Assembly: GCA_002725995.1 (NCBI GenBank)
Contig: PBRQ01000051.1
Coordinates: 1 to 64,000, forward strand
Direction of reading: 5' to 3'
Length of the DNA stretch: 64,000 nucleotides
Origin: Gammaproteobacteria bacterium
Lineage (GTDB): Bacteria > Pseudomonadota > Gammaproteobacteria > Pseudomonadales > Azotimanducaceae
A program made the translations under genes and the position numbers. This document shows, one piece after another, positions 1-64,000 of the stretch (position 1 is the first letter of the stretch; every line of letters begins with the position of its first letter). Under the pieces are notes generated by a model, which saw nothing but the letters and a program-made list of their open reading frames with translations, did no database searches and was not told the DNA's origin.

Positions 1-45
1 CTCATAATCCATTGGTCGAAGGTTCAAGTCCTTCCGGGCCCACCA
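1..45 (+). tRNA. tRNA with CAT anticodon, 3' part (tRNA-Ile2 or tRNA-Met)
   Basis: The window opens inside a tRNA. The seven-base anticodon loop is at 1-7 with anticodon CAT at 3-5. The T-arm has stem GAAGG, loop TTCAAGT and stem CCTTC. The acceptor 3' strand is followed by an encoded CCA at 43-45. The TTGGTCG variable-region pattern and the TTCAAGT T-loop resemble the lysidine-modified tRNA-Ile2(CAU) more than elongator tRNA-Met. The 5' half lies outside the window, so the identity is not settled. Confidence 0.85.
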
Positions 46-117
46 CTCAAGATGTATTCCAAGCAAATCAAAATAATTCTTACCTGCGCAGCGTGCACTG
101 TCAGATGCTAGCAGTTT

Positions 118-155
118 AACCCTAGGAACCGCACATGTACCTGGTTCCTTGGGTT
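118..155 (+). terminator. stem-loop downstream of the tRNA
   Basis: AACCCTAGGAACC (118-130) pairs with GGTTCCTTGGGTT (143-155). This gives a 13-bp stem with one mismatch and a 12-nt loop. It lies about 70 nt after the tRNA CCA and has no T tract, so it could be a factor-dependent terminator, a processing hairpin or a small dispersed palindrome. The rest of 46-315 shows no convincing gene. Confidence 0.4.
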
Positions 156-315
156 GACCCCATTTAGAACCGCGGTGAGATGCAGGAAATTCAGTAGTGG
201 AAGTCGGACTGAAGTCTCGCTCGCTGCACTTTACTCAGGTCCCAAGGCCACTTCTGCGTGCTCGCCGTGAATCCTATACAATCATTGATCGATAATATGT
301 GATGGAGAAGGAAAA

Positions 316-1368
316 GTGACTGGTAACCGCCTGAAGCTGGCGATTGAAGTTGGTGGTTCTCTGCAGAACAATCTGGGTGCGATAATCGAGTGGGTGCAAA
401 GCGCAGAGCGCCTTGGTGTGGAATCGGTCTGGTGCGGAGAGGCCTGGTGGGGTGATGCAGTTTCGCTGCTTGCCTATCTTGCCGGAAAGACAGAGCGTAT
501 CAGGCTTGGTACCGGCATCATGCAGACAACCACCCGCGTTCCTGCCATGACAGCTATGACGGCACTGTCATTGAACGACATTTCTGACGGTCGCTTTATT
601 CTCGGCCTGGGTGCAAGTGGGCCACAGGTTGTTGAAGGTTTGCATGGTGTGGCCTATGAGGCGCCCCTGACTCGCATGCGGGAGACCATCGAAATTTGCC
701 GGATGATCTTTGCTGGAGAAAGAGTTCGCTATGATGGCAAGGTCTTTCAGTTACCTCTGGCTGGCGGCGAAGGTAAGGCGCTGCGTGTTGCCCATGAGCC
801 TGTGGAAATTCCCATCTACCTCGCGACCCTGGCGCCGAAAGCGCTGAAATATACCGGCGCTGCTGCTGATGGCTGGCTGGGCACATCCTTTTCCCCCAAT
901 CACCCGGACGCACATTTTTCTTTCATTGACGAGGGCCTCAACAAGGCCGGCCGTGCCATGACAGACATTGATCGCTGCGCATCCGTGCGAGTTGAGATTG
1001 GCGAAGATGTGGAGGAGATGATTGAGCGCCGAAGGAAAGGTGTGGCATTCAATATGGGTGGTATGGGTTCTGCTACTACAAATTTCTATAACGATGCGTT
1101 CAGGCGTGCCGGTTTTGAAGACGATGCAAAAGCAATTCAGTCCCTATGGGTTGCGGGAAAGCGCGATGAAGCCGCACAGCGGGTTCCCGATACCATGATT
1201 ACACAGTTCCAGGCCATTGGTACGCGTGACATGGTGCGCGATCGCTTACAGACATACCAGGATTCAGGTATAAATACTATTAAACTCGGTCTGGACGGAG
1301 TGCAGCCTGGCGCGCCACGACTGGAATTGTTAGAGAATATTGCTGATCTCGTGGAGGGACTCTCATGA
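316..1368 (+). CDS. LLM class (luciferase-like, F420/FMN-type) oxidoreductase
   Basis: This 350-aa protein has the bacterial-luciferase (LLM) TIM-barrel pattern. The block GTGIMQTTTRVPAMTAM sits near residue 66, GRFILGLGASGPQVVEGLHG near residue 92, and IPIYLATLAPKAL near residue 166. Family members oxidise or reduce small organic substrates with FMN or F420; the substrate cannot be read from sequence. The GTG start at 316 is preceded by a purine-rich GGAGAAGGA and fits the family N-terminus. The stop overlaps the next ATG by 4 nt (ATGA), so it is probably translationally coupled to the downstream glutathione transferase. That coupling suggests a shared detoxification or catabolic task. Confidence 0.85.
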   Translation: MTGNRLKLAIEVGGSLQNNLGAIIEWVQSAERLGVESVWCGEAWWGDAVSLLAYLAGKTERIRLGTGIMQTTTRVPAMTAMTALSLNDISDGRFILGLGASGPQVVEGLHGVAYEAPLTRMRETIEICRMIFAGERVRYDGKVFQLPLAGGEGKALRVAHEPVEIPIYLATLAPKALKYTGAAADGWLGTSFSPNHPDAHFSFIDEGLNKAGRAMTDIDRCASVRVEIGEDVEEMIERRRKGVAFNMGGMGSATTNFYNDAFRRAGFEDDAKAIQSLWVAGKRDEAAQRVPDTMITQFQAIGTRDMVRDRLQTYQDSGINTIKLGLDGVQPGAPRLELLENIADLVEGLS

Positions 1369-1997
1369 AACTATATATGGTGCCACTGGCACCCAACCCA
1401 ACAAAAGTTATGCTATATATCGCGGAGCGGTCCGAGCTTGGTGTCGAGATGGACATTGAACAGGTCATGGTCAATACCGTTAAGGGGCGGCACAAAGAGC
1501 CAGAGCATATGGCCAGAAACCCATTTGGTACTTTGCCGGTGCTCGAGCTTGATGACGGAACCTATATCATTGAATCGCTGGCCATTGTTGAGTACCTGGA
1601 GGACAAATTCCCTGAGAACACTTTGCTGGGTGACAGCCCTGAAGAGAGAGGGAAGGCACGCGATATAGAACGTGTCGTCGATATTCGAGTTGCGATACCC
1701 ATGGGCGGCTATGGGCATGCAAAAAATTCACCCCTCGGCTTGCCACCAAACCCGGAACTGGCTGACAAGATAGAGGCTGGCCTGCAGCCACCACTTGACT
1801 ATCTTGAGACATTGCTTGGTGATGGTCGACCTTTGCTAACAGGAGACAAGGTTGCTATGGCGGATTGCACACTCGAGGCTTCCCTGCAGTTCATGCGCTT
1901 CGTTGAGGCAGATCTCTTTGGTGAACGGCCACTATTACGAGCCTGGGATGAGCGTTTCCGTGCGCGGCCTGCGGCGCAGAAAGTGCTCAAATGGTAG
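1365..1997 (+). CDS. glutathione S-transferase family protein
   Basis: This is a 210-aa two-domain GST. The N-terminal thioredoxin fold starts MKLYMVPLAPNPTKV. It carries NPFGTLPVLELDDG, whose Pro before Val is the conserved cis-proline. ES-AIVEYLED follows as the gamma-glutamyl binding region. An all-helical C-terminal domain includes the MADCTLEASLQF box. The ATG overlaps the stop of the LLM oxidoreductase, so the two are likely co-translated. Members conjugate glutathione to electrophiles or act as thiol reductases. The catalytic residue and substrate are not assignable here. Confidence 0.85.
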   Translation: MKLYMVPLAPNPTKVMLYIAERSELGVEMDIEQVMVNTVKGRHKEPEHMARNPFGTLPVLELDDGTYIIESLAIVEYLEDKFPENTLLGDSPEERGKARDIERVVDIRVAIPMGGYGHAKNSPLGLPPNPELADKIEAGLQPPLDYLETLLGDGRPLLTGDKVAMADCTLEASLQFMRFVEADLFGERPLLRAWDERFRARPAAQKVLKW

Positions 1998-2035
1998 TTG
2001 CCGAATAAATTGTAGGCTATCCCTCCCAGGAATTC

Positions 2036-3796
2036 TCACTGCGATTTCGTTTCATCAATCCAGGCGAGAACCGATTTTTCGACCATCGGTAACGGCAGGC
2101 TGCCATTTTCCAGAATACGGCTATGAAACTGCTTGATATTGAATTGCTCACCGAGTTGTTCTTCAGCAAGATTCCGTAAACGCCTGATTTCAAGCATTCC
2201 CAACATGTAGGAGTTGGCCTGGCCAGGCCAGGAGATATATCGATTGATATCGTTCTGGATATCAATTTCGGCCCACGCTGTATTGTTCATCATGTAGTCA
2301 ACGGACTGCTGGCGCGTCCAGCCTTTTGTATGGATGCCAGAGTCAATAACGAGCCTTGCCGCGCGTGCTGCCTGATCGGACAGGAGTCCCATTAGATCGA
2401 GTGGTCCGTTGTAGAGGTCGAGTTCCTGCGCAACACGTTCGGAGTAAAGTGCCCATCCTTCCCCAAAACCTGAATTCCATATGTAACGTGCAATCGGGTG
2501 CACCCTGTCGCCAAGTTCCAGGGCAATGGCGCCCTGCAAGTGATGCCCAGGGTAGGTCTCATGATACAAGGTCGATTGCTGCGTCGCCTGGGTCCTGCTC
2601 TCAGGCTTTTGCACAGCGATATAATAAATGCCGGGTCTGGTGCCATCTTCAGAGGACGAGTGATATTCGCCAACGCCACTTGCAGCGAATGCGGGGTAGG
2701 GTTTAATGATCACATCAGCTTTTGGTAAATGCCCGAAGATCGCAGTCATCTTTTCTCTGGCAATGGCCAAGGATTCAACCGAGTACGACAGTACGGCTTC
2801 TTCAGAGCGGAAAGTAAATTCCTTGTCCACGTTCACGCGACGTATGAACGTTTCAATTTTCTCATTATTATAGTGTTCTGCAAGAATTTGTAGCATCTCG
2901 GCGCGGATTTTGGCGATCTGGGTGAGACCCATTTTGTGGATCTCATCGGCGCTGGGATCAATGGTTGCAAATGAACGCACGAGCGTTGGGTAGCAGTCTG
3001 CACCATTCGGGTTGTAGCTCAAGGCAATTTCTGTCCGTGCCTGCTTCAGGTATTCATTCTCAATAAAACTGGCGAAGCGTTTTATCGCTGGCGTAATTTC
3101 TTCGACAAATATTTTCTCGACTGCCTGGTCAAACGCGTCATTTTTGGCACGTTTCCCCATGCCAAGAAAGGGATTGTTCTCCTTCAGCAGTGCGCGTACT
3201 TCCTCAGGGACCTTCTCAACCGTTATGCGCGGTGAACTGTAACCGAGCTGAAGACCCATTCGAAGATTGCCTATTTCAGTATCAATGAAGCCATCAACTT
3301 CACTCAGTCTTGCCAGGGACTGATTCTTCAGATCCTCAGTTTCAAGTGGCTGAATATCGAAAAGAAATGGTAGTTCGACATGCCACGCGGTTGTTGTACT
3401 TGTCTCCCAAAGCTCTTTGTGGCAAATCCGGCTCGCTTGTGCAGCAGCTAATTCTTCAAAGAGAAATCCGTAGGTCACCCAATCCCTGCTGCCAATAACC
3501 GCTGGCTCTCCGATTCCTCCAAGTTCCGCAAGCCACTCATCCTCGCGCTTTTGCCACTCGGCTAGCGCATCAAGTGAGTTGTCGAAAAGACGATCATGTC
3601 GTGCACCCTCTATTGAATAGCTGGTCGCTACCTCAGGATAGCGTTCAAGCATTGCTGCCAGGTATTCATCAGCGATGGTTTCTATTTCTCTTGGTGATTT
3701 CGCTGTTTGAGCTGGCTCAAAAGTCTGGCAGGAAGTTAGGAGCAGGGTAGAAAAGAGTAGAGTTCCAGGAAATCCTAATCGAGAGAGATTAAACAA
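2036..3796 (-). CDS. DUF885 family lipoprotein (putative metallopeptidase-like)
   Basis: The protein is 586 aa with a lipoprotein signal peptide: hydrophobic FPGTLLFSTLLL then the lipobox LTSC, with Cys at about residue 23. The body matches DUF885 proteins. It has the zinc-peptidase-like HETYPGHHLQG near residue 412 and EGWALYSE about 40 residues later, a spacing like a third metal ligand. It is probably anchored in the periplasm as a peptidase, but no DUF885 substrate is assumed. It stands alone on the minus strand, with a 219-bp gap before the divergent methyltransferase gene and convergent with the GST. Confidence 0.85.
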   Translation of the reverse strand: MFNLSRLGFPGTLLFSTLLLTSCQTFEPAQTAKSPREIETIADEYLAAMLERYPEVATSYSIEGARHDRLFDNSLDALAEWQKREDEWLAELGGIGEPAVIGSRDWVTYGFLFEELAAAQASRICHKELWETSTTTAWHVELPFLFDIQPLETEDLKNQSLARLSEVDGFIDTEIGNLRMGLQLGYSSPRITVEKVPEEVRALLKENNPFLGMGKRAKNDAFDQAVEKIFVEEITPAIKRFASFIENEYLKQARTEIALSYNPNGADCYPTLVRSFATIDPSADEIHKMGLTQIAKIRAEMLQILAEHYNNEKIETFIRRVNVDKEFTFRSEEAVLSYSVESLAIAREKMTAIFGHLPKADVIIKPYPAFAASGVGEYHSSSEDGTRPGIYYIAVQKPESRTQATQQSTLYHETYPGHHLQGAIALELGDRVHPIARYIWNSGFGEGWALYSERVAQELDLYNGPLDLMGLLSDQAARAARLVIDSGIHTKGWTRQQSVDYMMNNTAWAEIDIQNDINRYISWPGQANSYMLGMLEIRRLRNLAEEQLGEQFNIKQFHSRILENGSLPLPMVEKSVLAWIDETKSQ

Positions 3797-4015
3797 GTAA
3801 GTTCTCCAAAGCGGGTGAATACTAATTATGACCCTAATTCTGCCAGAGATTGACCGCGGGAAATTTGAGCAATATCAACTATAAGTGAAGCATTAAGCTT
3901 CCACCTGATACCGGTTTTTTGGCCGCGAGATAGCTGGATATGTTGCGACAAAAAGCCTACCGGCAGCAATTGGGCGAAATATGTGGACAATGTTCAATGA
4001 GACATCCTGATAACA

Positions 4016-4780
4016 ATGACAATAACTTGTAGGGGCAGGGCTTATGCGATATCTATTTTTTTGTATGGGGTGGTTTGTTACTTGGTATTCCTGGGCAGTT
4101 TCCTTTACGCAATCGGTTTTGTTGGTAACTTCATCGTTCCCAAGTCTATGGACACGGGTTCTGGTACACCATTCGTTGAAGCCTTAATAATTAACATCTT
4201 GTTGCTGGGCGTTTTCGCTGTTCAACATAGCGTGATGGCACGGCAGGGTTTCAAAAAGCAGTGGACGAAGATTATTCCTGCTCCCGTCGAGAGAAGCACT
4301 TATGTGCTAGCTTCAAGCCTGGCGCTGATACTTCTTTTCTGGCAGTGGCGCCCCATGGGTAGCGTGGTCTGGGATGTTTCAGGGTCCGGCTTGGGTACAC
4401 TGCTTATCGGCATATCTTTCCTTGGCTGGCTGTTCGTTCTTGTTAGCACCTTTTTGATCGATCATTTCGAGCTGTTTGGATTGAGACAGGTTTATCTCAA
4501 CCTCAAGGGTGAGGCGCAGCCTGACAGCGAATTTAAGAAACCAGTATTTTACGGCTTTGTCCGTCACCCTATTTACACTGGTTTCACCGTGGCCTTTTTT
4601 GCCACGCCCGTTATGACGACTGCGCACCTGTTGTTCGCAGTAGCCACTCTGGGGTATGTCCTGATCGGTATCTTTCTTGAGGAAAAGGATCTGGTTTCTG
4701 CCTTTGGCAGTGAATACGAAGACTACAAGTCCCAGGTCTCAATGATTGTTCCCCTGCCACCTAAGAAATCGAGCCAGTAG
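4016..4780 (+). CDS. mddA: methanethiol S-methyltransferase-like integral membrane protein
   Basis: This 254-aa protein has about six hydrophobic segments and belongs to the isoprenylcysteine carboxyl methyltransferase-like superfamily. Features typical of MddA are FVGNFIVPKSMDTG (35-48), QHSVMAR (70-76), RSTYVLASSL (93-102), HFELFGLRQVY (150-160), RHPIYTGF (183-190) and EEKDL (222-226). MddA methylates methanethiol with S-adenosylmethionine to give dimethyl sulfide. The RHP..GF and EE.DL motifs form the SAM-binding C-terminal part in this superfamily. It appears monocistronic. A general NnrU/ICMT-like methyltransferase with another thiol substrate is the alternative. Confidence 0.75.
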   Translation: MTITCRGRAYAISIFLYGVVCYLVFLGSFLYAIGFVGNFIVPKSMDTGSGTPFVEALIINILLLGVFAVQHSVMARQGFKKQWTKIIPAPVERSTYVLASSLALILLFWQWRPMGSVVWDVSGSGLGTLLIGISFLGWLFVLVSTFLIDHFELFGLRQVYLNLKGEAQPDSEFKKPVFYGFVRHPIYTGFTVAFFATPVMTTAHLLFAVATLGYVLIGIFLEEKDLVSAFGSEYEDYKSQVSMIVPLPPKKSSQ

Positions 4781-4829
4781 CGCCGTATCGCCCCAGATAA
4801 TCCCGGTGTGAATATTGGTTTTGCATTCG

Positions 4830-5357
4830 ATGAAGAAGAACGAAGGCAAGGAAGAAGACAAGGTCTATCACCCGGGTAAGTCATTCTTTGCAGCGGTGGT
4901 GATGTACTTTATCGACACCGTGATGATGAATCAGGGTGCGCTTGCATTCATACTTGTGATCATCATGGCTTTCTGGTGGCTGCCAAAATCAGTTTTCTTG
5001 CTGTTCAAGAAGAGGAGCCTGAGGGAGCCACTCTTTAAGATCGGGATCTACGGCCTCATGGCAGCCCTGGTATTTTCAACCAATATCATGAACAACAATA
5101 TGGCGCGGCAAGGTGCCGAGGTTCTGGTTGACCGCATTAATCAATATCATGTGGACAAGGGGGTCTATCCTGAGACACTGCAGGACCTGGTCCCCGCTTA
5201 TATAGAGGCAATACCCGCTGCTAAATATACGATGGTTTCTGGTGAGTTTATCTACATGAATGTTGATGAACATATTACGTTTTTCTATGTTCATTTCCCG
5301 CCATTTGGTCGACAGTTCTATAATTTTGACACCCAGGCATGGTTTTACCTGGACTAG
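4830..5357 (+). CDS. hypothetical membrane-anchored protein
   Basis: I do not recognise a family. From the ATG at 4830 the protein is about 175 aa. An in-frame TTG at 4815 would add five residues, and neither has a good ribosome-binding site. Two hydrophobic segments (around 25-60 and 75-95) are followed by a soluble part with YPETLQDLVPAYIEAIP. That wording resembles the pseudopilin-like GspG C-terminal pattern in which a short helix precedes the beta region. It ends in an aromatic-rich tail. It follows the MddA-like gene by about 50 bp in the same direction and may be co-transcribed. Confidence 0.6.
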   Translation: MKKNEGKEEDKVYHPGKSFFAAVVMYFIDTVMMNQGALAFILVIIMAFWWLPKSVFLLFKKRSLREPLFKIGIYGLMAALVFSTNIMNNNMARQGAEVLVDRINQYHVDKGVYPETLQDLVPAYIEAIPAAKYTMVSGEFIYMNVDEHITFFYVHFPPFGRQFYNFDTQAWFYLD

Positions 5358-5506
5358 TATCGACGGTTATACAGCATCCGGTTCTCTACAGGGTAGATAT
5401 GGCATAAAAGCACCGCCACACACAGCCATGAATCAATTAGTTTTACAGTTGCTACAGATGCGCGTACGGTTGGCTTTCCAATTCCCAATTAGTATGAGAA
5501 GTTCCA

Positions 5507-6481
5507 ATGAAAACTCAAATTACTGAACTCTTCGGTATCAAACACCCCATTATCCAGGGCGGCATGCACTTTGTCGGCCTCGCCGAAATGGCCGCCGCTG
5601 TTTCAAACGCGGGAGGCCTCGGCATTATCACGGCGTTAACGCAGCCGTCACCCGATGGCCTAGCGAAGGAAATTGCCCGGTGTAATGAAATGACTGATAA
5701 ACCCATTGGTGTCAACCTGACTTTCCTGCCGGGTTTTGCCTCACCTGACTATCCCGGATATATCAAGGCTATCGCAGAAGGCGGTGTCAAGGTTGTCGAA
5801 ACAGCCGGTCGGAGCCCAGAGGCCTATATGGATGAGCTCAAGGCAAACGACATTAAGGTTATCCACAAGTGCACTTCGGTTCGTCATTCGCTCAAGGCTG
5901 AAAGGATTGGCTGTGATGCGGTTAGCGTCGATGGATTCGAATGTGGTGGCCATCCCGGGGAAGATGACATACCCAATATGATACTGCTGCCGCGAGCTGC
6001 AGAAGAGTTGTCCGTACCATTTGTTGCATCTGGTGGCATGGGCAACGCAAATCAATTGGTAGCAGCACTTGCATTGGGTGCAGAGGGTATCAATATGGGT
6101 ACCCGGTTTATCGCGACGAAGGAAGCGCCGGTACACCAGAATGTTAAGGACGCCATTATCGCTGCGAGTGAACTGGATACGCGCCTGATCATGCGACCAC
6201 TAAGAAACACGGAGCGAGTGCTCAACAATGCTGCGGTCGAACAGATTGTCGCCATTGAGAAGGAAAAAGGCGATGCCATGGGTATCGAAGACATAGCTGA
6301 ACATGTTGGTGGTGCTTATCCAAAAATTATGCAAGAAGGAACCATGGATGCTGGCGCCTGGAGCTGCGGTATGGTTGCTGGTCTTATTCATGACATACCG
6401 ACCTGCCAGGAATTGATCGATCGAATCATGGGTGAAGCCGAAGCAACGATTGCCGGTCGCCTGGCGGCATTTGCCTCATAG
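5507..6481 (+). CDS. nitronate monooxygenase / FMN-dependent 2-nitropropane dioxygenase family
   Basis: The 324-aa protein has a TIM-barrel FMN fold. The N-terminal IKHPIIQGGMHFVGLAEMAAAVSNAGG block, split at about residues 11-37, is the phosphate/FMN-binding start of the family. DGFECGGHPGEDD contains the conserved His of nitronate monooxygenases. GGMGNANQLVAALALGAEGINMGTRF is cut from the C-terminal FMN-phosphate region (about 176-200). It would oxidise alkyl nitronates, though FabK-like enoyl reductases share the fold. It is preceded by about 150 bp with no visible gene and followed by an EthD-domain gene 100 bp on. Confidence 0.85.
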   Translation: MKTQITELFGIKHPIIQGGMHFVGLAEMAAAVSNAGGLGIITALTQPSPDGLAKEIARCNEMTDKPIGVNLTFLPGFASPDYPGYIKAIAEGGVKVVETAGRSPEAYMDELKANDIKVIHKCTSVRHSLKAERIGCDAVSVDGFECGGHPGEDDIPNMILLPRAAEELSVPFVASGGMGNANQLVAALALGAEGINMGTRFIATKEAPVHQNVKDAIIAASELDTRLIMRPLRNTERVLNNAAVEQIVAIEKEKGDAMGIEDIAEHVGGAYPKIMQEGTMDAGAWSCGMVAGLIHDIPTCQELIDRIMGEAEATIAGRLAAFAS

Positions 6482-6581
6482 GTGAATTCCACTGGTTATT
6501 CGGGTTCTGTGAAAGGTACGAACACTAACCGACGGTAACCTGTTGCAGGCATTTACCGAATAGAGGGAAAAGGGAGGAGGG

Positions 6582-6950
6582 ATGATTAAGCTGGTGATGC
6601 CGATGAAGAAGCGGCCTGGTATGTCTACGGCTGAGTTTCGCGAATATTATGAAACGCACCATAGGGTGATTGGTGAAAAGTATCTCGCTGGATTTGCTTC
6701 CCGCTATTTCCGTCGTTTCCTCAACCCGCTACCGGACCGGTCCGGTAACCTGACCGATCCGGACTACGATGTCATTCTGGAAATCTGGTACCCGGACGAG
6801 GCAACCTTTCAGGCCTGCGGACAGAGGTTGAGTCAGCCGGAAATCGCAAGGGAGATAGCGGAAGATGAAGAGAAACTGTTTGATCTTTCCCAGATGCGCT
6901 CCTACCTGGTCGATGAATTTGAATCGGACCTGGAAGAAAAAGCCAAGTGA
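6582..6950 (+). CDS. EthD domain-containing protein
   Basis: This is a small 122-aa ferredoxin-like (dimeric alpha-beta barrel) protein. The N-terminus MIKLVMPMKKRPGMSTAEFREYYE then HHRVIGEKY is the classic EthD start, with a conserved His near residue 27. The C-terminal half has DVILEIWYPDEATFQA. EthD proteins accompany oxidoreductases and degradation pathways but lack an agreed reaction. The strong ribosome-binding site GGGAGGAGGG directly before the ATG supports the start. It lies between the nitronate monooxygenase and a GST, in the same direction. Confidence 0.85.
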   Translation: MIKLVMPMKKRPGMSTAEFREYYETHHRVIGEKYLAGFASRYFRRFLNPLPDRSGNLTDPDYDVILEIWYPDEATFQACGQRLSQPEIAREIAEDEEKLFDLSQMRSYLVDEFESDLEEKAK

Positions 6951-7003
6951 TTTTGGGTTAGATGCTAAATACAATCCAGAACCAGCCCTAGGATAATCGA
7001 GGG

Positions 7004-7675
7004 ATGATTGAGCTCTATACCGCGTCCACACCGAATGGCTGGAAGGCATCGGTGGCATTGGAGGAGCTTGGCCTGCCCTATACTGTGCATCCGATAAGCC
7101 TGGCTGATGGTGATCAGAAGACACCCGAATTCCTGAGAATCTGCCCTAACGGGCGCATACCGGCTTTGGTTGACGACGGCTTTGCAGTCTTTGAATCGGG
7201 GGCGATTCTGATTTACCTGGCCGAGAAAACGGGCAGACTGATGCCCGCAGATGTAAAAGGGCGCTCCCAGGTGATCCAGTGGTTAATGTTTCAGATGGCT
7301 GGTATCGGGCCTATGATGGGGCAAGCCAATGTATTCTTCCGAGCCATGGAGGAAAAGATCGAACCGGCTATATCACGTTACCAAAACGAAACTCTACGCC
7401 TGTTTGAAGTACTGGACGGCCAGCTTGCAAATTCAGAATGGCTCACTGCTGAATATTCAATTGCAGACATCGTCAACTGGTGTTGGGTCAGATTGTATTT
7501 CTGGTCAGGTGTGTCTATCGAGGGGCTCAGCCATTTACAGCGCTGGATGCAGAATATGGAAGAGCGGCCAGCCTGTCAGCGTGGTATTGCCATCCCTGAG
7601 CCATTAGATCTTCCAACGGATGAGGCAGGTGTGGAAATGGTCTCGCAGACATCACGTAAGATTCTGCAGCGATGA
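7004..7675 (+). CDS. glutathione S-transferase family protein (Nu/YfcG-like)
   Basis: This 223-aa GST has an N-terminal thioredoxin fold: [34 protein letters not shown] with the cis-Pro, and [14 protein letters not shown] as the glutathione gamma-glutamyl site. The TPNGWK start is typical of YfcG/YghU (Nu-class) enzymes, which act as disulfide-bond reductases using Thr/Asn rather than Tyr or Ser. The helical C-terminal domain contains [13 protein letters not shown]. It is probably in one transcription unit with the EthD gene 53 bp upstream. Confidence 0.85.
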
Positions 7676-7802
7676 TTTCTGTCTATTCGAGTTGATTTAG
7701 GCGCTGGTAGCCTTCGCCAAATGCTGTGGTCTCTATTCGGTCCCATACACAGATATTTTTCTATATACTCTGCATCGATCTCCTGATCTGCGAGAGAAGC
7801 CC

Positions 7803-8639
7803 ATGAAGTTAAGAAACGGTCTAACCTATTCCCTTCTGTCGATTGTATTGCTGCCATGCCCAGGTTTTGCTGAACCCAATGCACTTTCTCAAGGGCTGGT
7901 TCAGGCTGATGGGCTGGGGACGGTCGATGTTGCGAAGACTCGAAACCTGATACAGGCAAAATTGCTGGCAAAAAGAGCTGCGATAGTCGACGCCCAGCGA
8001 AACTTGCTGGAAATGGTTGAAGGTGTTCGAGTGACCTCCGGAACAACCGTTAAAGATGCCCAGATTGAAAGCGATATAGTGGCCAACCGGGTGAAGGGAC
8101 TTCTAAAAGGGGCATTCATTCTTAGCGAAAGGACTTCAAAGGAAGAGGGGACTTACCTTGCGGAAGTAACCCTCGGAATGTGTATCACTGCGGCGGTGCA
8201 GAAATGTGCGGCCAGACCAAATCTGGCTCAGGTGGTGTACGACGTGCTCCCCAAAACTGCAGAGAAGGATATTTTTAAGCCCAACGATAAGCTAGAGGGG
8301 ATTGAATCAGGATTTTCAGGACTGATAGTCAATCTCTCAGATATCGAAGTTGAACCTCAGTTGTCGATGCGCCTCGTTACTCAGGAGGGTAAGGAGGTCT
8401 ATGGCCCAGGACACTTTGACTCAGGGAGCGGATTAGACTGGCTGCATTGGGAAAAGACTTTAGTTGCTGCTAAGCAGTCTACTGTAGCCGGAGATAAGCC
8501 GCTATTTGTCACCGCATCGCAAACAAAAAATGACTCGGACATCATCCTGTCTGAAGAGGATGCGCTGAAGGTATATTCGGCAAACGAGAAAGGGGGAGAT
8601 TTCCTCCGGAAGGGCAAAGTGATATTTGTCGTCAATTAG
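7803..8639 (+). CDS. LPP20-like exported protein
   Basis: The 278-aa protein has an N-terminal Sec signal (about 1-23, cleavage after GFA in GFAEPN). It contains an LPP20-type segment: LIQAKLLAKRAAIVDAQRNLLEMVEGVRV, then TTVKDAQ and VKGLLKGAFI. This is the helix-strand unit also found in FlgP/LPP20 envelope proteins. There is no lipobox Cys, so it would be periplasmic or loosely outer-membrane associated. The C-terminal 130 residues are unrecognised, with a region ending GFSGLIVNLSDIEVEPQLS. It overlaps or abuts the lytic transglycosylase gene, which suggests a joint cell-wall or envelope function. Confidence 0.7.
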   Translation: MKLRNGLTYSLLSIVLLPCPGFAEPNALSQGLVQADGLGTVDVAKTRNLIQAKLLAKRAAIVDAQRNLLEMVEGVRVTSGTTVKDAQIESDIVANRVKGLLKGAFILSERTSKEEGTYLAEVTLGMCITAAVQKCAARPNLAQVVYDVLPKTAEKDIFKPNDKLEGIESGFSGLIVNLSDIEVEPQLSMRLVTQEGKEVYGPGHFDSGSGLDWLHWEKTLVAAKQSTVAGDKPLFVTASQTKNDSDIILSEEDALKVYSANEKGGDFLRKGKVIFVVN

Positions 8640-8658
8640 CATACCGCCGGGGCAGAAA

Positions 8659-9936
8659 TTGAAAATACTAGTCTTAGCTTTCTTTCTAGGTATTGCTGCT
8701 TGGCCAGCCGCAGGGCAAGAAGACCCATTTGAAGCACTGGATAAGCTGCTGGAAGGTAACTTTGAAGATATTGATAGATCGCTCGAAGAGCAGTACCAGC
8801 TTATTGATGATGCCCTGGAGTCTGGTAATGCGCGACTGGCTGAGGAAATTATTTCTTTCTGGGGCCAGGATGAAACAAAGTTGCCCTCAAAGAAACAGTG
8901 GGTCGATTACTCACAGGATTTCCAGACCCGCCGAGTGATCGACTTTGAGGCAGGGATTGTGAAAGTGGAGCGACTTGTCAGCCAGGACGAATCCATTATA
9001 AAGGTAATCGATGATATCAATGAGGCCGCTAAGTCCGTTGCATCAGATAGCATGGTGGACTTGAGCGAGAAGGATCTCGCCCTGTCCTATGCCCGCGAAT
9101 CACTAGCTGAGGATGGGATTGAGTTGTCGGAAGCGCCGGTCGGGTCCACAGCTCCTATCTTGGGAGAGGTCAGCTATAAGCTTGATTCTGCTCGATTGGA
9201 ATCACTGGTTATCGCTGCTAGCGAAAACAGTGATGTAGCCAAGAGTGGCATGGCGGAAATCCAGGAAGCGGAAGAAAAGAAGCCGGCTGAACAATCCGTT
9301 CCTATCGAAAAGAAAATATCTGCCAGCGTCAAAAAGATAGACAATGGCAAGAAAGTTGTCAGGGTAGAGATTCCACTTCGACAAAATTACGATGCTGTTT
9401 TGGCCAACAAGTACGCTGTGGAAATATCACATGAGGCGGAAATTCAAAACCTTCCACCTTCATTATTGTTTGCAGTCATGGAGACTGAATCCAACTTCAA
9501 CCCAAGGGCCAGGTCAGCAGTTCCTGCTTTTGGCCTAATGCAGCTAGTACCACGTTCTGGCGCTATGGATGCTTACGAATATGTCCACGGTGAAAAGGTA
9601 TTGCTGGATCCAGAGTACCTGTACCAGGCGGACAATAATGTCGAATTGGGCGCCGCCTACCTTAGTGTTCTTCAAAACCGCTACCTGAAGCGCATTTCGA
9701 ACCCTCTGACCAGGGAGTATTGCGCTATTGCCGCCTACAATACGGGCGCGGGAAATGTAGCGAGGTCCTTTGTTGGCACAAATAGCGTGCGAGCTGCCGT
9801 AGAAATTATCAACGGCATGACACCATCGGAGGTTTATGATCACCTGGAGCAGAAATTGCCGTATGAGGAAACACGCCGATATATCAAGAAGGTAACGAAA
9901 GCAAAAACCAAGTACGAGGACTACGATGATATTTAA
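8659..9936 (+). CDS. MltC-like lytic murein transglycosylase (DUF3393 + SLT domains)
   Basis: From the TTG at 8659 (LKILVLAFFLGIAAWPAAGQ) the product is about 425 aa with a clean cleavable signal peptide. A longer frame from TTG 8626 overlaps the upstream stop by 14 nt. The N-terminal DUF3393 region (KKQWVDYSQDFQTRRVIDFEAG) is that of MltC. A charged linker leads to a C-terminal SLT lysozyme-like domain: catalytic Glu in FAVMETESNFNPRA, then AFGLMQLVP and AAYNTGAGNVARSF. It cleaves the MurNAc-GlcNAc bond to give 1,6-anhydro ends. Unlike E. coli MltC it has no lipobox, so it is probably a soluble periplasmic enzyme. Confidence 0.85.
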   Translation: MKILVLAFFLGIAAWPAAGQEDPFEALDKLLEGNFEDIDRSLEEQYQLIDDALESGNARLAEEIISFWGQDETKLPSKKQWVDYSQDFQTRRVIDFEAGIVKVERLVSQDESIIKVIDDINEAAKSVASDSMVDLSEKDLALSYARESLAEDGIELSEAPVGSTAPILGEVSYKLDSARLESLVIAASENSDVAKSGMAEIQEAEEKKPAEQSVPIEKKISASVKKIDNGKKVVRVEIPLRQNYDAVLANKYAVEISHEAEIQNLPPSLLFAVMETESNFNPRARSAVPAFGLMQLVPRSGAMDAYEYVHGEKVLLDPEYLYQADNNVELGAAYLSVLQNRYLKRISNPLTREYCAIAAYNTGAGNVARSFVGTNSVRAAVEIINGMTPSEVYDHLEQKLPYEETRRYIKKVTKAKTKYEDYDDI

Positions 9937-10003
9937 CAGGCGAGCTGAACGGCGGGCGGGCTTTTGTTTATCTTTGAATAAGGCTCAGGCCGGGGCACGA
10001 ATT

Positions 10004-10798
10004 ATGCAGTTTCTTGGAAGGATTCTCAGACCGAATTACAAGTTTCATCAGTTGATACTCATCTGCTTTGCAGTGGAAGTACCAGCATGCTTTGCCATTG
10101 TCGATGTCCAGGACAATTACTATACCCATTTTGACGCCGATACGGTCAGTGTCTTCTCCTTTGATTTCAAAGGGTCCAGTGGGAACGACGAGAGTAAGTC
10201 CGTCTCAATCGCTAATCACACTATCCATCGGGGTGAAAAGTCCACGATTCTGGCAATAGGCTCTTACACACAGGGTGATTCCAATGGAGTAGATACTTCC
10301 GATAACGGCTCAATTCATTTGCGTTATGTTCGACCACTAAGGGAGCCTCACGGTTTTGAAGTATTCACGCAGTATGGGCAAAACAGATTCATCAAGTTGG
10401 ACCGGAGAACTCTAGCTGGTGTTGGCTACCGGTTTGAATGGAAGCAGGGTACGCCATCGGAGCGTGGCGTAATCGGCCTGGGCGTTATGCGGGAGCACGA
10501 GCGGTATGTGGGACTTGAAGAGGAACAGAAGCTCTGGCGTGGAAACTTGTACGTATCCTGGGCAACTCCCTTAACTTCGAACATCAGCATTAGTCTGACG
10601 GCCTACGCCCAGCCCGCATTTGAGGACACTTCCGATGTCAGGGTCATCAGCACGGTAATACTTAAAGCAGCGCTGACAGAGCGCCTTGGGGTTCGTTTTT
10701 CAGCTGAGTACAACCGAGACTCGGACCCGGAAGCCGGGCTCGAAAGCTCTAATTTTAACTACACATCTGGTTTGACCTATAGCTTCTCGAGAAAGTAG
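10004..10798 (+). CDS. DUF481-like outer-membrane protein
   Basis: The open frame begins at an ATG at 9926 that overlaps the end of the transglycosylase gene. The internal ATG at 10004 gives a better signal peptide (hydrophobic HQLILICFAVEVPACFA, about residues 15-31). The mature part is beta-rich with alternating aromatics: SIHLRYVRPL, FEVFTQYGQNRF, LAGVGYRFEW, NLYVSWATPL, VRFSAEYNRDSDP and a C-terminal FNYTSGLTYSFSRK. That is the pattern of DUF481 barrel proteins (YdiY-like). The last strand ends close to an aromatic, as outer-membrane barrels do. Third gene of the LPP20/MltC set; no function is known. Confidence 0.7.
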   Translation: MQFLGRILRPNYKFHQLILICFAVEVPACFAIVDVQDNYYTHFDADTVSVFSFDFKGSSGNDESKSVSIANHTIHRGEKSTILAIGSYTQGDSNGVDTSDNGSIHLRYVRPLREPHGFEVFTQYGQNRFIKLDRRTLAGVGYRFEWKQGTPSERGVIGLGVMREHERYVGLEEEQKLWRGNLYVSWATPLTSNISISLTAYAQPAFEDTSDVRVISTVILKAALTERLGVRFSAEYNRDSDPEAGLESSNFNYTSGLTYSFSRK

Positions 10799-10893
10799 GA
10801 GGGTCGATTGGGGTTGGTCCTTTCCCGACGGGAATTTGCCTATTGAGCCTTTGACTCGCTCTGAGTGCAGGGAGCAGAACTGGACACCGAACC

Positions 10894-11982
10894 TTAGGGG
10901 AGGAGCTCAAATACAGTGAGATCCTCACTGGCGGCGGACTGCCGGGCAACCATTTTTGCCATCCAGGCCGAAGTTACTTCGTTGGTAACGTCTAGCGAAC
11001 CGGTCACGACCGAGGTGTAAACCCAGTTGTATAGCACTGTTCGTCGATAGTCTTCCCATACATCGGAAGGCTCGAGTGGGTTAACACCTGCCCTCAGAAG
11101 CCCCTGGGTGTAGCGTTCGAGCAGTACCAATTCATGCTCGCGTCTCACCTCTGTTTTGGTACTTTGGCAAAGGAATAGCGCGACATCGAACATGCCTCGG
11201 CAGCGAAGCGGGCCCTGCCAGTCGATGACGACCACGGGGTGTTGATCGGGTCTTGTACCATAGAGCAGGTTCTCCATCCTGAAGTCACCATGACAAAGCG
11301 TCCTTGGCTGTGAGTTCCTGTCATGCTGGAGTTTCGGTATTGCTGACAGAAAAGCATCCTTCTGTCCCCTGGTAGGTTCTAATAAAAGGTCGCCGTATGT
11401 ATCTACCATCTTATCCCAGCCCGACACGGCGAGGTCCAGCATGGTATCAGCGTGGTAACTGTCTGCTATGCCGGGAACCCACTCAAGTGTCTCCACCCTT
11501 CCCCAGAAAGCGCCGTGGAGCTTTGCCAACTCATCGATGGCAACCTCGGTCTGCTCTAGTGTTGCTCCAATGACCTGACTGCCCACTTCATAGTCACTGA
11601 GGTCCTCCATCAGTATCAGGAGGTTTTCACCATCTATCTGTGAGAAAAAAATTTCGGGGCCAACCGCCTCCGTTCTCGGGTCCATCTCAGCGTAGTACCG
11701 GGCTTCCCTTTCATATACGTTGTAGGAAAGGGCAATTTCTCGGTTGGTGGGATTGCTTGAAGCAAACTTGGCAACAATACTAGAGGGCAGGTTCGCTGGA
11801 GCATCCTCATAGGTGACACGCAGCTTGGCGATCTCAGCCATCATGCCGGCGCCTTCTGCCATAGGGCTGGCCTCGACTTCAGTTACCTGCCCGCCATCGG
11901 CGAGCAGACTTTCGGCAAGTAGCAGCGTCAGAAATTCGGGCGTCAGGCCGGCTGGAATACTGGGTAGTTTTACTTTTTGCAT
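10894..11982 (-). CDS. phosphotransferase family protein (APH/ecdysteroid kinase-like)
   Basis: This 362-aa protein has a eukaryotic-like kinase fold. The catalytic loop is LCHGDFRMENLLYG near residue 231, with HGD plus Asn as the Brenner-type motif. VVIDWQGPLRCRGMFDVA near residue 250 is the metal-binding DFG equivalent. LLILMEDLSDY near residue 121 is the hinge. Proteins like this phosphorylate small hydroxylated molecules; the substrate is unknown. Some occur beside acyl-CoA dehydrogenases, but here the neighbours are an outer-membrane protein and an FKBP. It is monocistronic. Confidence 0.8.
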   Translation of the reverse strand: MQKVKLPSIPAGLTPEFLTLLLAESLLADGGQVTEVEASPMAEGAGMMAEIAKLRVTYEDAPANLPSSIVAKFASSNPTNREIALSYNVYEREARYYAEMDPRTEAVGPEIFFSQIDGENLLILMEDLSDYEVGSQVIGATLEQTEVAIDELAKLHGAFWGRVETLEWVPGIADSYHADTMLDLAVSGWDKMVDTYGDLLLEPTRGQKDAFLSAIPKLQHDRNSQPRTLCHGDFRMENLLYGTRPDQHPVVVIDWQGPLRCRGMFDVALFLCQSTKTEVRREHELVLLERYTQGLLRAGVNPLEPSDVWEDYRRTVLYNWVYTSVVTGSLDVTNEVTSAWMAKMVARQSAASEDLTVFELLP

Positions 11983-12308
11983 GTTGGCTGATGTGCTTCA
12001 GGTTTCATTTCATGCTGGATATTAAGTTGCATGGATCGGCTTCCCCGTGGTGTGCCAGAAACTATTGCCGGTGCAGCCGGCGTTTCTGGTTTCACTGAAG
12101 ATTAGCATGCCCCGGAGTTTCTATCGAACCCAAGAAGTTCCACTGATGGCAAGCAGTCTCTACTAACTCCAGATAGTGGCTGAGGCAACTTAGTGATAGT
12201 GTCAGCATAGTGAGCAGTGCAATTTTTGTGAAATATTAGCTAGAATCTGTCCTACCGGTATCACCATGGGCTTTATGGTTGAGCTTGTGCTGCAGCAAAT
12301 AGAGGACA
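11983..12308. other. 326-bp intergenic region between divergent genes
   Basis: It separates the minus-strand kinase-like gene from the plus-strand FKBP gene. The only clear structure is the hairpin at 12055-12089, reported separately. I see no confident sigma-70 promoter and no open frame worth reporting. Confidence 0.5.
12055..12089. repeat. two-part GC-rich hairpin
   Basis: CCAGAAAC (12055-12062) pairs with GTTTCTGG (12082-12089), and inside it GCCGG (12067-12071) pairs with CCGGC (12077-12081). A TATT bulge sits on the 5' side and the loop is 5 nt. It has no T tract. It may be a REP-like palindrome or a structured element in the divergent promoter region. Confidence 0.5.
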
Positions 12309-12791
12309 ATGGGGATGATGGAAGAAGAGCGACAACGCGAAGATATCGAAGCTCTGCTGGGAGAAGAGCAAGGTAACCTGATTGCCTTTGAGTTTACTTT
12401 GAGTCTGCCGAGCGGGCGCGAGTTGGACAGCAATGTTGGTGGTAAGCCAATGATATTTCAGGTGGGGGCGGGTGAGATGCTGCCGGCCCTGGAAGAAGAA
12501 CTTAAGGACATGCAACCCGATGAAACGAAGAAGGTGGTTCTGCCTCCAGAACGAGCCTATGGTGATCATACACCAGCCGCTTTCAAGGAATTTCCATTGG
12601 AGGCTATCCCACCTGAAGCCAGACAGGTTGGCCGAAGAGTAGTATCAAATGGCCCCGATGGTACCGAACGGGAAGTCGATGTGGTCGAGATTCGCGATGA
12701 TAAGGTGGTGCTGGACTTCAATCATGACCTGGCTGGAATGACGCTCCATTTTGATATCAAGGTTCTCGCAAATGATCCGGTGGTAACTTAG
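12309..12791 (+). CDS. FKBP-type peptidyl-prolyl isomerase, SlyD-like
   Basis: This 160-aa protein has a short charged N-terminal extension and then the FKBP/SlyD arrangement. It shows FEFTLSLPSGRELDSN, PMIFQVGAGEMLPALEEELKDM, and an insert-in-flap domain around PPERAYGDHTPAAFKEFPLEAIP. The flap ends in VLDFNHDLAGMTLHFDIKV, the hallmark SlyD/SlpA ending. It would catalyse cis-trans prolyl isomerisation and chaperone folding in the cytosol. It lacks the His/Cys-rich metal-binding tail of E. coli SlyD, ending soon after the FKBP domain. Confidence 0.88.
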   Translation: MGMMEEERQREDIEALLGEEQGNLIAFEFTLSLPSGRELDSNVGGKPMIFQVGAGEMLPALEEELKDMQPDETKKVVLPPERAYGDHTPAAFKEFPLEAIPPEARQVGRRVVSNGPDGTEREVDVVEIRDDKVVLDFNHDLAGMTLHFDIKVLANDPVVT

Positions 12792-12869
12792 CAGGCCTTT
12801 AGGCATATATACGAATTGTTGCCAACAGGCTGAGGTCCGCGACCCTGAATAAGTGCACCAATTTTGCTG

Positions 12870-13679
12870 CTATTTCCCTTGGAAATTTGCTGGTCTTTTT
12901 TCCAGGAAAGACTTAATTCCCTCCTCACGGTCTTCAGTATTAAAGCTGTAGTCCTGCCCGAAAAACTCAAGACGGCTGTGGACTGCGAGACTTGTTTCCA
13001 AAGCTTGGTAGATCATCATCTTGGATATTCCGATGGCGATAGGCGGACCATCTGCAAGGTTTCTGGCCATCTCCTGAGTCGCTTCAGGGAGTTGCTCCTT
13101 TGATACCATCTGATTGATGAGGCCAATCTTTTCAGCTTCCTTTGCCTCGATCAGCTTGCCCATGAAAATCAGCTCACAGGCCTTTGCCGGACCTACAAGC
13201 TGCGTCAAGAGATAAGCTCCGGACGACTCAGGCGGGATCCCACGGCGAGTCCAGATGGCGCCAAATCCAGCTTCTTCCGAGGCGATTCGAATGTCACAGG
13301 CGAGCGCGATGCTAAGTCCCTGACCTACTGCATATCCATTTACTGAAGCGATGGTAGGCTTGTTCATGGTGCGGAAATTGTCGGCAAATCGCATCAGGCT
13401 TTCGGGGCCCCTGGCCAGTTTTGACAGGGGGGTCTGCCGCTCCCTGGTGCCGCTGGAATCTGCAGGTCTCTCCTTTACATCCTCGCCGGCACAAAAAGCA
13501 CGACCCGCACCCGCCAGTACAAGTACCCTCGATCCCAGGTCACTCTTAACCTCTTCGATGGCCTTGTTCAATTCTTGGCCCATTTCGACGGTCAGGGCAT
13601 TTAGTCTCTCTGGCCGATTTAGGGTGAGCGTGGCAATTCCATCCTGCCTATCCAGCTTAATGGTTTTGTAATCCGTCAT
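12870..13679 (-). CDS. enoyl-CoA hydratase/isomerase family protein
   Basis: From the ATG at 13679, which has GGAG just upstream, the protein is 269 aa. Crotonase-fold markers are TLTLNRPERLNALTVEM, GRAFCAGEDVKE (first oxyanion-hole region) and VNGYAVGQGLSIALACDIRIASEEAGFGAIWTR, cut here at its second oxyanion-hole segment. It also has GIPPESSGAYLLTQLVGP, where a Glu typical of active hydratases is followed by Ser. The substrate acyl-CoA is not evident, and the gene is not in a fatty-acid oxidation operon. It is convergent with the FKBP gene. Confidence 0.85.
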   Translation of the reverse strand: MTDYKTIKLDRQDGIATLTLNRPERLNALTVEMGQELNKAIEEVKSDLGSRVLVLAGAGRAFCAGEDVKERPADSSGTRERQTPLSKLARGPESLMRFADNFRTMNKPTIASVNGYAVGQGLSIALACDIRIASEEAGFGAIWTRRGIPPESSGAYLLTQLVGPAKACELIFMGKLIEAKEAEKIGLINQMVSKEQLPEATQEMARNLADGPPIAIGISKMMIYQALETSLAVHSRLEFFGQDYSFNTEDREEGIKSFLEKRPANFQGK

Positions 13680-13897
13680 TCCGTTCTCCAATTGATAGAT
13701 GGTTGAAAGTCAGTCGTATAAGGACAGTACCCATTGAACCAGCATACACAGTACGGCCGTATGGATACACAATTCATGTTTCTCAACTTCCTTACTATGG
13801 CTGAAGAGGCAAAAGTTTCAATTGGTGCGTAGAATGTTTGGCAGTCGGCCGAGACAAGACCCTCAAGAACAATATGCGATGAGAGAAGGAACTGCTA

Positions 13898-14729
13898 ATG
13901 GGCGAGTATGAATAACTGATCGGAATCATCTCAATGACGATGGGTGTCTCCTGGGCAAGCGGTATTAACCTCTATACAGCAATTCTCATGCTTGGGATTT
14001 CCGGGTTGACCGGCAGTATTGATTTGCCGCCTGGCCTGGAAGTGCTGTAAAACCCGCTAGTAATCATCGCAGCCGGGTTGATGTATGTCGTCGAATTCGC
14101 TGCGGACAAGATTCCGGGCGTCGATAGCACCTGGGATACCCTGCACACTTTTGTGCGCATTCCGGCAGGCGCCATGTTGGCCATGAGTACCGTCGGAGAC
14201 GCAACGCCTGCGCTTGAACTCTCACCAGCCATCATGGGTGGAGGTCTGGCTGCGACCAGCCACGCAACTAAAAGCGGGCACGCGTCTGGCGGTGAACGCG
14301 TCACCAGAGCCTTTTACCAACTGGGGCCTGTCAATTACGGAAGATATCGCAGTGGTAGCCGGGCTCTGGGCAGCGCTGGCGCATCCATGGATATTTGTCG
14401 GATTGATGATCGTATTCCTGGCGCTGGCGATTTGGCTGTTACCAAAAATATGGCGGGCAGTGAAGTTTATGTTTCGCAAAATCGGTGAAATGTTGGGACT
14501 TGTCGACAAATCTTCGGCACCAGATCTGTCGCTGGGGAAAGCGTACGTCTCCTCGCCCGGCCCTGTATCCAGAGGTGTTGATTTCAAGGTGATACCCGCT
14601 CTTGAAACTGACGGGTCAGCAGCAGACTCCCCGGTGGATGAGATTGCCCGTCTTAAGAAGTTACTGGATGAGGGTGCAGTTAGTACTGAAGAATTTGAAT
14701 TGCTCAAAAAACGGGTACTGGAGTCTTAG
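13898..14729 (+). pseudogene. broken DUF4126-SHOCT membrane protein gene
   Basis: Reading from ATG 13898, the DUF4126 protein is clear: LIGIISMTMGVSWASGINLY, then DLPPGLEVL, NPLVI, VEFAADKIPGVDSTWDTLHTF, IRIPAGAMLA-like VRIPAGAMLA and GGGLAATSHATK. It is interrupted by TAA at 13913-13915 and TAA at 14048-14050; the family alignment I recall expects Gln at the second. At 14270-14273 a run of four A's shifts the frame by +1. The protein then continues in another frame as KAGTRLAVNASPEPFTNW, SITEDIAVVAGLWAALAHPW, membrane segment and a C-terminal SHOCT-type DEIARLKKLLDEGAVSTEEF. Removing one A gives a frame of exactly 277 codons. It is a recent pseudogene, since the rest is well preserved. Confidence 0.85.
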
Positions 14730-14864
14730 GTAGCCTTGATGTGAAACTAGTTCGACCAATTTTGGTGAGCAACGAATAAATAGCTTGTGCCATGGTTCCG
14801 TGGCCGGGCAGCCAGTGAAACGCAAGCTGCTATAATTATTCCGATTTGTGCTCACTTGAGTTGT

Positions 14865-16907
14865 ATGAAATACCACTTTGATGTTCGAGGGACGGTACAC
14901 CCGCTCCTGGTGTTGTCGGCTACATTGCTGGTTTATGTATTGATTATGCCGCGCTCCATTACGTTTGAGGATGCCGGCCTGTTTCAGATGGTGTGCCATC
15001 TGGATGGCATAGGGCATCCACCTGGGTACCCTCTGTTTACGAATCTATGCCAGCCATTTGTGCAGCTGTCGATTTTTTCGACGGACGTGTTCGCGGGGAA
15101 TTTTTTGTCTGCGCTGTTTGCAGCGCTCAGTTGTTCGGTTCTTTTTTCCTGTTGTCTGTCTATTACTAAGGATGAACTGATTGCCGGCGTAGCAGCGCTC
15201 GCATACGGCTTCTCTGCGACTTTTTGGTCACAAGCAATCATTATAGAAGTGTATAGCCTCACGGTGCTGATGTTCCTCCTGTGCTGGCGATCGTTACTTT
15301 CCTTCACTCAAACGGGAAATATTCCATATCTTTACCTGGCGATAGTTGTTTATGGTGCCGGCGTTGCGAATCATTGGCCCTTGATGGTGTTGTCAACACC
15401 GGCGTTGCTGGTGACGGTTTTCCCGAGGCTCGATGCGATACTGTCCTCCTTGAAATCCCCGGGGTTTTGGCTGCGGTCAGTCATTGCTTTGCTGGTTGGC
15501 CTATCACCATATATTACAATTCTTTTGGCCAGGGATGCCGCGATTTCCGTCTATGGTGATGTAGACACTGCTACGGAGATGGGTCGCTATGTCTCGCGCT
15601 CCGCCTACAGTGATCAGCATGTTGTTGCCAGCAGTGTGGATCGCATGCGGTACATGTTGTGGTTGTTAGTTGAGAGCGCTACTCAATTTGGTACTGTCGG
15701 ACTCCACCTGATGGTGATTGGTTTTGCCGTTTCCTTCAAGAAGTTGCCAACCTCTATCGCGATCAGCCTTGTGTTGATGTACGTGGGAAGCACTTATCTC
15801 CTCAACTTCCTGCTGAATTTCAGGTACGAAGCCTTTTGGCAGGCGATATTCAAACCTTATCCGGTTGTTAGCTACCTGGCGCTGTCTATCTGGTTAGCGT
15901 CGGGCACTCGGCTTATCGTTGACTGGCTAAGTGGTACAGGTACAAGGTCTGCCCGGCTAATGCCGTGGGTTGCGACTGCTATTGTTGTTTTGAGCGTATT
16001 GCTTGCAAACCTATACGATAACAACAGGCGAAACACCACTTGGGTGGAGCAGTATGGAAGAAGTGTGCTGGAATCATTGCCAAAGGATGCGGTGTTCTTT
16101 GCAAACGGTGATTTTGAAGTAGGCATTTTCGGGTTCCTGCATCTGGTGATGGGGGTGAGACCCGACATTGAACTACGCAGCTGGGACAATCTTGTTTTCT
16201 CCAACCGGCTAAGTTCACCATTCAGTTCCGATGATATCCAGCAAGCCAGGAGGAGTGAATTTCTTCAGGGGGTTAGGCGGCCGGTGTTTGGGTCAAGTGT
16301 GCCGCTTGCGCCTGTGGCACATCAGGGCGCTTATTATAGATATACTCCAGGAGTCGCGCCCTCTGTTGAGCGAAACCCGTCAATGGACCTGATGCTGGAT
16401 CACCTGCTTGACCTCTATACGACAGGTTTGATAACAGATGCCTATGAGAATCATTTTGCCTATCATCAGCTCATGGGTTTTGCCCGGCAGTACGTCGAGT
16501 TGGCGATCACACATACGGACCTTAGCAAGGTAGAATTTGAACGCCTGGCGAGATCGCAATCAACTTTTCCCGACAAGCTTGTACTATTGGAAAGACTTCT
16601 TCGTCAGGGTCCAGAAAAAGATGGAAAAGTTATCCTCAGTGAAATTGCACATGCAGCAGAGGCACAGATTCCAGCGTTTGCTACCATTGAATCGCTTGCG
16701 GTTTTCTATGAATTTTATGGGCGAATTATGATGATGGAGCCAGCGGACAGCAAAAGGGCGATCAGGTATTTTGAGCAATCGATAGACACTTACCCGGTTC
16801 CTGAGAATACCAGTATTTGCCCGCTGCTAGACCTCTACCAGAAGAAAATGGAGCCAGACCGGGCCGAGAAACTGGGTCAGCATTTTCCGGGGCTAAACTG
16901 CAGATGA
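14865..16907 (+). CDS. DUF2723 (TMEM260-like) membrane glycosyltransferase
   Basis: This is an approximately 680-aa polytopic protein from the ATG at 14865; in-frame GTG 14787 and TTG 14856 are alternatives. The N-terminal half carries DUF2723 features: ITFEDAGLFQMVCHLDGIGHPPGYPLF with the acidic EDAG and HPPGYP loop, ATFWSQAIIIEVYSL, and YGAGVANHWPLM. About ten membrane segments follow, then a C-terminal periplasmic helical domain. DUF2723 proteins are GT-C-like, thought to use a lipid-linked sugar to modify proteins or glycans. The stop overlaps the next gene's ATG by 4 nt, so it works with the GT2-GtrA protein, which could supply the lipid-linked sugar. Confidence 0.8.
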   Translation: MKYHFDVRGTVHPLLVLSATLLVYVLIMPRSITFEDAGLFQMVCHLDGIGHPPGYPLFTNLCQPFVQLSIFSTDVFAGNFLSALFAALSCSVLFSCCLSITKDELIAGVAALAYGFSATFWSQAIIIEVYSLTVLMFLLCWRSLLSFTQTGNIPYLYLAIVVYGAGVANHWPLMVLSTPALLVTVFPRLDAILSSLKSPGFWLRSVIALLVGLSPYITILLARDAAISVYGDVDTATEMGRYVSRSAYSDQHVVASSVDRMRYMLWLLVESATQFGTVGLHLMVIGFAVSFKKLPTSIAISLVLMYVGSTYLLNFLLNFRYEAFWQAIFKPYPVVSYLALSIWLASGTRLIVDWLSGTGTRSARLMPWVATAIVVLSVLLANLYDNNRRNTTWVEQYGRSVLESLPKDAVFFANGDFEVGIFGFLHLVMGVRPDIELRSWDNLVFSNRLSSPFSSDDIQQARRSEFLQGVRRPVFGSSVPLAPVAHQGAYYRYTPGVAPSVERNPSMDLMLDHLLDLYTTGLITDAYENHFAYHQLMGFARQYVELAITHTDLSKVEFERLARSQSTFPDKLVLLERLLRQGPEKDGKVILSEIAHAAEAQIPAFATIESLAVFYEFYGRIMMMEPADSKRAIRYFEQSIDTYPVPENTSICPLLDLYQKKMEPDRAEKLGQHFPGLNCR

Positions 16908-17989
16908 TCTCAATAGTTGTACCAACCTACCGAGAAGCGGAGAATGTGCCAAAACTTGTGGCTGCGGTTGATCTGGTGATGGAAGGCGAGCAACTCGAGT
17001 ATGAAATGTTGATCGTGGATGACAATTCCCCCGATGATATTGTTGAACTGGTTCAGGGCCTCGTTGACAGATATCCAATCAGATTGATTCAGCCAACTGG
17101 CCGAGAGAGAGATCTTTCTTTAGCTGTCATAGATGGTGTAATGGATGCAAGGTTTGACACGATTGTTGTAATGGATGCCGACCTGTCACATCCTCCAGAA
17201 ATGATTCCAGAACTGGTGAAACCTATTGAGCAGGACGGATCAAGGTTTGTCGTGGGTAGCCGGTACACAGCAGGTGGGAGTTTTGATCGAGAGTGGAGTC
17301 TGTGGCGGTTTCTCAATTCCCATATTGCGACGATAATAGCCAAACCCCTGACCGAGTGCTCTGACCCCATGTCTGGCTTCGTTGCTTTCAATCGTGGTTT
17401 CGTTGACTTGGATGAGTTGAAACCCATTGGCTATAAAATTGGCCTTGAGCTTATGGTCAGAGGCAGGTTAACGAGTGTCGTCGAGGTAGCCATAGAGTTT
17501 AAGGATCGAACTATAGGCGCCAGCAAAATGAACCTGGCTCAGCAGTGGAAATACCTGAGGCACTTGCGGCGTCTTTATCTGCATCGCTTCAAGGGCTGGG
17601 CTGAATTCGTTCACTACGGTGCAGTCGGGGCAAGCGGATTCATTGTCGACATAGCCTTCTACTATCTGCTGCAGTTATTTGGGGTGGAGCATCGGGTTGC
17701 CAGGGCTCTCTCCTTCTGGCCAGCGGTAATTTGGAATTGGGCCCTGAATCGTATTGCCACCTTTAGTGAGCGTGAACGCAGACCTAAGGCAAGGCAATGG
17801 ATTGAATTCGTGATGACGAGCCTCGTTGGTTTCTCGGTAAACTGGGGCATATATTTTGTGTTGACGACTGAAGTCGCTTTCTTTGACACCTATCGTTTGA
17901 TTGCGCTAGTCGCCGGCATAGGTGCAGCGAGCCTGTTCAATTTTGCCGCCTCGACACTTTTTGTTTACAGTGAAAAACGTGCCCACTGA
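16904..17989 (+). CDS. GT2 dolichol-phosphate-mannose-synthase-like glycosyltransferase fused to GtrA
   Basis: The best start is ATG 16904, overlapping the upstream TGA (ATGA), giving 361 aa. The N-terminal GT-A domain of family 2 has MISIVVPTYREAENV, LIVDDNSPDD and VMDADLSHPPEMIPELV, with the DxD sugar-nucleotide site. The C-terminal part from about 235 is a GtrA membrane domain (HYGAVGASGFIVDIAFYYLL, FWPAVIWNWALNR, LFNFAASTLFVYS). Such fusions transfer a hexose to polyprenyl phosphate and are linked to flipping it across the inner membrane. With the upstream GT-C-like protein it makes a compact lipid-linked-sugar pathway. Confidence 0.88.
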   Translation: MISIVVPTYREAENVPKLVAAVDLVMEGEQLEYEMLIVDDNSPDDIVELVQGLVDRYPIRLIQPTGRERDLSLAVIDGVMDARFDTIVVMDADLSHPPEMIPELVKPIEQDGSRFVVGSRYTAGGSFDREWSLWRFLNSHIATIIAKPLTECSDPMSGFVAFNRGFVDLDELKPIGYKIGLELMVRGRLTSVVEVAIEFKDRTIGASKMNLAQQWKYLRHLRRLYLHRFKGWAEFVHYGAVGASGFIVDIAFYYLLQLFGVEHRVARALSFWPAVIWNWALNRIATFSERERRPKARQWIEFVMTSLVGFSVNWGIYFVLTTEVAFFDTYRLIALVAGIGAASLFNFAASTLFVYSEKRAH

Positions 17990-18005
17990 TCACTGGAGAT
18001 AAAGG

Positions 18006-19202
18006 TTGGCCTCCCAGAGCAAAGTAGCCCTTAAGAATCTTCGAATCTGGAATGGAATCGATGATGCCATTGATTCCGGTGTTGATACAGTCATGTTTGA
18101 AAATGGCGACCTGACATTTGTTGGTTCGTCTGAAGACCTATTAAAGGAATCTGTTTCTGTTGCAAGAGACATGGGCGGTCTGTACATGATTCCCGGGCTA
18201 ATCGATGCGCACGTGCACCTGTGCCTTGATCCCCACATTAAAAACCCACTGGAGCAGGGCAAGTTGACCGATGGGGAACAGTTCCAGAAAATAGCTGATC
18301 GTGCACGAGCGATGCTGGCGGCCGGCATTACCAGTGCGCGAGATCTTGGAGGCGGTCGCTGGCTGGAGCTGAAGATTCGTGACCGTATCAGGCGAGGCGA
18401 ATTAGTTGGTCCACGCCTGCTGTGCGCTGGGCAACCGATAACGACCCCCAGTGGGCATTGTCACTTCTGGGGTGGTGAGGCAAGTGATAGTGCTGACGCT
18501 ATCAAGGTGCTGACGAGGCAGCTTGATCATGGGGTTGATCTGATAAAGGTCATGGCAACTGGCGGGAACATAACGCCCGGTAGCAAGCCAGTTGACGCTC
18601 AGTTTGATCAGGAAACACTTTCCATAATTGTAGGTGAAGCACACAAACAAGGCCTCAGGGTCGCTGCCCATTGTCATGGTACCGCTGGCATTAGCAACGC
18701 GGCAGCGGCCGGTATATCGACAATTGAACATTGTTCGTGGGTTGGCAGGGACGGCTGGGCAAAGGGGTTTGACCCGGAAGTATTAGCCTCGATCACCAGC
18801 CAGGGAATCTGGGTGTCGCCGACGATCAATTCGGGCTGGAAACGCTTCATGGGCAGCAATGAATATGCAGATCTGCTAGGCCAAAACTATGCCCGTATGC
18901 GTGAAGGTGGGGTTAAGCTGATTGCCTCAACGGATGCCGGGATTCCCAACGTACTGCATCACGATTTGCCGGCTGCACTTCCCGTCTTTGCAAAAATTGC
19001 TGGGTTAAAGGTGATTGAAACGCTCCGTTCGGCAACCAGCGACTGTGCCGAGGCGATCGGTCTTGGGGGAATCAGCGGGCAGATCAGCGAAGGTTACTCA
19101 GCAGATTTCGTTTTGTTCGAAGAAGATCCAACGTCAAATTTAGAGTTACTTGTCAAGCCGGTTCAGGTTTATAAGCAGGGAAAGCCTGCGTTAGCCGTTT
19201 AA
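18006..19202 (+). CDS. amidohydrolase family metal-dependent hydrolase
   Basis: The 398-aa protein belongs to the amidohydrolase superfamily. The first metal site is IPGLIDAHVHLC (HxH near residue 66). AAHCHG near residue 222, IEHCSW near 240 and STDAGIP near 312 supply the remaining His and Asp ligands. The C-terminal beta-sandwich part ends in ADFVLFEEDP. The start is a TTG at 18006 with GGAG about 9 nt upstream. Close relatives hydrolyse cyclic amides or peptides (Xaa-Pro dipeptidase or imidazolonepropionase-like), and the substrate is unknown. It starts 16 bp after the GtrA fusion gene and is probably in the same transcript. Confidence 0.82.
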   Translation: MASQSKVALKNLRIWNGIDDAIDSGVDTVMFENGDLTFVGSSEDLLKESVSVARDMGGLYMIPGLIDAHVHLCLDPHIKNPLEQGKLTDGEQFQKIADRARAMLAAGITSARDLGGGRWLELKIRDRIRRGELVGPRLLCAGQPITTPSGHCHFWGGEASDSADAIKVLTRQLDHGVDLIKVMATGGNITPGSKPVDAQFDQETLSIIVGEAHKQGLRVAAHCHGTAGISNAAAAGISTIEHCSWVGRDGWAKGFDPEVLASITSQGIWVSPTINSGWKRFMGSNEYADLLGQNYARMREGGVKLIASTDAGIPNVLHHDLPAALPVFAKIAGLKVIETLRSATSDCAEAIGLGGISGQISEGYSADFVLFEEDPTSNLELLVKPVQVYKQGKPALAV

Positions 19203-19204
19203 AT

Positions 19205-19396
19205 TCAAGCGGAATCCGTATACCAGACTGAAATGATAAACCCAGGCTGGGCATTGTCACTGTTATCGGTTAGATAGGCAGCTTGCTCGACAAAGTGAAT
19301 GTCAACGCTACCCTTTACTTCCTGCAACCATTCGTTGATTTCAACCTCACTTTCATGAACCTGAGATACACGTTGTCGAAAGATTTTGACCCGCAT
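19205..19396 (-). CDS. small conserved-looking hypothetical protein (63 aa)
   Basis: The frame ends 2 nt after the amidohydrolase stop and runs on the minus strand. An excellent ribosome-binding site, GGGAGAG, lies 8 nt upstream of its ATG, which argues that it is a real gene. The sequence is charged, with VHESEVEINEWLQEV and HFVEQAAYL, and ends with PGFIISVWYTDSA. It resembles small proteins of the pattern E-x-INxWL then ISIWYE, for which I know no function. Confidence 0.65.
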   Translation of the reverse strand: MRVKIFRQRVSQVHESEVEINEWLQEVKGSVDIHFVEQAAYLTDNSDNAQPGFIISVWYTDSA

Positions 19397-19538
19397 TGTT
19401 CTCTCCCGTCACTACAGGCCTTAACTTTGGCCTATTAGATGCTTCTTATCAACTCTACCAGACTCTTCTATGATATTTTAGTGGATCAGTATTGGATGCA
19501 AGTTACATGTTGTTAGAAGATGCCAGCAGGCAGATTAG

Positions 19539-21476
19539 ATGAATACTTTGAACTTAACCAGGCGGCTGGGCCCACTGTTGCCATTTCTTGGCTTTCTCCT
19601 GGTATCACTGACCTTTCTGAGCTTGTTCAGGCTGTCCTTGGCCTGGATGCACTGGGAGCGAGTCGGTGAATTGCATGTCCTGATACACATTCTGGTGCAG
19701 GGCCTCAGGATGGATGCCGTACTGCTGGCAATGGTGCTGGTTTTCCCGGTTTCTGCAACTTTGCTGTTGCCCGGTTTCATCATCGAATCCCCCTCATACC
19801 GGCTGATAATCAGTTTGTTTCTGGCCGTGTGGGGGATGCTATTTGCGCTGATGGAGTTTGCAACGCCGGTGTATATCAGTTTTTTTGACTCAAGGCCGGG
19901 TCGAATTTTCTTCGAGTATCTGAGCTACCCGAGGGAAGTAGGCCTGATGATGGTCAATGGGTTCTTGATCGAGTCCCTGTTGGTGACTGCGGCCACGGCC
20001 GGTTGCGTTGCTGCTCTCTGTCTTGGACTGTCCCGACTACAGAAGAGTCAGGGTCGTTGGTCCTATCCTATCCGCCTGGTCTCATATCCCCTGGTGCTGG
20101 CCCTGCTGGTTCTGGCTGGCAGATCAACGCTGGGTCATCGCCCGATCAATGCCAGCAGTGTCGCCTTTTCAAATGACCAGTTGCTGAACGAACTTGCGCT
20201 CAGCAGTACCTACACTCTGTTGAACGCGGTTTACGGGCTCAAGAATGAGGGGGATCCGGCAGCACTGTACCCTCAGATGTCACAGGTGGAAGTGCTGGAG
20301 CGAGTAAGAGAATCAACCTTTGTTGATGAGTCGGCGTTCAAACACCCGGATTTGCCAACGCTGCATAACGTTGCTGGTGGTCCAAAGAAGAAGGCAAAGA
20401 ACATAGTGATCCTGCTGGAAGAAAGTATGGGTGCTCGTTTTATCGGGAAACTGGGTGGTCTGCCCCTGTCACCAGAATTGGACAAGTTAGCAGATGAAGG
20501 TATCTGGTTTTCGAATCTGTACGCAACGGGAATAAGATCAGCCCGCGGCATTGAGGCGGTGATAACAGGGTTTCCTCCATCGGCTTCCCGTAGCGTGTTG
20601 AAACTGGGTTTGGCTCAGCAGGGGTTCTACACGGTTGCCCAGACATTGAAAGAGAAGGGTTACAAAAACTATTTTATCTATGGGGGGGAAAGTCACTTTG
20701 ACAATATGAGAGGGTTCCTTCTAAACAACGGCTTCGATGCTGTGATAGAAGAAAAGGACTTTACTCAATGGAAGTACAAAGGTTCATGGGGCGTGTCCGA
20801 TGAAGATGTTTTCGATAAGGCGCATGAAGTTATTGAGGCGGAACAGCAACCGCTTTTTGCGCTGATATTCTCATCCTCGTTTCATAGTCCATTTGAGTTC
20901 CCTGATGGTCGTATTGAGCTTTATGATGAACATAAGTCCACCAAATTTAACGCGGTGAAATATGCTGACTATGCCATTGGCCACTTTTTTCGCATGGCGA
21001 AGCAGTCGAGCTACTGGGACGATACGATTTTTCTTGTCGTGGCAGATCATGACGAGCGACCCAGGGGGGCCTCACTGGTACCCGTCAGTAGTTACCATAT
21101 TCCTGGGCTAATAGTAGGAGCCGGCATAGAACCGAGGGTCTACACCAAGGTGTCAAGCCAGGTTGACCTGTTACCAACTTTGTTCAACCTTGCCGGGATT
21201 AGTGCGCGAGTCCCCTTTATTGGGCAGGATATTTTTTCAAGACCGGATGGCTACCCGGGAAGGGCATTGATGCAGTTTGGCAATAATAATGCCTATATGG
21301 TGGGCGATCAGGTGGTGATTCACACACCGGGAAAGGAAGCGCTTCAGTTCGTCTATAAAGACAAACGTCTCAAACCCACCTCCCTTAACGTGCCACTCGC
21401 GAAGGATGCGCTAGCCATGGCATTGCTGCCTGGGCTGTTATACCAGAATCAATTGTATCGGCTGCCGGCTAAATAG
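19539..21476 (+). CDS. LtaS-like sulfatase-family membrane phosphotransferase
   Basis: This 645-aa protein has an N-terminal membrane domain of about five helices in the first 200 residues. A periplasmic alkaline-phosphatase-fold sulfatase domain follows from about residue 285. Its start is KNIVILLEESMGARFIG; the Ser or Thr nucleophile region is EESMG...TGIRSARGIEAVITG, with metal-binding DDTIFLVVADHDERP and a C-terminal part with VSSYHIPGLIVG. The family (LtaS, OpgB, EptA relatives) transfers phosphoglycerol or phosphoethanolamine to glycans or lipid A. The exact acceptor is unknown. It could decorate the glycan made by the upstream GT pair, but it has its own 140-bp leader. Confidence 0.85.
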   Translation: MNTLNLTRRLGPLLPFLGFLLVSLTFLSLFRLSLAWMHWERVGELHVLIHILVQGLRMDAVLLAMVLVFPVSATLLLPGFIIESPSYRLIISLFLAVWGMLFALMEFATPVYISFFDSRPGRIFFEYLSYPREVGLMMVNGFLIESLLVTAATAGCVAALCLGLSRLQKSQGRWSYPIRLVSYPLVLALLVLAGRSTLGHRPINASSVAFSNDQLLNELALSSTYTLLNAVYGLKNEGDPAALYPQMSQVEVLERVRESTFVDESAFKHPDLPTLHNVAGGPKKKAKNIVILLEESMGARFIGKLGGLPLSPELDKLADEGIWFSNLYATGIRSARGIEAVITGFPPSASRSVLKLGLAQQGFYTVAQTLKEKGYKNYFIYGGESHFDNMRGFLLNNGFDAVIEEKDFTQWKYKGSWGVSDEDVFDKAHEVIEAEQQPLFALIFSSSFHSPFEFPDGRIELYDEHKSTKFNAVKYADYAIGHFFRMAKQSSYWDDTIFLVVADHDERPRGASLVPVSSYHIPGLIVGAGIEPRVYTKVSSQVDLLPTLFNLAGISARVPFIGQDIFSRPDGYPGRALMQFGNNNAYMVGDQVVIHTPGKEALQFVYKDKRLKPTSLNVPLAKDALAMALLPGLLYQNQLYRLPAK

Positions 21477-21547
21477 GCCGAGAAGCTGTTTGCACGAATT
21501 TCCTAGTCTTGACCCGCCAACATTTTGACGAATTTCAGATGTAAGGA

Positions 21548-21627
21548 ATGAATAGTCAGGTGCCTGATCTGACGTGGCTAGCGCCAGGGATGGCCGATGC
21601 CACAGAAGATTGGGTGCCTGACTATTC
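21548..21627. repeat. long imperfect inverted repeat between convergent genes
   Basis: GAATAGTCAGG (21548-21558) and CCTGACTATTC (21617-21627) form an 11-bp outer stem. Inside is a second arm GTGGC...GCCAC around a centre containing GCCAGGGATGGC. The whole lies between the sulfatase gene and the convergent yhhQ gene. It has the look of a mobile palindromic element or REP-like hairpin more than a simple terminator. Confidence 0.6.
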
Positions 21628-21687
21628 AGTCCGGTGCGCAACTAATGTCTATAAATCAGAGTACCTTTTTGTCAGATTAAGGCTAAT

Positions 21688-22455
21688 TTAGTGATGATTG
21701 CTCAAGGCTGGTACGGATGCGATATCCCAGGTCCTGCCAAGATAGATAAACGGCGTATCGATCAGTGCAATAATCACTTTAATCAGATATTTGGCCAGCC
21801 CCAGCATAATAGCGGTTTGTAGGTCGACAATTCCCCACCAGACCACAAGTGAATAGACACAGGTGTCAATTGCTTGGGAGCACAGGGTGGAGACGTTGTT
21901 TCTTAGCCACAGGTGCTTCCCGTTTGTCTTCTCCTTAACATAGTGGAACATCCACACATCGAATGTCTGGCTTATATAGTAGGCGAGGAGGGAGCCGAAA
22001 ACAAAACGTGGGGTGAAGTTGAAAAGCGTGTTGAAGGCATTGTGAACCTCGCGTGAGAAGTCAGCTGTTTTTGGCTCAGTGGACGGCAAGAACATTAAAC
22101 TGATGGATATCATGACGACGATAATAATGCTGGTGAGAAATCCCAACTGCACCGCCGTATTCGCTGCCTTCTTGCCGTATTTCTCGCTAAGGAGATCGGT
22201 AGCAAAATAAATACCTGAGTAAAGAATGACACCCATGCTGGTCTGTAGATTCCCTACCAGGGGCAGCCAGATAATTGTCAGCTTCGGCCCCTGTAGATTT
22301 GCCAGCAGAATACCGAGAATCACACTCGCATAAAGCCCGTATTGGCCAAAAAATCGATATAGTAGCAGGGCGAAGGCAAGGTCCACGGTGATTGTCAGCA
22401 GCCACAGAATGCTTTGGTGGTCCGCGAAATAGGCGGCAAAAAGATCTGGAATCAT
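21688..22455 (-). CDS. yhhQ: VUT-family queuosine precursor transporter YhhQ
   Basis: This is a 255-aa, about six-helix membrane protein of the VUT/ECF-type family. Conserved features are LLANLQGPK, GVILYSGIYFATDLLSEKYGKKAA with the DLLSEKYG motif, FGSLLAYYISQTFDVWMFHYVKEKT, and WLRNNVSTLCSQAIDTCVYS. YhhQ takes up the queuosine precursors preQ0 and preQ1. The gene is divergent from a short-chain dehydrogenase gene 113 bp away. Confidence 0.85.
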   Translation of the reverse strand: MIPDLFAAYFADHQSILWLLTITVDLAFALLLYRFFGQYGLYASVILGILLANLQGPKLTIIWLPLVGNLQTSMGVILYSGIYFATDLLSEKYGKKAANTAVQLGFLTSIIIVVMISISLMFLPSTEPKTADFSREVHNAFNTLFNFTPRFVFGSLLAYYISQTFDVWMFHYVKEKTNGKHLWLRNNVSTLCSQAIDTCVYSLVVWWGIVDLQTAIMLGLAKYLIKVIIALIDTPFIYLGRTWDIASVPALSNHH

Positions 22456-22568
22456 TGTTGCAGGGCATATGGCATTTTTTTCAGTCTAACAGATGTCACT
22501 GCCCGTGGAGTTGGCAATTTGCCGAAGGCTACAGTAGTCTTCGACCTCGATGTAGGAGGAAGCTATTG

Positions 22569-23330
22569 ATGGAAAATATGTTTGACTTAACGGGGAAGGT
22601 GGCGATTGTCACTGGGTCAACCAAGGGTATTGGCCGCGCCATCGCTGAGCAACTTGCGCTTCATGGGGCGAAGGTCGTTATTTCTAGTCGAAAAGCAGAC
22701 GCCTGCGAAATAGTGACTAACGAAATAAATGAGGCGCTTGGCGACAAAAGAGCTATCACCATACCTTGTCATATAGGGTACAAGGAGCAGCTACAGGCGC
22801 TCATAGATGAGACAAGGAATCAACTTGGTAAAATCGATATTCTAGTATGCAATGCCGCCGTAAATCCTTTTTATGGGTCAATGGCAGACATACCCGACTC
22901 CGCCTTCGAAAAAATCCTGGACAGCAATGTCAAATCCAACCACTGGCTGTGTCAGATGGTCTTGCCGGAGATGGTAGAACGCAAAGACGGTGTCATCATG
23001 ATCGTGTCTTCGGTTGGCGGGTTGCACGGCAGCCCGGTTCTGGGTACCTACGGCATTTCAAAGGCTGCAGATATGCAACTGGCTCGGAATATTGCCTGCG
23101 AGTATGGGCCCCACAATATTCGTGCCAACGCCATTGCACCCGGGTTGGTTCGCACCGATTTCGCCAAGGCCCTATGGGAAGATCCGGAGACCCTCAGAAT
23201 GAGCACTGCTAACGCGTTTCTGAGACGTATTGGAGAGCCACAGGAAATTGGCGGTGTGGCTGTTTTCCTGGCCTCCAGTGCGGGCAGCTTTGTGACCGGG
23301 CAGACGTTAGCCGTAGACGGTGGTCGTTAA
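22569..23330 (+). CDS. short-chain dehydrogenase/reductase (SDR)
   Basis: From the ATG at 22569, preceded by GGAGGAAGC, the protein is 253 aa. It has the classical SDR pattern: NAD(P)-binding GSTKGIGRAIAEQL near residue 16, NAAVNPFYG, and catalytic SSVGGLHGSPVLGTYGISK with Ser, Tyr and Lys of the YxxxK motif. The last block has FVTGQTLAVDGG. The NAA (instead of NAG) motif and the sequence resemble DHRS4-like carbonyl reductases, so it probably acts on carbonyl or retinal-type compounds. It is preceded by an in-frame open extension without a plausible start signal. Confidence 0.88.
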   Translation: MENMFDLTGKVAIVTGSTKGIGRAIAEQLALHGAKVVISSRKADACEIVTNEINEALGDKRAITIPCHIGYKEQLQALIDETRNQLGKIDILVCNAAVNPFYGSMADIPDSAFEKILDSNVKSNHWLCQMVLPEMVERKDGVIMIVSSVGGLHGSPVLGTYGISKAADMQLARNIACEYGPHNIRANAIAPGLVRTDFAKALWEDPETLRMSTANAFLRRIGEPQEIGGVAVFLASSAGSFVTGQTLAVDGGR

Positions 23331-23578
23331 AAATACGGTAGGCCCTTTTCCGGAATAAAATTCGTATTGCGGTTAACATCATGCGCCTTGGGATAGTGGA
23401 ATCATAGATAAGTGGAAAGATGAGATTTTCTGAAAATCTTTTCCGCCGGAACAGTTGCCGCCATGAGCGGTCAACTTGTGTTTCATCCTGATTCCTCCAC
23501 ACCGACTGCCGTGTCTGTGCCGCCTCAGTAAGAAGATATTGATACCAATGCCGTTGAACGGCTCAGTCAATTCAATAT

Positions 23579-24378
23579 ATGACCACACAGGCACCAAATT
23601 CTGAAGCGTTGCTCCGTGCATTCCGTCAACAGAGTATGTCGTTGCTGGCAGACTCCGGGAACATGAATGCTTATCTGCAGAAGATGCAGAATTTTGAAAA
23701 TTCCCACTATGAAGATGTGTTTCTGGATGCTGACAGTTACAAAATCCTGGTTTCAAGTTTTAAGCGACTTGGCAGGGTGCAAAATCTGGTCTGGCATGGA
23801 AATTTTAATGTCCTCGGTTTCGATGAAATGCTGCACTACAGCAAACGCTATAGCAGTGTTGGCGCTTTTCCAAAATCAGAATCTGACTTTCTCGAGCTTA
23901 TGTTCAGTTCCAATGCCAAAGAGTATGGTTTTTTGGCGATAAGGCCATCAGTGAACTGACTGCTGTGGTTCCCGCCAGGGACCGAAAGAAAATGCCCAGG
24001 GCTGGGCATTTTCTCTATCGTGGTGAATCAGATGCACTCTACAAGAAGGCTCGGCGGGATCTTGGCTCAAGTATCTTGCTGACCTCAGGTATCCGCAGCG
24101 TGGTAAAGCAGACACACTTATTTCTGGCAAAGACCATCCAGTCGAAAGGTAATCTATCTCGCGCCGCGCGAAGCCTTGCACCACCCGGTCACTCCTATCA
24201 TGGGATTGGCGATTTTGATGTGGGCAAAGTTGGACTTGGCAGTAAGAACTTTACTTCCGAGTTCGCACAGACCAAAGAGTTTCAGAGGCTGGTTGATCTT
24301 GGTTATGTGGATATGCGCTATCCGCTGAACAATTTGCTTGGTGCTCGCTATGAACCCTGGCATATCAAGGTAGTTTAG
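23579..24378 (+). pseudogene. frameshifted M15-family D-alanyl-D-alanine carboxypeptidase-like gene
   Basis: The N-terminal half (MTTQAPNSEALLRAF ... MQNFENSHYEDVFLDADSY ... RVQNLVWHGNFNVLGFDEML) is in one frame to about 23930. The C-terminal half (RAGHFLYRGESDALYKKARRD, LTSGIRSVVKQTHLFL, SLAPPGHSYHGIGDFDVG, EPWHIKVV) is in another. They join if the six-T run at 23929-23934 had seven T's, giving YGFFGDKAISELT; the total is then exactly 267 codons. The C-terminal SxHGxxxDF and EPWH residues are M15 zinc and catalytic ligands. No signal peptide is visible and no start upstream could supply one. Inactive unless frameshifting or an assembly error explains it. Confidence 0.8.
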
Positions 24379-24401
24379 CTCAGGTATCTAAAACAGTTTT
24401 C

Positions 24402-25148
24402 TCAAGCCAGCAATTCAAGTGCTGCAAGTGCCACGATCATCATACCGACTATAATGAGGGCTGCACCCGTTGCCCGCATAGATCTGTGTGGGGGGGTGAT
24501 GGATTTTGCCGCCCTGTCTTCCTTTAGCATAAAGCGTAGTGCGGCTTTTTCTCGATCTGACAGGAGGGAGATGTATGCAGAACGGCCCTGCAACACCTCT
24601 GCACCATTGCTCATAAACATGACACTGGCCCAGATTGAAAATAGCTCCTCAACCCACAAATTTGAATTGAATGCCACGAGTATCAACAGTATGAGGAAAG
24701 CAAATGTCAGTTGTCCCACGTCAAAAATAAGTGCGGCTATGTCCAGACTTCTAGTGGCTGAAGGATCGTAAAGACTGACGTGCTTGAGGTGCATACCAGG
24801 TGAATAGAGTAGAAAGACGATGAGAAATACGAAGATAATGAAATTGGTCGTTGCGGTTGTCTTTTCAGAGAATGCAGGGGACAGGTCAAGAATGAAATTT
24901 AGAGGGACGAGTGATATCAAAGATGCGATACCCAGCAGGGAGGAGGCCGCTGACAGGGTAGTCAGGAATCTGGATGTTAACCTCTGCTGGCTGGCGAAGG
25001 AGAATAACTGTTCAAATGTCACGGAAACACAACCAATCATGATCAGCAGCAATGAAGCGTTGTAAAGTGTGCTGGCGGGTGAGTTAAGGTCAAAAGTGAT
25101 CTCACTGATGCTGTAGATAACAGGCAGGTTGCTGCCAATAAATGTCAC
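24402..25148 (-). CDS. hypothetical polytopic membrane protein
   Basis: I do not recognise the family. The frame encodes 248 aa from a GTG at 25148, with about six hydrophobic segments and a charged stretch LSDREKAALRFMLKEDRAAK before the last helix. No ribosome-binding site precedes the GTG. A GGAGGA lies further upstream at 25182-25187, but no usual start codon follows it at the right distance. It lies downstream of a ComEA-like frame in the same direction and reading phase, and is convergent with the broken M15 gene. Confidence 0.55.
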   Translation of the reverse strand: MTFIGSNLPVIYSISEITFDLNSPASTLYNASLLLIMIGCVSVTFEQLFSFASQQRLTSRFLTTLSAASSLLGIASLISLVPLNFILDLSPAFSEKTTATTNFIIFVFLIVFLLYSPGMHLKHVSLYDPSATRSLDIAALIFDVGQLTFAFLILLILVAFNSNLWVEELFSIWASVMFMSNGAEVLQGRSAYISLLSDREKAALRFMLKEDRAAKSITPPHRSMRATGAALIIVGMMIVALAALELLA

Positions 25149-25190
25149 AGCAGGTGCGAGAAGGCTGGTAGCCTTAAACTGTCCTCCATG

Positions 25191-25376
25191 TCATGCAACA
25201 AGTGTGGACAGGGTGTTTGCCTGTTTCAGACTGATTCCAGCCGACGTTGCCAGGTCGTATACATTGGCTATTTTGGATACTTCCAACCGGTATCTGAGGA
25301 TTCGCTCAGCACGCTTGGGGCCGATGCCTTTGAGCGTCTGCAGTTCATCGATGGTTGCCTGGTTGATTGGAATCAG
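25191..25376 (-). CDS. ComEA-like helix-hairpin-helix small protein, non-canonical start or remnant
   Basis: The frame reads IPINQATIDELQTLKGIGPKRAERILRYR and ends in ANTLSTLVA then TGA at 25191. The LKGIGPKRAERIL core is a helix-hairpin-helix DNA-binding motif of the ComEA type, preceded by the usual INQA-x-x-DEL. No ATG, GTG or TTG lies between the upstream stop (25401-25403) and the motif. A CTG at 25376 is the nearest possible start. There is no signal peptide, so it is either a small cytosolic HhH protein with a rare start or a gene that lost its 5' end. Confidence 0.55.
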   Translation of the reverse strand: MIPINQATIDELQTLKGIGPKRAERILRYRLEVSKIANVYDLATSAGISLKQANTLSTLVA

Positions 25377-25468
25377 AGAAGATGCTACGCCTAGTGACTG
25401 CTACCTATTGAAAAATTTTCGCCTATATTAGCACTAGTGCAAGCAGAATCTCCTTCAACCCAGAAATC

Positions 25469-26218
25469 ATGGATATGGTAATGGAAGAAATTAAGTCATC
25501 TACGCGGATGCTCCTACTGAGCGCCATCATAATGTTAGTTATTTTGCTCACAGGACCACTTGGCTACAGGTTTGGTTTCGTTCCGCTTGAGCCCTCGATG
25601 ATAAGTTTGTTGGTGGCTGTATTCGGCTCCCTGTTGGTGTTCATCGTTGCGATTGTATATACCGTAGTTGCCACTCGAAACAAACTCCCGAAGGATCGGA
25701 ATCTACTGCTGCTTAGCATGGGAATCAGCCTGTTGCCGATAATTATTATGGCCCCACAGATGGTCAGTACGGGATCAGTTCCACCTATTCACGACATTAC
25801 GACCGATACCGAAACACCGCCCGAGTTTAATGTGATATTGAAGCTCCGGGCTCATGCCATGAATGATGTAGCCTATGGATCAGAGCAGTTACCAGCCGAG
25901 GAACTGGCTGCGTTGCAACTGGCGGCATACCCCAGGGTAGTGCCGCTCGAAACAGAGCTTAGCATCGAAGCGGCCGTGTCGCGCGCGGAGATGGTACTCA
26001 CGGATCAGGGTCTGGAAATCGTAGCAGTAGATTCAGATGCAGGCCTGGTTGAGGCTACCGCGACAACTTTCTGGTTTGGTTTTAAGGATGACCTTGTGGT
26101 GCGCGTGGAAGCGATTGAAAGCGGTTCGCGGGTTGATGTTCGATCAGTTTCTCGTGTTGGTCAGAGTGACGTTGGGCAAAACGCAAAAAGAATAGAGAAA
26201 TTCCTGGCTGTATTTTAG
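25469..26218 (+). CDS. DUF1499 domain-containing membrane protein
   Basis: The 249-aa protein has three hydrophobic N-terminal segments (about 12-34, 41-62 and 77-96), then a soluble DUF1499 domain. Recognised features are YPRVVPLETELSIEAA, AVSRAEMVLTDQGLEIV, LVEATATTFWFGFKDDLVVRVE and the final VDVRSVSRVGQSDVGQNAKRIEKFL. DUF1499 proteins are widespread and without known function. The membrane-plus-DUF1499 arrangement is common in marine bacteria. Confidence 0.8.
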   Translation: MDMVMEEIKSSTRMLLLSAIIMLVILLTGPLGYRFGFVPLEPSMISLLVAVFGSLLVFIVAIVYTVVATRNKLPKDRNLLLLSMGISLLPIIIMAPQMVSTGSVPPIHDITTDTETPPEFNVILKLRAHAMNDVAYGSEQLPAEELAALQLAAYPRVVPLETELSIEAAVSRAEMVLTDQGLEIVAVDSDAGLVEATATTFWFGFKDDLVVRVEAIESGSRVDVRSVSRVGQSDVGQNAKRIEKFLAVF

Positions 26219-26226
26219 GCGGGCTC

Positions 26227-27681
26227 TTAGGTAAGAAGTTTCTTGGTCAGTTCACTTACCTGTTGAGGATTTGCCTTGCCGCCCGTTTCTTTCATTACCT
26301 GCCCAACAAAAAAACCCAGCAACTTTGTTTTTCCCGATCGGTACTGTTCTGCCTGTTTTGGGTTGTTTGCAATAATGGCGCTGACGATTGGTTCTAGTTC
26401 ATCGGTACCTGAAACCTGCTGCAGGTCATGAGAGGCAATAAAGTCGTCTGCACTTTCTGCCTGTCCAGACCAGAGTCCGTCAAATACGGTTTTTGCTATC
26501 GTTCCTGATATTGTTTTATCCCGGATTCGAGTAACTATGGAGCCTAGCTGTTCAGCGGACACCGGGGCCTCCTCCAGGGCGATACTTGCCTTATTCAGTT
26601 TGCTCAAGAGCTCAACTCGTACCCAGTTTGCGGCCAGCCGAGAGTCTCCACCCGTTGCAGCAACCCGTTCAAAGTAGTCTGCCAGCTGCGTCGTTGAGGT
26701 CAGAATAATCGCGTCTGCCTCCGGCAGATCGTGTTCCCGCTCAAATCTAATCCTTTTCTCTGATGGCAGTTCCGGCATCTTGTTACGAACATCCTGGATA
26801 TAGGCCTCATCAATGAGCACAGGTAGCAGATCGGGTTCTGGAAAATAGCGGTAGTCATTTGCCGTTTCTTTGCTCCTCATCGGCCGGGTCTCATCCCTAT
26901 CAGGGTCATAAAGCCGAGTTTCCTGGACTACGCGACCACCGGTTTCCAGGATCGCGACCTGCCGGTTGATTTCATGAATGATGGCGCGTTCAAGGAATCG
27001 AAAGGAGTTGATATTCTTGGTCTCTGTTCGTGTGCCCATCTCGGTCTCTCCAAAGCGCCTGATGGAAACATTGGCATCACAGCGCATGGAACCCTGGGAC
27101 ATTTCACCGTCTGAAACGTCAAGATAGGTCACAAGTTGATGTATGTACTTTGCGTAGGCCACTGCTTCTGCAACTGAGCGCATATCTGGTTCTGAGACGA
27201 TTTCCAACAGAGGTGTCCCAGCCCTGTTCAGGTCGACACCCGTCATACCCTGGAAATCCTCGTGCAAAGACTTGCCCGCGTCTTCCTCGAGGTGTGCTCG
27301 TGTAATGTTTATTGTTTTTAGTTCGCCTGATTCAAGCATGATATCTGCGTGACCACCCAGAACAATAGGGTGGTCCATCTGCGTAATCTGGTATCCCTTG
27401 GGCAGGTCCGGATAGAAATAGTTCTTCCGGTCAAATACCGAGCGAGCTCCAATTTCTGCGCCTACGGCGAGGCCGAAGGCGATAGCTTTAGGGTAGACAG
27501 CTTCATTTACCACGGGCAGGACACCGGGCATACCAAGGTCAATGGCACATGCCTGGGTATTTGGTTCGGCACCAAAACGGGTGCTTGCACCGGAAAAAAT
27601 CTTTGATTCGGTCAATAGCTGCACATGGACTTCCAGTCCTATTACGATCTCCCAGCCGTTCATGTTGTCTGCTGTGGTCAT
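26227..27681 (-). CDS. gatB: aspartyl/glutamyl-tRNA amidotransferase subunit B
   Basis: From the ATG at 27681, overlapping the gatA TGA by 4 nt, GatB is 484 aa. It starts [22 protein letters not shown], has the kinase-like core with [12 protein letters not shown], and ends with the YqeY-like C-terminal domain ([20 protein letters not shown]). GatB binds tRNA and activates the misacylated Asp or Glu, which is then amidated with ammonia from GatA. It is last in the operon gatC-gatA-gatB. Confidence 0.97.
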
Positions 27682-29141
27682 GCCGTGCCTCCTGCTGGAG
27701 GCGATAATTTGTGCCAATTGGTTTGTAGCTGATACTGGTGTGCCACGTTGAGAAGCCTGGCTTCATCGAGGTAGTTGCCAATTAGCTGTAAGCCGGTCGG
27801 TAAATGCCCGTGTATGCCCGCCGGGATGGAAATGGCGGGCAGTCCGGCAAGATTGGAGGAGATGGTGTAGATATCCTGAAGATACATGGCGACTTGGTCA
27901 TCGGATTTCTCACCGATACGGAAAGCTGGCGTAGGAGCCGTTGGGCTCAGTAGTAGATCGACGGTTTTAAAAGCCTCCTGAAAATCATTTCTTATCAGCC
28001 GGCGCACCTGTTGAGCTTTCCGATAATATGCATCGTAATAACCCGTGGAGAGCGCAAATGCACCAACGAGTATCCGTTGCTTGACCTCATTGCCAAAGGC
28101 CTCACTCCTGGTGCGTTTATACAGGTCATCCAGGTCCTTTGGGTTTTCGCAGCGATGGCCGAAGCGAACGCCGTCGTAGCGGGAGAGGTTTGCCGAGCAC
28201 TCAGCTGGCGCAATAACATAGTAGGCCGGAACTGCATAGCGGGTAGTGGATAAGCTGACTTCTGAAATAACCGCTCCCTGGGATTCAAGGACCGCCACCG
28301 CCTCCATAATGAGTTTCCCTGTGGTGGCATCAAGCCCTTCATCGAAATACTCCTGGCAAAGGCCGATTCGTAGGCCCTTGATGGGATTTGCAAGGGAATC
28401 CGTATAGCGCGGGACTCCGGCAGCAATACTGGTGGAATCTTTCGGGTCATGCCCTGCCATTACTTCCAGCATCAGGGCGGCATCTTCCGCTGTCTGAGTT
28501 ATAGGTCCCGCCTGGTCAAGGCTGGAAGCGTAAGCGATTATGCCCCATCTGGATATTCGCCCATAGGTAGGCTTTATGCCGGTTACGCCGCAAAAGGAAG
28601 AGGGCTGGCGAATTGATCCCCCGGTATCAGTACCCGTGGATGCTGCACATAGCCCGGCAGCCACGGCGGCGGCAGAACCGCCGGAAGAACCACCGGGAAC
28701 TCTTGTCCTGTCCCATGGGTTAAGAACAGGGCCGTAGTGGCTGTTTTCATTGGAGGAACCCATGGCAAATTCATCCTGGTTGGTTTTACCCAGCATGACC
28801 GCACCAGCCTGCTCCAGCTTCTCAACTACGGTTGCGCTGTAGGGCGCGATGAATTTATCGAGTATGAGCGAGCCAGCAGAGGTCCTGACTCCCCGGGTAC
28901 AGAAGACATCCTTGTGGGCGATGGGAATTCCACTCAATGGGCCGGCGTGGCCCTTGCTCCGGTCGATATCAGACTTTTTTGCCCGTTCCAGGGCAATATT
29001 CCCAGTTACCGTGATAAAGGCGTTGATGTCCTGGGATGGTCCCTCCAGGCGGGATAGGTAGTGCCGGGTAAGCTCTTCTGCTGAAAATTCCCCGTTTTCC
29101 AGACCCAATCGCAATTCAGTGATTGTTCGCTCATGCAACAT
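27678..29141 (-). CDS. gatA: aspartyl/glutamyl-tRNA amidotransferase subunit A
   Basis: The 487-aa amidase-signature enzyme has [15 protein letters not shown] with the catalytic Lys, and [18 protein letters not shown] with the glycine-serine stretch. It also has [19 protein letters not shown] with the catalytic Ser and cis-Ser. It hydrolyses glutamine and channels ammonia to GatB in the GatCAB transamidase. The start ATG overlaps the gatC TAA by one base (TAATG), and its stop overlaps the gatB start, so all three are coupled. Confidence 0.97.
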
Positions 29142-29428
29142 TAGTCAATCACCTTCGGTACCAGGTACAGCCCATCCTTGGTTTCTGGAGCAATATCCTG
29201 GTAGAGGCGCCGCTGATCATGTTCGGTGACAACATCGGGACGCAGTAATTGCGTGGCGTCTAGGGGATTTGCCATGGGCTCGATGCCGGCCGTGTCAGCT
29301 GATTGCATCTCTTCAACCAGGTCCAGAACCCGGCTCATTTTCTCCGATACGGCCGCCAGTTCACCATCCGGGATTTGCAACTGTGCCAGCTCGGCTATTT
29401 TCTCCACGACATCCCTTGTGACCTTCAA
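29141..29428 (-). CDS. gatC: aspartyl/glutamyl-tRNA amidotransferase subunit C
   Basis: GatC is 95 aa ([22 protein letters not shown] ... [25 protein letters not shown] ... LRPDVVTE), the small linker that wraps between GatA and GatB and stabilises them. The start is TTG at 29428 with GGGAG about 8 nt upstream; a nearby ATG is out of frame. First gene of the operon, divergent from mreB across 310 bp. Confidence 0.94.
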
Positions 29429-30779
<1,351 letters not shown>

Positions 30780-30967
30780 ATGGCTCCTGGTTTCAGGAGA
30801 GAGAGTTTTACCGGGTTTTGAAAAGTCGCAGCTTGGAGTAAATGGAATAGTTGTATATTGAAAGAACTAGCCGCTCGATATCTGAAACATGGCAGGGAGC
30901 TGTTTAGATTAAAACGTAAAGAGGTGTGGTAGGGGCTACCTAATTGTAACGAAACAGGACAGTCAAT

Positions 30968-31834
30968 ATTAAATCTCTATTTCTTGAAGAGACAACAACC
31001 GGATACAAGGCGTTAGGGTTTTGTATTTTATCGTCCATTCTTATTGTGGTTGATCATTTGTCCGGCTACCTTGATGATGTTCGTGCGGGGATGACTGTTG
31101 TCGTCACCCCATTGCTGATAGCTGCCGACATCCCTAGTCGAGAGGCGAAGGAAATCGGTGAAATATTCAGCTCTCGTGGAGATATGAGAGATTATATCCA
31201 CGCCCTTGAGCAAGAGCTTATCCTCGCGAGAGCAAAGACTGAGAAAATGGCAGCTCTGACCGCAGAAAATAATCGTTTGCGTGACCTCCTAGGCTCAGCA
31301 GCAAAATTGCAGGACAACGTCCTCGTGGCTGAACTAATCAGCGTGGATCCTAACCCTGAAAAACAAGAGGTTGTCATCGATAAGGGCAGTGGTGATGGCG
31401 TTTTTGTGGGTCAACCTCTACTGGATGCGCAGGGGTTAATGGGGCAGGTAATATCGGTCAGCATGTTTACCAGTCGCGTGATGTTGATCAGCGATCAATC
31501 GCATTCAGTCCCTGTACAGGTTTCTCGAAGTAATCTAAGGTTGATTGCTCAGGGAACAGGCACCATACATCAGTTGGAGTTAATGCACGTTCAGGATACC
31601 GCCGATATTCGCCTGGGTGATCTGCTGGTGAGTTCAGGCTTAGGCAACAGATTCCCTGTTGGTTACCCTGTAGGCATAGTGGAGAAAGTTGAGCACGATC
31701 CTGGCCGCCCATTTGCTGTCGTAAAAGCAGTACCTAGCGCTTTACTGGACAGGAGCAGGCACGTATTACTGGTGTTTACAGAGGAAAGGTTAGCGAGGGT
31801 ACCGGGAGGGAGGCAAAGTGGAAGCGGTGGCTGA
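30968..31834 (+). CDS. mreC: rod shape-determining protein MreC, ATT start proposed
   Basis: A GTG at 31046 would give 262 aa, but the hydrophobic segment ALGFCILSSILIVVDH needed to anchor MreC lies upstream in the same frame. The family normally starts IKSLF or similar, and the frame has ATT at 30968 giving IKSLFLEE. AGGA at 30956-30959, 8 nt before it, is a plausible ribosome-binding site. No ATG, GTG or TTG occurs between the upstream stop and 31046. The rest has a coiled coil (DYIHALEQELILARAKTEKMAALTAEN) and the two beta domains that bind other rod-complex proteins. About 288 aa. Confidence 0.88.
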   Translation: MKSLFLEETTTGYKALGFCILSSILIVVDHLSGYLDDVRAGMTVVVTPLLIAADIPSREAKEIGEIFSSRGDMRDYIHALEQELILARAKTEKMAALTAENNRLRDLLGSAAKLQDNVLVAELISVDPNPEKQEVVIDKGSGDGVFVGQPLLDAQGLMGQVISVSMFTSRVMLISDQSHSVPVQVSRSNLRLIAQGTGTIHQLELMHVQDTADIRLGDLLVSSGLGNRFPVGYPVGIVEKVEHDPGRPFAVVKAVPSALLDRSRHVLLVFTEERLARVPGGRQSGSGG

Positions 31835-32327
31835 TCGAAGGGCGAATGGTCTGTGGGTCATTGTCGCCTCGTTTATGGTGGCGATGGTACTGGCAATCGT
31901 GCCAATACCGGATAGCGCACCTTTAGAAATAGCGTACTTGCGGCCGGAGTGGATTGTTCTGGTACTTCTTTACTGGGTGATGGCCATACCAAGCCGGGTT
32001 GGCATAATGATCGCCTGCCTCGTTGGATTGTTTACGGACGTGCTGCTAGGGAGCTTATTAGGACAGCACGCCATCGGGTACATTGCCGTTGCATACATTG
32101 CTGCCAGTTTGTACCAGAGGCTGCGGATGTTTTCCATTTGGCAGCAAAGCCTGGTGGTGTTCGCGGCGGTCGGATTGAATCAGTTAATTAATGTCTGGAT
32201 AGAGAGTATTGCGGGACTCACGGAGTGGAATATCTGGTATTTGCTGGCATCTGTCACCAGTGCTTTGCTTTGGCCCTGGGTGTTTCTACTGCTACGTTAC
32301 CTACGGCGCCGTTTTGATGTGAGCTAA
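31818..32327 (+). CDS. mreD: rod shape-determining protein MreD
   Basis: This 169-aa protein has about five membrane helices with IPDSAPLEIAYLRPEWIVLVLLYWVM, IACLVGLFTDVLLGSLLGQHAIGYIAVAY and FAAVGLNQLINVWIES. The start is GTG at 31818, overlapping the mreC end by 17 nt. MreD is the membrane partner that completes the MreBCD rod complex. Confidence 0.95.
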   Translation: MEAVADRRANGLWVIVASFMVAMVLAIVPIPDSAPLEIAYLRPEWIVLVLLYWVMAIPSRVGIMIACLVGLFTDVLLGSLLGQHAIGYIAVAYIAASLYQRLRMFSIWQQSLVVFAAVGLNQLINVWIESIAGLTEWNIWYLLASVTSALLWPWVFLLLRYLRRRFDVS

Positions 32328-32426
32328 TTACCCTTCCAGATCAGGCATCAAAAAGTGGAGTCAGATGGTTGATCCTGCAAATCCTGGTATGTTGAAAACT
32401 GCCGTGTTCGTGGGCAGAGAATAAAC

Positions 32427-33092
32427 ATGCCAGAACTTATTCTAGCTTCAAGCTCGCCCCGTCGAGCAGATCTGCTGTCCCAAATTGGACTGGAATTTGA
32501 GGTAGTTGTACCAGAGGTCAGCGAGACGGTTCAAAAAAAGGAGCTGCCTGCTGACTATGTGGCGCGGATATCCAGGAAGAAGGCAGATAGTGTTGCGGCC
32601 TTCCTTGAGCAGGATACGGGTGCCCAAATCGCAGATAGGATCATATTGGCTGCTGACACAGCGGTTGTTGTCGATGGTGCTATCCTTGGCAAGCCCAGCG
32701 ACAGGTCTGATGCAATAAGCATGTTGCAGCGACTGTCTGGTTCTACCCATCAGGTGATTACATCGGTAACGGTGCGGCTTGGAAGCAGGGTCGAGTCAGC
32801 GCAGGTGGAAACGATCGTTCAATTCAGAGTTATAAGGCCGGAGGAGTGCGTCCGGTACTGGGTTAGTGGTGAGCCTGCAGATAAGGCTGGAGCATATGGA
32901 ATCCAGGGGCTGGGATCCATTTTCGTCGAGAAGCTCTGCGGCAGTTACAGTAATGTCGTTGGTTTGCCCCTGGCTGAAACCGCGTCCCTGCTGAGTGGGT
33001 TTGGGCTCGACTGTCTGCCGTTGGAACCACCGTCAGAACCACGACCCGCAGAAGAACAAAATTTGGACAAGGATGTAATTCAGCATGGCTGA
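32427..33092 (+). CDS. maf: Maf family nucleotide pyrophosphatase
   Basis: The 221-aa protein has the Maf signature: LILASSSPRRADLLSQIG, IILAADTAVVVDG, and GKPSDRSDAISMLQRLSG, with KAGAYGIQGLGSIFVEKLCGSYSNVVGLPL. Maf proteins hydrolyse non-canonical or dTTP/UTP-type nucleotides to monophosphates; the YhdE type is expected next to mreD-rng. It overlaps the start of rng by 8 nt. Confidence 0.94.
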   Translation: MPELILASSSPRRADLLSQIGLEFEVVVPEVSETVQKKELPADYVARISRKKADSVAAFLEQDTGAQIADRIILAADTAVVVDGAILGKPSDRSDAISMLQRLSGSTHQVITSVTVRLGSRVESAQVETIVQFRVIRPEECVRYWVSGEPADKAGAYGIQGLGSIFVEKLCGSYSNVVGLPLAETASLLSGFGLDCLPLEPPSEPRPAEEQNLDKDVIQHG

Positions 33093-34563
33093 AGAAATAA
33101 TCATTAACGTTTCTCAACATGAATCGCGTGTTGCTGTGGTCGAACAAGGTCTGTTGCAGGAGATATTTATTGAGCGTTTCCATACCCGTGGAACCGTGGG
33201 GAATATCTATCATGGGAAAATAGTCAGGATATTGCCTGGCATGCAGAGTGCTTTTGTTGCGATAGGTCAGGAGAAAGCTGCCTTTATGCACATCACTGAC
33301 CTGATTGACTCCCATAAGGTTCAGGCCAAGGAGCAGGGCTCAAACGCCTACCCTCCGATCCAGGAAGTTATACATGGGGGGCAGGAATTGCTGGTGCAGG
33401 TAACAAAAGAGCCCATTGGCACGAAAGGCGCGCGCATCACCAGGAATATCTCCCTTGCCTCCCGGTATCTTGTTTATATGCCGGATACTAATCATGTGGG
33501 TATTTCGCAAAGAATCGAAGATGAAGTGGAACGTGAACGCCTGAAGGGTCTGCTGGAACAAATACAAGGTGAAGGTGGCTTTATTGTACGCACAGCCTCG
33601 GAGGGCGTGCCTGAAGAAGAAATCAGCAAGGATGCCAGTTTGTTGCGCACCCGGTGGGCGAGTATTGTTGAAGATGGAAAAACATCGAAGGCGGGCACAA
33701 TGGTTTATGAGGACTTACCTCTGCCGTTGAGGACTATGAGAGACATTATCAACCAGAATACGCAGCGAATTTTAGTCGATAGCGCCGATACATATGCGAG
33801 TTTGCAGTGTTTCTTAAAGGATTTCATTCCTGACAAGGAAGGTTGTCTTGAACTGGTTGCTAACGATGTGGCGCTGTTTGATGACCATAATCTTGAAGAT
33901 CAAATTTCGCTGGCGCTTGATCGAAACTCCCCCCTGAAATCTGGTGGCTACCTGGTCATTGACCAGACAGAAGCCATGAGTACGATTGACGTTAATACAG
34001 GTGCTTTTGTTGGCCGCAAGGATTTAGAGGAGACGATATACAGAACCAATCTGGAAGCGGCTGCAGCCATTCCTCGCCAGCTCCGGCTCAGAAGCATTGG
34101 AGGTATCGTCATTCTGGATTTTATCGATATGGTTAATGAGGAGCACAAGCGGCAGGTGCTAAGAACACTCGAAAAGGGCCAGCAGTTGGATCGTGTTAAG
34201 TGGAGAATAACGCAGATCTCCGAACTGGGTCTTGTCGAAATGACACGAAAACGTACCCATGAAAGTTTATTAAAGATGATGTGCGAGCCCTGTGAAATAT
34301 GCAGTGGGAGGGGGTTTATCAAATCAGCGGAAACCGTTTGCCTGGAGATTTTCAGGGAAATCCAACGCAATGTAGTTGATTTCAACGGCAGCGGTTGCCT
34401 GATTCTGGCGTCACAGTCGATAGTGGACAGACTGCTGGATGAGGAAGCCGCCTCCGTTAGCGAACTCAGTAGTGCGCTGGAGGCGCAAGTTAGATTCCAG
34501 GTCGAAACTAGCTACAGTCAGGAGCAGTTTGATGTTATTTTGACCTCGGATGGGAAGAAATAA
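33085..34563 (+). CDS. rng: ribonuclease G
   Basis: RNase G is 492 aa with an N-terminal S1-like RNA-binding part (GNIYHGKIVRILPGMQSAFVAIGQEKAAFMH). The DNase I-like catalytic region has STIDVNTGAFVG and GIVILDFIDM. A Zn-link is at CEPCEICSGRGF. It cleaves single-stranded AU-rich RNA and matures 16S rRNA. The 492-aa size and missing C-terminal scaffold distinguish it from RNase E. It overlaps yhdP by 14 nt. Confidence 0.96.
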   Translation: MAEEIIINVSQHESRVAVVEQGLLQEIFIERFHTRGTVGNIYHGKIVRILPGMQSAFVAIGQEKAAFMHITDLIDSHKVQAKEQGSNAYPPIQEVIHGGQELLVQVTKEPIGTKGARITRNISLASRYLVYMPDTNHVGISQRIEDEVERERLKGLLEQIQGEGGFIVRTASEGVPEEEISKDASLLRTRWASIVEDGKTSKAGTMVYEDLPLPLRTMRDIINQNTQRILVDSADTYASLQCFLKDFIPDKEGCLELVANDVALFDDHNLEDQISLALDRNSPLKSGGYLVIDQTEAMSTIDVNTGAFVGRKDLEETIYRTNLEAAAAIPRQLRLRSIGGIVILDFIDMVNEEHKRQVLRTLEKGQQLDRVKWRITQISELGLVEMTRKRTHESLLKMMCEPCEICSGRGFIKSAETVCLEIFREIQRNVVDFNGSGCLILASQSIVDRLLDEEAASVSELSSALEAQVRFQVETSYSQEQFDVILTSDGKK

Positions 34564-37500
34564 GAACCCCACTATGTCTAAGCGCACCCAAGGAGTCCGT
34601 AGCCTGCAGAGATTAGTTTTCCGCGGACTTGTATTCACCGCCTTTGTCTGTCTGATTCTTACCGCCCTATTTGTCAGCGTCGGTCGTATTGCGGTCGGCG
34701 CTGCTGGTTTATACAAGGGCAATTTGAGTACGTTTCTGGAGACGTCCCTCAAAGTAGATGTAAGTATAGGAGGCCTGCAGAGTAGCTGGAGATACTTCGA
34801 CCCCATAGTCACCGTCAACAAGCTGATTCTGGGTTCCGTGCTGGAGCCGGCTGTTGTCGTTGAGCGTGTTTCGTTTCGGGTCAGTACCTTTCTCAGCTTG
34901 ATTGAAGCCAGCCCGGTTCTAACTGAGATTGACATTGGAGGGACAAGGCTCACCCTCGCGGAGGATGAAGAAGGTCGGTGGCGGGTCCTTGGCCTGCCAT
35001 CAAGTGACAAGCCGTTTTATTTTGAACGGATACTTGACTCATCTGCTCATCTTGAATCTCTGACGATCACCAGTCTGGATCTTAGCCTTGACGGTCGAAA
35101 GGCCACCTACAAGGTTTCAAGCGAGGAGGGTTTCCCGCTTGAAGTATCCAGGAAAGGCCGCGTCAGGACCGTGTCTCTGCCAGTGCTTTTGCAAAAACTC
35201 GGCGACCAGGGGGAAGCCCAGAGAATTCGATTGCTGGGTGAGTACGAGGGAGACCTCAGAGTTGCAGAGGATTTTCGAGCAAGCCTTTATCTGGATACCA
35301 CCCGTTTTTCGATTACTGACTTTTTGCCCGAAATTACTCTCAAGAATTTTAGACTGGCGTCGGCTGACACCCGCGGTGAATTCTGGCTGGCTTATGAAGA
35401 TCAGGTATTCAGTCTATCCGGCGTCCTCCGATCGGAGTCAATTGAAATAGCCGACGGCACCGGGCGATTGAAGGTATTCGATCATGTTGACGCCAGGTTT
35501 GAGATTGCAGGCTCCCTGGCTAACGAGGATTTCCAGGCCTATTTCCCGAGCATTGGACTGGGTATCGCCGGTGCACCCCTATCGATTCATGATCTGAACC
35601 TGGTCGTTGAGAAGAGTGGAGATAGCTATGTGCTAGGTGGGAATGTTCCAAAGCTAGATCTGGCCGGGCTCCACAAATCACTTCTGGGCTTGAATAAGGA
35701 AATAGATTTAATACCGGATTCCACCTTTAAGGCCCTGACGGGAGTGAATCCACGGGGCGTATTGGAGGAGACCACTTTCTATTTGGACTATTCTGCCTCG
35801 GCACCTGATGTGAAACTGACCAGCAATATCAGGGATGTCAAGATCGATGCATATCTTGGTTCTCCTGCTATTGATGCCCTGAATGGCTTTGCTTCCCTGC
35901 ATCCGGACAGAGGATATATAGACCTAAATAACACGGATTCAGATTTACACTTCACCTCCATGTTTCCGTCTAGCTGGCACTTTGACTCAACCCGGGGGAG
36001 GGTGAACTACCGTTATCAGGACGGAGCATTCCAACTCAGTAGTAGCGTGCTTGAACTGGTCAGCGAGGAGGTATCTGCCTTTGGTAAGTTTCATCTTAAC
36101 CTGCCCAAAGGCCGTGAAAACAAAACCTGGGGTTTGGTGGTAGGCATTCGCGATATTAACTTGCTTGATGCTCCCAAGTATCTACCGAACACGCTTTCAG
36201 AAGACCTTAGCGTCTGGTTGACGGGGGCCGTTTTGGCCGGGCGAAGTTCTGAATCAGGCTTGATCTTTCATGGTTCTCTGTACAGAAATGCGCCGCGAAT
36301 CAGGAAGGTTCATGAGATATTCCTGAAAGTTGAAGGTGCTGAACTTGACTACGATGCAAACTGGCCCCCAGTGTCTGAACTTGACGCAACCGTATATATC
36401 AATAATCGATACATAGATTCTGACGATTCCGCTGGGATCCTGATGGCTAGCCGCGTTGTTGATGCCGTGGTCACTGTGCCCGTCACTGCTGCCGGACAGG
36501 CTGATACGGTCGTCATTACAGGAAAGTTAAGTGGTCCCCTATCTGATGGGATTCGAATCTTGAATGAAAGCCCGCTGGCGCAGACAACGGGGCATATTGC
36601 TGAAGGCTGGAGTGGCACTGGGAAGATGAGAGCGACCGCTCACCTTGAAATACCCATCGGCAACCGGAAGGGGCAAGAACCCTATGCAGATGTTATGGCC
36701 CATCTAGGTGAAAACAACCTGACCATGTCGCAATTTGATTTGACAGCCTATGAAATAGACGGTGATGTCCGGTACGAAACCAAAACTGGCTTATCTTCTG
36801 CCAGCTTTAGTGCCAGGCTGTTTGATGAACCGGTTGTTGGGAGCATCTATAGCCTTATTGAAGATAAGACGGGTGAGATTACAGTTAAAGTTGATGGCCA
36901 GGTCGATATCGAGGACCTGTACGGCTGGTCAGATCAAGCATTGCTAACGAGAGCCAGTGGAATCTTGACCTATGAATCCGAAATTCATATTCCCTATGGC
37001 AGGTTTGCCGACAGGAGCTATGTCGAAGCGATATCGAACCTTCAGGGGGTTGTCATTGACATGCCTTCACCCCTTCAAAAAGTGTCCCCGGAAACGGAGG
37101 TAGACTTTCGCTACCGACAGACATTTATGGATTCTGGTTTTAGAGTGGGTCTGTCGCTCGGTAGTCAGGTAGAAAGCGCGATACAGGTTCGAGATGGCGT
37201 AGTCACCGGTGGAAGATTACATTTTGGCGGGAATATGACGGGGGCAATTGGGTACAACAGGGTGAATGTGACCGGCTCTATAGAACACATTGACTACGAA
37301 GAATGGGACGGATTCCTGGAAGCGCTCGATAACGTATCGGAGGTGTCAATTGAATCTGAAATGACAAATGCTCTTGATGATATTGTGCTTGATGTTGCCT
37401 TGCTAGATGTATTTTCGCTTGGGCTAGCGGATACAAAATTGAGAATTACCAGGCCGGAACGTGGTTGGCTGGTCGAGCTTGTGAACGCAGATTTAGCAGG

Positions 37501-38494
37501 GACGGTACTGGCAGGTGGTGGTGCCGAGCCTCTAAAGGTGCAGTTGGATTACCTGAGATTTTTTGCCGACGAAGGCAAAGTGGGCCAAGACCCCTTTGCT
37601 GATACTGACCCGGGGGAGATAGTCGCAGTCGATTTTTCTACCCGGGAGTTGGCTGTTGATGGTGTAAATTACGGCAGCTGGAAATTTGACTTTCGGCCTG
37701 GAGAAAAAGGAGCAACCTTTGAAAACCTGACGGCGGAAGTGAAGGGCATGTCGATTGTTGACCCTTCTCGCGTCCATTGGGGATTTGAAAATGGCGTTCA
37801 TTCTTCTACATTCGATGGGGTTGCCCAGACAAATGACCTGGGTGCATCGCTGAAGCAGTGGGGATTTGCCTCAAGTATTGAAGGTGAGGATTTTAGATTT
37901 GCATCGACGGTAAATTGGGCGGGTTCGCCGGCGATGGTTGACTTGGATCGGGTTGCGGGGCCAGTTCATATTACCGGCAATAAGGGACGATTTGTGCAGG
38001 CTGAATCAGGTGCTGCTGCCCTCAAGCTGCTGGGTATTTTCGACTTTAATCAACTAGCTAAAAGATTCCGTTTTGACTTTTCTGATGTCGTGGATGAGGG
38101 CTACGCATTCGATGAGCTGGAAGGTACAGTTGTTTTTGGAGAGGGCAAGTTTGATATATCGGAACCCATTCTTATTAGTGGTCCTGGCAGCAATTTCAAA
38201 GTGGGCGGGACGGTTGACCTGGTAAGCGGAAAACTCGACAATGATATGATCGTGACACTGCCTGTAGGGAAAAACCTCCCATGGTACGCTGCCTATAGTG
38301 CCATCGTTACGGGGCCGCTAGCAGGGGCAACCGTATACATTGCCCAGAAGGTATTCGAAAACCAGATCGATCAAATGAGCAGCGCGAAATACCAGATAGG
38401 CGGCACCATCGATGACCCGGATATACAGTTCATATCCATCTTTGATGACAAAGTCAGGAAAACTGAGAATGCTGAAGCCAGTTCAGGAGGATAG
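34550..38494 (+). CDS. yhdP: YhdP AsmA-like phospholipid transport protein
   Basis: This 1314-aa protein has one N-terminal membrane helix (LVFTAFVCLILTALFVSVG, about 27-46) and a long beta-strand-rich periplasmic region. It has the YhdP/DUF3971-AsmA_2 organisation, with C-terminal LVSGKLDNDMIVTLPVGKNLPWYAAYSAIVTGPLAG cut here for length. YhdP moves phospholipids to the outer membrane along with TamB and YdbH. The ATG at 34550 could be replaced by ATG 34574. It sits in its usual place after rng. Confidence 0.92.
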   Translation: MGRNKNPTMSKRTQGVRSLQRLVFRGLVFTAFVCLILTALFVSVGRIAVGAAGLYKGNLSTFLETSLKVDVSIGGLQSSWRYFDPIVTVNKLILGSVLEPAVVVERVSFRVSTFLSLIEASPVLTEIDIGGTRLTLAEDEEGRWRVLGLPSSDKPFYFERILDSSAHLESLTITSLDLSLDGRKATYKVSSEEGFPLEVSRKGRVRTVSLPVLLQKLGDQGEAQRIRLLGEYEGDLRVAEDFRASLYLDTTRFSITDFLPEITLKNFRLASADTRGEFWLAYEDQVFSLSGVLRSESIEIADGTGRLKVFDHVDARFEIAGSLANEDFQAYFPSIGLGIAGAPLSIHDLNLVVEKSGDSYVLGGNVPKLDLAGLHKSLLGLNKEIDLIPDSTFKALTGVNPRGVLEETTFYLDYSASAPDVKLTSNIRDVKIDAYLGSPAIDALNGFASLHPDRGYIDLNNTDSDLHFTSMFPSSWHFDSTRGRVNYRYQDGAFQLSSSVLELVSEEVSAFGKFHLNLPKGRENKTWGLVVGIRDINLLDAPKYLPNTLSEDLSVWLTGAVLAGRSSESGLIFHGSLYRNAPRIRKVHEIFLKVEGAELDYDANWPPVSELDATVYINNRYIDSDDSAGILMASRVVDAVVTVPVTAAGQADTVVITGKLSGPLSDGIRILNESPLAQTTGHIAEGWSGTGKMRATAHLEIPIGNRKGQEPYADVMAHLGENNLTMSQFDLTAYEIDGDVRYETKTGLSSASFSARLFDEPVVGSIYSLIEDKTGEITVKVDGQVDIEDLYGWSDQALLTRASGILTYESEIHIPYGRFADRSYVEAISNLQGVVIDMPSPLQKVSPETEVDFRYRQTFMDSGFRVGLSLGSQVESAIQVRDGVVTGGRLHFGGNMTGAIGYNRVNVTGSIEHIDYEEWDGFLEALDNVSEVSIESEMTNALDDIVLDVALLDVFSLGLADTKLRITRPERGWLVELVNADLAGTVLAGGGAEPLKVQLDYLRFFADEGKVGQDPFADTDPGEIVAVDFSTRELAVDGVNYGSWKFDFRPGEKGATFENLTAEVKGMSIVDPSRVHWGFENGVHSSTFDGVAQTNDLGASLKQWGFASSIEGEDFRFASTVNWAGSPAMVDLDRVAGPVHITGNKGRFVQAESGAAALKLLGIFDFNQLAKRFRFDFSDVVDEGYAFDELEGTVVFGEGKFDISEPILISGPGSNFKVGGTVDLVSGKLDNDMIVTLPVGKNLPWYAAYSAIVTGPLAGATVYIAQKVFENQIDQMSSAKYQIGGTIDDPDIQFISIFDDKVRKTENAEASSGG

Positions 38495-38506
38495 GAGCCG
38501 TCAAGT

Positions 38507-39343
38507 GTGAGATGTCGTATTGCAGTGGTGCAGATGATAAGTTGCATGGATGTCGAGGCTAACCTCGTGGCTGTCTCAAGGTTGGCTGTTAAGGCGGCAG
38601 GAAACAATATACAAGCCATCTTTCTGCCGGAAAATTTTGCTGCGTTGGCAAATACCAATCCTCGACTCATTGGCATTGGTGAAGAGACATCCTCCGGGCC
38701 TGTTCGAAATTGCCTGTCCGAACTCGCCCGGGAGACCGGGTGCTGGATCTTCGCCGGGACCATGCCCGTCTCCGTACGCCCTGATGGCAGTCCGGTGTCG
38801 GCCCCCCGGGTTCGCGCGGCTTCGCTTGTTTACGACGATGAGGGCTGCGAGGTTGGGCGCTATGACAAAATGCATATGTTCGATGTTGATGTTGCTGACA
38901 GCCATAGACATTACCTTGAGTCGGACGGGTTTGAAGCGGGGACGGACATTCTCTGTATAGACAGTGTCATCGGCAAGATAGGCTTAAGTGTTTGTTATGA
39001 CATCAGGTTCCCTGAGCTCTACCGGAAATTGTCTTCCCTCGGAGCAAGAAGTTTTGCGATTCCATCAGCGTTTACCGAAGTGACCGGAAGGGCTCATTTT
39101 GAAGTACTGATGCGCAGCAGAGCCATCGAGAATTTTTGTTTCACCATCGCTGCATGTCAGGGAGGGGAGCATGATTCCGGTAGAAAGACATTTGGCCATA
39201 GCATGGTCGTTGGCCCCTGGGGAGAAATACTCGCCCGGGCAACAACCGGAGAAGACATCCTTATCGCCGAATTGGACTTCGACAGGCAGAATGAAATTCG
39301 CAGGAATATGCTTGTACATTTGCAGCGAAAACTACCGGTTTAG
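38507..39343 (+). CDS. carbon-nitrogen hydrolase (Nit family)
   Basis: The 278-aa protein starts at a GTG. It has the nitrilase-superfamily triad pattern: Glu in IFLPENFAAL, Lys in YDKMHMFDVD and Cys in IGLSVCYDIRFPELY. The Glu-Lys-Cys spacing matches Nit1/YbeM-type amidases, which include deaminated-glutathione amidase. The usual next gene in this gammaproteobacterial cluster is tldD, which is not here. The gene is convergent with yjgA. Confidence 0.88.
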   Translation: MRCRIAVVQMISCMDVEANLVAVSRLAVKAAGNNIQAIFLPENFAALANTNPRLIGIGEETSSGPVRNCLSELARETGCWIFAGTMPVSVRPDGSPVSAPRVRAASLVYDDEGCEVGRYDKMHMFDVDVADSHRHYLESDGFEAGTDILCIDSVIGKIGLSVCYDIRFPELYRKLSSLGARSFAIPSAFTEVTGRAHFEVLMRSRAIENFCFTIAACQGGEHDSGRKTFGHSMVVGPWGEILARATTGEDILIAELDFDRQNEIRRNMLVHLQRKLPV

Positions 39344-39352
39344 TATTTTTTC

Positions 39353-39886
39353 TCAATGGTATGCGGAGTCCGCCAGGGCCTTCAGGAACTGGAATAGTTT
39401 GCGGTATTGAATCGGTGCCCCCTTGAGCTGATCATTGACCAATTTCTGGTGCTCCTGAATTGCTTTTCGAGTAAGTTGCTTCAACTGTTGTCGATCCATT
39501 GCCGGATAGATGGCTGCTATTTCATCCAGGGCTCCATAGTCGCCGGTGATAAGTTGTTCTCGCCATTGCTCAAGTTGATGGAACTGTCGGGCGTGTATCT
39601 TGCTGCTCGCGTCGTATCGAGCAATGAGGTTGCTTATGTCCTCGATTTCAATATTACGCAGCAACTTGCTGATGTAAGAGACCTGTCGTTTCCTGGCGTT
39701 ACCCTTGGTGATTTTTCGGTACTCATGGATGGCATTGGTAATTGTCGTATCAGAAAGAGGTGAGAGCTGCTCGTCAGTCAACTTGACTAGTTTTTCAGCC
39801 AATGACCTCAGTTCCTGCACTTCCCTTTTCCTCTGGGATTTACTGATGAGATCACCGCCATCAAAGGCCTCTTCGTTTTCAGTCAT
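39353..39886 (-). CDS. yjgA: ribosome-associated protein YjgA (DarP)
   Basis: From ATG 39886 the protein is 177 aa, a size typical of the family. It has the DUF615 features ISKSQRKREVQELRSLAEKLVKL and RKRQVSYISKLLRN then a charged helical tail. YjgA associates with the 50S subunit late in assembly. An in-frame ATG at 39904 and an upstream ATG at 39949 are alternatives. The start overlaps the end of the NPr gene by 8 nt, in keeping with npr-yjgA order. Confidence 0.85.
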   Translation of the reverse strand: MTENEEAFDGGDLISKSQRKREVQELRSLAEKLVKLTDEQLSPLSDTTITNAIHEYRKITKGNARKRQVSYISKLLRNIEIEDISNLIARYDASSKIHARQFHQLEQWREQLITGDYGALDEIAAIYPAMDRQQLKQLTRKAIQEHQKLVNDQLKGAPIQYRKLFQFLKALADSAYH

Positions 39887-40148
39887 CTTCGCCAAACTTG
39901 TCATTGATGAGCGCTTCGAGAGCGGCGCAGGCCTGCTCCTCATCTTCACCCTCTACCTGTAACTCTACATCCGTTCCCTTGGCGGCCTGAAGGAGCATCA
40001 TTGACATGATACTTTTGCCATTAGCGGCTGCGTGTTCGTTTACAACGTTGATTGATGAGGAAAAAGCGATCGCCGTTCGCACGAACTGATTGGCAGATCT
40101 TGCATGCAAACCGAGCTTATTTTGAATTGTTACTGTTCTACTAATCAC
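39879..40148 (-). CDS. ptsO: phosphocarrier protein NPr (HPr-like)
   Basis: The 89-aa HPr family protein starts MISRTVTIQNKLGLHARSANQ; the phosphorylated His is residue 15 in the GLHAR motif. AAANGKSIMSMMLLQAAKGT is the second HPr signature with the regulatory Ser. NPr carries phosphate from PtsP to PtsN in the nitrogen-related PTS. It follows rapZ by 18 bp and is part of the rpoN-hpf-ptsN-rapZ-npr group. Confidence 0.93.
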   Translation of the reverse strand: MISRTVTIQNKLGLHARSANQFVRTAIAFSSSINVVNEHAAANGKSIMSMMLLQAAKGTDVELQVEGEDEEQACAALEALINDKFGEDD

Positions 40149-40166
40149 TGAAGATCAGAAGCCTGG

Positions 40167-41048
40167 TCAGATGTGGTTAACTTGTTTTACCTGAATCTTT
40201 CTCAATTCGCGATGCCTAATCTGTACATTATCCCATTGAGGGGTGAAATGGTGAAATAGTTTCAGGCAGGTGTAGACCGAACGGTGCTGGCCGCCGGTGC
40301 AGCCAATTGCAATCGTCATGTAACTTTTATTATTTTCCTTAAATCGCGGCAACCAGCTCTGTAAAAGGGTTGTAAGGTCCGTAAGCATCTCCCGAAAGTC
40401 ATTCTGCTCATCCAGAAATTGCTGCACAGGTTCATCCAGACCCGTCATGTTCCTCAGGTTTTCCTTCCAGTGTGGGTTGGGCAGGCAGCGGACATCGAAT
40501 ACGATGTCGGCATCCACCGGCACACCATTCTTGTAGGCAAAGGATTGGAACAGCAGGGCAAATTCGTGTGCACGATGGGCGATTCGGGACTTAACCAGGT
40601 CACGCAATTCATGGATAGTCAGGTCCGTTGTGTCTATCGATAGATCAGCCATTCCTGAAATAGGGCTGAGCAGATTCCGTTCATAATCCAGTGCCTCCCT
40701 TAGGTCACGTTTGTGATCGCTTAAGGGGTGTTTGCGTCTGGTTTCACTAAACCGTTCAACCAGCGATGAACTTAAAGAGTCCAGGTATATGATCTTGGAG
40801 GTTACTAACGCCTCATCAAAGCTCAGCACGACCTCCGGGAATTCAACCAGGTCCTCGGCAATATTTCTGGCATCAATACCAACCGCGACATTCTGGATTG
40901 ATTGATCACGAGTAAGCTGGTCGATGAGTGGTCGCAAAAGGGTAACAGGGAGGTTGTCGATACAATAGTGGCCGATATCTTCTAGTACATGGAGCGCTGT
41001 ACTTTTACCAGACCCAGACCTGCCACTGATGATAGTGAGAGAAATCAT
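40167..41048 (-). CDS. rapZ: RNase adapter / UDP-GlcNAc-sensing protein RapZ
   Basis: From ATG 41048 (overlapping the ptsN TGA as ATGA) the protein is about 293 aa. The N-terminal Walker A is GRSGSGKS (9-16). The C-terminal domain has FDVRCLPNPHWKENLRNMTGLD and CTGGQHRSVYTCLKL, conserved in RapZ. RapZ binds GlcN6P and delivers small RNAs to RNase E in E. coli. It belongs to the ntr-PTS operon. Confidence 0.94.
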   Translation of the reverse strand: MISLTIISGRSGSGKSTALHVLEDIGHYCIDNLPVTLLRPLIDQLTRDQSIQNVAVGIDARNIAEDLVEFPEVVLSFDEALVTSKIIYLDSLSSSLVERFSETRRKHPLSDHKRDLREALDYERNLLSPISGMADLSIDTTDLTIHELRDLVKSRIAHRAHEFALLFQSFAYKNGVPVDADIVFDVRCLPNPHWKENLRNMTGLDEPVQQFLDEQNDFREMLTDLTTLLQSWLPRFKENNKSYMTIAIGCTGGQHRSVYTCLKLFHHFTPQWDNVQIRHRELRKIQVKQVNHI

Positions 41049-41497
41049 ATCATCTGGCATGCTCGATCAAAAAGTATCTGATTGTTCTGCGCACTTTTGA
41101 GGTTTGCCCTGTACTCTTCTGAGCCAAACTTCTTGGCCAACATTGCCATAGTTTTTAGGTGCTCATCTACTTCTTCCTCAGGAACGAGAAGGACGAACAT
41201 GGTGTCTACAAGTTGATCATCGAGTGCGCCATAGTCAATGGGAGTATTGATGGTAAAAAGGGCGCCAACAATATCCTTGCAACCTTCAATTCGGCAGTGT
41301 GGAAGAGCAATCCCGTTTCCTAGAGCAGTGGGGCCAAGCTTTTCTCTCGCGATCAAGCTGTTGTATATATCAACGGCCCTAAGGTGCGGCATGTTTTCCG
41401 CAATCAGGATTGAGGCTTTTTCGATCGCAACCTTCTTGCTTCTGGTATCAAGACCGCAGAAGGTACGTTCAGGAGTTAGTATGGAATTAATATTCAT
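41045..41497 (-). CDS. ptsN: PTS IIA-like nitrogen regulatory protein PtsN
   Basis: From ATG 41497 the protein is 150 aa. It has the EIIA fructose-type fold, with phosphorylation His in LGNGIALPHCRIEG (about residue 74). PtsN receives phosphate from NPr and regulates potassium channels and sigma-54-linked metabolism. A long upstream in-frame extension has no start evidence and is not included. Confidence 0.93.
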   Translation of the reverse strand: MNINSILTPERTFCGLDTRSKKVAIEKASILIAENMPHLRAVDIYNSLIAREKLGPTALGNGIALPHCRIEGCKDIVGALFTINTPIDYGALDDQLVDTMFVLLVPEEEVDEHLKTMAMLAKKFGSEEYRANLKSAQNNQILFDRACQMI

Positions 41498-41642
41498 TAA
41501 GAGCGGTGAATCACTGCCTATCTGGCTATTATAGCAACGGATTTTCGTCAAATAAATTGTTACTGCGGTAAAATCTTCCCAGTATAAAAACCGCGGCATA
41601 AATGCGCGGTTTAAGGACCGCAGTTTAAGAATACTGCAGGCG

Positions 41643-41951
41643 CTAACGAGCCACTGTTCGATGTTTTCGATCATTTATTTTTTCTTTTTTCTTGATGAGT
41701 TGCCTGTCAAGCTTGTCGGTCATCAAGTCAATTGCTGCATAAAGATCATCAGCTTCAGCCTCGGCATAAACTTCGCCACCGCTCGCCCGAATTGTCGATT
41801 CTGCTTTCTGGCGCTGTTTCTCTACGTTGAGTATGACGTTCATGTTAGTAATTCCGTCAAAATGTCTCTCAAGGCGTTCCAGTTTAGTGTCAACGTAGTT
41901 CTTTAGCGCCTCGGTAACTTCGATATGATGGCCACTAACGTTTATCTGCAT
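41643..41951 (-). CDS. hpf: ribosome hibernation-promoting factor
   Basis: This 102-aa protein (MQINVSGHHIEVTEALKNYV, RHFDGITNMNVILNVEKQRQKAESTIRASGG, ADDLYAAIDLMTDKLDRQL) is the short HPF/YhbH type. It binds the 30S decoding region and favours 100S dimers in stationary phase. Its position after rpoN is the usual one. Confidence 0.93.
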   Translation of the reverse strand: MQINVSGHHIEVTEALKNYVDTKLERLERHFDGITNMNVILNVEKQRQKAESTIRASGGEVYAEAEADDLYAAIDLMTDKLDRQLIKKKEKINDRKHRTVAR

Positions 41952-42090
41952 ATATGCTCTCCGTCGGTTATTGGTGTGTGCAACGAGTTGTTTAGCTGCT
42001 GATTGGACAAGACTATACCACTTGAAGCCCTACTATATTTGACCAGTAATTATACAAATGGTTCGCTTTTCAATTCTTGAAAAATCTGTT

Positions 42091-43674
42091 CTAAACCAAC
42101 TGCTTACGTTCGTTCGAAGGGGGAATCATCAGCGCTTCGCGGTACTTGGCGATGGTCCTTCTGGCAACGTCAATGTTCTGATCGGCAAGCATGGTAGCAA
42201 TCTTGCTGTCACTGAGTGGTTTTCTTGGATTTTCTTCCGCAACCAGCTTCTTTATTTGCGCCCGTATCGCGATTGAAGAAACCGCGTCTCCTGCATGGGT
42301 AGTGACATGGCTTGAAAAAAAGTACTTCAGTTCAAAAACCCCGGTCGGCGTGTGCATATATTTCTGCGTAGTTACCCTGGAAATTGTTGATTCGTGGAGG
42401 TCTACCGCTTCAGCAATATCATGCAGGACCAGTGGTTTCATTGCCTGCTCACCGTATTCAAGGAAGCCCCTCTGGTATTCTACAATTTTGGTGGCAACGC
42501 GAAGCAATGTGTCATTGCGCTGCTGAAGGCTCTTCATAAACCATCTTGCCTCCTGCAGTTGATTCTTCAGGTAGGTATTGCCACTACTGCCATCTGACCG
42601 TTTTATCATCGATGAGTATTCCGTATTGACCCGGATTCTCGGTGCTGATTTTGGGTTGAGTTCTACCACCCACCTACCATTCCTTTTGGTTACAATGACA
42701 TCAGGGTCAACATATTCGGTATTACTGACGGCGATATCGTTTCCTGGTCTGGGGTTGAGGGTTTGTATCAGCGTGATGACGTTCTTAAGCTCCGGTTCCT
42801 TTAGGCGAGTTTTTCTTGATATGTGTGTGTAATCACGGTTCGCCAGGGACTTGATGTGCTGGTCAATCACAAGGATCGCCTCGTCTCTCCAGTCGGTATC
42901 TTTGGACATGTCCTTAAGCTGGATGAGCAGACATTCCCTTAGATCTCGAGCGGCGATTCCGATTGGATCGAGATGCTGGATGAGGTGAAGTACGGCCAGG
43001 ATTTCATCCATCTCCAACCCAAGTTCCAGTGGTGCGCCTTCCAGAATATCTTCCAGGGGAATAGTTAAGACACCCTCGCTATCGAGCCCGTCTATGATTG
43101 ACATAGCGATGTATCTGTCAGTGTCCGTCAAGTGCAACAGGTTGACCTGTTCCGACAGGTGACTCTGGATTGACACCCCATCGGAATTTCGAGTATCGAT
43201 ATAGTCCTCATCATTCTCATCCGGACCTGAGTAACTTGTAGGCAAGATAGATTCTTCGTAGACATCTTCCCAGACACTGTCGACGGGCAGTTCTTCAGCT
43301 ATGTTGTCCGAGGAAATTTGGTCACTGGTATCCGGAATCACATCGCCGTCAACTTCTGGGTTCTTGGTAAAGCTAGCTTCCTCACCGGAGGTGGCCGTGT
43401 CGCCGTTTGCTTGCTCGGCTTCTGTATTGGTGTCGAGGTCAGTATCCGACGAGTTCTCGGCTTCTCCGGGTGGATCGAGAGACGACTCTTCATCTCCGCT
43501 TTGTTGATCGTCCGGGTTGAGCTCTTCGAGCATCAGGTTAGAGTCGAGGGCTTCTTGAATTTCCTGCTGTAGATCAAACGTAGAGAGTTGCAGAAGCCTA
43601 ATGGCCTGCTGCAATTGTGGGGTCATCCTTAGCTGCTGGCCCAGTTTCAGGGTCAGCGCTGGTTTCATTGCCAT
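42091..43674 (-). CDS. rpoN: RNA polymerase sigma-54 factor
   Basis: RpoN is 527 aa. The Gln-rich activator-interacting region I ([29 protein letters not shown]) is followed by a long acidic region with many Asp and Glu residues (about 50-170). Core-binding domains follow, then the C-terminal helix-turn-helix and RpoN box [10 protein letters not shown] near residue 508. It directs -24/-12 promoters with bacterial enhancer-binding activators. It stands between lptB and hpf, as usual. Confidence 0.97.
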
Positions 43675-43765
43675 GGACTTATGATACTCACGGGTCGAAA
43701 CTAATAATACTTGTTAATGTATGAAAGCTGTGATTAATGCGAGCTGCCTAAAAGACAAGTATAAA

Positions 43766-44503
43766 TCACATGCGGAAGTCTTGGCCCAGGTAGACCTGCT
43801 TTACATGGTCATCTGCCAGGATCTTTTCCGTTGCACCTTCAGCAATTATAAGACCTTCATTCATAATGTAGGCTTTTTCACAAATATCAAGCGTCTCCCT
43901 AACATTATGATCGGTTATTAGGATACCAATTCCGCGCTCAGAGAGCTGCGAGATAATAAGTTTGATATCGTTGACTGAAATAGGGTCAACCCCGGCAAAA
44001 GGCTCATCAAGCAGTATAAAGGCAGGTTCTGTCGCCAGTGCTCTGGCTATTTCGACTCGTCTCCGTTCTCCACCGCTTAGTGACATCCCGTGAATTGTCC
44101 GGAGATGGCCTATGTGGAACTCCTGCAGCAAAGATTCTAGCTTTTCCTGTCGGTCCGTCGCAGTCAGACTGGAGCGGGTCTCCAGTATCGCCATGATGTT
44201 ATCTGACACGGACAGTTTACGGAATACGGATGCTTCCTGAGGAAGATAGCCGATCCCTATCCGTGCCCGCTGGTGCATCGGTTTGGGCGTAATGTCCAGT
44301 TGGTCAAAAAAGATCTTTCCCCTGTCACCGGGTATTGAACCAACAATCATATAAAAGCAGGTCGTCTTGCCTGCACCATTGGGTCCGAGCAGGCCAACAA
44401 CCTGGCCGCTTCGCAGTGACAAAGTGACTTCCCTTACGACATGTTGTCCGCGGTAACTCTTTTGAAGGTTTTCTGCACGCAATACGTGATCAGTCTTAGA
44501 CAA
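43766..44503 (-). CDS. lptB: LPS export ABC transporter ATP-binding protein LptB
   Basis: The 245-aa ATPase has Walker A GPNGAGKT (40-47), Q-loop region, signature [15 protein letters not shown] and Walker [13 protein letters not shown]. LptB2FG extracts LPS from the inner membrane; LptF and LptG are not in this window. It starts directly after the lptA stop. Confidence 0.96.
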
Positions 44504-45019
44504 TTATTTTGCCTTTGGGTTAATGATGACATCTATGCGGCCCTGTTGCCCGCCGCTCTTCAGGCTCATAATCCCCTGGGTAATGTCGTAGTAGACGAGT
44601 TCGCCAGTGAGGACATCCTTGGCTTGTCTCAGGGTTGCGTTGCCGGAAAGGTGGAGTCTTTCCTCCTGAACCAGATAGGTAATTTTCCTGGCATCAGCAT
44701 AGACAAGGTCAGTGCTGTCGTCTGGAAGCTGTTCAAAATAGGCAAGATTCTTGGAGTTGGCATCCGTGCTGGCGATAATCTGGATTACTTCACTGTCGCT
44801 GGTAATAATTTCAACTTCATCAGCCTTTATTTGCAGGGTTCCCTGCTCAATTGAGACATTACCGCGATATACAGAGGAACCCTTCGCATCGTCCATGACG
44901 GCGGCGTCAGCCTGTATATGAAGGGGCTGTTCGCCGTCAGAGGTGAGGGCTCCCACCTTGACGCTCAATATAAGCATCCCAAGGAGAAGCAGAAGTATCG
45001 AACTGGTACGTGACATCAC
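44504..45019 (-). CDS. lptA: LPS transport periplasmic protein LptA
   Basis: This 171-aa protein has a signal peptide (TSSILLLLLGMLILSVKVGA, about residues 4-23) and an OstA-type beta-jellyroll (GSSVYRGNVSIEQGTLQIKADEVEI, LHLSGNATLRQAKDVLTGELVYYDIT). LptA forms the periplasmic bridge for LPS. It follows lptC after a 186-bp gap, although in many relatives the two overlap. Confidence 0.93.
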   Translation of the reverse strand: MMSRTSSILLLLLGMLILSVKVGALTSDGEQPLHIQADAAVMDDAKGSSVYRGNVSIEQGTLQIKADEVEIITSDSEVIQIIASTDANSKNLAYFEQLPDDSTDLVYADARKITYLVQEERLHLSGNATLRQAKDVLTGELVYYDITQGIMSLKSGGQQGRIDVIINPKAK

Positions 45020-45205
45020 TGTAAATATCTAAGAGATTTGCATCTACTTTATCATCCCATGGACCTGAAAGTGCCAGGTTTTGTCATTCTTCAAGTGAGC
45101 CGACGAAAAAGCAAATTTTGGCGCATATCACAAAGCAGCACTAGTGCCGGGGAAATGATCGTTTGGGAAGGGGAACCCTGATACATGAAAAGGGACAAGA
45201 ACTTG

Positions 45206-45853
45206 CTAGTCAGGTTGCCTCTTGAACGCCGGCAGGAAAATGGTATGCACCCGTTCAGTGGGAGTTGAATAGAAAACAAACTTGTCAAGCCGGAAAAAAG
45301 CCTTCATGCCGGCAGCAGAGGTTCGGCCGGAATTATCATCTATGTAAACCTTCTGGTCTGTTTCCGCATACTCCCTTTCCGGATAAATCGTAAGACTTTG
45401 GGTTCGGATATTGATGAAATGCCCTGCAGCAGATTGCTGAACTGCCAGTACGTTGTCCCAGAGCTCAACTATTTCTTCCCTGTAAACTGATGGAGAGAGC
45501 AGGCGGCCATTTTTGGCCTCGATGTCCCAGGGCACTGCTCCTGAGTCTGAGAACAGTTGCAAGTTTGGAAATATTAGAGAGGTTACGTCTGTTAGGGGAA
45601 AGTGGGTAAAACGATCTGCTTTTATCTTGTGCTGTAGTGTCCCCTCAGTATCAAATTGAGTGATAGTCGCATTAAGCATGTAGAGGTCTGGATCGTTCTG
45701 GCCCGGTGGTATTGTGGGCAATTCTTCATCAGCCTGTTCGAGGATTAGATTGGTGGCTATCCCAAGAATCAGAATTAAACTTGCAAGAATGGTCGCCCGA
45801 TTGTTCACCTTGGCCTCTTTGCTGGCAATGGATGGAGGCTTGAGCCGGTACAA
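45206..45853 (-). CDS. lptC: LPS export protein LptC
   Basis: The 215-aa protein has one N-terminal membrane anchor (ATILASLILILGIATNLIL) and a beta-jellyroll part with LYMLNATITQFDTEGTLQHKIKADRFTHFPLTD, cut here at its key block. LptC receives LPS from LptB2FG and passes it to LptA. Its TAG stop sits inside a GGGACAAGAAC-like motif related to the 55-bp repeat after murA. The kdsC gene that usually precedes lptC is missing. Confidence 0.9.
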   Translation of the reverse strand: MYRLKPPSIASKEAKVNNRATILASLILILGIATNLILEQADEELPTIPPGQNDPDLYMLNATITQFDTEGTLQHKIKADRFTHFPLTDVTSLIFPNLQLFSDSGAVPWDIEAKNGRLLSPSVYREEIVELWDNVLAVQQSAAGHFINIRTQSLTIYPEREYAETDQKVYIDDNSGRTSAAGMKAFFRLDKFVFYSTPTERVHTIFLPAFKRQPD

Positions 45854-45876
45854 CCAGCGTGCCTTTTACCGCATGG

Positions 45877-46881
45877 TTAGGCTGCCTGTGCGGTTTGATA
45901 TAAGAAGATAATGTAACCCAGCCAGAGGCTGAACAGAAGTCCCCCTCGAATCCTGGATATCCCTGAATGGCCACCTAACTTGAAGGCGAACATGACCAGG
46001 AGCAAAGTCATACCTAACATCAGGCCATAATCCCTCCAGAGTGTGAGGGGTTCCAGTGTGCTGGGGGCGAAAATCGCCGGTATCGAGAGTACGGTGAGAA
46101 TATTGAATATATTCGAGCCGACAATATTGCCAATAGCCAGGTCAGTCTGGCCTTTTAGTGCGCTTGTTAAGGAGACCACGAGCTCAGGAATGCTGGTTCC
46201 TACGGCTATCACGGTGAGGCCAATGACCAGTTCACTGACTCCTAGGTATTGGGCGATACCTATGGCAGCCCACACTAAAAGCTCTGAACTGAAGAGCAGG
46301 AATATCAGGCTCAGGAAGAGTTTAAGTATTGCCCGTTTTTCACTCATATCGGGAAATTCTTCGAGGTCTGATATTTCTGCCACCACTTCCATACTGGAGG
46401 AGCGTTTATGCTCTGCCCTTATTCGGTACAGGAAAACCAGCAGTGCTGATATCAGCAGCAGCCCGTCCCAAATACCAAGATATAAATCTACGAGGCAGAC
46501 GCCAGCACAAACAGTGATGAAAACCAGGATAGGCAAATCATAGCGCAGGATGTCAACCCTGAAGCGCAAGGGAACAATGAGGGCTGTCGAGCCCAGCACC
46601 ATTCCTATGTTCGCTATATTTGAACCAATAGCGTTTCCTACGGCAATCCCAGGTTCACCGTGGAAGGAGGATGATGCTGATACGAAAATTTCGGGAGCGG
46701 AGGTGCCAAGGGCGACAACCGTAATGCCGATAGTCATTGGTGTAATATTTAGGTTCCTGGCGGTCGCTACGGAACCCATCACAAACTGGTCGGCACTCCT
46801 AAACAAAATCAGAAACCCGATCAGTAGTGCGGCGCTATAGTAAAGCATACCCTCCTTATATGAATCTGGAAAAATAGGCAA
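45877..46881 (-). CDS. yrbG: calcium/sodium antiporter family protein YrbG
   Basis: This 334-aa CaCA-family protein has about ten membrane segments and two inverted repeat units. One alpha repeat has TVVALGTSAPEIFVS and GNAIGSNIANIGMVLGSTA, the other TVIAVGTSIPELVVSL and GNIVGSNIFNILTVLSI. The paired G-S/T-x-P-E motifs bind the cation. It is divergent from mlaF and normally precedes kdsD-kdsC-lptC. Confidence 0.92.
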   Translation of the reverse strand: MPIFPDSYKEGMLYYSAALLIGFLILFRSADQFVMGSVATARNLNITPMTIGITVVALGTSAPEIFVSASSSFHGEPGIAVGNAIGSNIANIGMVLGSTALIVPLRFRVDILRYDLPILVFITVCAGVCLVDLYLGIWDGLLLISALLVFLYRIRAEHKRSSSMEVVAEISDLEEFPDMSEKRAILKLFLSLIFLLFSSELLVWAAIGIAQYLGVSELVIGLTVIAVGTSIPELVVSLTSALKGQTDLAIGNIVGSNIFNILTVLSIPAIFAPSTLEPLTLWRDYGLMLGMTLLLVMFAFKLGGHSGISRIRGGLLFSLWLGYIIFLYQTAQAA

Positions 46882-47006
46882 TCATTAAAAGGGGATTTAT
46901 GGGTGTTTGCAAGGTGAAATCGCGCTCCGGCCCGGGAGGAATTTGTGGGCTGGTATAAGTGGCGCGTGGATGTTAGCTTTTAGCCGAGGTCTGTTGAAAA
47001 AAGAAT

Positions 47007-47825
47007 ATGTCTGACAGCCACATTATATTGGAAAAGGTCGTTTACCTGCGCGGACAGCGGTGTATTTTCGATGAGGTATCGATTGAGATTCCCCGCGGCA
47101 AAATAGTTGCCGTAATGGGGCCTAGTGGCGCTGGTAAAACGACGTTGCTCAAGCTTATCGGTGGTCAAATACAGCCGGAATCCGGAAGTGTCCGTGTGGA
47201 TGGCTTAGAGATACCACGCTTGTCCAGAAAGCAATTGTTCGATGTCAGGAAGACCATGGGCATGATGTTTCAAAGTGGCGCGCTATTCTCTGACCTCAGT
47301 GTATTCGAGAATGTCGCATTCCCACTGCGGATTCATACTAACCTGCCAGACGACATGATCCGTGACCTGGTATTGCTCAAACTTCAATCCGTAGGGTTGA
47401 GGGGTGCGAGGCGATTGTTCCCCAGCGAATTATCCGGCGGTATGAGCCGAAGGGTGGCGCTGGCAAGGGCGATTGCGCTTGACCCTGAGATTATCATGTA
47501 CGATGAACCATTTACTGGCCTTGACCCGATTGCTATGGGTGTAATCGTGGATTTGATTAAGACCCTCAATAGCGCCTATGGCACGACCAGCATCATTGTC
47601 TCCCACGATATTCCAGAAACAGCCGGTATTGCCGATATTATTTATATTATTTCAGGTGGCAAGGTCATTGGCAGTGGGTCACCTAAAGAACTGTTTGAAC
47701 AAGACTCGCCCCGGGTGCATCAGTTCATCAAGGGGCTGCCGGATGGGCCGGTTCCTTTTCACTACCCTGCCGACGACTATGAGGAAGAATTGATGCGAGT
47801 TCCGGATGCTGAGCGCCTGTTCTGA
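47007..47825 (+). CDS. mlaF: phospholipid ABC transporter ATPase MlaF
   Basis: MlaF is 272 aa with Walker A GPSGAGKT (38-45), signature SGGMSRRVALARAIALDP, Walker B IIMYDEPFTGLDP and SHDIPETAGIADIIYI. It powers the MlaFEDB complex, which maintains outer-membrane lipid asymmetry. Its stop overlaps the mlaE start by one base. Confidence 0.95.
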   Translation: MSDSHIILEKVVYLRGQRCIFDEVSIEIPRGKIVAVMGPSGAGKTTLLKLIGGQIQPESGSVRVDGLEIPRLSRKQLFDVRKTMGMMFQSGALFSDLSVFENVAFPLRIHTNLPDDMIRDLVLLKLQSVGLRGARRLFPSELSGGMSRRVALARAIALDPEIIMYDEPFTGLDPIAMGVIVDLIKTLNSAYGTTSIIVSHDIPETAGIADIIYIISGGKVIGSGSPKELFEQDSPRVHQFIKGLPDGPVPFHYPADDYEEELMRVPDAERLF

Positions 47826-48601
47826 TGTTGTCTAGGCTTCGCCGAATTGGCCAGTACAGCCTCGTCGCGCTGGCAACGCTTGGCCGGGCTGGACACATCT
47901 GGTGGCAGGCCATTTGGAGGAGGCCGCGGTTGCGAAATTTGCCGCTTTTAATACGACAAATATACCAGTTGGGGGTTCTGTCGGTTCTCATTATTGCAAT
48001 GTCCGGCTTTTCGATTGGTGCGGTCCTCGCGTTGCAGGGTTACAACCAGCTGGTCAAATATGGGTCTGAAAGTGCCCTTGGTCTCGGTGTTGCACTGGTG
48101 CTGGTGATGGAGATTGGCCCGGTGGTGTCAGGGTTGCTGTTCGCCGGCAGGGCGGGCTCAGCCGTTACCGCCGAGATTGGATTGATGAAGGCGACGGAAC
48201 AATTGAGTAGTATGGAAATGATGGGCGTTGATCCACTCCAGCGCATCGTTGCTCCCCGGCTCTGGGCAGGATTTATCGTAATGCCGATCCTGGCTTTGAT
48301 GTTTAGTATCATTGGGATCTGGGGTGCATCGCTCGTGGGAGTCGATTGGCTTGGTGTATATGAGGGTGCATTCTGGTCAGCTATGCAGGAAGGAGTAGAT
48401 TTCAGAAGCCATGTGCTGAAGGGAATTATCAAGTCCGTCGTATTTGGTATTGTGGTGACCTGGATTGCCGTGTTCCAGGGTTACGATACAATTCCGACAT
48501 CCGAGGGGATCGCAGCTGCGACTACGCGAACGGTCGTTTATTCCGCCGTGGCAGTTTTGGTTCTGGATTTTTTTCTAACCCTCGTGATGTTCAATTTTTA
48601 G
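47825..48601 (+). CDS. mlaE: phospholipid ABC transporter permease MlaE
   Basis: The 258-aa permease has six hydrophobic segments with the MlaE family motifs IAMSGFSIGAVLALQGYNQLVKYGSE and EIGPVVSGLLFAGRAGSAVTAEIGLMKATEQ. The permease works with MlaF, MlaD and MlaB. The start is at 47825, coupled to mlaF. Confidence 0.95.
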   Translation: MLSRLRRIGQYSLVALATLGRAGHIWWQAIWRRPRLRNLPLLIRQIYQLGVLSVLIIAMSGFSIGAVLALQGYNQLVKYGSESALGLGVALVLVMEIGPVVSGLLFAGRAGSAVTAEIGLMKATEQLSSMEMMGVDPLQRIVAPRLWAGFIVMPILALMFSIIGIWGASLVGVDWLGVYEGAFWSAMQEGVDFRSHVLKGIIKSVVFGIVVTWIAVFQGYDTIPTSEGIAAATTRTVVYSAVAVLVLDFFLTLVMFNF

Positions 48602-48644
48602 CCGATAACCCTATGAAGGGAATCAACATCGGGAGACCAAAACC

Positions 48645-49097
48645 ATGCAAATTCGATCAATAGAAATTATTGTTGGTACTTTTATGCTGGCTGGGATTGT
48701 TTCATTAATTGTCCTGGCGGTTCAGATCAGCGGTTTCAATGTTGGAACAGAAACTGGAACCTACAGTGTTTATGCTCGTTTTGAGAATATTAGTGGCCTC
48801 GTTATCAGATCAAAAGTAAGTATCGGTGGCGTCATGGTCGGCCAAGTTGCCGATATTGAGCTGGACCCAGACACTTACACGGCGTTGGTCAGGATGGAAA
48901 TTGATGGCGATGTCGACACCATCAGTACGGACAGCACCGCGGCCATTCTCACCGATGGGTTGCTGGGGGGGAAATATATTGGTCTGATTCTTGGTGCTGA
49001 GGAAGAATATCTGACTGATGGCGACGTTGTGCTCGATACGCAGTCGGCGATCGTACTGGAAGAACTGATTGGCAAGTTCTTGCTAAAACAGTTCTGA
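48645..49097 (+). CDS. mlaD: MCE-family phospholipid-binding protein MlaD
   Basis: This 150-aa protein has one N-terminal membrane helix (IIVGTFMLAGIVSLIVLAVQISG) and one MCE domain with YARFENISGLVIRSKVSIGGVMVGQVADIEL and DGLLGGKYIGL. It forms a hexameric ring that takes phospholipid from MlaC. It lies 44 bp after mlaE. Confidence 0.95.
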   Translation: MQIRSIEIIVGTFMLAGIVSLIVLAVQISGFNVGTETGTYSVYARFENISGLVIRSKVSIGGVMVGQVADIELDPDTYTALVRMEIDGDVDTISTDSTAAILTDGLLGGKYIGLILGAEEEYLTDGDVVLDTQSAIVLEELIGKFLLKQF

Positions 49098-49122
49098 AAT
49101 CTATATAGCTGGAGCCTCGCAG

Positions 49123-49758
49123 ATGGAGAAATTTCTAAAGTTGTTGGCGGTGGGATGGCTAGTCCTGGTGTTTTCTTCAGTCTTTGCAGCATCTACTTTA
49201 GCAGCAGGTGCGCCTGCTTCAGCACCAGATCCTACTGAGAGGGTGAAAGAAGTAACCGACAATTTGCTCAAGAAGCTAGTTGAGATCCAGCCCTATTACG
49301 AAAGTGATAGCGAAAGGTTTTTTAAGGAAATTGAAGCTTCACTGGCACCGTTTATTGACTTCAAAGGATTCTCCCGCGGTGTTATGGCGAAATACTACCG
49401 CCGCGCGAGCGACCAGCAGAAGGGTCAGTTTGCTGCAGTTTTCAAGTCGTCACTGATTCGCACCTATGCGACGGCCCTGGTCGAATTTGACAATCAACAG
49501 GTTGTTGTGAAGGCGAGTAGCGAGCTGCAGAAAAACCCAAAGAAGGCGCGTGTGGATCTCGAGGTGACGGGTAATGACGGTACTTTTTACCCGGTTGAAT
49601 ATAGCCTTGTACTGGTGGAAGGTGATTGGAAACTCCGTAATCTCGTCATTAACGGGATCAATATCGGTTTACAGTTCAGATCACAGTTTAGTTCCTTTAT
49701 GCAGCAGCATAGAAATAACATCGATAAGGTAATAGAGAACTGGAAAGTTGATGGTTGA
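49123..49758 (+). CDS. mlaC: periplasmic phospholipid carrier MlaC
   Basis: The 211-aa protein has a signal peptide ending near ASTLAAG and the MlaC/Ttg2D fold: PYYESDSERFFKEIEASLAPFIDFKGFSRGVM, SDQQKGQFAAVFKSSLIRTYATALVEF, and VLVEGDWKLRNLVINGINIGLQFR, cut here. It shuttles lipid between MlaA and MlaD. Confidence 0.94.
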   Translation: MEKFLKLLAVGWLVLVFSSVFAASTLAAGAPASAPDPTERVKEVTDNLLKKLVEIQPYYESDSERFFKEIEASLAPFIDFKGFSRGVMAKYYRRASDQQKGQFAAVFKSSLIRTYATALVEFDNQQVVVKASSELQKNPKKARVDLEVTGNDGTFYPVEYSLVLVEGDWKLRNLVINGINIGLQFRSQFSSFMQQHRNNIDKVIENWKVDG

Positions 49759-50047
49759 AGAACCTGAAGAACGAAAGCTGCTGCAATTATCCGGTGTGGT
49801 TGACTATGCCTCGGTGGTAGAGCAGAGGCAGCGACTCGCTGGCTTAATATCGGCAACTGCTTCGCACAAGCTGGTCATCGACCTGGGCGATATCAAGGTC
49901 CGTGGTGCCGTCGTGATTGCGCTTTTGATTTCACTGGTTCGTGAATCGAGGAAGGTTCAAAAAGAGCTGAGGTTTCAAAATTGTCCCGATCATCTGCGTG
50001 CAGTTGCCAGCGCCTGCGGTGTGGCTGATATTCTGCCACTGGACTAA
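49751..50047 (+). CDS. mlaB: STAS domain protein MlaB
   Basis: MlaB is 98 aa from the ATG at 49751, overlapping mlaC by 8 nt. It has the STAS fold with LVIDLGDIKVRGAVVIALLISLVRESRKVQKEL; the residue after the conserved Asp-like strand in other MlaB proteins (Thr or Ser) is replaced by R-G-A here. It stabilises MlaF in the complex. Confidence 0.88.
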   Translation: MVEEPEERKLLQLSGVVDYASVVEQRQRLAGLISATASHKLVIDLGDIKVRGAVVIALLISLVRESRKVQKELRFQNCPDHLRAVASACGVADILPLD

Positions 50048-50104
50048 TCGGGTCGTGCAACACCGTGCTATGATTTGCGCACTTTTTGCTAATTTGGAAT
50101 AGTT

Positions 50105-50338
50105 GTGAACCTGGATGATATCAGAGAGGTTTTGGATACGGCGTTCCCCGGCGGCAAGATTGAACTTGAGGCAGATGGAGACAGGCTAATGCTGGCGCTG
50201 GTTTCAGACAAATTTGAAGGCTTGAATAGAGTAAAACGTCAGCAACTCGTTTATTCACTGTTAAAAGACATGATCTCGTCGGGCGTGGTACATGCCATTA
50301 CCATGCGTACCATCACCCCGCAAGAAGCGGAGTCATAG
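50105..50338 (+). CDS. ibaG: BolA-family protein IbaG
   Basis: This is a 77-aa BolA fold protein (VNLDDIREVLDTAFPGGKIELEADGDRLMLALVSDKFEGLNRVKRQQLVY, cut here). The start is GTG at 50105 and the gene ends 12 bp before murA. IbaG is an acid-stress BolA protein, which works with monothiol glutaredoxin in iron-sulfur handling. Confidence 0.9.
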   Translation: MNLDDIREVLDTAFPGGKIELEADGDRLMLALVSDKFEGLNRVKRQQLVYSLLKDMISSGVVHAITMRTITPQEAES

Positions 50339-51740
<1,402 letters not shown>

Positions 51741-51786
51741 GGCAAACCTAACGAATTGGAGACAAAACAGCTAAATCGCCACCCCC

Positions 51787-52416
51787 ATGAGTAAACACAT
51801 AACCATAGCCTTAACGAAAGGGCGGTCATTGCCCCTTTCCCTTGAACTGCTTTCGAAGGTTGGCATTGAGCCTGCCGAGGACATATCTAAATCCAGAAAG
51901 CTTGTATTCAATACCAACCGGGAGGACCTGAAACTCATGGTTCTGCGTGGCATGGATGTCGCTACCTATGTGGAGCATGGTATTGCTGACCTTGGCATAT
52001 CAGGCAGGGATGTGCTGCTTGAGCATGGAGGCGATGGCTACTATGAACCGCTGGACCTCGGTCTTGCCAAGTGTCAGATAGCAGTTGCCGGGTTGGAAAA
52101 CGAGGGCAAATTGCCACCACGAATCAAGGTAGCAACCAAGTTTGTAAATATCGCCAAACGCTACTATGCAGAAAAAGCGATCCAGGTTGATATCATCAAG
52201 CTGTATGGTGCAATGGAGCTGGCCCCCGTCACAGGACTAGCCCACAGAATCGTTGACATAGTAGAGACGGGAAACACCCTGAAAGCTAATGGGCTGATTA
52301 CACTGGAAGTGATCGAAGAGATCAGCACTCGCTTGATCGTAAATAAACTATCGTTCAAAACCAGGTACGCAAGCGTTCAGCCCCTCATTGATGCGCTTGA
52401 AGAGGCGACGACATGA
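51787..52416 (+). CDS. hisG: ATP phosphoribosyltransferase HisG, short form
   Basis: HisG is 209 aa with the conserved start ITIALTKGRSLPLSLELLSKVGI, LGISGRDVLLEHGGDGY, and PVTGLAHRIVDIVETGNTLKANGL (the phosphoribosyl site), cut here. The short form lacks the C-terminal regulatory domain, so it is expected to act with HisZ, which is not in this window. It overlaps hisD by 4 nt. Confidence 0.95.
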   Translation: MSKHITIALTKGRSLPLSLELLSKVGIEPAEDISKSRKLVFNTNREDLKLMVLRGMDVATYVEHGIADLGISGRDVLLEHGGDGYYEPLDLGLAKCQIAVAGLENEGKLPPRIKVATKFVNIAKRYYAEKAIQVDIIKLYGAMELAPVTGLAHRIVDIVETGNTLKANGLITLEVIEEISTRLIVNKLSFKTRYASVQPLIDALEEATT

Positions 52417-53726
52417 TCCAGCGTTTGCGGACTAGTGATGAGGGGTTTGCAGAGAAACTTGCGAAAGTGTTGCAGGTTGATTCCTCCCAAACAGTAGAAA
52501 TTCGCGACATTGTTGCCGGTATACTGGTCGAGGTCAGACAAGGTGGTGATGCAGCGCTGCTTGCCTTCACAAGCAAATTCGATGGATTTGAAGCAAGTAC
52601 TATTGCTGAACTTGAAGTTTCGAAGGAGCGGTTGAGGAAGGCGTTCGAGAATATTGAGCCGCCGGTGAGAGATGCATTGCAGGCGTCTGCCGATCGTGTG
52701 CTGGCCTATCATCAGAAGCAACAGGATGCCCTCGGTGGTGGCGCATGGAGCTACGAGGATGAAAACGGGAATCAGTTCGGCCAGCTGGTCAGAGGGCTAT
52801 CCCGGGTTGGTATTTATGCCCCCGGGGGTAAAGCATCCTATCCCTCCACAGTTATTATGACGGCGATCCCGGCAAAGGTTGCCGGCGTAAATGAAATCAT
52901 ACTGGTGGTTCCAACTCCCGGTGGAGAGGTCAATGAAACACTACTGGCTGCCGCCCACCTCGTCGGTGTAGACAGGGTGTTCACGATCGGCGGTGCCCAG
53001 GCTATAGCGGCTTTGGCTTACGGTACGGAAACCATCAGTAGAGTTGACAAGATAGTTGGCCCGGGCAACATTTATGTAGCTACTGCAAAGCAGATGGTAT
53101 TCGGTGATGTCGGTATTGATATGGTAGCAGGGCCGTCAGAAGTCGTTATTATTGCCGATGACTCGGCGAACCTGGACTGGCTGGTGATGGACATGTTTGC
53201 CCAGGCTGAGCACGATGAGATGGCACAGGCGATTCTTGTCTCCTGGGATGATGAATTGCTCGACAGAGTCTCCGCCCTTGTTGAAAAAAGCCTGCAGGAA
53301 ACGCCGCTTTCCAGAAAGGATATTATTCGCCAGTCCATAGTCAGTCGGGGCGCCTTGATCAAGGTTGGTAATGTTGAAGAAGCGATGCAGGTAGTAAATC
53401 AGATCGCCCCTGAACACCTTGAGATCCTCCTGCAAGACCCGGAGCCTGCATTGGGGATGGTACAAAATGCCGGTGCCATTTTTGTCGGCAATCAAAGTTC
53501 AGAGGTGGTGGGCGACTATACGGCCGGGCCGAGCCACGTGCTGCCAACGGCAGGCACTGCAAGGTTCGCATCACCTTTGGGTATATATGACTTCCAGGTC
53601 AGGAGCTCGCTGATTCGATGTAGTGAGGCGGGCGCTGTGAAGTTGAACCGGGATGCTGCAATTCTAGCCCGGGAAGAAGGCTTGGATGCGCACGCGGAAT
53701 CAGCCGAATTCCGTGTACAAGGATAG
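52413..53726 (+). CDS. hisD: histidinol dehydrogenase
   Basis: HisD is 437 aa with the family blocks GIYAPGGKASYPSTVIMTAIPAKVAGV, KIVGPGNIYVATAKQMVFGDVGIDMVAGPSEVVIIAD, cut here, and FAQAEHDE with the Zn/base residues. It oxidises histidinol to histidine with NAD in two steps. It is coupled to hisG by overlap. Confidence 0.97.
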   Translation: MIQRLRTSDEGFAEKLAKVLQVDSSQTVEIRDIVAGILVEVRQGGDAALLAFTSKFDGFEASTIAELEVSKERLRKAFENIEPPVRDALQASADRVLAYHQKQQDALGGGAWSYEDENGNQFGQLVRGLSRVGIYAPGGKASYPSTVIMTAIPAKVAGVNEIILVVPTPGGEVNETLLAAAHLVGVDRVFTIGGAQAIAALAYGTETISRVDKIVGPGNIYVATAKQMVFGDVGIDMVAGPSEVVIIADDSANLDWLVMDMFAQAEHDEMAQAILVSWDDELLDRVSALVEKSLQETPLSRKDIIRQSIVSRGALIKVGNVEEAMQVVNQIAPEHLEILLQDPEPALGMVQNAGAIFVGNQSSEVVGDYTAGPSHVLPTAGTARFASPLGIYDFQVRSSLIRCSEAGAVKLNRDAAILAREEGLDAHAESAEFRVQG

Positions 53727-53740
53727 TATGCCCGCGGTCT

Positions 53741-54853
53741 ATGGATTCACTTGTAGGAAAAGGTCCGCTTCAGCAATACCAAGAGGCAATTGAAGACGAC
53801 GATGTCCAGCAGGATGATGTGCAACTCCAGACCGTCAGACATCTCCAGACACTATATGAAGAACTGTTGGCACCGGCACCCAGGCCCAGATTCCTGGCGC
53901 GCTGGTTTCCCGGCACTGGAGCAGTAGGAACAAAACCTCCTAAGGGACTGTATTTGTGGGGAGGTGTGGGGCGCGGTAAAACCTATCTGATGGACCTGTT
54001 TTACGAATCTTTGCCAATGCGTGAAAAGTCGAGAACACATTTTCACCGTTTTATGAGGAGCGTGCATATCCGCTTGCGGGAACTGCAAGGCGAGAAGGAT
54101 CCGCTGCAACAAGTCGCCCTTGAGTTTTCGAATCGTTACAGAATATTGTGTTTTGATGAGTTTTTTGTCAGTGATATAACCGATGCAATGATACTTGCGA
54201 CTATTCTGGATGTGCTGTTGGCCCGTGGTGTGGTGCTGGTAGCCACGTCAAATGTAGAGCCGGCACATCTGTACGAGAATGGGCTACAGAGACGCAAATT
54301 CCTCCCCGCAATTGAGCTGATTGAAACCAATACAAGCGTGCTCAATGTTGATGGCGGCATCGACTATCGATTACGTGCGTTGGAAATGGCGGAAATCTAT
54401 CACTTTCCCCTGGACGAGGCTGCCGACAAGGGGCTAATGGCCAGCTTTATGGCCATTAGCCCCGATGAGGGCATGGATGGTATTGAGTTGGATATAGAAA
54501 ATCGCTCTATCAGGTCCCGGCGCTGTGGTGATGGTGTGGCATGGTTTGAATTTGATGATATCTGTGCCGGGCCGAGGAGCCAGAATGACTACATTGAGCT
54601 AGCCCGGATTTTCCAGACCATCCTGATCAGTAATGTCCCTTGTTTTGGCTACAAGACTGAAGACAAGGCGCGGCGGTTTATCAGCCTGGTTGATGAGCTT
54701 TATGATAGAAATGTGAAACTCATTCTCTCTGCCGCTGAGCCTGCCATTGCCCTGTATCAGGGGGAGTTGCTGGAATTTGAGTTTCAACGAACCCAGAGTC
54801 GTCTTCAGGAAATGCAATCCCATGAATACCTTGCCAGAGAGCACAAACCATAA
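53741..54853 (+). CDS. zapE: AFG1-like ATPase ZapE
   Basis: The 370-aa ATPase has Walker A GGVGRGKT near residue 72, Walker B ILCFDEFFVSD, and the conserved RTHFHRFMRSVH block. ZapE is a cell-division-associated ATPase upstream of rplM-rpsI. Spacing to hisD is 14 bp, so readthrough from the his genes is possible. Confidence 0.92.
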   Translation: MDSLVGKGPLQQYQEAIEDDDVQQDDVQLQTVRHLQTLYEELLAPAPRPRFLARWFPGTGAVGTKPPKGLYLWGGVGRGKTYLMDLFYESLPMREKSRTHFHRFMRSVHIRLRELQGEKDPLQQVALEFSNRYRILCFDEFFVSDITDAMILATILDVLLARGVVLVATSNVEPAHLYENGLQRRKFLPAIELIETNTSVLNVDGGIDYRLRALEMAEIYHFPLDEAADKGLMASFMAISPDEGMDGIELDIENRSIRSRRCGDGVAWFEFDDICAGPRSQNDYIELARIFQTILISNVPCFGYKTEDKARRFISLVDELYDRNVKLILSAAEPAIALYQGELLEFEFQRTQSRLQEMQSHEYLAREHKP

Positions 54854-54945
54854 AGGCTGCAGCCAGCCTGAATATAGGAGGAATTGTCCATTTTAGTGCC
54901 GGGATCAAGAAAAGGCGCCAGATGTGGGTTTTGCCATTGTTTCAC

Positions 54946-54974
54946 TTGCGGTTCAGTTTGTGCTTAGGTAGACT
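54946..54974 (+). promoter_or_regulatory. predicted sigma-70 promoter of rplM-rpsI
   Basis: TTGCGG (54946-54951) and TAGACT (54969-54974) are separated by exactly 17 bp. The sequence after the -10 is GC-rich (TCGCGCTCC), a discriminator typical of stringently controlled ribosomal genes. The leader to rplM would be about 40 nt. Confidence 0.6.
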
Positions 54975-55021
54975 TCGCGCTCCCCAAAATCCCCGATTTT
55001 AAACTTAGTGGTTGTACTGAA

Positions 55022-55450
55022 ATGAAGACAATGAGTGCCAGAAAAGAAGATGTGAGACACGGCTGGTATATTATCGATGCTGCCGACAAGACACTGGGTC
55101 GGATCAGCACAGAAATAGCAAATCGGCTGCGAGGCATACATAAGCCTGAATATACGCCGCATGTGGATACGGGTGATTACATTGTCGTCGTCAACGCTGA
55201 GAAAGTGAGGGTAACGGGAAATAAGGCAAGCGGTAAGAACTACTACCATCACACAGGATTCCCGGGGGGCATAAAATCGATAAGCTTTGAAAAGTTGATC
55301 GAGAAGGCACCCGAGCGGGTAATTCAGATGGCAGTCAAGGGTATGATGCCAAAGAACAAGCTAGGTCGTTCGATGCTGAGTAAGCTAAAAGTTTATGCCG
55401 GTAATGAGCACCCTCATGCAGCGCAACAACCTCAACCTTTAGAGATTTAA
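55022..55450 (+). CDS. rplM: 50S ribosomal protein L13
   Basis: L13 is 142 aa with [42 protein letters not shown] and [23 protein letters not shown]. Length and sequence are typical. Followed 13 bp later by rpsI in one operon. Confidence 0.98.
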
Positions 55451-55463
55451 TAGGCCGATTTGA

Positions 55464-55850
55464 ATGACGCAGTATTATGGAACTGGAAGACGAAAAGCCG
55501 CTAAAGCGCGGGTATTCCTGAATTCGGGTGTAGGCAGCATCCGGGTCAACAACCGCTCACTAGATGAGTACTTTGGCAGGGAAACTGCCCGCATGATTGT
55601 GCGTCAGCCACTGGAGTTGGTCGAGTTGACAGACAAGTTTGATATACATGTTACGGTTAACGGCGGTGGAGGTTTTGGCCAGGCGGGTGCGATCCGTCAT
55701 GGTATCACCAGGGCCCTCATGGAATATGATGTGACACTTCGGCCGGCTTTACGCCAGGCTGGCTTTGTCAGTCGTGATTCCAGAGTTGTGGAGCGCAAGA
55801 AAGTTGGTTTGCGTAAAGCAAGAAAGCGGCCGCAATACTCAAAACGATAG
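55464..55850 (+). CDS. rpsI: 30S ribosomal protein S9
   Basis: S9 is 128 aa with [38 protein letters not shown], and the basic C-terminal tail ending RPQYSKR that contacts P-site tRNA. In many gammaproteobacteria petABC follows; here sspA comes next after about 97 bp. Confidence 0.98.
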
Positions 55851-55947
55851 AATCCGACCCAATGGGTGTCGGGACAAGCGCTTTCTGCGAGTGTCACTCC
55901 GCTGCGGCAGTGGCTAATAGGAATACTTACACTAAAGAGGTGAATAG

Positions 55948-56580
55948 ATGGGGGTAGTTGTCAAGCACTCGTCAATGATTTTTTATTCTGATGGAAACGA
56001 CCACTATAGTCAGCGTGTGCGTCTCGTATTAGCCGAGAAGGGTGTTGCAGTTGAGATCGTCGATGTAGAGCGTGGAAACTATCCGGAAGATCTCGCTGAT
56101 CTGAACCCTTACAACAGTTTGCCAACCCTGGTTGATCGTGACCTGGCCCTGTACGAGTCGATGGTCATTATGGAATACCTTGATGAGCGATTTCCGCACC
56201 CACCCATGCTTCCCGTCTACCCGGTTGCACGTGCTCAGAGCCGGCTGTTTGTTTACCGAATTCAAAGAGACTGGTGTGGATATGTCGATACCATCGTCGC
56301 AGGTCGTTCAAAGGATACGGTTATCGACAGGGCTCGTAAAGAATTACGAGAGAGCCTGATAACAATCGCGCCGATATTCAAAGAGAAGCCCTTCTTTATG
56401 AGCGATGATTTTACCCTCGTTGATTGCTGTGTGGCCCCGATACTTTGGCGCTTATCGGTATTGGGCGTTGAATTACCGCCCAAGCATGGGAAACCCATGC
56501 TCGACTATATGGACAGGATATTTGAAAGGGATTCATTCCAGGCCAGCCTCTCTGAGGCCGAGTTGGACATGGGTGACTAA
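55948..56580 (+). CDS. sspA: stringent starvation protein A
   Basis: SspA is 210 aa and GST-like: [63 protein letters not shown], cut here. It lacks GST activity in known members and binds RNA polymerase with sigma-70 under starvation. A small hairpin around CCGAC..GTCGG (about 55855-55873) lies before it. Confidence 0.94.
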
Positions 56581-56628
56581 GAGCCAGGATTCATCACGAG
56601 GACTGGTTACTTTCTAGGAGAATATCTG

Positions 56629-57015
56629 ATGGCCATGTCATCATCGGTACCGTACCTGCTTCGTGCCACCAACGAATGGATTCTCGACAATAAATACACC
56701 CCATACTTGATCGTAGATGCGACAGTTAGTGGCACAGTTGTACCAGCCGACTACGTGAAGGACGATCAGATTGTGTTGAACATCAGTACCGGTGTAATAC
56801 GTGATCTTGTGATGAACAATGACTATGTCATGTTCAATGGTCGTTTTGACGGCATTGCCAAGGAAATAGTCGTCCCGATCGAAGCTGTCCTCGGCATTGT
56901 CGCCAAGGAAAATGGTGAAGGCATGTGGTTTTCGAAGGAAGACGGGGCCCCGGAACCGGAGCCGCCAAAGACGACTAGGAAGAAGGTTACACCGAGCCTT
57001 AAGGTCGTAAAATAG
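56629..57015 (+). CDS. sspB: ClpXP adaptor SspB
   Basis: SspB is 128 aa with a SsrA-tag-binding fold (PYLLRATNEWILDNKYTPYLIVDA, DQIVLNISTGVIRDLVMNNDYVMFNGRF) and a C-terminal tail ending SLKVVK, the ClpX-binding tail in other members. It delivers ssrA-tagged proteins to ClpXP. Confidence 0.94.
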   Translation: MAMSSSVPYLLRATNEWILDNKYTPYLIVDATVSGTVVPADYVKDDQIVLNISTGVIRDLVMNNDYVMFNGRFDGIAKEIVVPIEAVLGIVAKENGEGMWFSKEDGAPEPEPPKTTRKKVTPSLKVVK

Positions 57016-57033
57016 TCAGGAGCCGGGTAAGAA

Positions 57034-57582
57034 CTAGTTAATATACTCAAAAACCTTGACGATCTTCTGCACACCATAGGTTTTGCGGGTAAGCTGAACC
57101 GCTGCTTCGGCTTCTTCTCTTGTCAGTAGACCCAGCAGGTAGACGATACCGTTTTCAGTGACAACTTTTATTCGATTGGCATCTGTTGCTGAAGACACTG
57201 CCATGGATGATTTGATCTTTGTTGTGAGCCAGTTGTCATTTGCCCGAGCGATTAGTGATGTTGGTCCTGCGACTTCCAGTTCATTGTGAACCTTTTTGAT
57301 ATTTCTCATTCCCTCAATTGCTTTCGATGCGATACCAACAAGTGTCTCAGTTGCAACCTGACCAGTAATAAGTATGGTTCCATTGAAGCTCGTGACATCA
57401 AGGTGCGCTTCATCAAGCTTGGGGTCAGCAGCCTTGATATTTCTTTTCGCCAATGATTCTTTTCGGCTGTCGTCCAGTCTGGTTCCAAAGGTACGCTTTC
57501 CATAGTCGTCTGTTTTTGGGCCGAAACTGGAGCAGCCCTGAAGGGACAAGCCTATAGCGAATATTAGGGGGAGAAATTTCAT
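57034..57582 (-). CDS. dolP: BON-domain outer-membrane lipoprotein (DolP/YraP-like)
   Basis: The 182-aa protein has a lipobox signal peptide (FAIGLSLQGC, Cys near residue 17) and two BON domains (HLDVTSFNGTILITGQVATETLVGIASKAIEG and IKVVTENGIVYLLGLLTREEAEAAVQLTRK, cut here). DolP supports outer-membrane lipid homeostasis at division sites. It follows yraN by about 100 bp; diaA, often between them, is absent. Confidence 0.88.
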   Translation of the reverse strand: MKFLPLIFAIGLSLQGCSSFGPKTDDYGKRTFGTRLDDSRKESLAKRNIKAADPKLDEAHLDVTSFNGTILITGQVATETLVGIASKAIEGMRNIKKVHNELEVAGPTSLIARANDNWLTTKIKSSMAVSSATDANRIKVVTENGIVYLLGLLTREEAEAAVQLTRKTYGVQKIVKVFEYIN

Positions 57583-57681
57583 TTTACTCCAATACTTGAA
57601 ATGAACATCCCTATCTTGCTGATAAGTTGCCCAACTTCAAGTTTTTAACTTGCAACTGGAAAGAATCAGACCCTGGAAAAG

Positions 57682-58035
57682 CTAACCATCCAATATGAAA
57701 GCTCTCTTGATCAAATTGATAGAGTGCCCCATTGAAATGACATCAAAACGACAGGGCATGTCACGACATTGTTTGTGGGTCGCGAGGAAGTGCTCGGCAG
57801 TTTGAGCAATTTTTCGGCTTTTCTTATGGGTTACCGTCTCTGCACCGGTTCTGCGAGAATTTTCCCTGCGATAGCGAACCTCGACAAAGGCCAGGGTTTC
57901 GTTGTTCTGGACGATAATATCTATCTCGCCGGCCTTCGTGCGGTAGTTGCTGACCATGAACTGACAGCCATTTGATTCAAGGTAGGCGAGAGCCTCTGAC
58001 TCGGCCTGACTACCGCGGGCGGTGGTGGTAACCAG
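57682..58035 (-). CDS. yraN: YraN/UPF0102 nuclease-like protein with non-canonical start
   Basis: The recognised sequence starts before any ATG: LVTTTARGSQAESEALAYLE, then SNYRTKAGEIDIIVQNNETLAFVEVRYR. The GS-AE-x-x-A-x-x-YLE and GEID..FVEVR blocks are the YraN endonuclease-like fold (Asp and Glu-x-Lys/Arg). An ATG at 57957 would remove the first conserved block. Reading upstream, only GCA CTC CTC CTG GTT precede, and then comes the TAG of lpoA in the same frame. CTG at 58035 gives 117 aa. Reinitiation after the lpoA stop is plausible. Confidence 0.8.
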   Translation of the reverse strand: MVTTTARGSQAESEALAYLESNGCQFMVSNYRTKAGEIDIIVQNNETLAFVEVRYRRENSRRTGAETVTHKKSRKIAQTAEHFLATHKQCRDMPCRFDVISMGHSINLIKRAFILDG

Positions 58036-58044
58036 GAGGAGTGC

Positions 58045-59910
58045 CTAGCTGTTATCGAGAATAAAGGGTATGGCGACTACTGATCCGTTCTTAAACTGGG
58101 CCCACATCAGGTTCCTGATAATCGTATTGTTGCGAAGGGTCAGTACGCCGGTGGCACCAAACAGCCGTTCTCCAGGAATCTCTTTCAACTGCTGCAGTCG
58201 TGGATAGAGTCGGTATGCATCAATGCCAAGCGCGAAGAATGGAGCGAAGCCTGATCGAGAGGACTGCCAAAGTCTGAGAATTTCCTTTTGAATCTTGTCC
58301 GTGGATGCGAGCTTCCAGGGAATGTCACAGAAACGAATACCATTGAGGTCAATGGCATCAATCCTCGATTCACTGAATTCATGAACATGGGAACTGGCGT
58401 AGACGGGAATATCATCAGCGTAGAAAAAGGCCAGTGCCGGGTTAATGCCGCGTGCCTGAATGGGATTGGCCAGCAGAAAAATGAAATCAACATCCTGGCG
58501 ACGCCTTGGCGTAAATTCAAATCGCTTGCCAATGATTCTGCGTAGTTCATTTGAACGCTTTTCGCTTTGATCTACCTTCAGCAATGCCTTTACGAGTTCA
58601 GAATAATCCCTTTGGTCGGCGAACCTGGCTTCCTCAACCATAATTCCGCCGAGGGCCTCCCAGCGATCCCGGAAAACTCCCAGGTTTCGATCTCCCCATT
58701 CGCCTTCTGGAGCGATTGCCAATGCCTTCAGGTGGCCCTCCCTGTAGACCTGCTCAGCGACCTGCACCATTTCATCTTCTGGTGCGAGCCCAAACTGGTA
58801 CAGATCCGGGTTTCCCTCGCCTTTGATAGTCCGGTTGAGCGAGACCACCGGCACCGGCAGTTTGAGCCTGGAAAGAATGCTGACCTTGTCTCGATCCAGT
58901 GGACCGATGATGAGTTCTGCGCCATCAGATGCCACCTCAGCAACAAGATCCTTGATGTCTGTGGCAGAGGTGTCGTAAATCCTAATTGAAGTGGAAATGC
59001 GCCCCCTATCTTTTCCATATTCCCCCTTATCTTTTCCATATTCATAGTAGGCAGCGAGTATCCCGTCACGGATTGCCCTGCCAAATGGACCCAAGGTGCC
59101 CTGAGTGGGCAGCAATAGGGCTATCGCAGATGGCTGTTCTTTCACAATCCGGGACAACATTTGCAGGCTGGCAGGTAGTTGCGATGCTGCCGGGTGATGT
59201 GACCAGATTTTTTTCCAGTTGTTCAGTTCCTGGAGTTGTCGCAGGGGGTCACTCTCGTACTGCCTGGTCATAGCGGCGAGTGACAACCAGCCGCGCAAAT
59301 CACTGGTGATTGCTTTTGTAGCATGATTTACAAGGCTGGTCGCGGGAAGGTGCAATAAAGATGAAAAAATGTGTTCGTGGTTGAGCCCTTTCTCCTCGGG
59401 TGCCAGCAGGTTATTGAAGTAGATTCGCTCCCTTGCGCTTGCGACGTAGCTCCGGCCTAGTCCGTAGGCCTCGGCCCTCAGCCTGCCGATCTTTATCTGG
59501 AGGTCCTGGGTTAGTGGTATCGCCTGTAGGTGCTTGTTATTGAGGAATGTGAGCGCCCGCTGCGGGGAAACCTCTGCAAGTGAAATCCGGGCGCTGGTAA
59601 TCAGATAGTCACTTATGTATTCGGGGCTAAGGAATGGGTTCACAACCAGTGCGAGTATTCTTTTGGCCTGCTCAAGATCTCCTTTTTCAAGAGAAAGGGC
59701 TGCGGCCCTGATCCTGAGTTCAGTGGCCTTCCGGTCCTCGCTACGATCTGCTGTTATCAGTAGTGCGCTGATATCATTGGGAACACTGGCCTCGATGAAC
59801 TTGTGTGGTGTCTCCTCGGTGGCTGGGTCTGTTTGTGGAGCAGCACAACCTGCGATGAGTAATACCCAAGCAATGGCGGTAAAGTGTTTAATTGGTTGCT
59901 CCTTAAACAA
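58045..59910 (-). CDS. lpoA: penicillin-binding protein activator LpoA
   Basis: The 621-aa lipoprotein has lipobox LIAGC (Cys 22) and a TPR-like helical N-terminal region. A periplasmic-binding-protein-like C-terminal domain follows (AIALLLPTQGTLGPFGRAIRDGILAAYYE, ELIIGPLDRDKVSILSRL, YADDIPVYASSHVHE), cut here. It activates PBP1A from the outer membrane. Residues near 290 hold a 21-bp tandem duplication (YGKDKGE/YGKDRGR). Confidence 0.95.
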   Translation of the reverse strand: MFKEQPIKHFTAIAWVLLIAGCAAPQTDPATEETPHKFIEASVPNDISALLITADRSEDRKATELRIRAAALSLEKGDLEQAKRILALVVNPFLSPEYISDYLITSARISLAEVSPQRALTFLNNKHLQAIPLTQDLQIKIGRLRAEAYGLGRSYVASARERIYFNNLLAPEEKGLNHEHIFSSLLHLPATSLVNHATKAITSDLRGWLSLAAMTRQYESDPLRQLQELNNWKKIWSHHPAASQLPASLQMLSRIVKEQPSAIALLLPTQGTLGPFGRAIRDGILAAYYEYGKDKGEYGKDRGRISTSIRIYDTSATDIKDLVAEVASDGAELIIGPLDRDKVSILSRLKLPVPVVSLNRTIKGEGNPDLYQFGLAPEDEMVQVAEQVYREGHLKALAIAPEGEWGDRNLGVFRDRWEALGGIMVEEARFADQRDYSELVKALLKVDQSEKRSNELRRIIGKRFEFTPRRRQDVDFIFLLANPIQARGINPALAFFYADDIPVYASSHVHEFSESRIDAIDLNGIRFCDIPWKLASTDKIQKEILRLWQSSRSGFAPFFALGIDAYRLYPRLQQLKEIPGERLFGATGVLTLRNNTIIRNLMWAQFKNGSVVAIPFILDNS

Positions 59911-60067
59911 TGGCGGTGTTTTGTGCTGAGTTGGGTATTATTCCATATTGTCCGATTATCTTCCTGCAAATGGAGTTGATCGTACCCAGAGTTCTTGTGG
60001 GAAAAAAGCGCTGAAATTTGTGCGCTTCGTCCCGAATCGTTGAAGACACATTGAAAAGGAATTGGTA

Positions 60068-60898
60068 GTGAGTATTTTGTACGTGGTGGCGACCCCCATC
60101 GGTAACCTGGAGGATATTACCGAACGAGCAAAGCGGATCCTGTCCGAGGTTGATCTCATTGCTGCAGAAGACACTCGTCATACGGCAATAGTACTAAACC
60201 ACCTGAATGTCAAAACCCCATTGACCTCCTATCATGATCACAATGAATCTTCTGCCAGCCGTTCTCTGATTGATCAGATAAAAAGTGGAAAGGAAATTGC
60301 GCTGGTATCCGACGCTGGTACGCCATTAATTGCAGACCCTGGATATCGACTGGTCAAGCTGGCTCGAGAGGAAGGCGTGAAGGTCGTGCCGGTGCCAGGA
60401 GTATGCGCAGTTACTGCAGCCTTGTCAGTATCAGGCCTCCCCACGGACAAATTTGCCTACCATGGATTCCTGCCGGCGAAATCCAAGGCGTTGAAAGACT
60501 TTCTCAAGGAACTGACAAATGAACCCGGTACGCTTGTTTTCTATGAATCCCCACATCGGCTGGTTAAAACGGTGGCTATGTTTGAGCAGGTTTTTGGCTC
60601 GGACAGAATCCTTGTGGTGGCACGAGAGTTGACCAAAGCTTTTGAGCAGGTGAGTTATGGCACCATAGTGGAAGCACGGGAGCGAATTGAGTCGGGTGAA
60701 ATTGTAATAAAGGGGGAATTTGTATTGTTGCTCCAGGGACGGCTCGAGGTAGATAGCCAATGGGATGAACGCAAGTTACTGGCTGAACTGCTGACCGACC
60801 TGCCGGTCAGCCGGGCGTCAGACCTTGCTTCAAGGTTGACCGGTCGACCGAAGAAAACCCTGTATAAGTTAGCCCTCTCGATGAAGGAAATCGACTAA
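60068..60898 (+). CDS. rsmI: 16S rRNA 2'-O-ribose C1402 methyltransferase RsmI
   Basis: From the GTG at 60068 (AAAGGA upstream) the product is 276 aa; TTG 60062 would add two residues. SAM-binding and tetrapyrrole-methylase-fold blocks: LYVVATPIGNLEDI, AAEDTRHTAIVLNHL, ALVSDAGTPLIADPGYRLV. It is divergent from lpoA and precedes rnpB. Confidence 0.95.
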   Translation: MSILYVVATPIGNLEDITERAKRILSEVDLIAAEDTRHTAIVLNHLNVKTPLTSYHDHNESSASRSLIDQIKSGKEIALVSDAGTPLIADPGYRLVKLAREEGVKVVPVPGVCAVTAALSVSGLPTDKFAYHGFLPAKSKALKDFLKELTNEPGTLVFYESPHRLVKTVAMFEQVFGSDRILVVARELTKAFEQVSYGTIVEARERIESGEIVIKGEFVLLLQGRLEVDSQWDERKLLAELLTDLPVSRASDLASRLTGRPKKTLYKLALSMKEID

Positions 60899-60927
60899 AG
60901 AGCAGACTCCGGTGTGGGCCGATCCTA

Positions 60928-60959
60928 GTTACATGGATTTATAGCTACATGGATCTATA
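60928..60959 (+). repeat. 16-bp tandem duplication upstream of rnpB
   Basis: GTTACATGGATTTATA (60928-60943) is followed directly by GCTACATGGATCTATA (60944-60959), with 2 mismatches. It lies between rsmI and rnpB, about 80 bp from the predicted RNase P RNA 5' end. No role visible. Confidence 0.7.
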
Positions 60960-61039
60960 GTTAAAAAGATCCCGAGTTAGGAGGGTCTATGACCAGTTCG
61001 GTATTTAAATTCAGGTGAAAAGTGGCTAGGCTGGTACCT

Positions 61040-61400
61040 GAGAGTCGACCAGGTAATCGCTGTTGTCTTTTACAGATAGATAGCAGAGGAAAGTCCGGGC
61101 TCCAGAGGGCAGGGTGCCAGGTAACACCTGGGGGGCGTGAGCTCACGGCAAGTGCAACAGAAAATATACCGCCATATCAGAATCTGGTGTGGTAAGGGTG
61201 AAATGGTGCGGTAAGAGCGCACCGCGCCTGTGGTAACACAGCGTGGCAAGGTAAACCCCATCCGGAGCAAGACCAAATAGGAATCCAGATATTATGGCCC
61301 GTAATTGGGTTCGGGTAGGTCGCTATAGGTACAGGGTGACTTGTATCACAGATGAATGATTACCCATGACAGAACCCGGCTTATCGGTCGGCTCTCACCT
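61040..61400 (+). ncRNA. rnpB: RNase P RNA, bacterial type A
   Basis: The conserved blocks AGAGGAAAGTCCGGGCTCC, AGGGCAGGGTGCCAGGTAAC, GGTAAGAGCGCACCGCG, GGAGCAAGACCAAATAGG and GACAGAACCCGGCTTATCGG identify the RNase P ribozyme RNA, which cleaves tRNA 5' leaders. P1 is formed by GAGAGTCGACC (61040-61050) and GGTCGGCTCTC (61386-61396), with one G-U pair, and this sets the ends. Confidence 0.96.
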
Positions 61401-61603
61401 TCAATCGCCTTATATTTCAAATCCATCGCTCTTTAAGGTCTATATATAACAAATCGGTCTAAACAGAAAGAAAGTTAAGGAACTACTTTAACTATCGAAC
61501 ATATCCCATTGTATTAAAATCTCTTCCCCAATAGGTCAAAGTTGATCCTCTAGTAACTCTCCTAAGTTATTGTGTTTTAAAGACAAATTGGTATTACCAC
61601 TGC

Positions 61604-61632
61604 TTGACAAGGCATGTCCTCGTTTCTATTGT
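61604..61632 (+). promoter_or_regulatory. mraZ (dcw cluster) sigma-70 promoter
   Basis: TTGACA (61604-61609), a 17-bp spacer and TATTGT (61627-61632) make a near-consensus promoter. Transcription would begin near 61639, just before the MraZ boxes. It is the likely main promoter of the division and cell-wall cluster. Confidence 0.8.
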
Positions 61633-61644
61633 GAAGAAAAATAG

Positions 61645-61669
61645 TGGGTAAATGTGTTATTTTGTGGGA
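61645..61669 (+). promoter_or_regulatory. MraZ operator (three 10-bp-spaced boxes)
   Basis: TGGGT at 61645 and TGGGA at 61665 are 20 bp apart, with a degenerate TGTTA exactly in between at 61655. Known MraZ operators are TGGGN direct repeats every 10 bp, bound by the MraZ ring to autorepress the operon. Position just after the predicted start of transcription fits repression. Confidence 0.75.
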
Positions 61670-61751
61670 AACGCAGGCAGAAATTGTTGCTGATGATCGC
61701 CAGAAAATGACTTCTCGGTATCGAGTTGGTGGTGAAGGATGACAAGTCATC

Positions 61752-62204
61752 ATGTTTAGGGGTGTAAGTAATGTCAATTTGGATGCCAAGGGCCGCTTAG
61801 CGGTCCCTACCCGTTATCGTGAGCTATTAGCCAACCATTGTAATGGGGAAATGGTTGTAACCATAGATACAGAAGAAAGATGTTTGCTGATTTATCCACG
61901 GCCTGAATGGGAAGACATCCAGCGGAAGGTCGAAGCGCTGCCGAGTTTCAATACAGCAACCAGGCGCGTGCAGCGCCTTCTTATCGGTCATGCGACCGAT
62001 ATCCCGATGGATGGCAGTGCGCGGATTCTGCTTACACCGCCCCTCCGGGCATATGCATTGCTTGAAAAGAAAGCGGTGCTGCTGGGGCAGGGCAACAAAT
62101 TAGAACTCTGGAGTGAAGAAATCTGGGTAAATCGGCGTGACACCTGGCTTGAAGATCAATCTGGATTAGAGATTCCAGACGATCTCCAGACCTTGTCGCT
62201 ATAG
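61752..62204 (+). CDS. mraZ: transcriptional regulator MraZ
   Basis: This 150-aa protein has two SpoVT-AbrB-like domains, the first with MFRGVSNVNLDAKGRLAVPTRYRELL and the second with IGHATDIPMDGSARILLTPPLR. It represses its own operon and is followed 8 bp later by rsmH. Confidence 0.97.
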   Translation: MFRGVSNVNLDAKGRLAVPTRYRELLANHCNGEMVVTIDTEERCLLIYPRPEWEDIQRKVEALPSFNTATRRVQRLLIGHATDIPMDGSARILLTPPLRAYALLEKKAVLLGQGNKLELWSEEIWVNRRDTWLEDQSGLEIPDDLQTLSL

Positions 62205-62212
62205 GAATCGAA

Positions 62213-63133
62213 GTGGATAACCATGAAACCGTGCTGCTAGATGAGGCAGTTGAGGCGCTGTTTCACAAACTAGACGGCAGCTATGTGGATTGTACTTATG
62301 GCCGGGGAGGGCATAGCCAGGAGATTGTGAATCGCATGAACAACCGGGGTCGGTTAATGGTCATCGATAAGGATAAGTCCGCCATTGCAGATGCGAAATC
62401 GAGGTTTAAGGATGATGACAGGGTCGTGGTGGTTCATGGGTCTTTCTCTCGGTTAGCGGACTACGTGAAGGACCACGACATGCTGCCACTGGATGGAATC
62501 CTGATGGACCTGGGCGTCTCGTCCCCGCAACTGGATGATCCGCTCAGAGGTTTCAGTTTCATGAAGGATGGTCCGCTTGACATGCGAATGGATCAGACCG
62601 TTGGAGATAGTGCATCTAATTGGCTTGCAATAGCTGGCGAGGACGAGATAACGGATGTATTAAGGCGTTATGGAGAAGAGAAATTTGCGAGAAGAATTGC
62701 GAGAAAAATAGTATCAATCAGACAGGACAAGAAGATAGAGACAACATCGAGCCTTGTTGAAATTATTGAGTCCGCGGTCCCAAAAAGAGAGAAAAACAAG
62801 CACCCTGCAACAAGGACTTTCCAGGCAGTACGAATACACGTTAATCAGGAATTGAAATCTCTGGAAGACTGTTTGCAAGATGTGGTGGATCTCCTGGTTT
62901 CCGGAGGGCGACTGGTCATAATTAGCTTTCATTCACTGGAAGATCGAATTGTGAAGCGTTTTATCAGGCGAATGGAAAAGGAAGACGACTATCCTGATCG
63001 ATTTCCAATTAGAGCAGATGAAATTGAACATCAGCTGAAATTGGTCGGTAAACCAATACGGCCTGGTGATGAAGAGGTGAGAAGCAATCGGAGAGCGCGT
63101 AGTTCTATCATGCGAGTTGCGGAGAAGCTGTAG
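62213..63133 (+). CDS. rsmH: 16S rRNA (cytosine1402-N4)-methyltransferase RsmH
   Basis: RsmH is 306 aa from a GTG start. YVDCTYGRGGHSQEIVNRM is the SAM site, GILMDLGVSSPQLDDPLRGFSF is the conserved catalytic region and HSLEDRIVKRFIRR is near the end. With RsmI (also in this window) it makes the m4Cm1402 modification. Confidence 0.97.
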   Translation: MDNHETVLLDEAVEALFHKLDGSYVDCTYGRGGHSQEIVNRMNNRGRLMVIDKDKSAIADAKSRFKDDDRVVVVHGSFSRLADYVKDHDMLPLDGILMDLGVSSPQLDDPLRGFSFMKDGPLDMRMDQTVGDSASNWLAIAGEDEITDVLRRYGEEKFARRIARKIVSIRQDKKIETTSSLVEIIESAVPKREKNKHPATRTFQAVRIHVNQELKSLEDCLQDVVDLLVSGGRLVIISFHSLEDRIVKRFIRRMEKEDDYPDRFPIRADEIEHQLKLVGKPIRPGDEEVRSNRRARSSIMRVAEKL

Positions 63134-63472
63134 ATGCTAGGGTCAAATCTTAGTGAAGAAATCATTGCCTGGGTGGCTCGCTCAGAACAGCTGTTGGTGG
63201 TTTTTGTTGTTGTTACTTTTCTAGCGTCGTCGATAGCAGTTGTCTATTCCTCCCATATGACCCGTCAGATGTATGGATCCCTGCAGACATTGCAGCACAG
63301 TCAGGATGACCTGGACAGCGAGTATGAAAAGTTGCTTTTAGAGCAAAGTGCATGGGCAGGGTACACCAGAGTAGACAAGTTGGCCCGGGAGAAATTGAAT
63401 ATGGCAGCACCACCAGCAGATGAGCTCGTGGTAGTAAAAGCCGGACACCATTACCTCACAGGGGGGCGGTGA
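63134..63472 (+). CDS. ftsL: cell division protein FtsL
   Basis: The 112-aa bitopic protein has a short cytoplasmic N-terminus, one hydrophobic helix (LLVVFVVVTFLASSIAVVYSS, about 20-40) and a periplasmic coiled coil (YGSLQTLQHSQDDLDSEYEKLLLEQ), cut here. It activates FtsWI with FtsB and FtsQ. It lies between rsmH and ftsI and its stop overlaps the next start. Confidence 0.93.
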   Translation: MLGSNLSEEIIAWVARSEQLLVVFVVVTFLASSIAVVYSSHMTRQMYGSLQTLQHSQDDLDSEYEKLLLEQSAWAGYTRVDKLAREKLNMAAPPADELVVVKAGHHYLTGGR

Positions 63473-64000
63473 TGATAAGAATCAGTGTAGTGGTCACCCT
63501 TTTTGCGTTGCTGATCAGCTCGCTGTGTGCGCGACTGGTCTATCTGAATGTGATTGAGGGGGACTTTCTACAGGATCAAGGTGATGCGAGAACGATTCGT
63601 ATGGAACGAATCACAGCTCATCGTGGAATGATCAGAGACCGTCGTGGTAAACCACTGGCGGTGAGCTCGCCTGTCATTTCATTGTGGGCGGATCCGGGAG
63701 AGCTTCCCAGCTCCAAAGAAGAGCTTACGCCTTTAGCCAAATCGTTGGGTGTTGCTCCCGATAGGTTCTTTTCCAAGATCAAGAAGGCAAGGTCGCGTGA
63801 TTTCGTTTATCTTCGCCGTCACCTCGTGCCATCCAAGGCGCGGGAAATTCTAGAGATGAAAGTGCCAGGTGTTTACGGTGAACGAGAATACCACCGCTAT
63901 TATCCGTCAAGTGAGGTCGGCGCACATATTGTCGGATTCACCAATATAGATGATAAGGGGCAGGAGGGAGTGGAGCTCTCGTTTGATGGGTGGCTTACGG
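63472..64000 (+). CDS. ftsI: penicillin-binding protein 3 / FtsI, 5' part
   Basis: Only the first about 176 codons are in the window. The N-terminal membrane anchor (VVVTLFALLISSLCARLVYLNV) and RGMIRDRRGKPLAVSSPV, the conserved RGxIxDRNG-type block, identify septal transpeptidase FtsI. The catalytic domain lies beyond 64000. The ATG at 63472 overlaps the ftsL stop (TGATG). Confidence 0.95.
   Translation, partial: MIRISVVVTLFALLISSLCARLVYLNVIEGDFLQDQGDARTIRMERITAHRGMIRDRRGKPLAVSSPVISLWADPGELPSSKEELTPLAKSLGVAPDRFFSKIKKARSRDFVYLRRHLVPSKAREILEMKVPGVYGEREYHRYYPSSEVGAHIVGFTNIDDKGQEGVELSFDGWLT

Follow-up and report, generated by a model that had tools for sequence, protein, structure and literature searches.

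At which codon does translation of mreC begin when its reading frame offers no usual start codon ahead of the membrane anchor? The question arose from a stretch of 64,000 nucleotides (positions 1 to 64,000 of contig PBRQ01000051.1, assembly GCA_002725995.1, from a gammaproteobacterium of the Azotimanducaceae), which we call the window. The initial annotation proposed that mreC starts at an ATT codon, since the only usual start in frame would cut off the membrane anchor, and pointed to infC as the known example of ATT starts, where they allow IF3-dependent control. The relevant features, all on the forward strand, are as follows.

29739..30779 (+), mreB, with an ATG start, 188 nt before the mreC start
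30956..30959 (+), AGGA, the Shine-Dalgarno core, 8 nt before the ATT
30968..30970 (+), the ATT start codon of mreC
30968..31834 (+), the mreC coding sequence read from the ATT start (288 codons plus stop)
31046..31048 (+), GTG, codon 27 of mreC and the first usual start codon in frame, rejected as the start
31818..32327 (+), mreD, with a GTG start, overlapping the end of mreC by 17 nt

The observation was found to be exact. The frame is open from 30950 to the stop ending at 31834, and its in-frame usual starts are, in order, GTG 31046, TTG 31058, ATG 31091, and TTG 31112, with none between 30950 and 31045. The product read from the ATT matched the MreC profiles TIGR00219 (185.7 bits, cut-off 92.75) and PF04085 (138.8 bits, cut-off 28), and it is flanked by mreB (PF06723, NF010539) and mreD (PF04093, TIGR03426) in the mreB-mreC-mreD order. 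Read from the ATT, the protein has an N-terminal hydrophobic segment at residues 15-31 (17-residue mean 2.09), as judged by hydropathy only without a topology program. A start at GTG 31046 would remove this strongest segment but leave a weaker one (1.65), so the statement that it cuts off the anchor holds for the usual MreC anchor, although some hydrophobic sequence is left. Pairing with the anti-Shine-Dalgarno tail was -4.0 kcal/mol before the ATT and +1.2 kcal/mol before GTG 31046.

Conservation of the ATT in relatives had been named in advance as a check on this start. We searched 58 related genomes, including the window's own, and found mreC in 57. At the codon aligned with the window's ATT, the four congeners all have ATT. 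Codons 2-26 differ from theirs by 35 synonymous and 16 nonsynonymous changes, close to the ratio further into the gene (172 and 66 in codons 52-151), indicating that this stretch is coding. Over the 57 loci, window included, the start was ATT, ATC, or ATA (collectively ATH) in 43, a usual start (ATG, GTG, or TTG) in 13, and unclear in 1.

We then asked how far the trait reaches. In a class-wide sample of 274 genomes, 245 had mreC, and beyond the loci already read we took 128 of the 245, leaning toward the better-scoring ones, which gave ATH in 21 of 28 and in 71 of 100. From a phylum-wide sample (209 of 249 genomes with a match), we read 20 Gammaproteobacteria, with ATH in 8 and usual starts in 12, and later 20 low-scoring ones, all of which had a usual start within 9 codons before the aligned site and none of which had ATH at it, although which of several usual starts is used there is uncertain. 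Together with E. coli, which has ATG, this makes 226 gammaproteobacterial loci, of which 143 are ATH, 75 usual, 7 unclear, and 1 GTT. Some of the usual-start loci look, by sequence type, like those of Vibrio, Burkholderiales, Xanthomonadaceae, or Pasteurellaceae. Among named genomes, the best 80 matches all have ATH (ATT 48, ATC 28, ATA 4). Of these, 49 were titled Pseudomonas, one being a complete Pseudomonas fluorescens chromosome, and others were Stutzerimonas, Haliea, Halioglobus, Gilvimarinus, Marinimicrobium, Oleiphilus, and one Ectothiorhodospiraceae. However, this set is biased to relatives of the query and overlaps the sampled set. Of 19 loci from other classes, 17 were placed in the usual class and 2 left unclear after reading.

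A locus was counted as ATH if the codon stands at the aligned start or within 3 codons of it, and 9 of the 223 ATH loci (named ones included) are shifted by 1-3 codons. Labels were set by hand before tree building (L numbers denote individual loci and G numbers genomes). Nine loci were left out as unclear (L042, L198, L205, L214, L225, L245, L265, outgroup L294, L306), one GTT locus was kept apart (L267), ten were put in the usual-start class (L173, L253, L266, L286, outgroup L290, L299, L300, L304, L305, L307), and the other outgroup loci were set to that class by rule after reading. An automatic rule had called 4 of the 19 outgroup loci ATH (L290, L294, L299, L307), which we overruled because ATG or another usual start lies close by, or left unclear. 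The 20 low-scoring loci were added later and are not in the tree. L267 (G295) has GGAGG just upstream of its GTT and neither ATH nor a usual start close by, and L233 (G181) reads ATC-GTT, which recalls the GTC/GTT start of Streptomyces sigR. In L079 (G168) and L191 (G284), which belong to the same genus, the frame begins directly after a stop with ATC TAC CGT/CGC, three codons before the usual position, so the ATH start seems to have shifted upstream in this lineage. The window's own genome also has a second mreC on another contig (C49, 10.5 kb; match 604-1299 within locus L298, which covers 1-1500), with ATG near the start of its frame and followed by matches to mrdA (2105-3874) and rodA (3931-4965). 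This is possibly a contaminant contig of the draft genome, its origin not having been determined.

To see whether the trait belongs to mreC rather than to the code of these genomes or to our method, we counted loci in which no usual start lies in frame between the upstream stop and the conserved N-terminus. For mreC this was 94 of 138 with the limit at residue 12 and 118 of 138 with the limit at residue 5, the 138 being the high-scoring loci (L001-L030, L060-L167), whereas it was 0 of 128 for mreB (residue 12), 0 of 136 for mreD (residue 14), 0 of 27 for rodA, and 0 of 27 for mrdA. The rodA test is weaker, as 12 loci have their nearest usual start over 8 codons from the reference point, and rodZ was not included. 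The trait thus belongs to mreC. A special initiator tRNA was not pursued because mreB, mreD, rodA, and mrdA have usual starts. In infC, the classic case, ATH was found near the start in 29 of 30 relatives, 25 of them without a usual start in the stretch shown. In L310 (G037), L324 (G014), L327 (G042), and L330 (G010), a usual start lies close upstream (or, in L324, also at the reference point), so the infC start may have switched in some relatives. L314 (G044) shows no ATH in infC but TTG codons instead, while the mreC of the same genome (L022) has ATC. The infC of the window's own genome starts at ATC.

On a FastTree tree of 305 loci over roughly 160 residues, the fewest changes between ATH and usual starts were 30, about 22 from ATH to usual and 8 the other way. 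With six codon states, about 53 changes fell within ATH, about 13 went from ATH to ATG, and about 14 from ATG to ATH. ATH has thus been both lost and regained, and the ancestral state is not settled (30 changes with a usual root, 33 with an ATH root). About 36 of the 53 are T/C transitions, so mutation bias explains part of the excess. From ATA, which is one transition away from ATG, about 0.4 changes went to ATG against 4.8 to ATC or ATT, although these are few events. The next codon switched between AAA and AAG 41 times, and it is AAA, AAG, AAC, or AAT in 136 of 143 ATH loci.

Shine-Dalgarno pairing averaged -7.18 kcal/mol for ATH (143 loci), -3.8 for usual starts (55 loci), and -1.93 at 990 random internal positions, and it was -5 or stronger in 201 of 223 ATH and 20 of 55 usual loci, named loci included. 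However, the window's own site (-4.0) is weaker than the ATH average, and a comparison of independent pairs was too small to decide (5 supported pairs, median p 0.25), so the link between ATH and strong Shine-Dalgarno sites is not shown free of descent, and whether a strong site offsets the weak codon is left undecided by these data. The Pseudomonas start can be drawn as the loop of a small hairpin, but other lineages lack those bases by eye (no fold was computed), and this reading was rejected.

A trace of the start may be present in the literature. The P. aeruginosa MreC residues Pro114/Phe115, Arg175, and Glu188/Arg190 and the construct 97-258 (PMC8137920; PDB 6zlv, 6zm0) fall, counted by hand on an alignment, at residues 130/131, 191, 204/206, and 113-274 of a Pseudomonas MreC read from ATC. 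The offset is 16 throughout, implying that the published protein begins at codon 17, inside the hydrophobic segment, and a missed ATH start 16 codons upstream would explain it. That codon is GTG in relatives such as L095 and L098, but not in L093, which is the closest to the P. aeruginosa chain (96.6% over 176 residues); PAO1 itself was not among our loci. E. coli MreC in 7eft (MKPIFSRGPSL) aligns residue 1 to residue 1 with the Pseudomonas frame read from ATC.

The interpretation that mreC starts at the ATT is supported by conservation across many gammaproteobacterial families, by the gene-level controls, and by the position of the E. coli ATG, although no peptide or ribosome-profiling evidence was at hand for any ATH mreC. 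In the explanation that we consider likely, mreC is translated from the AUU to give an N-terminus of Met-Lys-Ser-Leu-Phe, and AUU, AUC, or AUA has been kept there in many families, usually next to a good Shine-Dalgarno site and an AAR or AAY second codon. The sequences themselves support the position of the start, its conservation, its specificity to the gene, and the Shine-Dalgarno contrast, whereas we infer that the ordinary initiator fMet-tRNA reads the codon, that initiation is inefficient because IF3 destabilizes complexes on such codons, and that MreC output is low. E. coli IF3 fidelity mutants raise such translation 3- to 15-fold (PMC5472188), and AUU/AUA starts with extended Shine-Dalgarno sites gave about 10% of AUG expression in S. 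aureus in poor medium, and up to 30% for ccpN in rich medium (PMC13009471). By analogy, the mreC site would dock ribosomes well and commit slowly, keeping MreC, and mreD which overlaps its end, low relative to MreB, which is made from an ATG just upstream. That usual-start loci have weaker Shine-Dalgarno sites fits a common low target reached in two ways. The IF3-dependent control suggested by analogy with infC is plausible, but neither the response to IF3 nor protein levels were measured here. It is possible, though doubtful on present evidence, that mreC and mreD form part of an IF3 regulon in many Gammaproteobacteria, in which free IF3 and initiation fidelity set how much of the Rod complex scaffold is made, so that the state of the translation machinery feeds directly into cell-wall elongation and cell width.

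Among the alternatives, a start at GTG 31046 or another internal usual start, as an annotation pipeline would choose, is very unlikely. It has in its favor that this GTG is the first usual start in frame and that the published P. aeruginosa numbering corresponds to an internal start. However, the GTG lacks Shine-Dalgarno pairing, its use removes the N-terminal hydrophobic segment, and codons 2-26 evolve like coding sequence. In the 80 named loci, moreover, the first in-frame usual start after the ATH falls at many different codons, most often 13, 11, or 17, while the ATH position is fixed, and E. coli starts at that position. Equally improbable is that the ATH is an internal isoleucine codon of a longer protein begun upstream or in another frame, by readthrough or frameshift, although third-base variation limited to T, C, and A is what such a codon would show. 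Of 222 ATH loci with a visible upstream stop, 205 have no usual start between the stop and the ATH, 37 have three codons or fewer there, and 15 have at most one, and in L079, L176, and L191 a stop directly precedes the ATC. In addition, residues upstream are not shared between families (by eye), the conserved upstream signal is purine-rich, at -12 to -7, and other relatives have ATG, GTG, or TTG exactly at this codon.

A sequencing or assembly error hiding an ATG could be imagined for a draft genome of 102 contigs, but the same codon class occurs in congeners, in many independent assemblies, and in a complete chromosome, so error is excluded for the family and is most unlikely for this genome. 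The rival that retains some weight, though we think it unlikely, is that the ATH start is tolerated rather than selected, the cell needing little MreC, so that a weak start persists by descent without a regulatory role. The repeated changes to usual starts, the lineages such as E. coli that do without ATH, and the T/C transition bias speak for it, whereas the excess of changes within ATH over those to ATG, the scarcity of changes from ATA to ATG, and the turnover at the next codon speak against it. So does the finding that, in 36 groups of prokaryotic genomes, 1 of 61,358 ancestral AUG starts switched to AUU (PMC5622118), which shows how unusual such starts are, though that study presumably relies on annotated starts.

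Few bacterial genes are known to keep a non-AUG start through evolution, and here a central cell-shape gene does so in many gammaproteobacterial families, Pseudomonas included, which points to a deliberately weak protein start that gene annotation can miss. The MreC N-terminus, which holds the cytoplasmic tail and membrane anchor, appears to be cut short in published P. aeruginosa residue numbers and may be so in other annotations. We found no report of such a start for mreC in searches of open-licence papers judged from their listings. A P. aeruginosa proteogenomics study (PMC7603352) added TTG, GTG, and CTG as alternative starts, so an ATH start would hardly be found, while a Xanthomonas study (PMC5559785) reports ATT for infC but does not contain "mre" in its main text. 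The finding gives a testable link between initiation fidelity and cell-wall growth, and natural comparisons with lineages that use a usual start.

Conserved non-canonical starts that limit expression are already known, and infC is not the only example. The infC gene, which encodes IF3 and has an AUU/AUC/AUA start with autoregulation, shares with mreC an ATH start, mostly followed by a lysine codon, but mreC does not encode an initiation factor, so there is no self-feedback, and control by IF3 would be one-way. In E. coli pcnB, for which PMC4245954 states the AUU start, a gene other than an initiation factor is held down by AUU, which its authors proved by experiment according to the title of their paper, although the gene and function are different. 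The S. aureus genes cvfC1 and ccpN have conserved AUU/AUA starts in which a weak codon is offset by extended Shine-Dalgarno pairing (PMC13009471), but they are Gram-positive genes with other functions and are supported by retapamulin profiling and reporters, which mreC lacks. Streptomyces sigR has a conserved non-canonical start that lowers a product relative to its partner and is misannotated in genomes (PMC5472188), but its codon is GTC rather than ATH, and repression by IF3 has been shown experimentally there.
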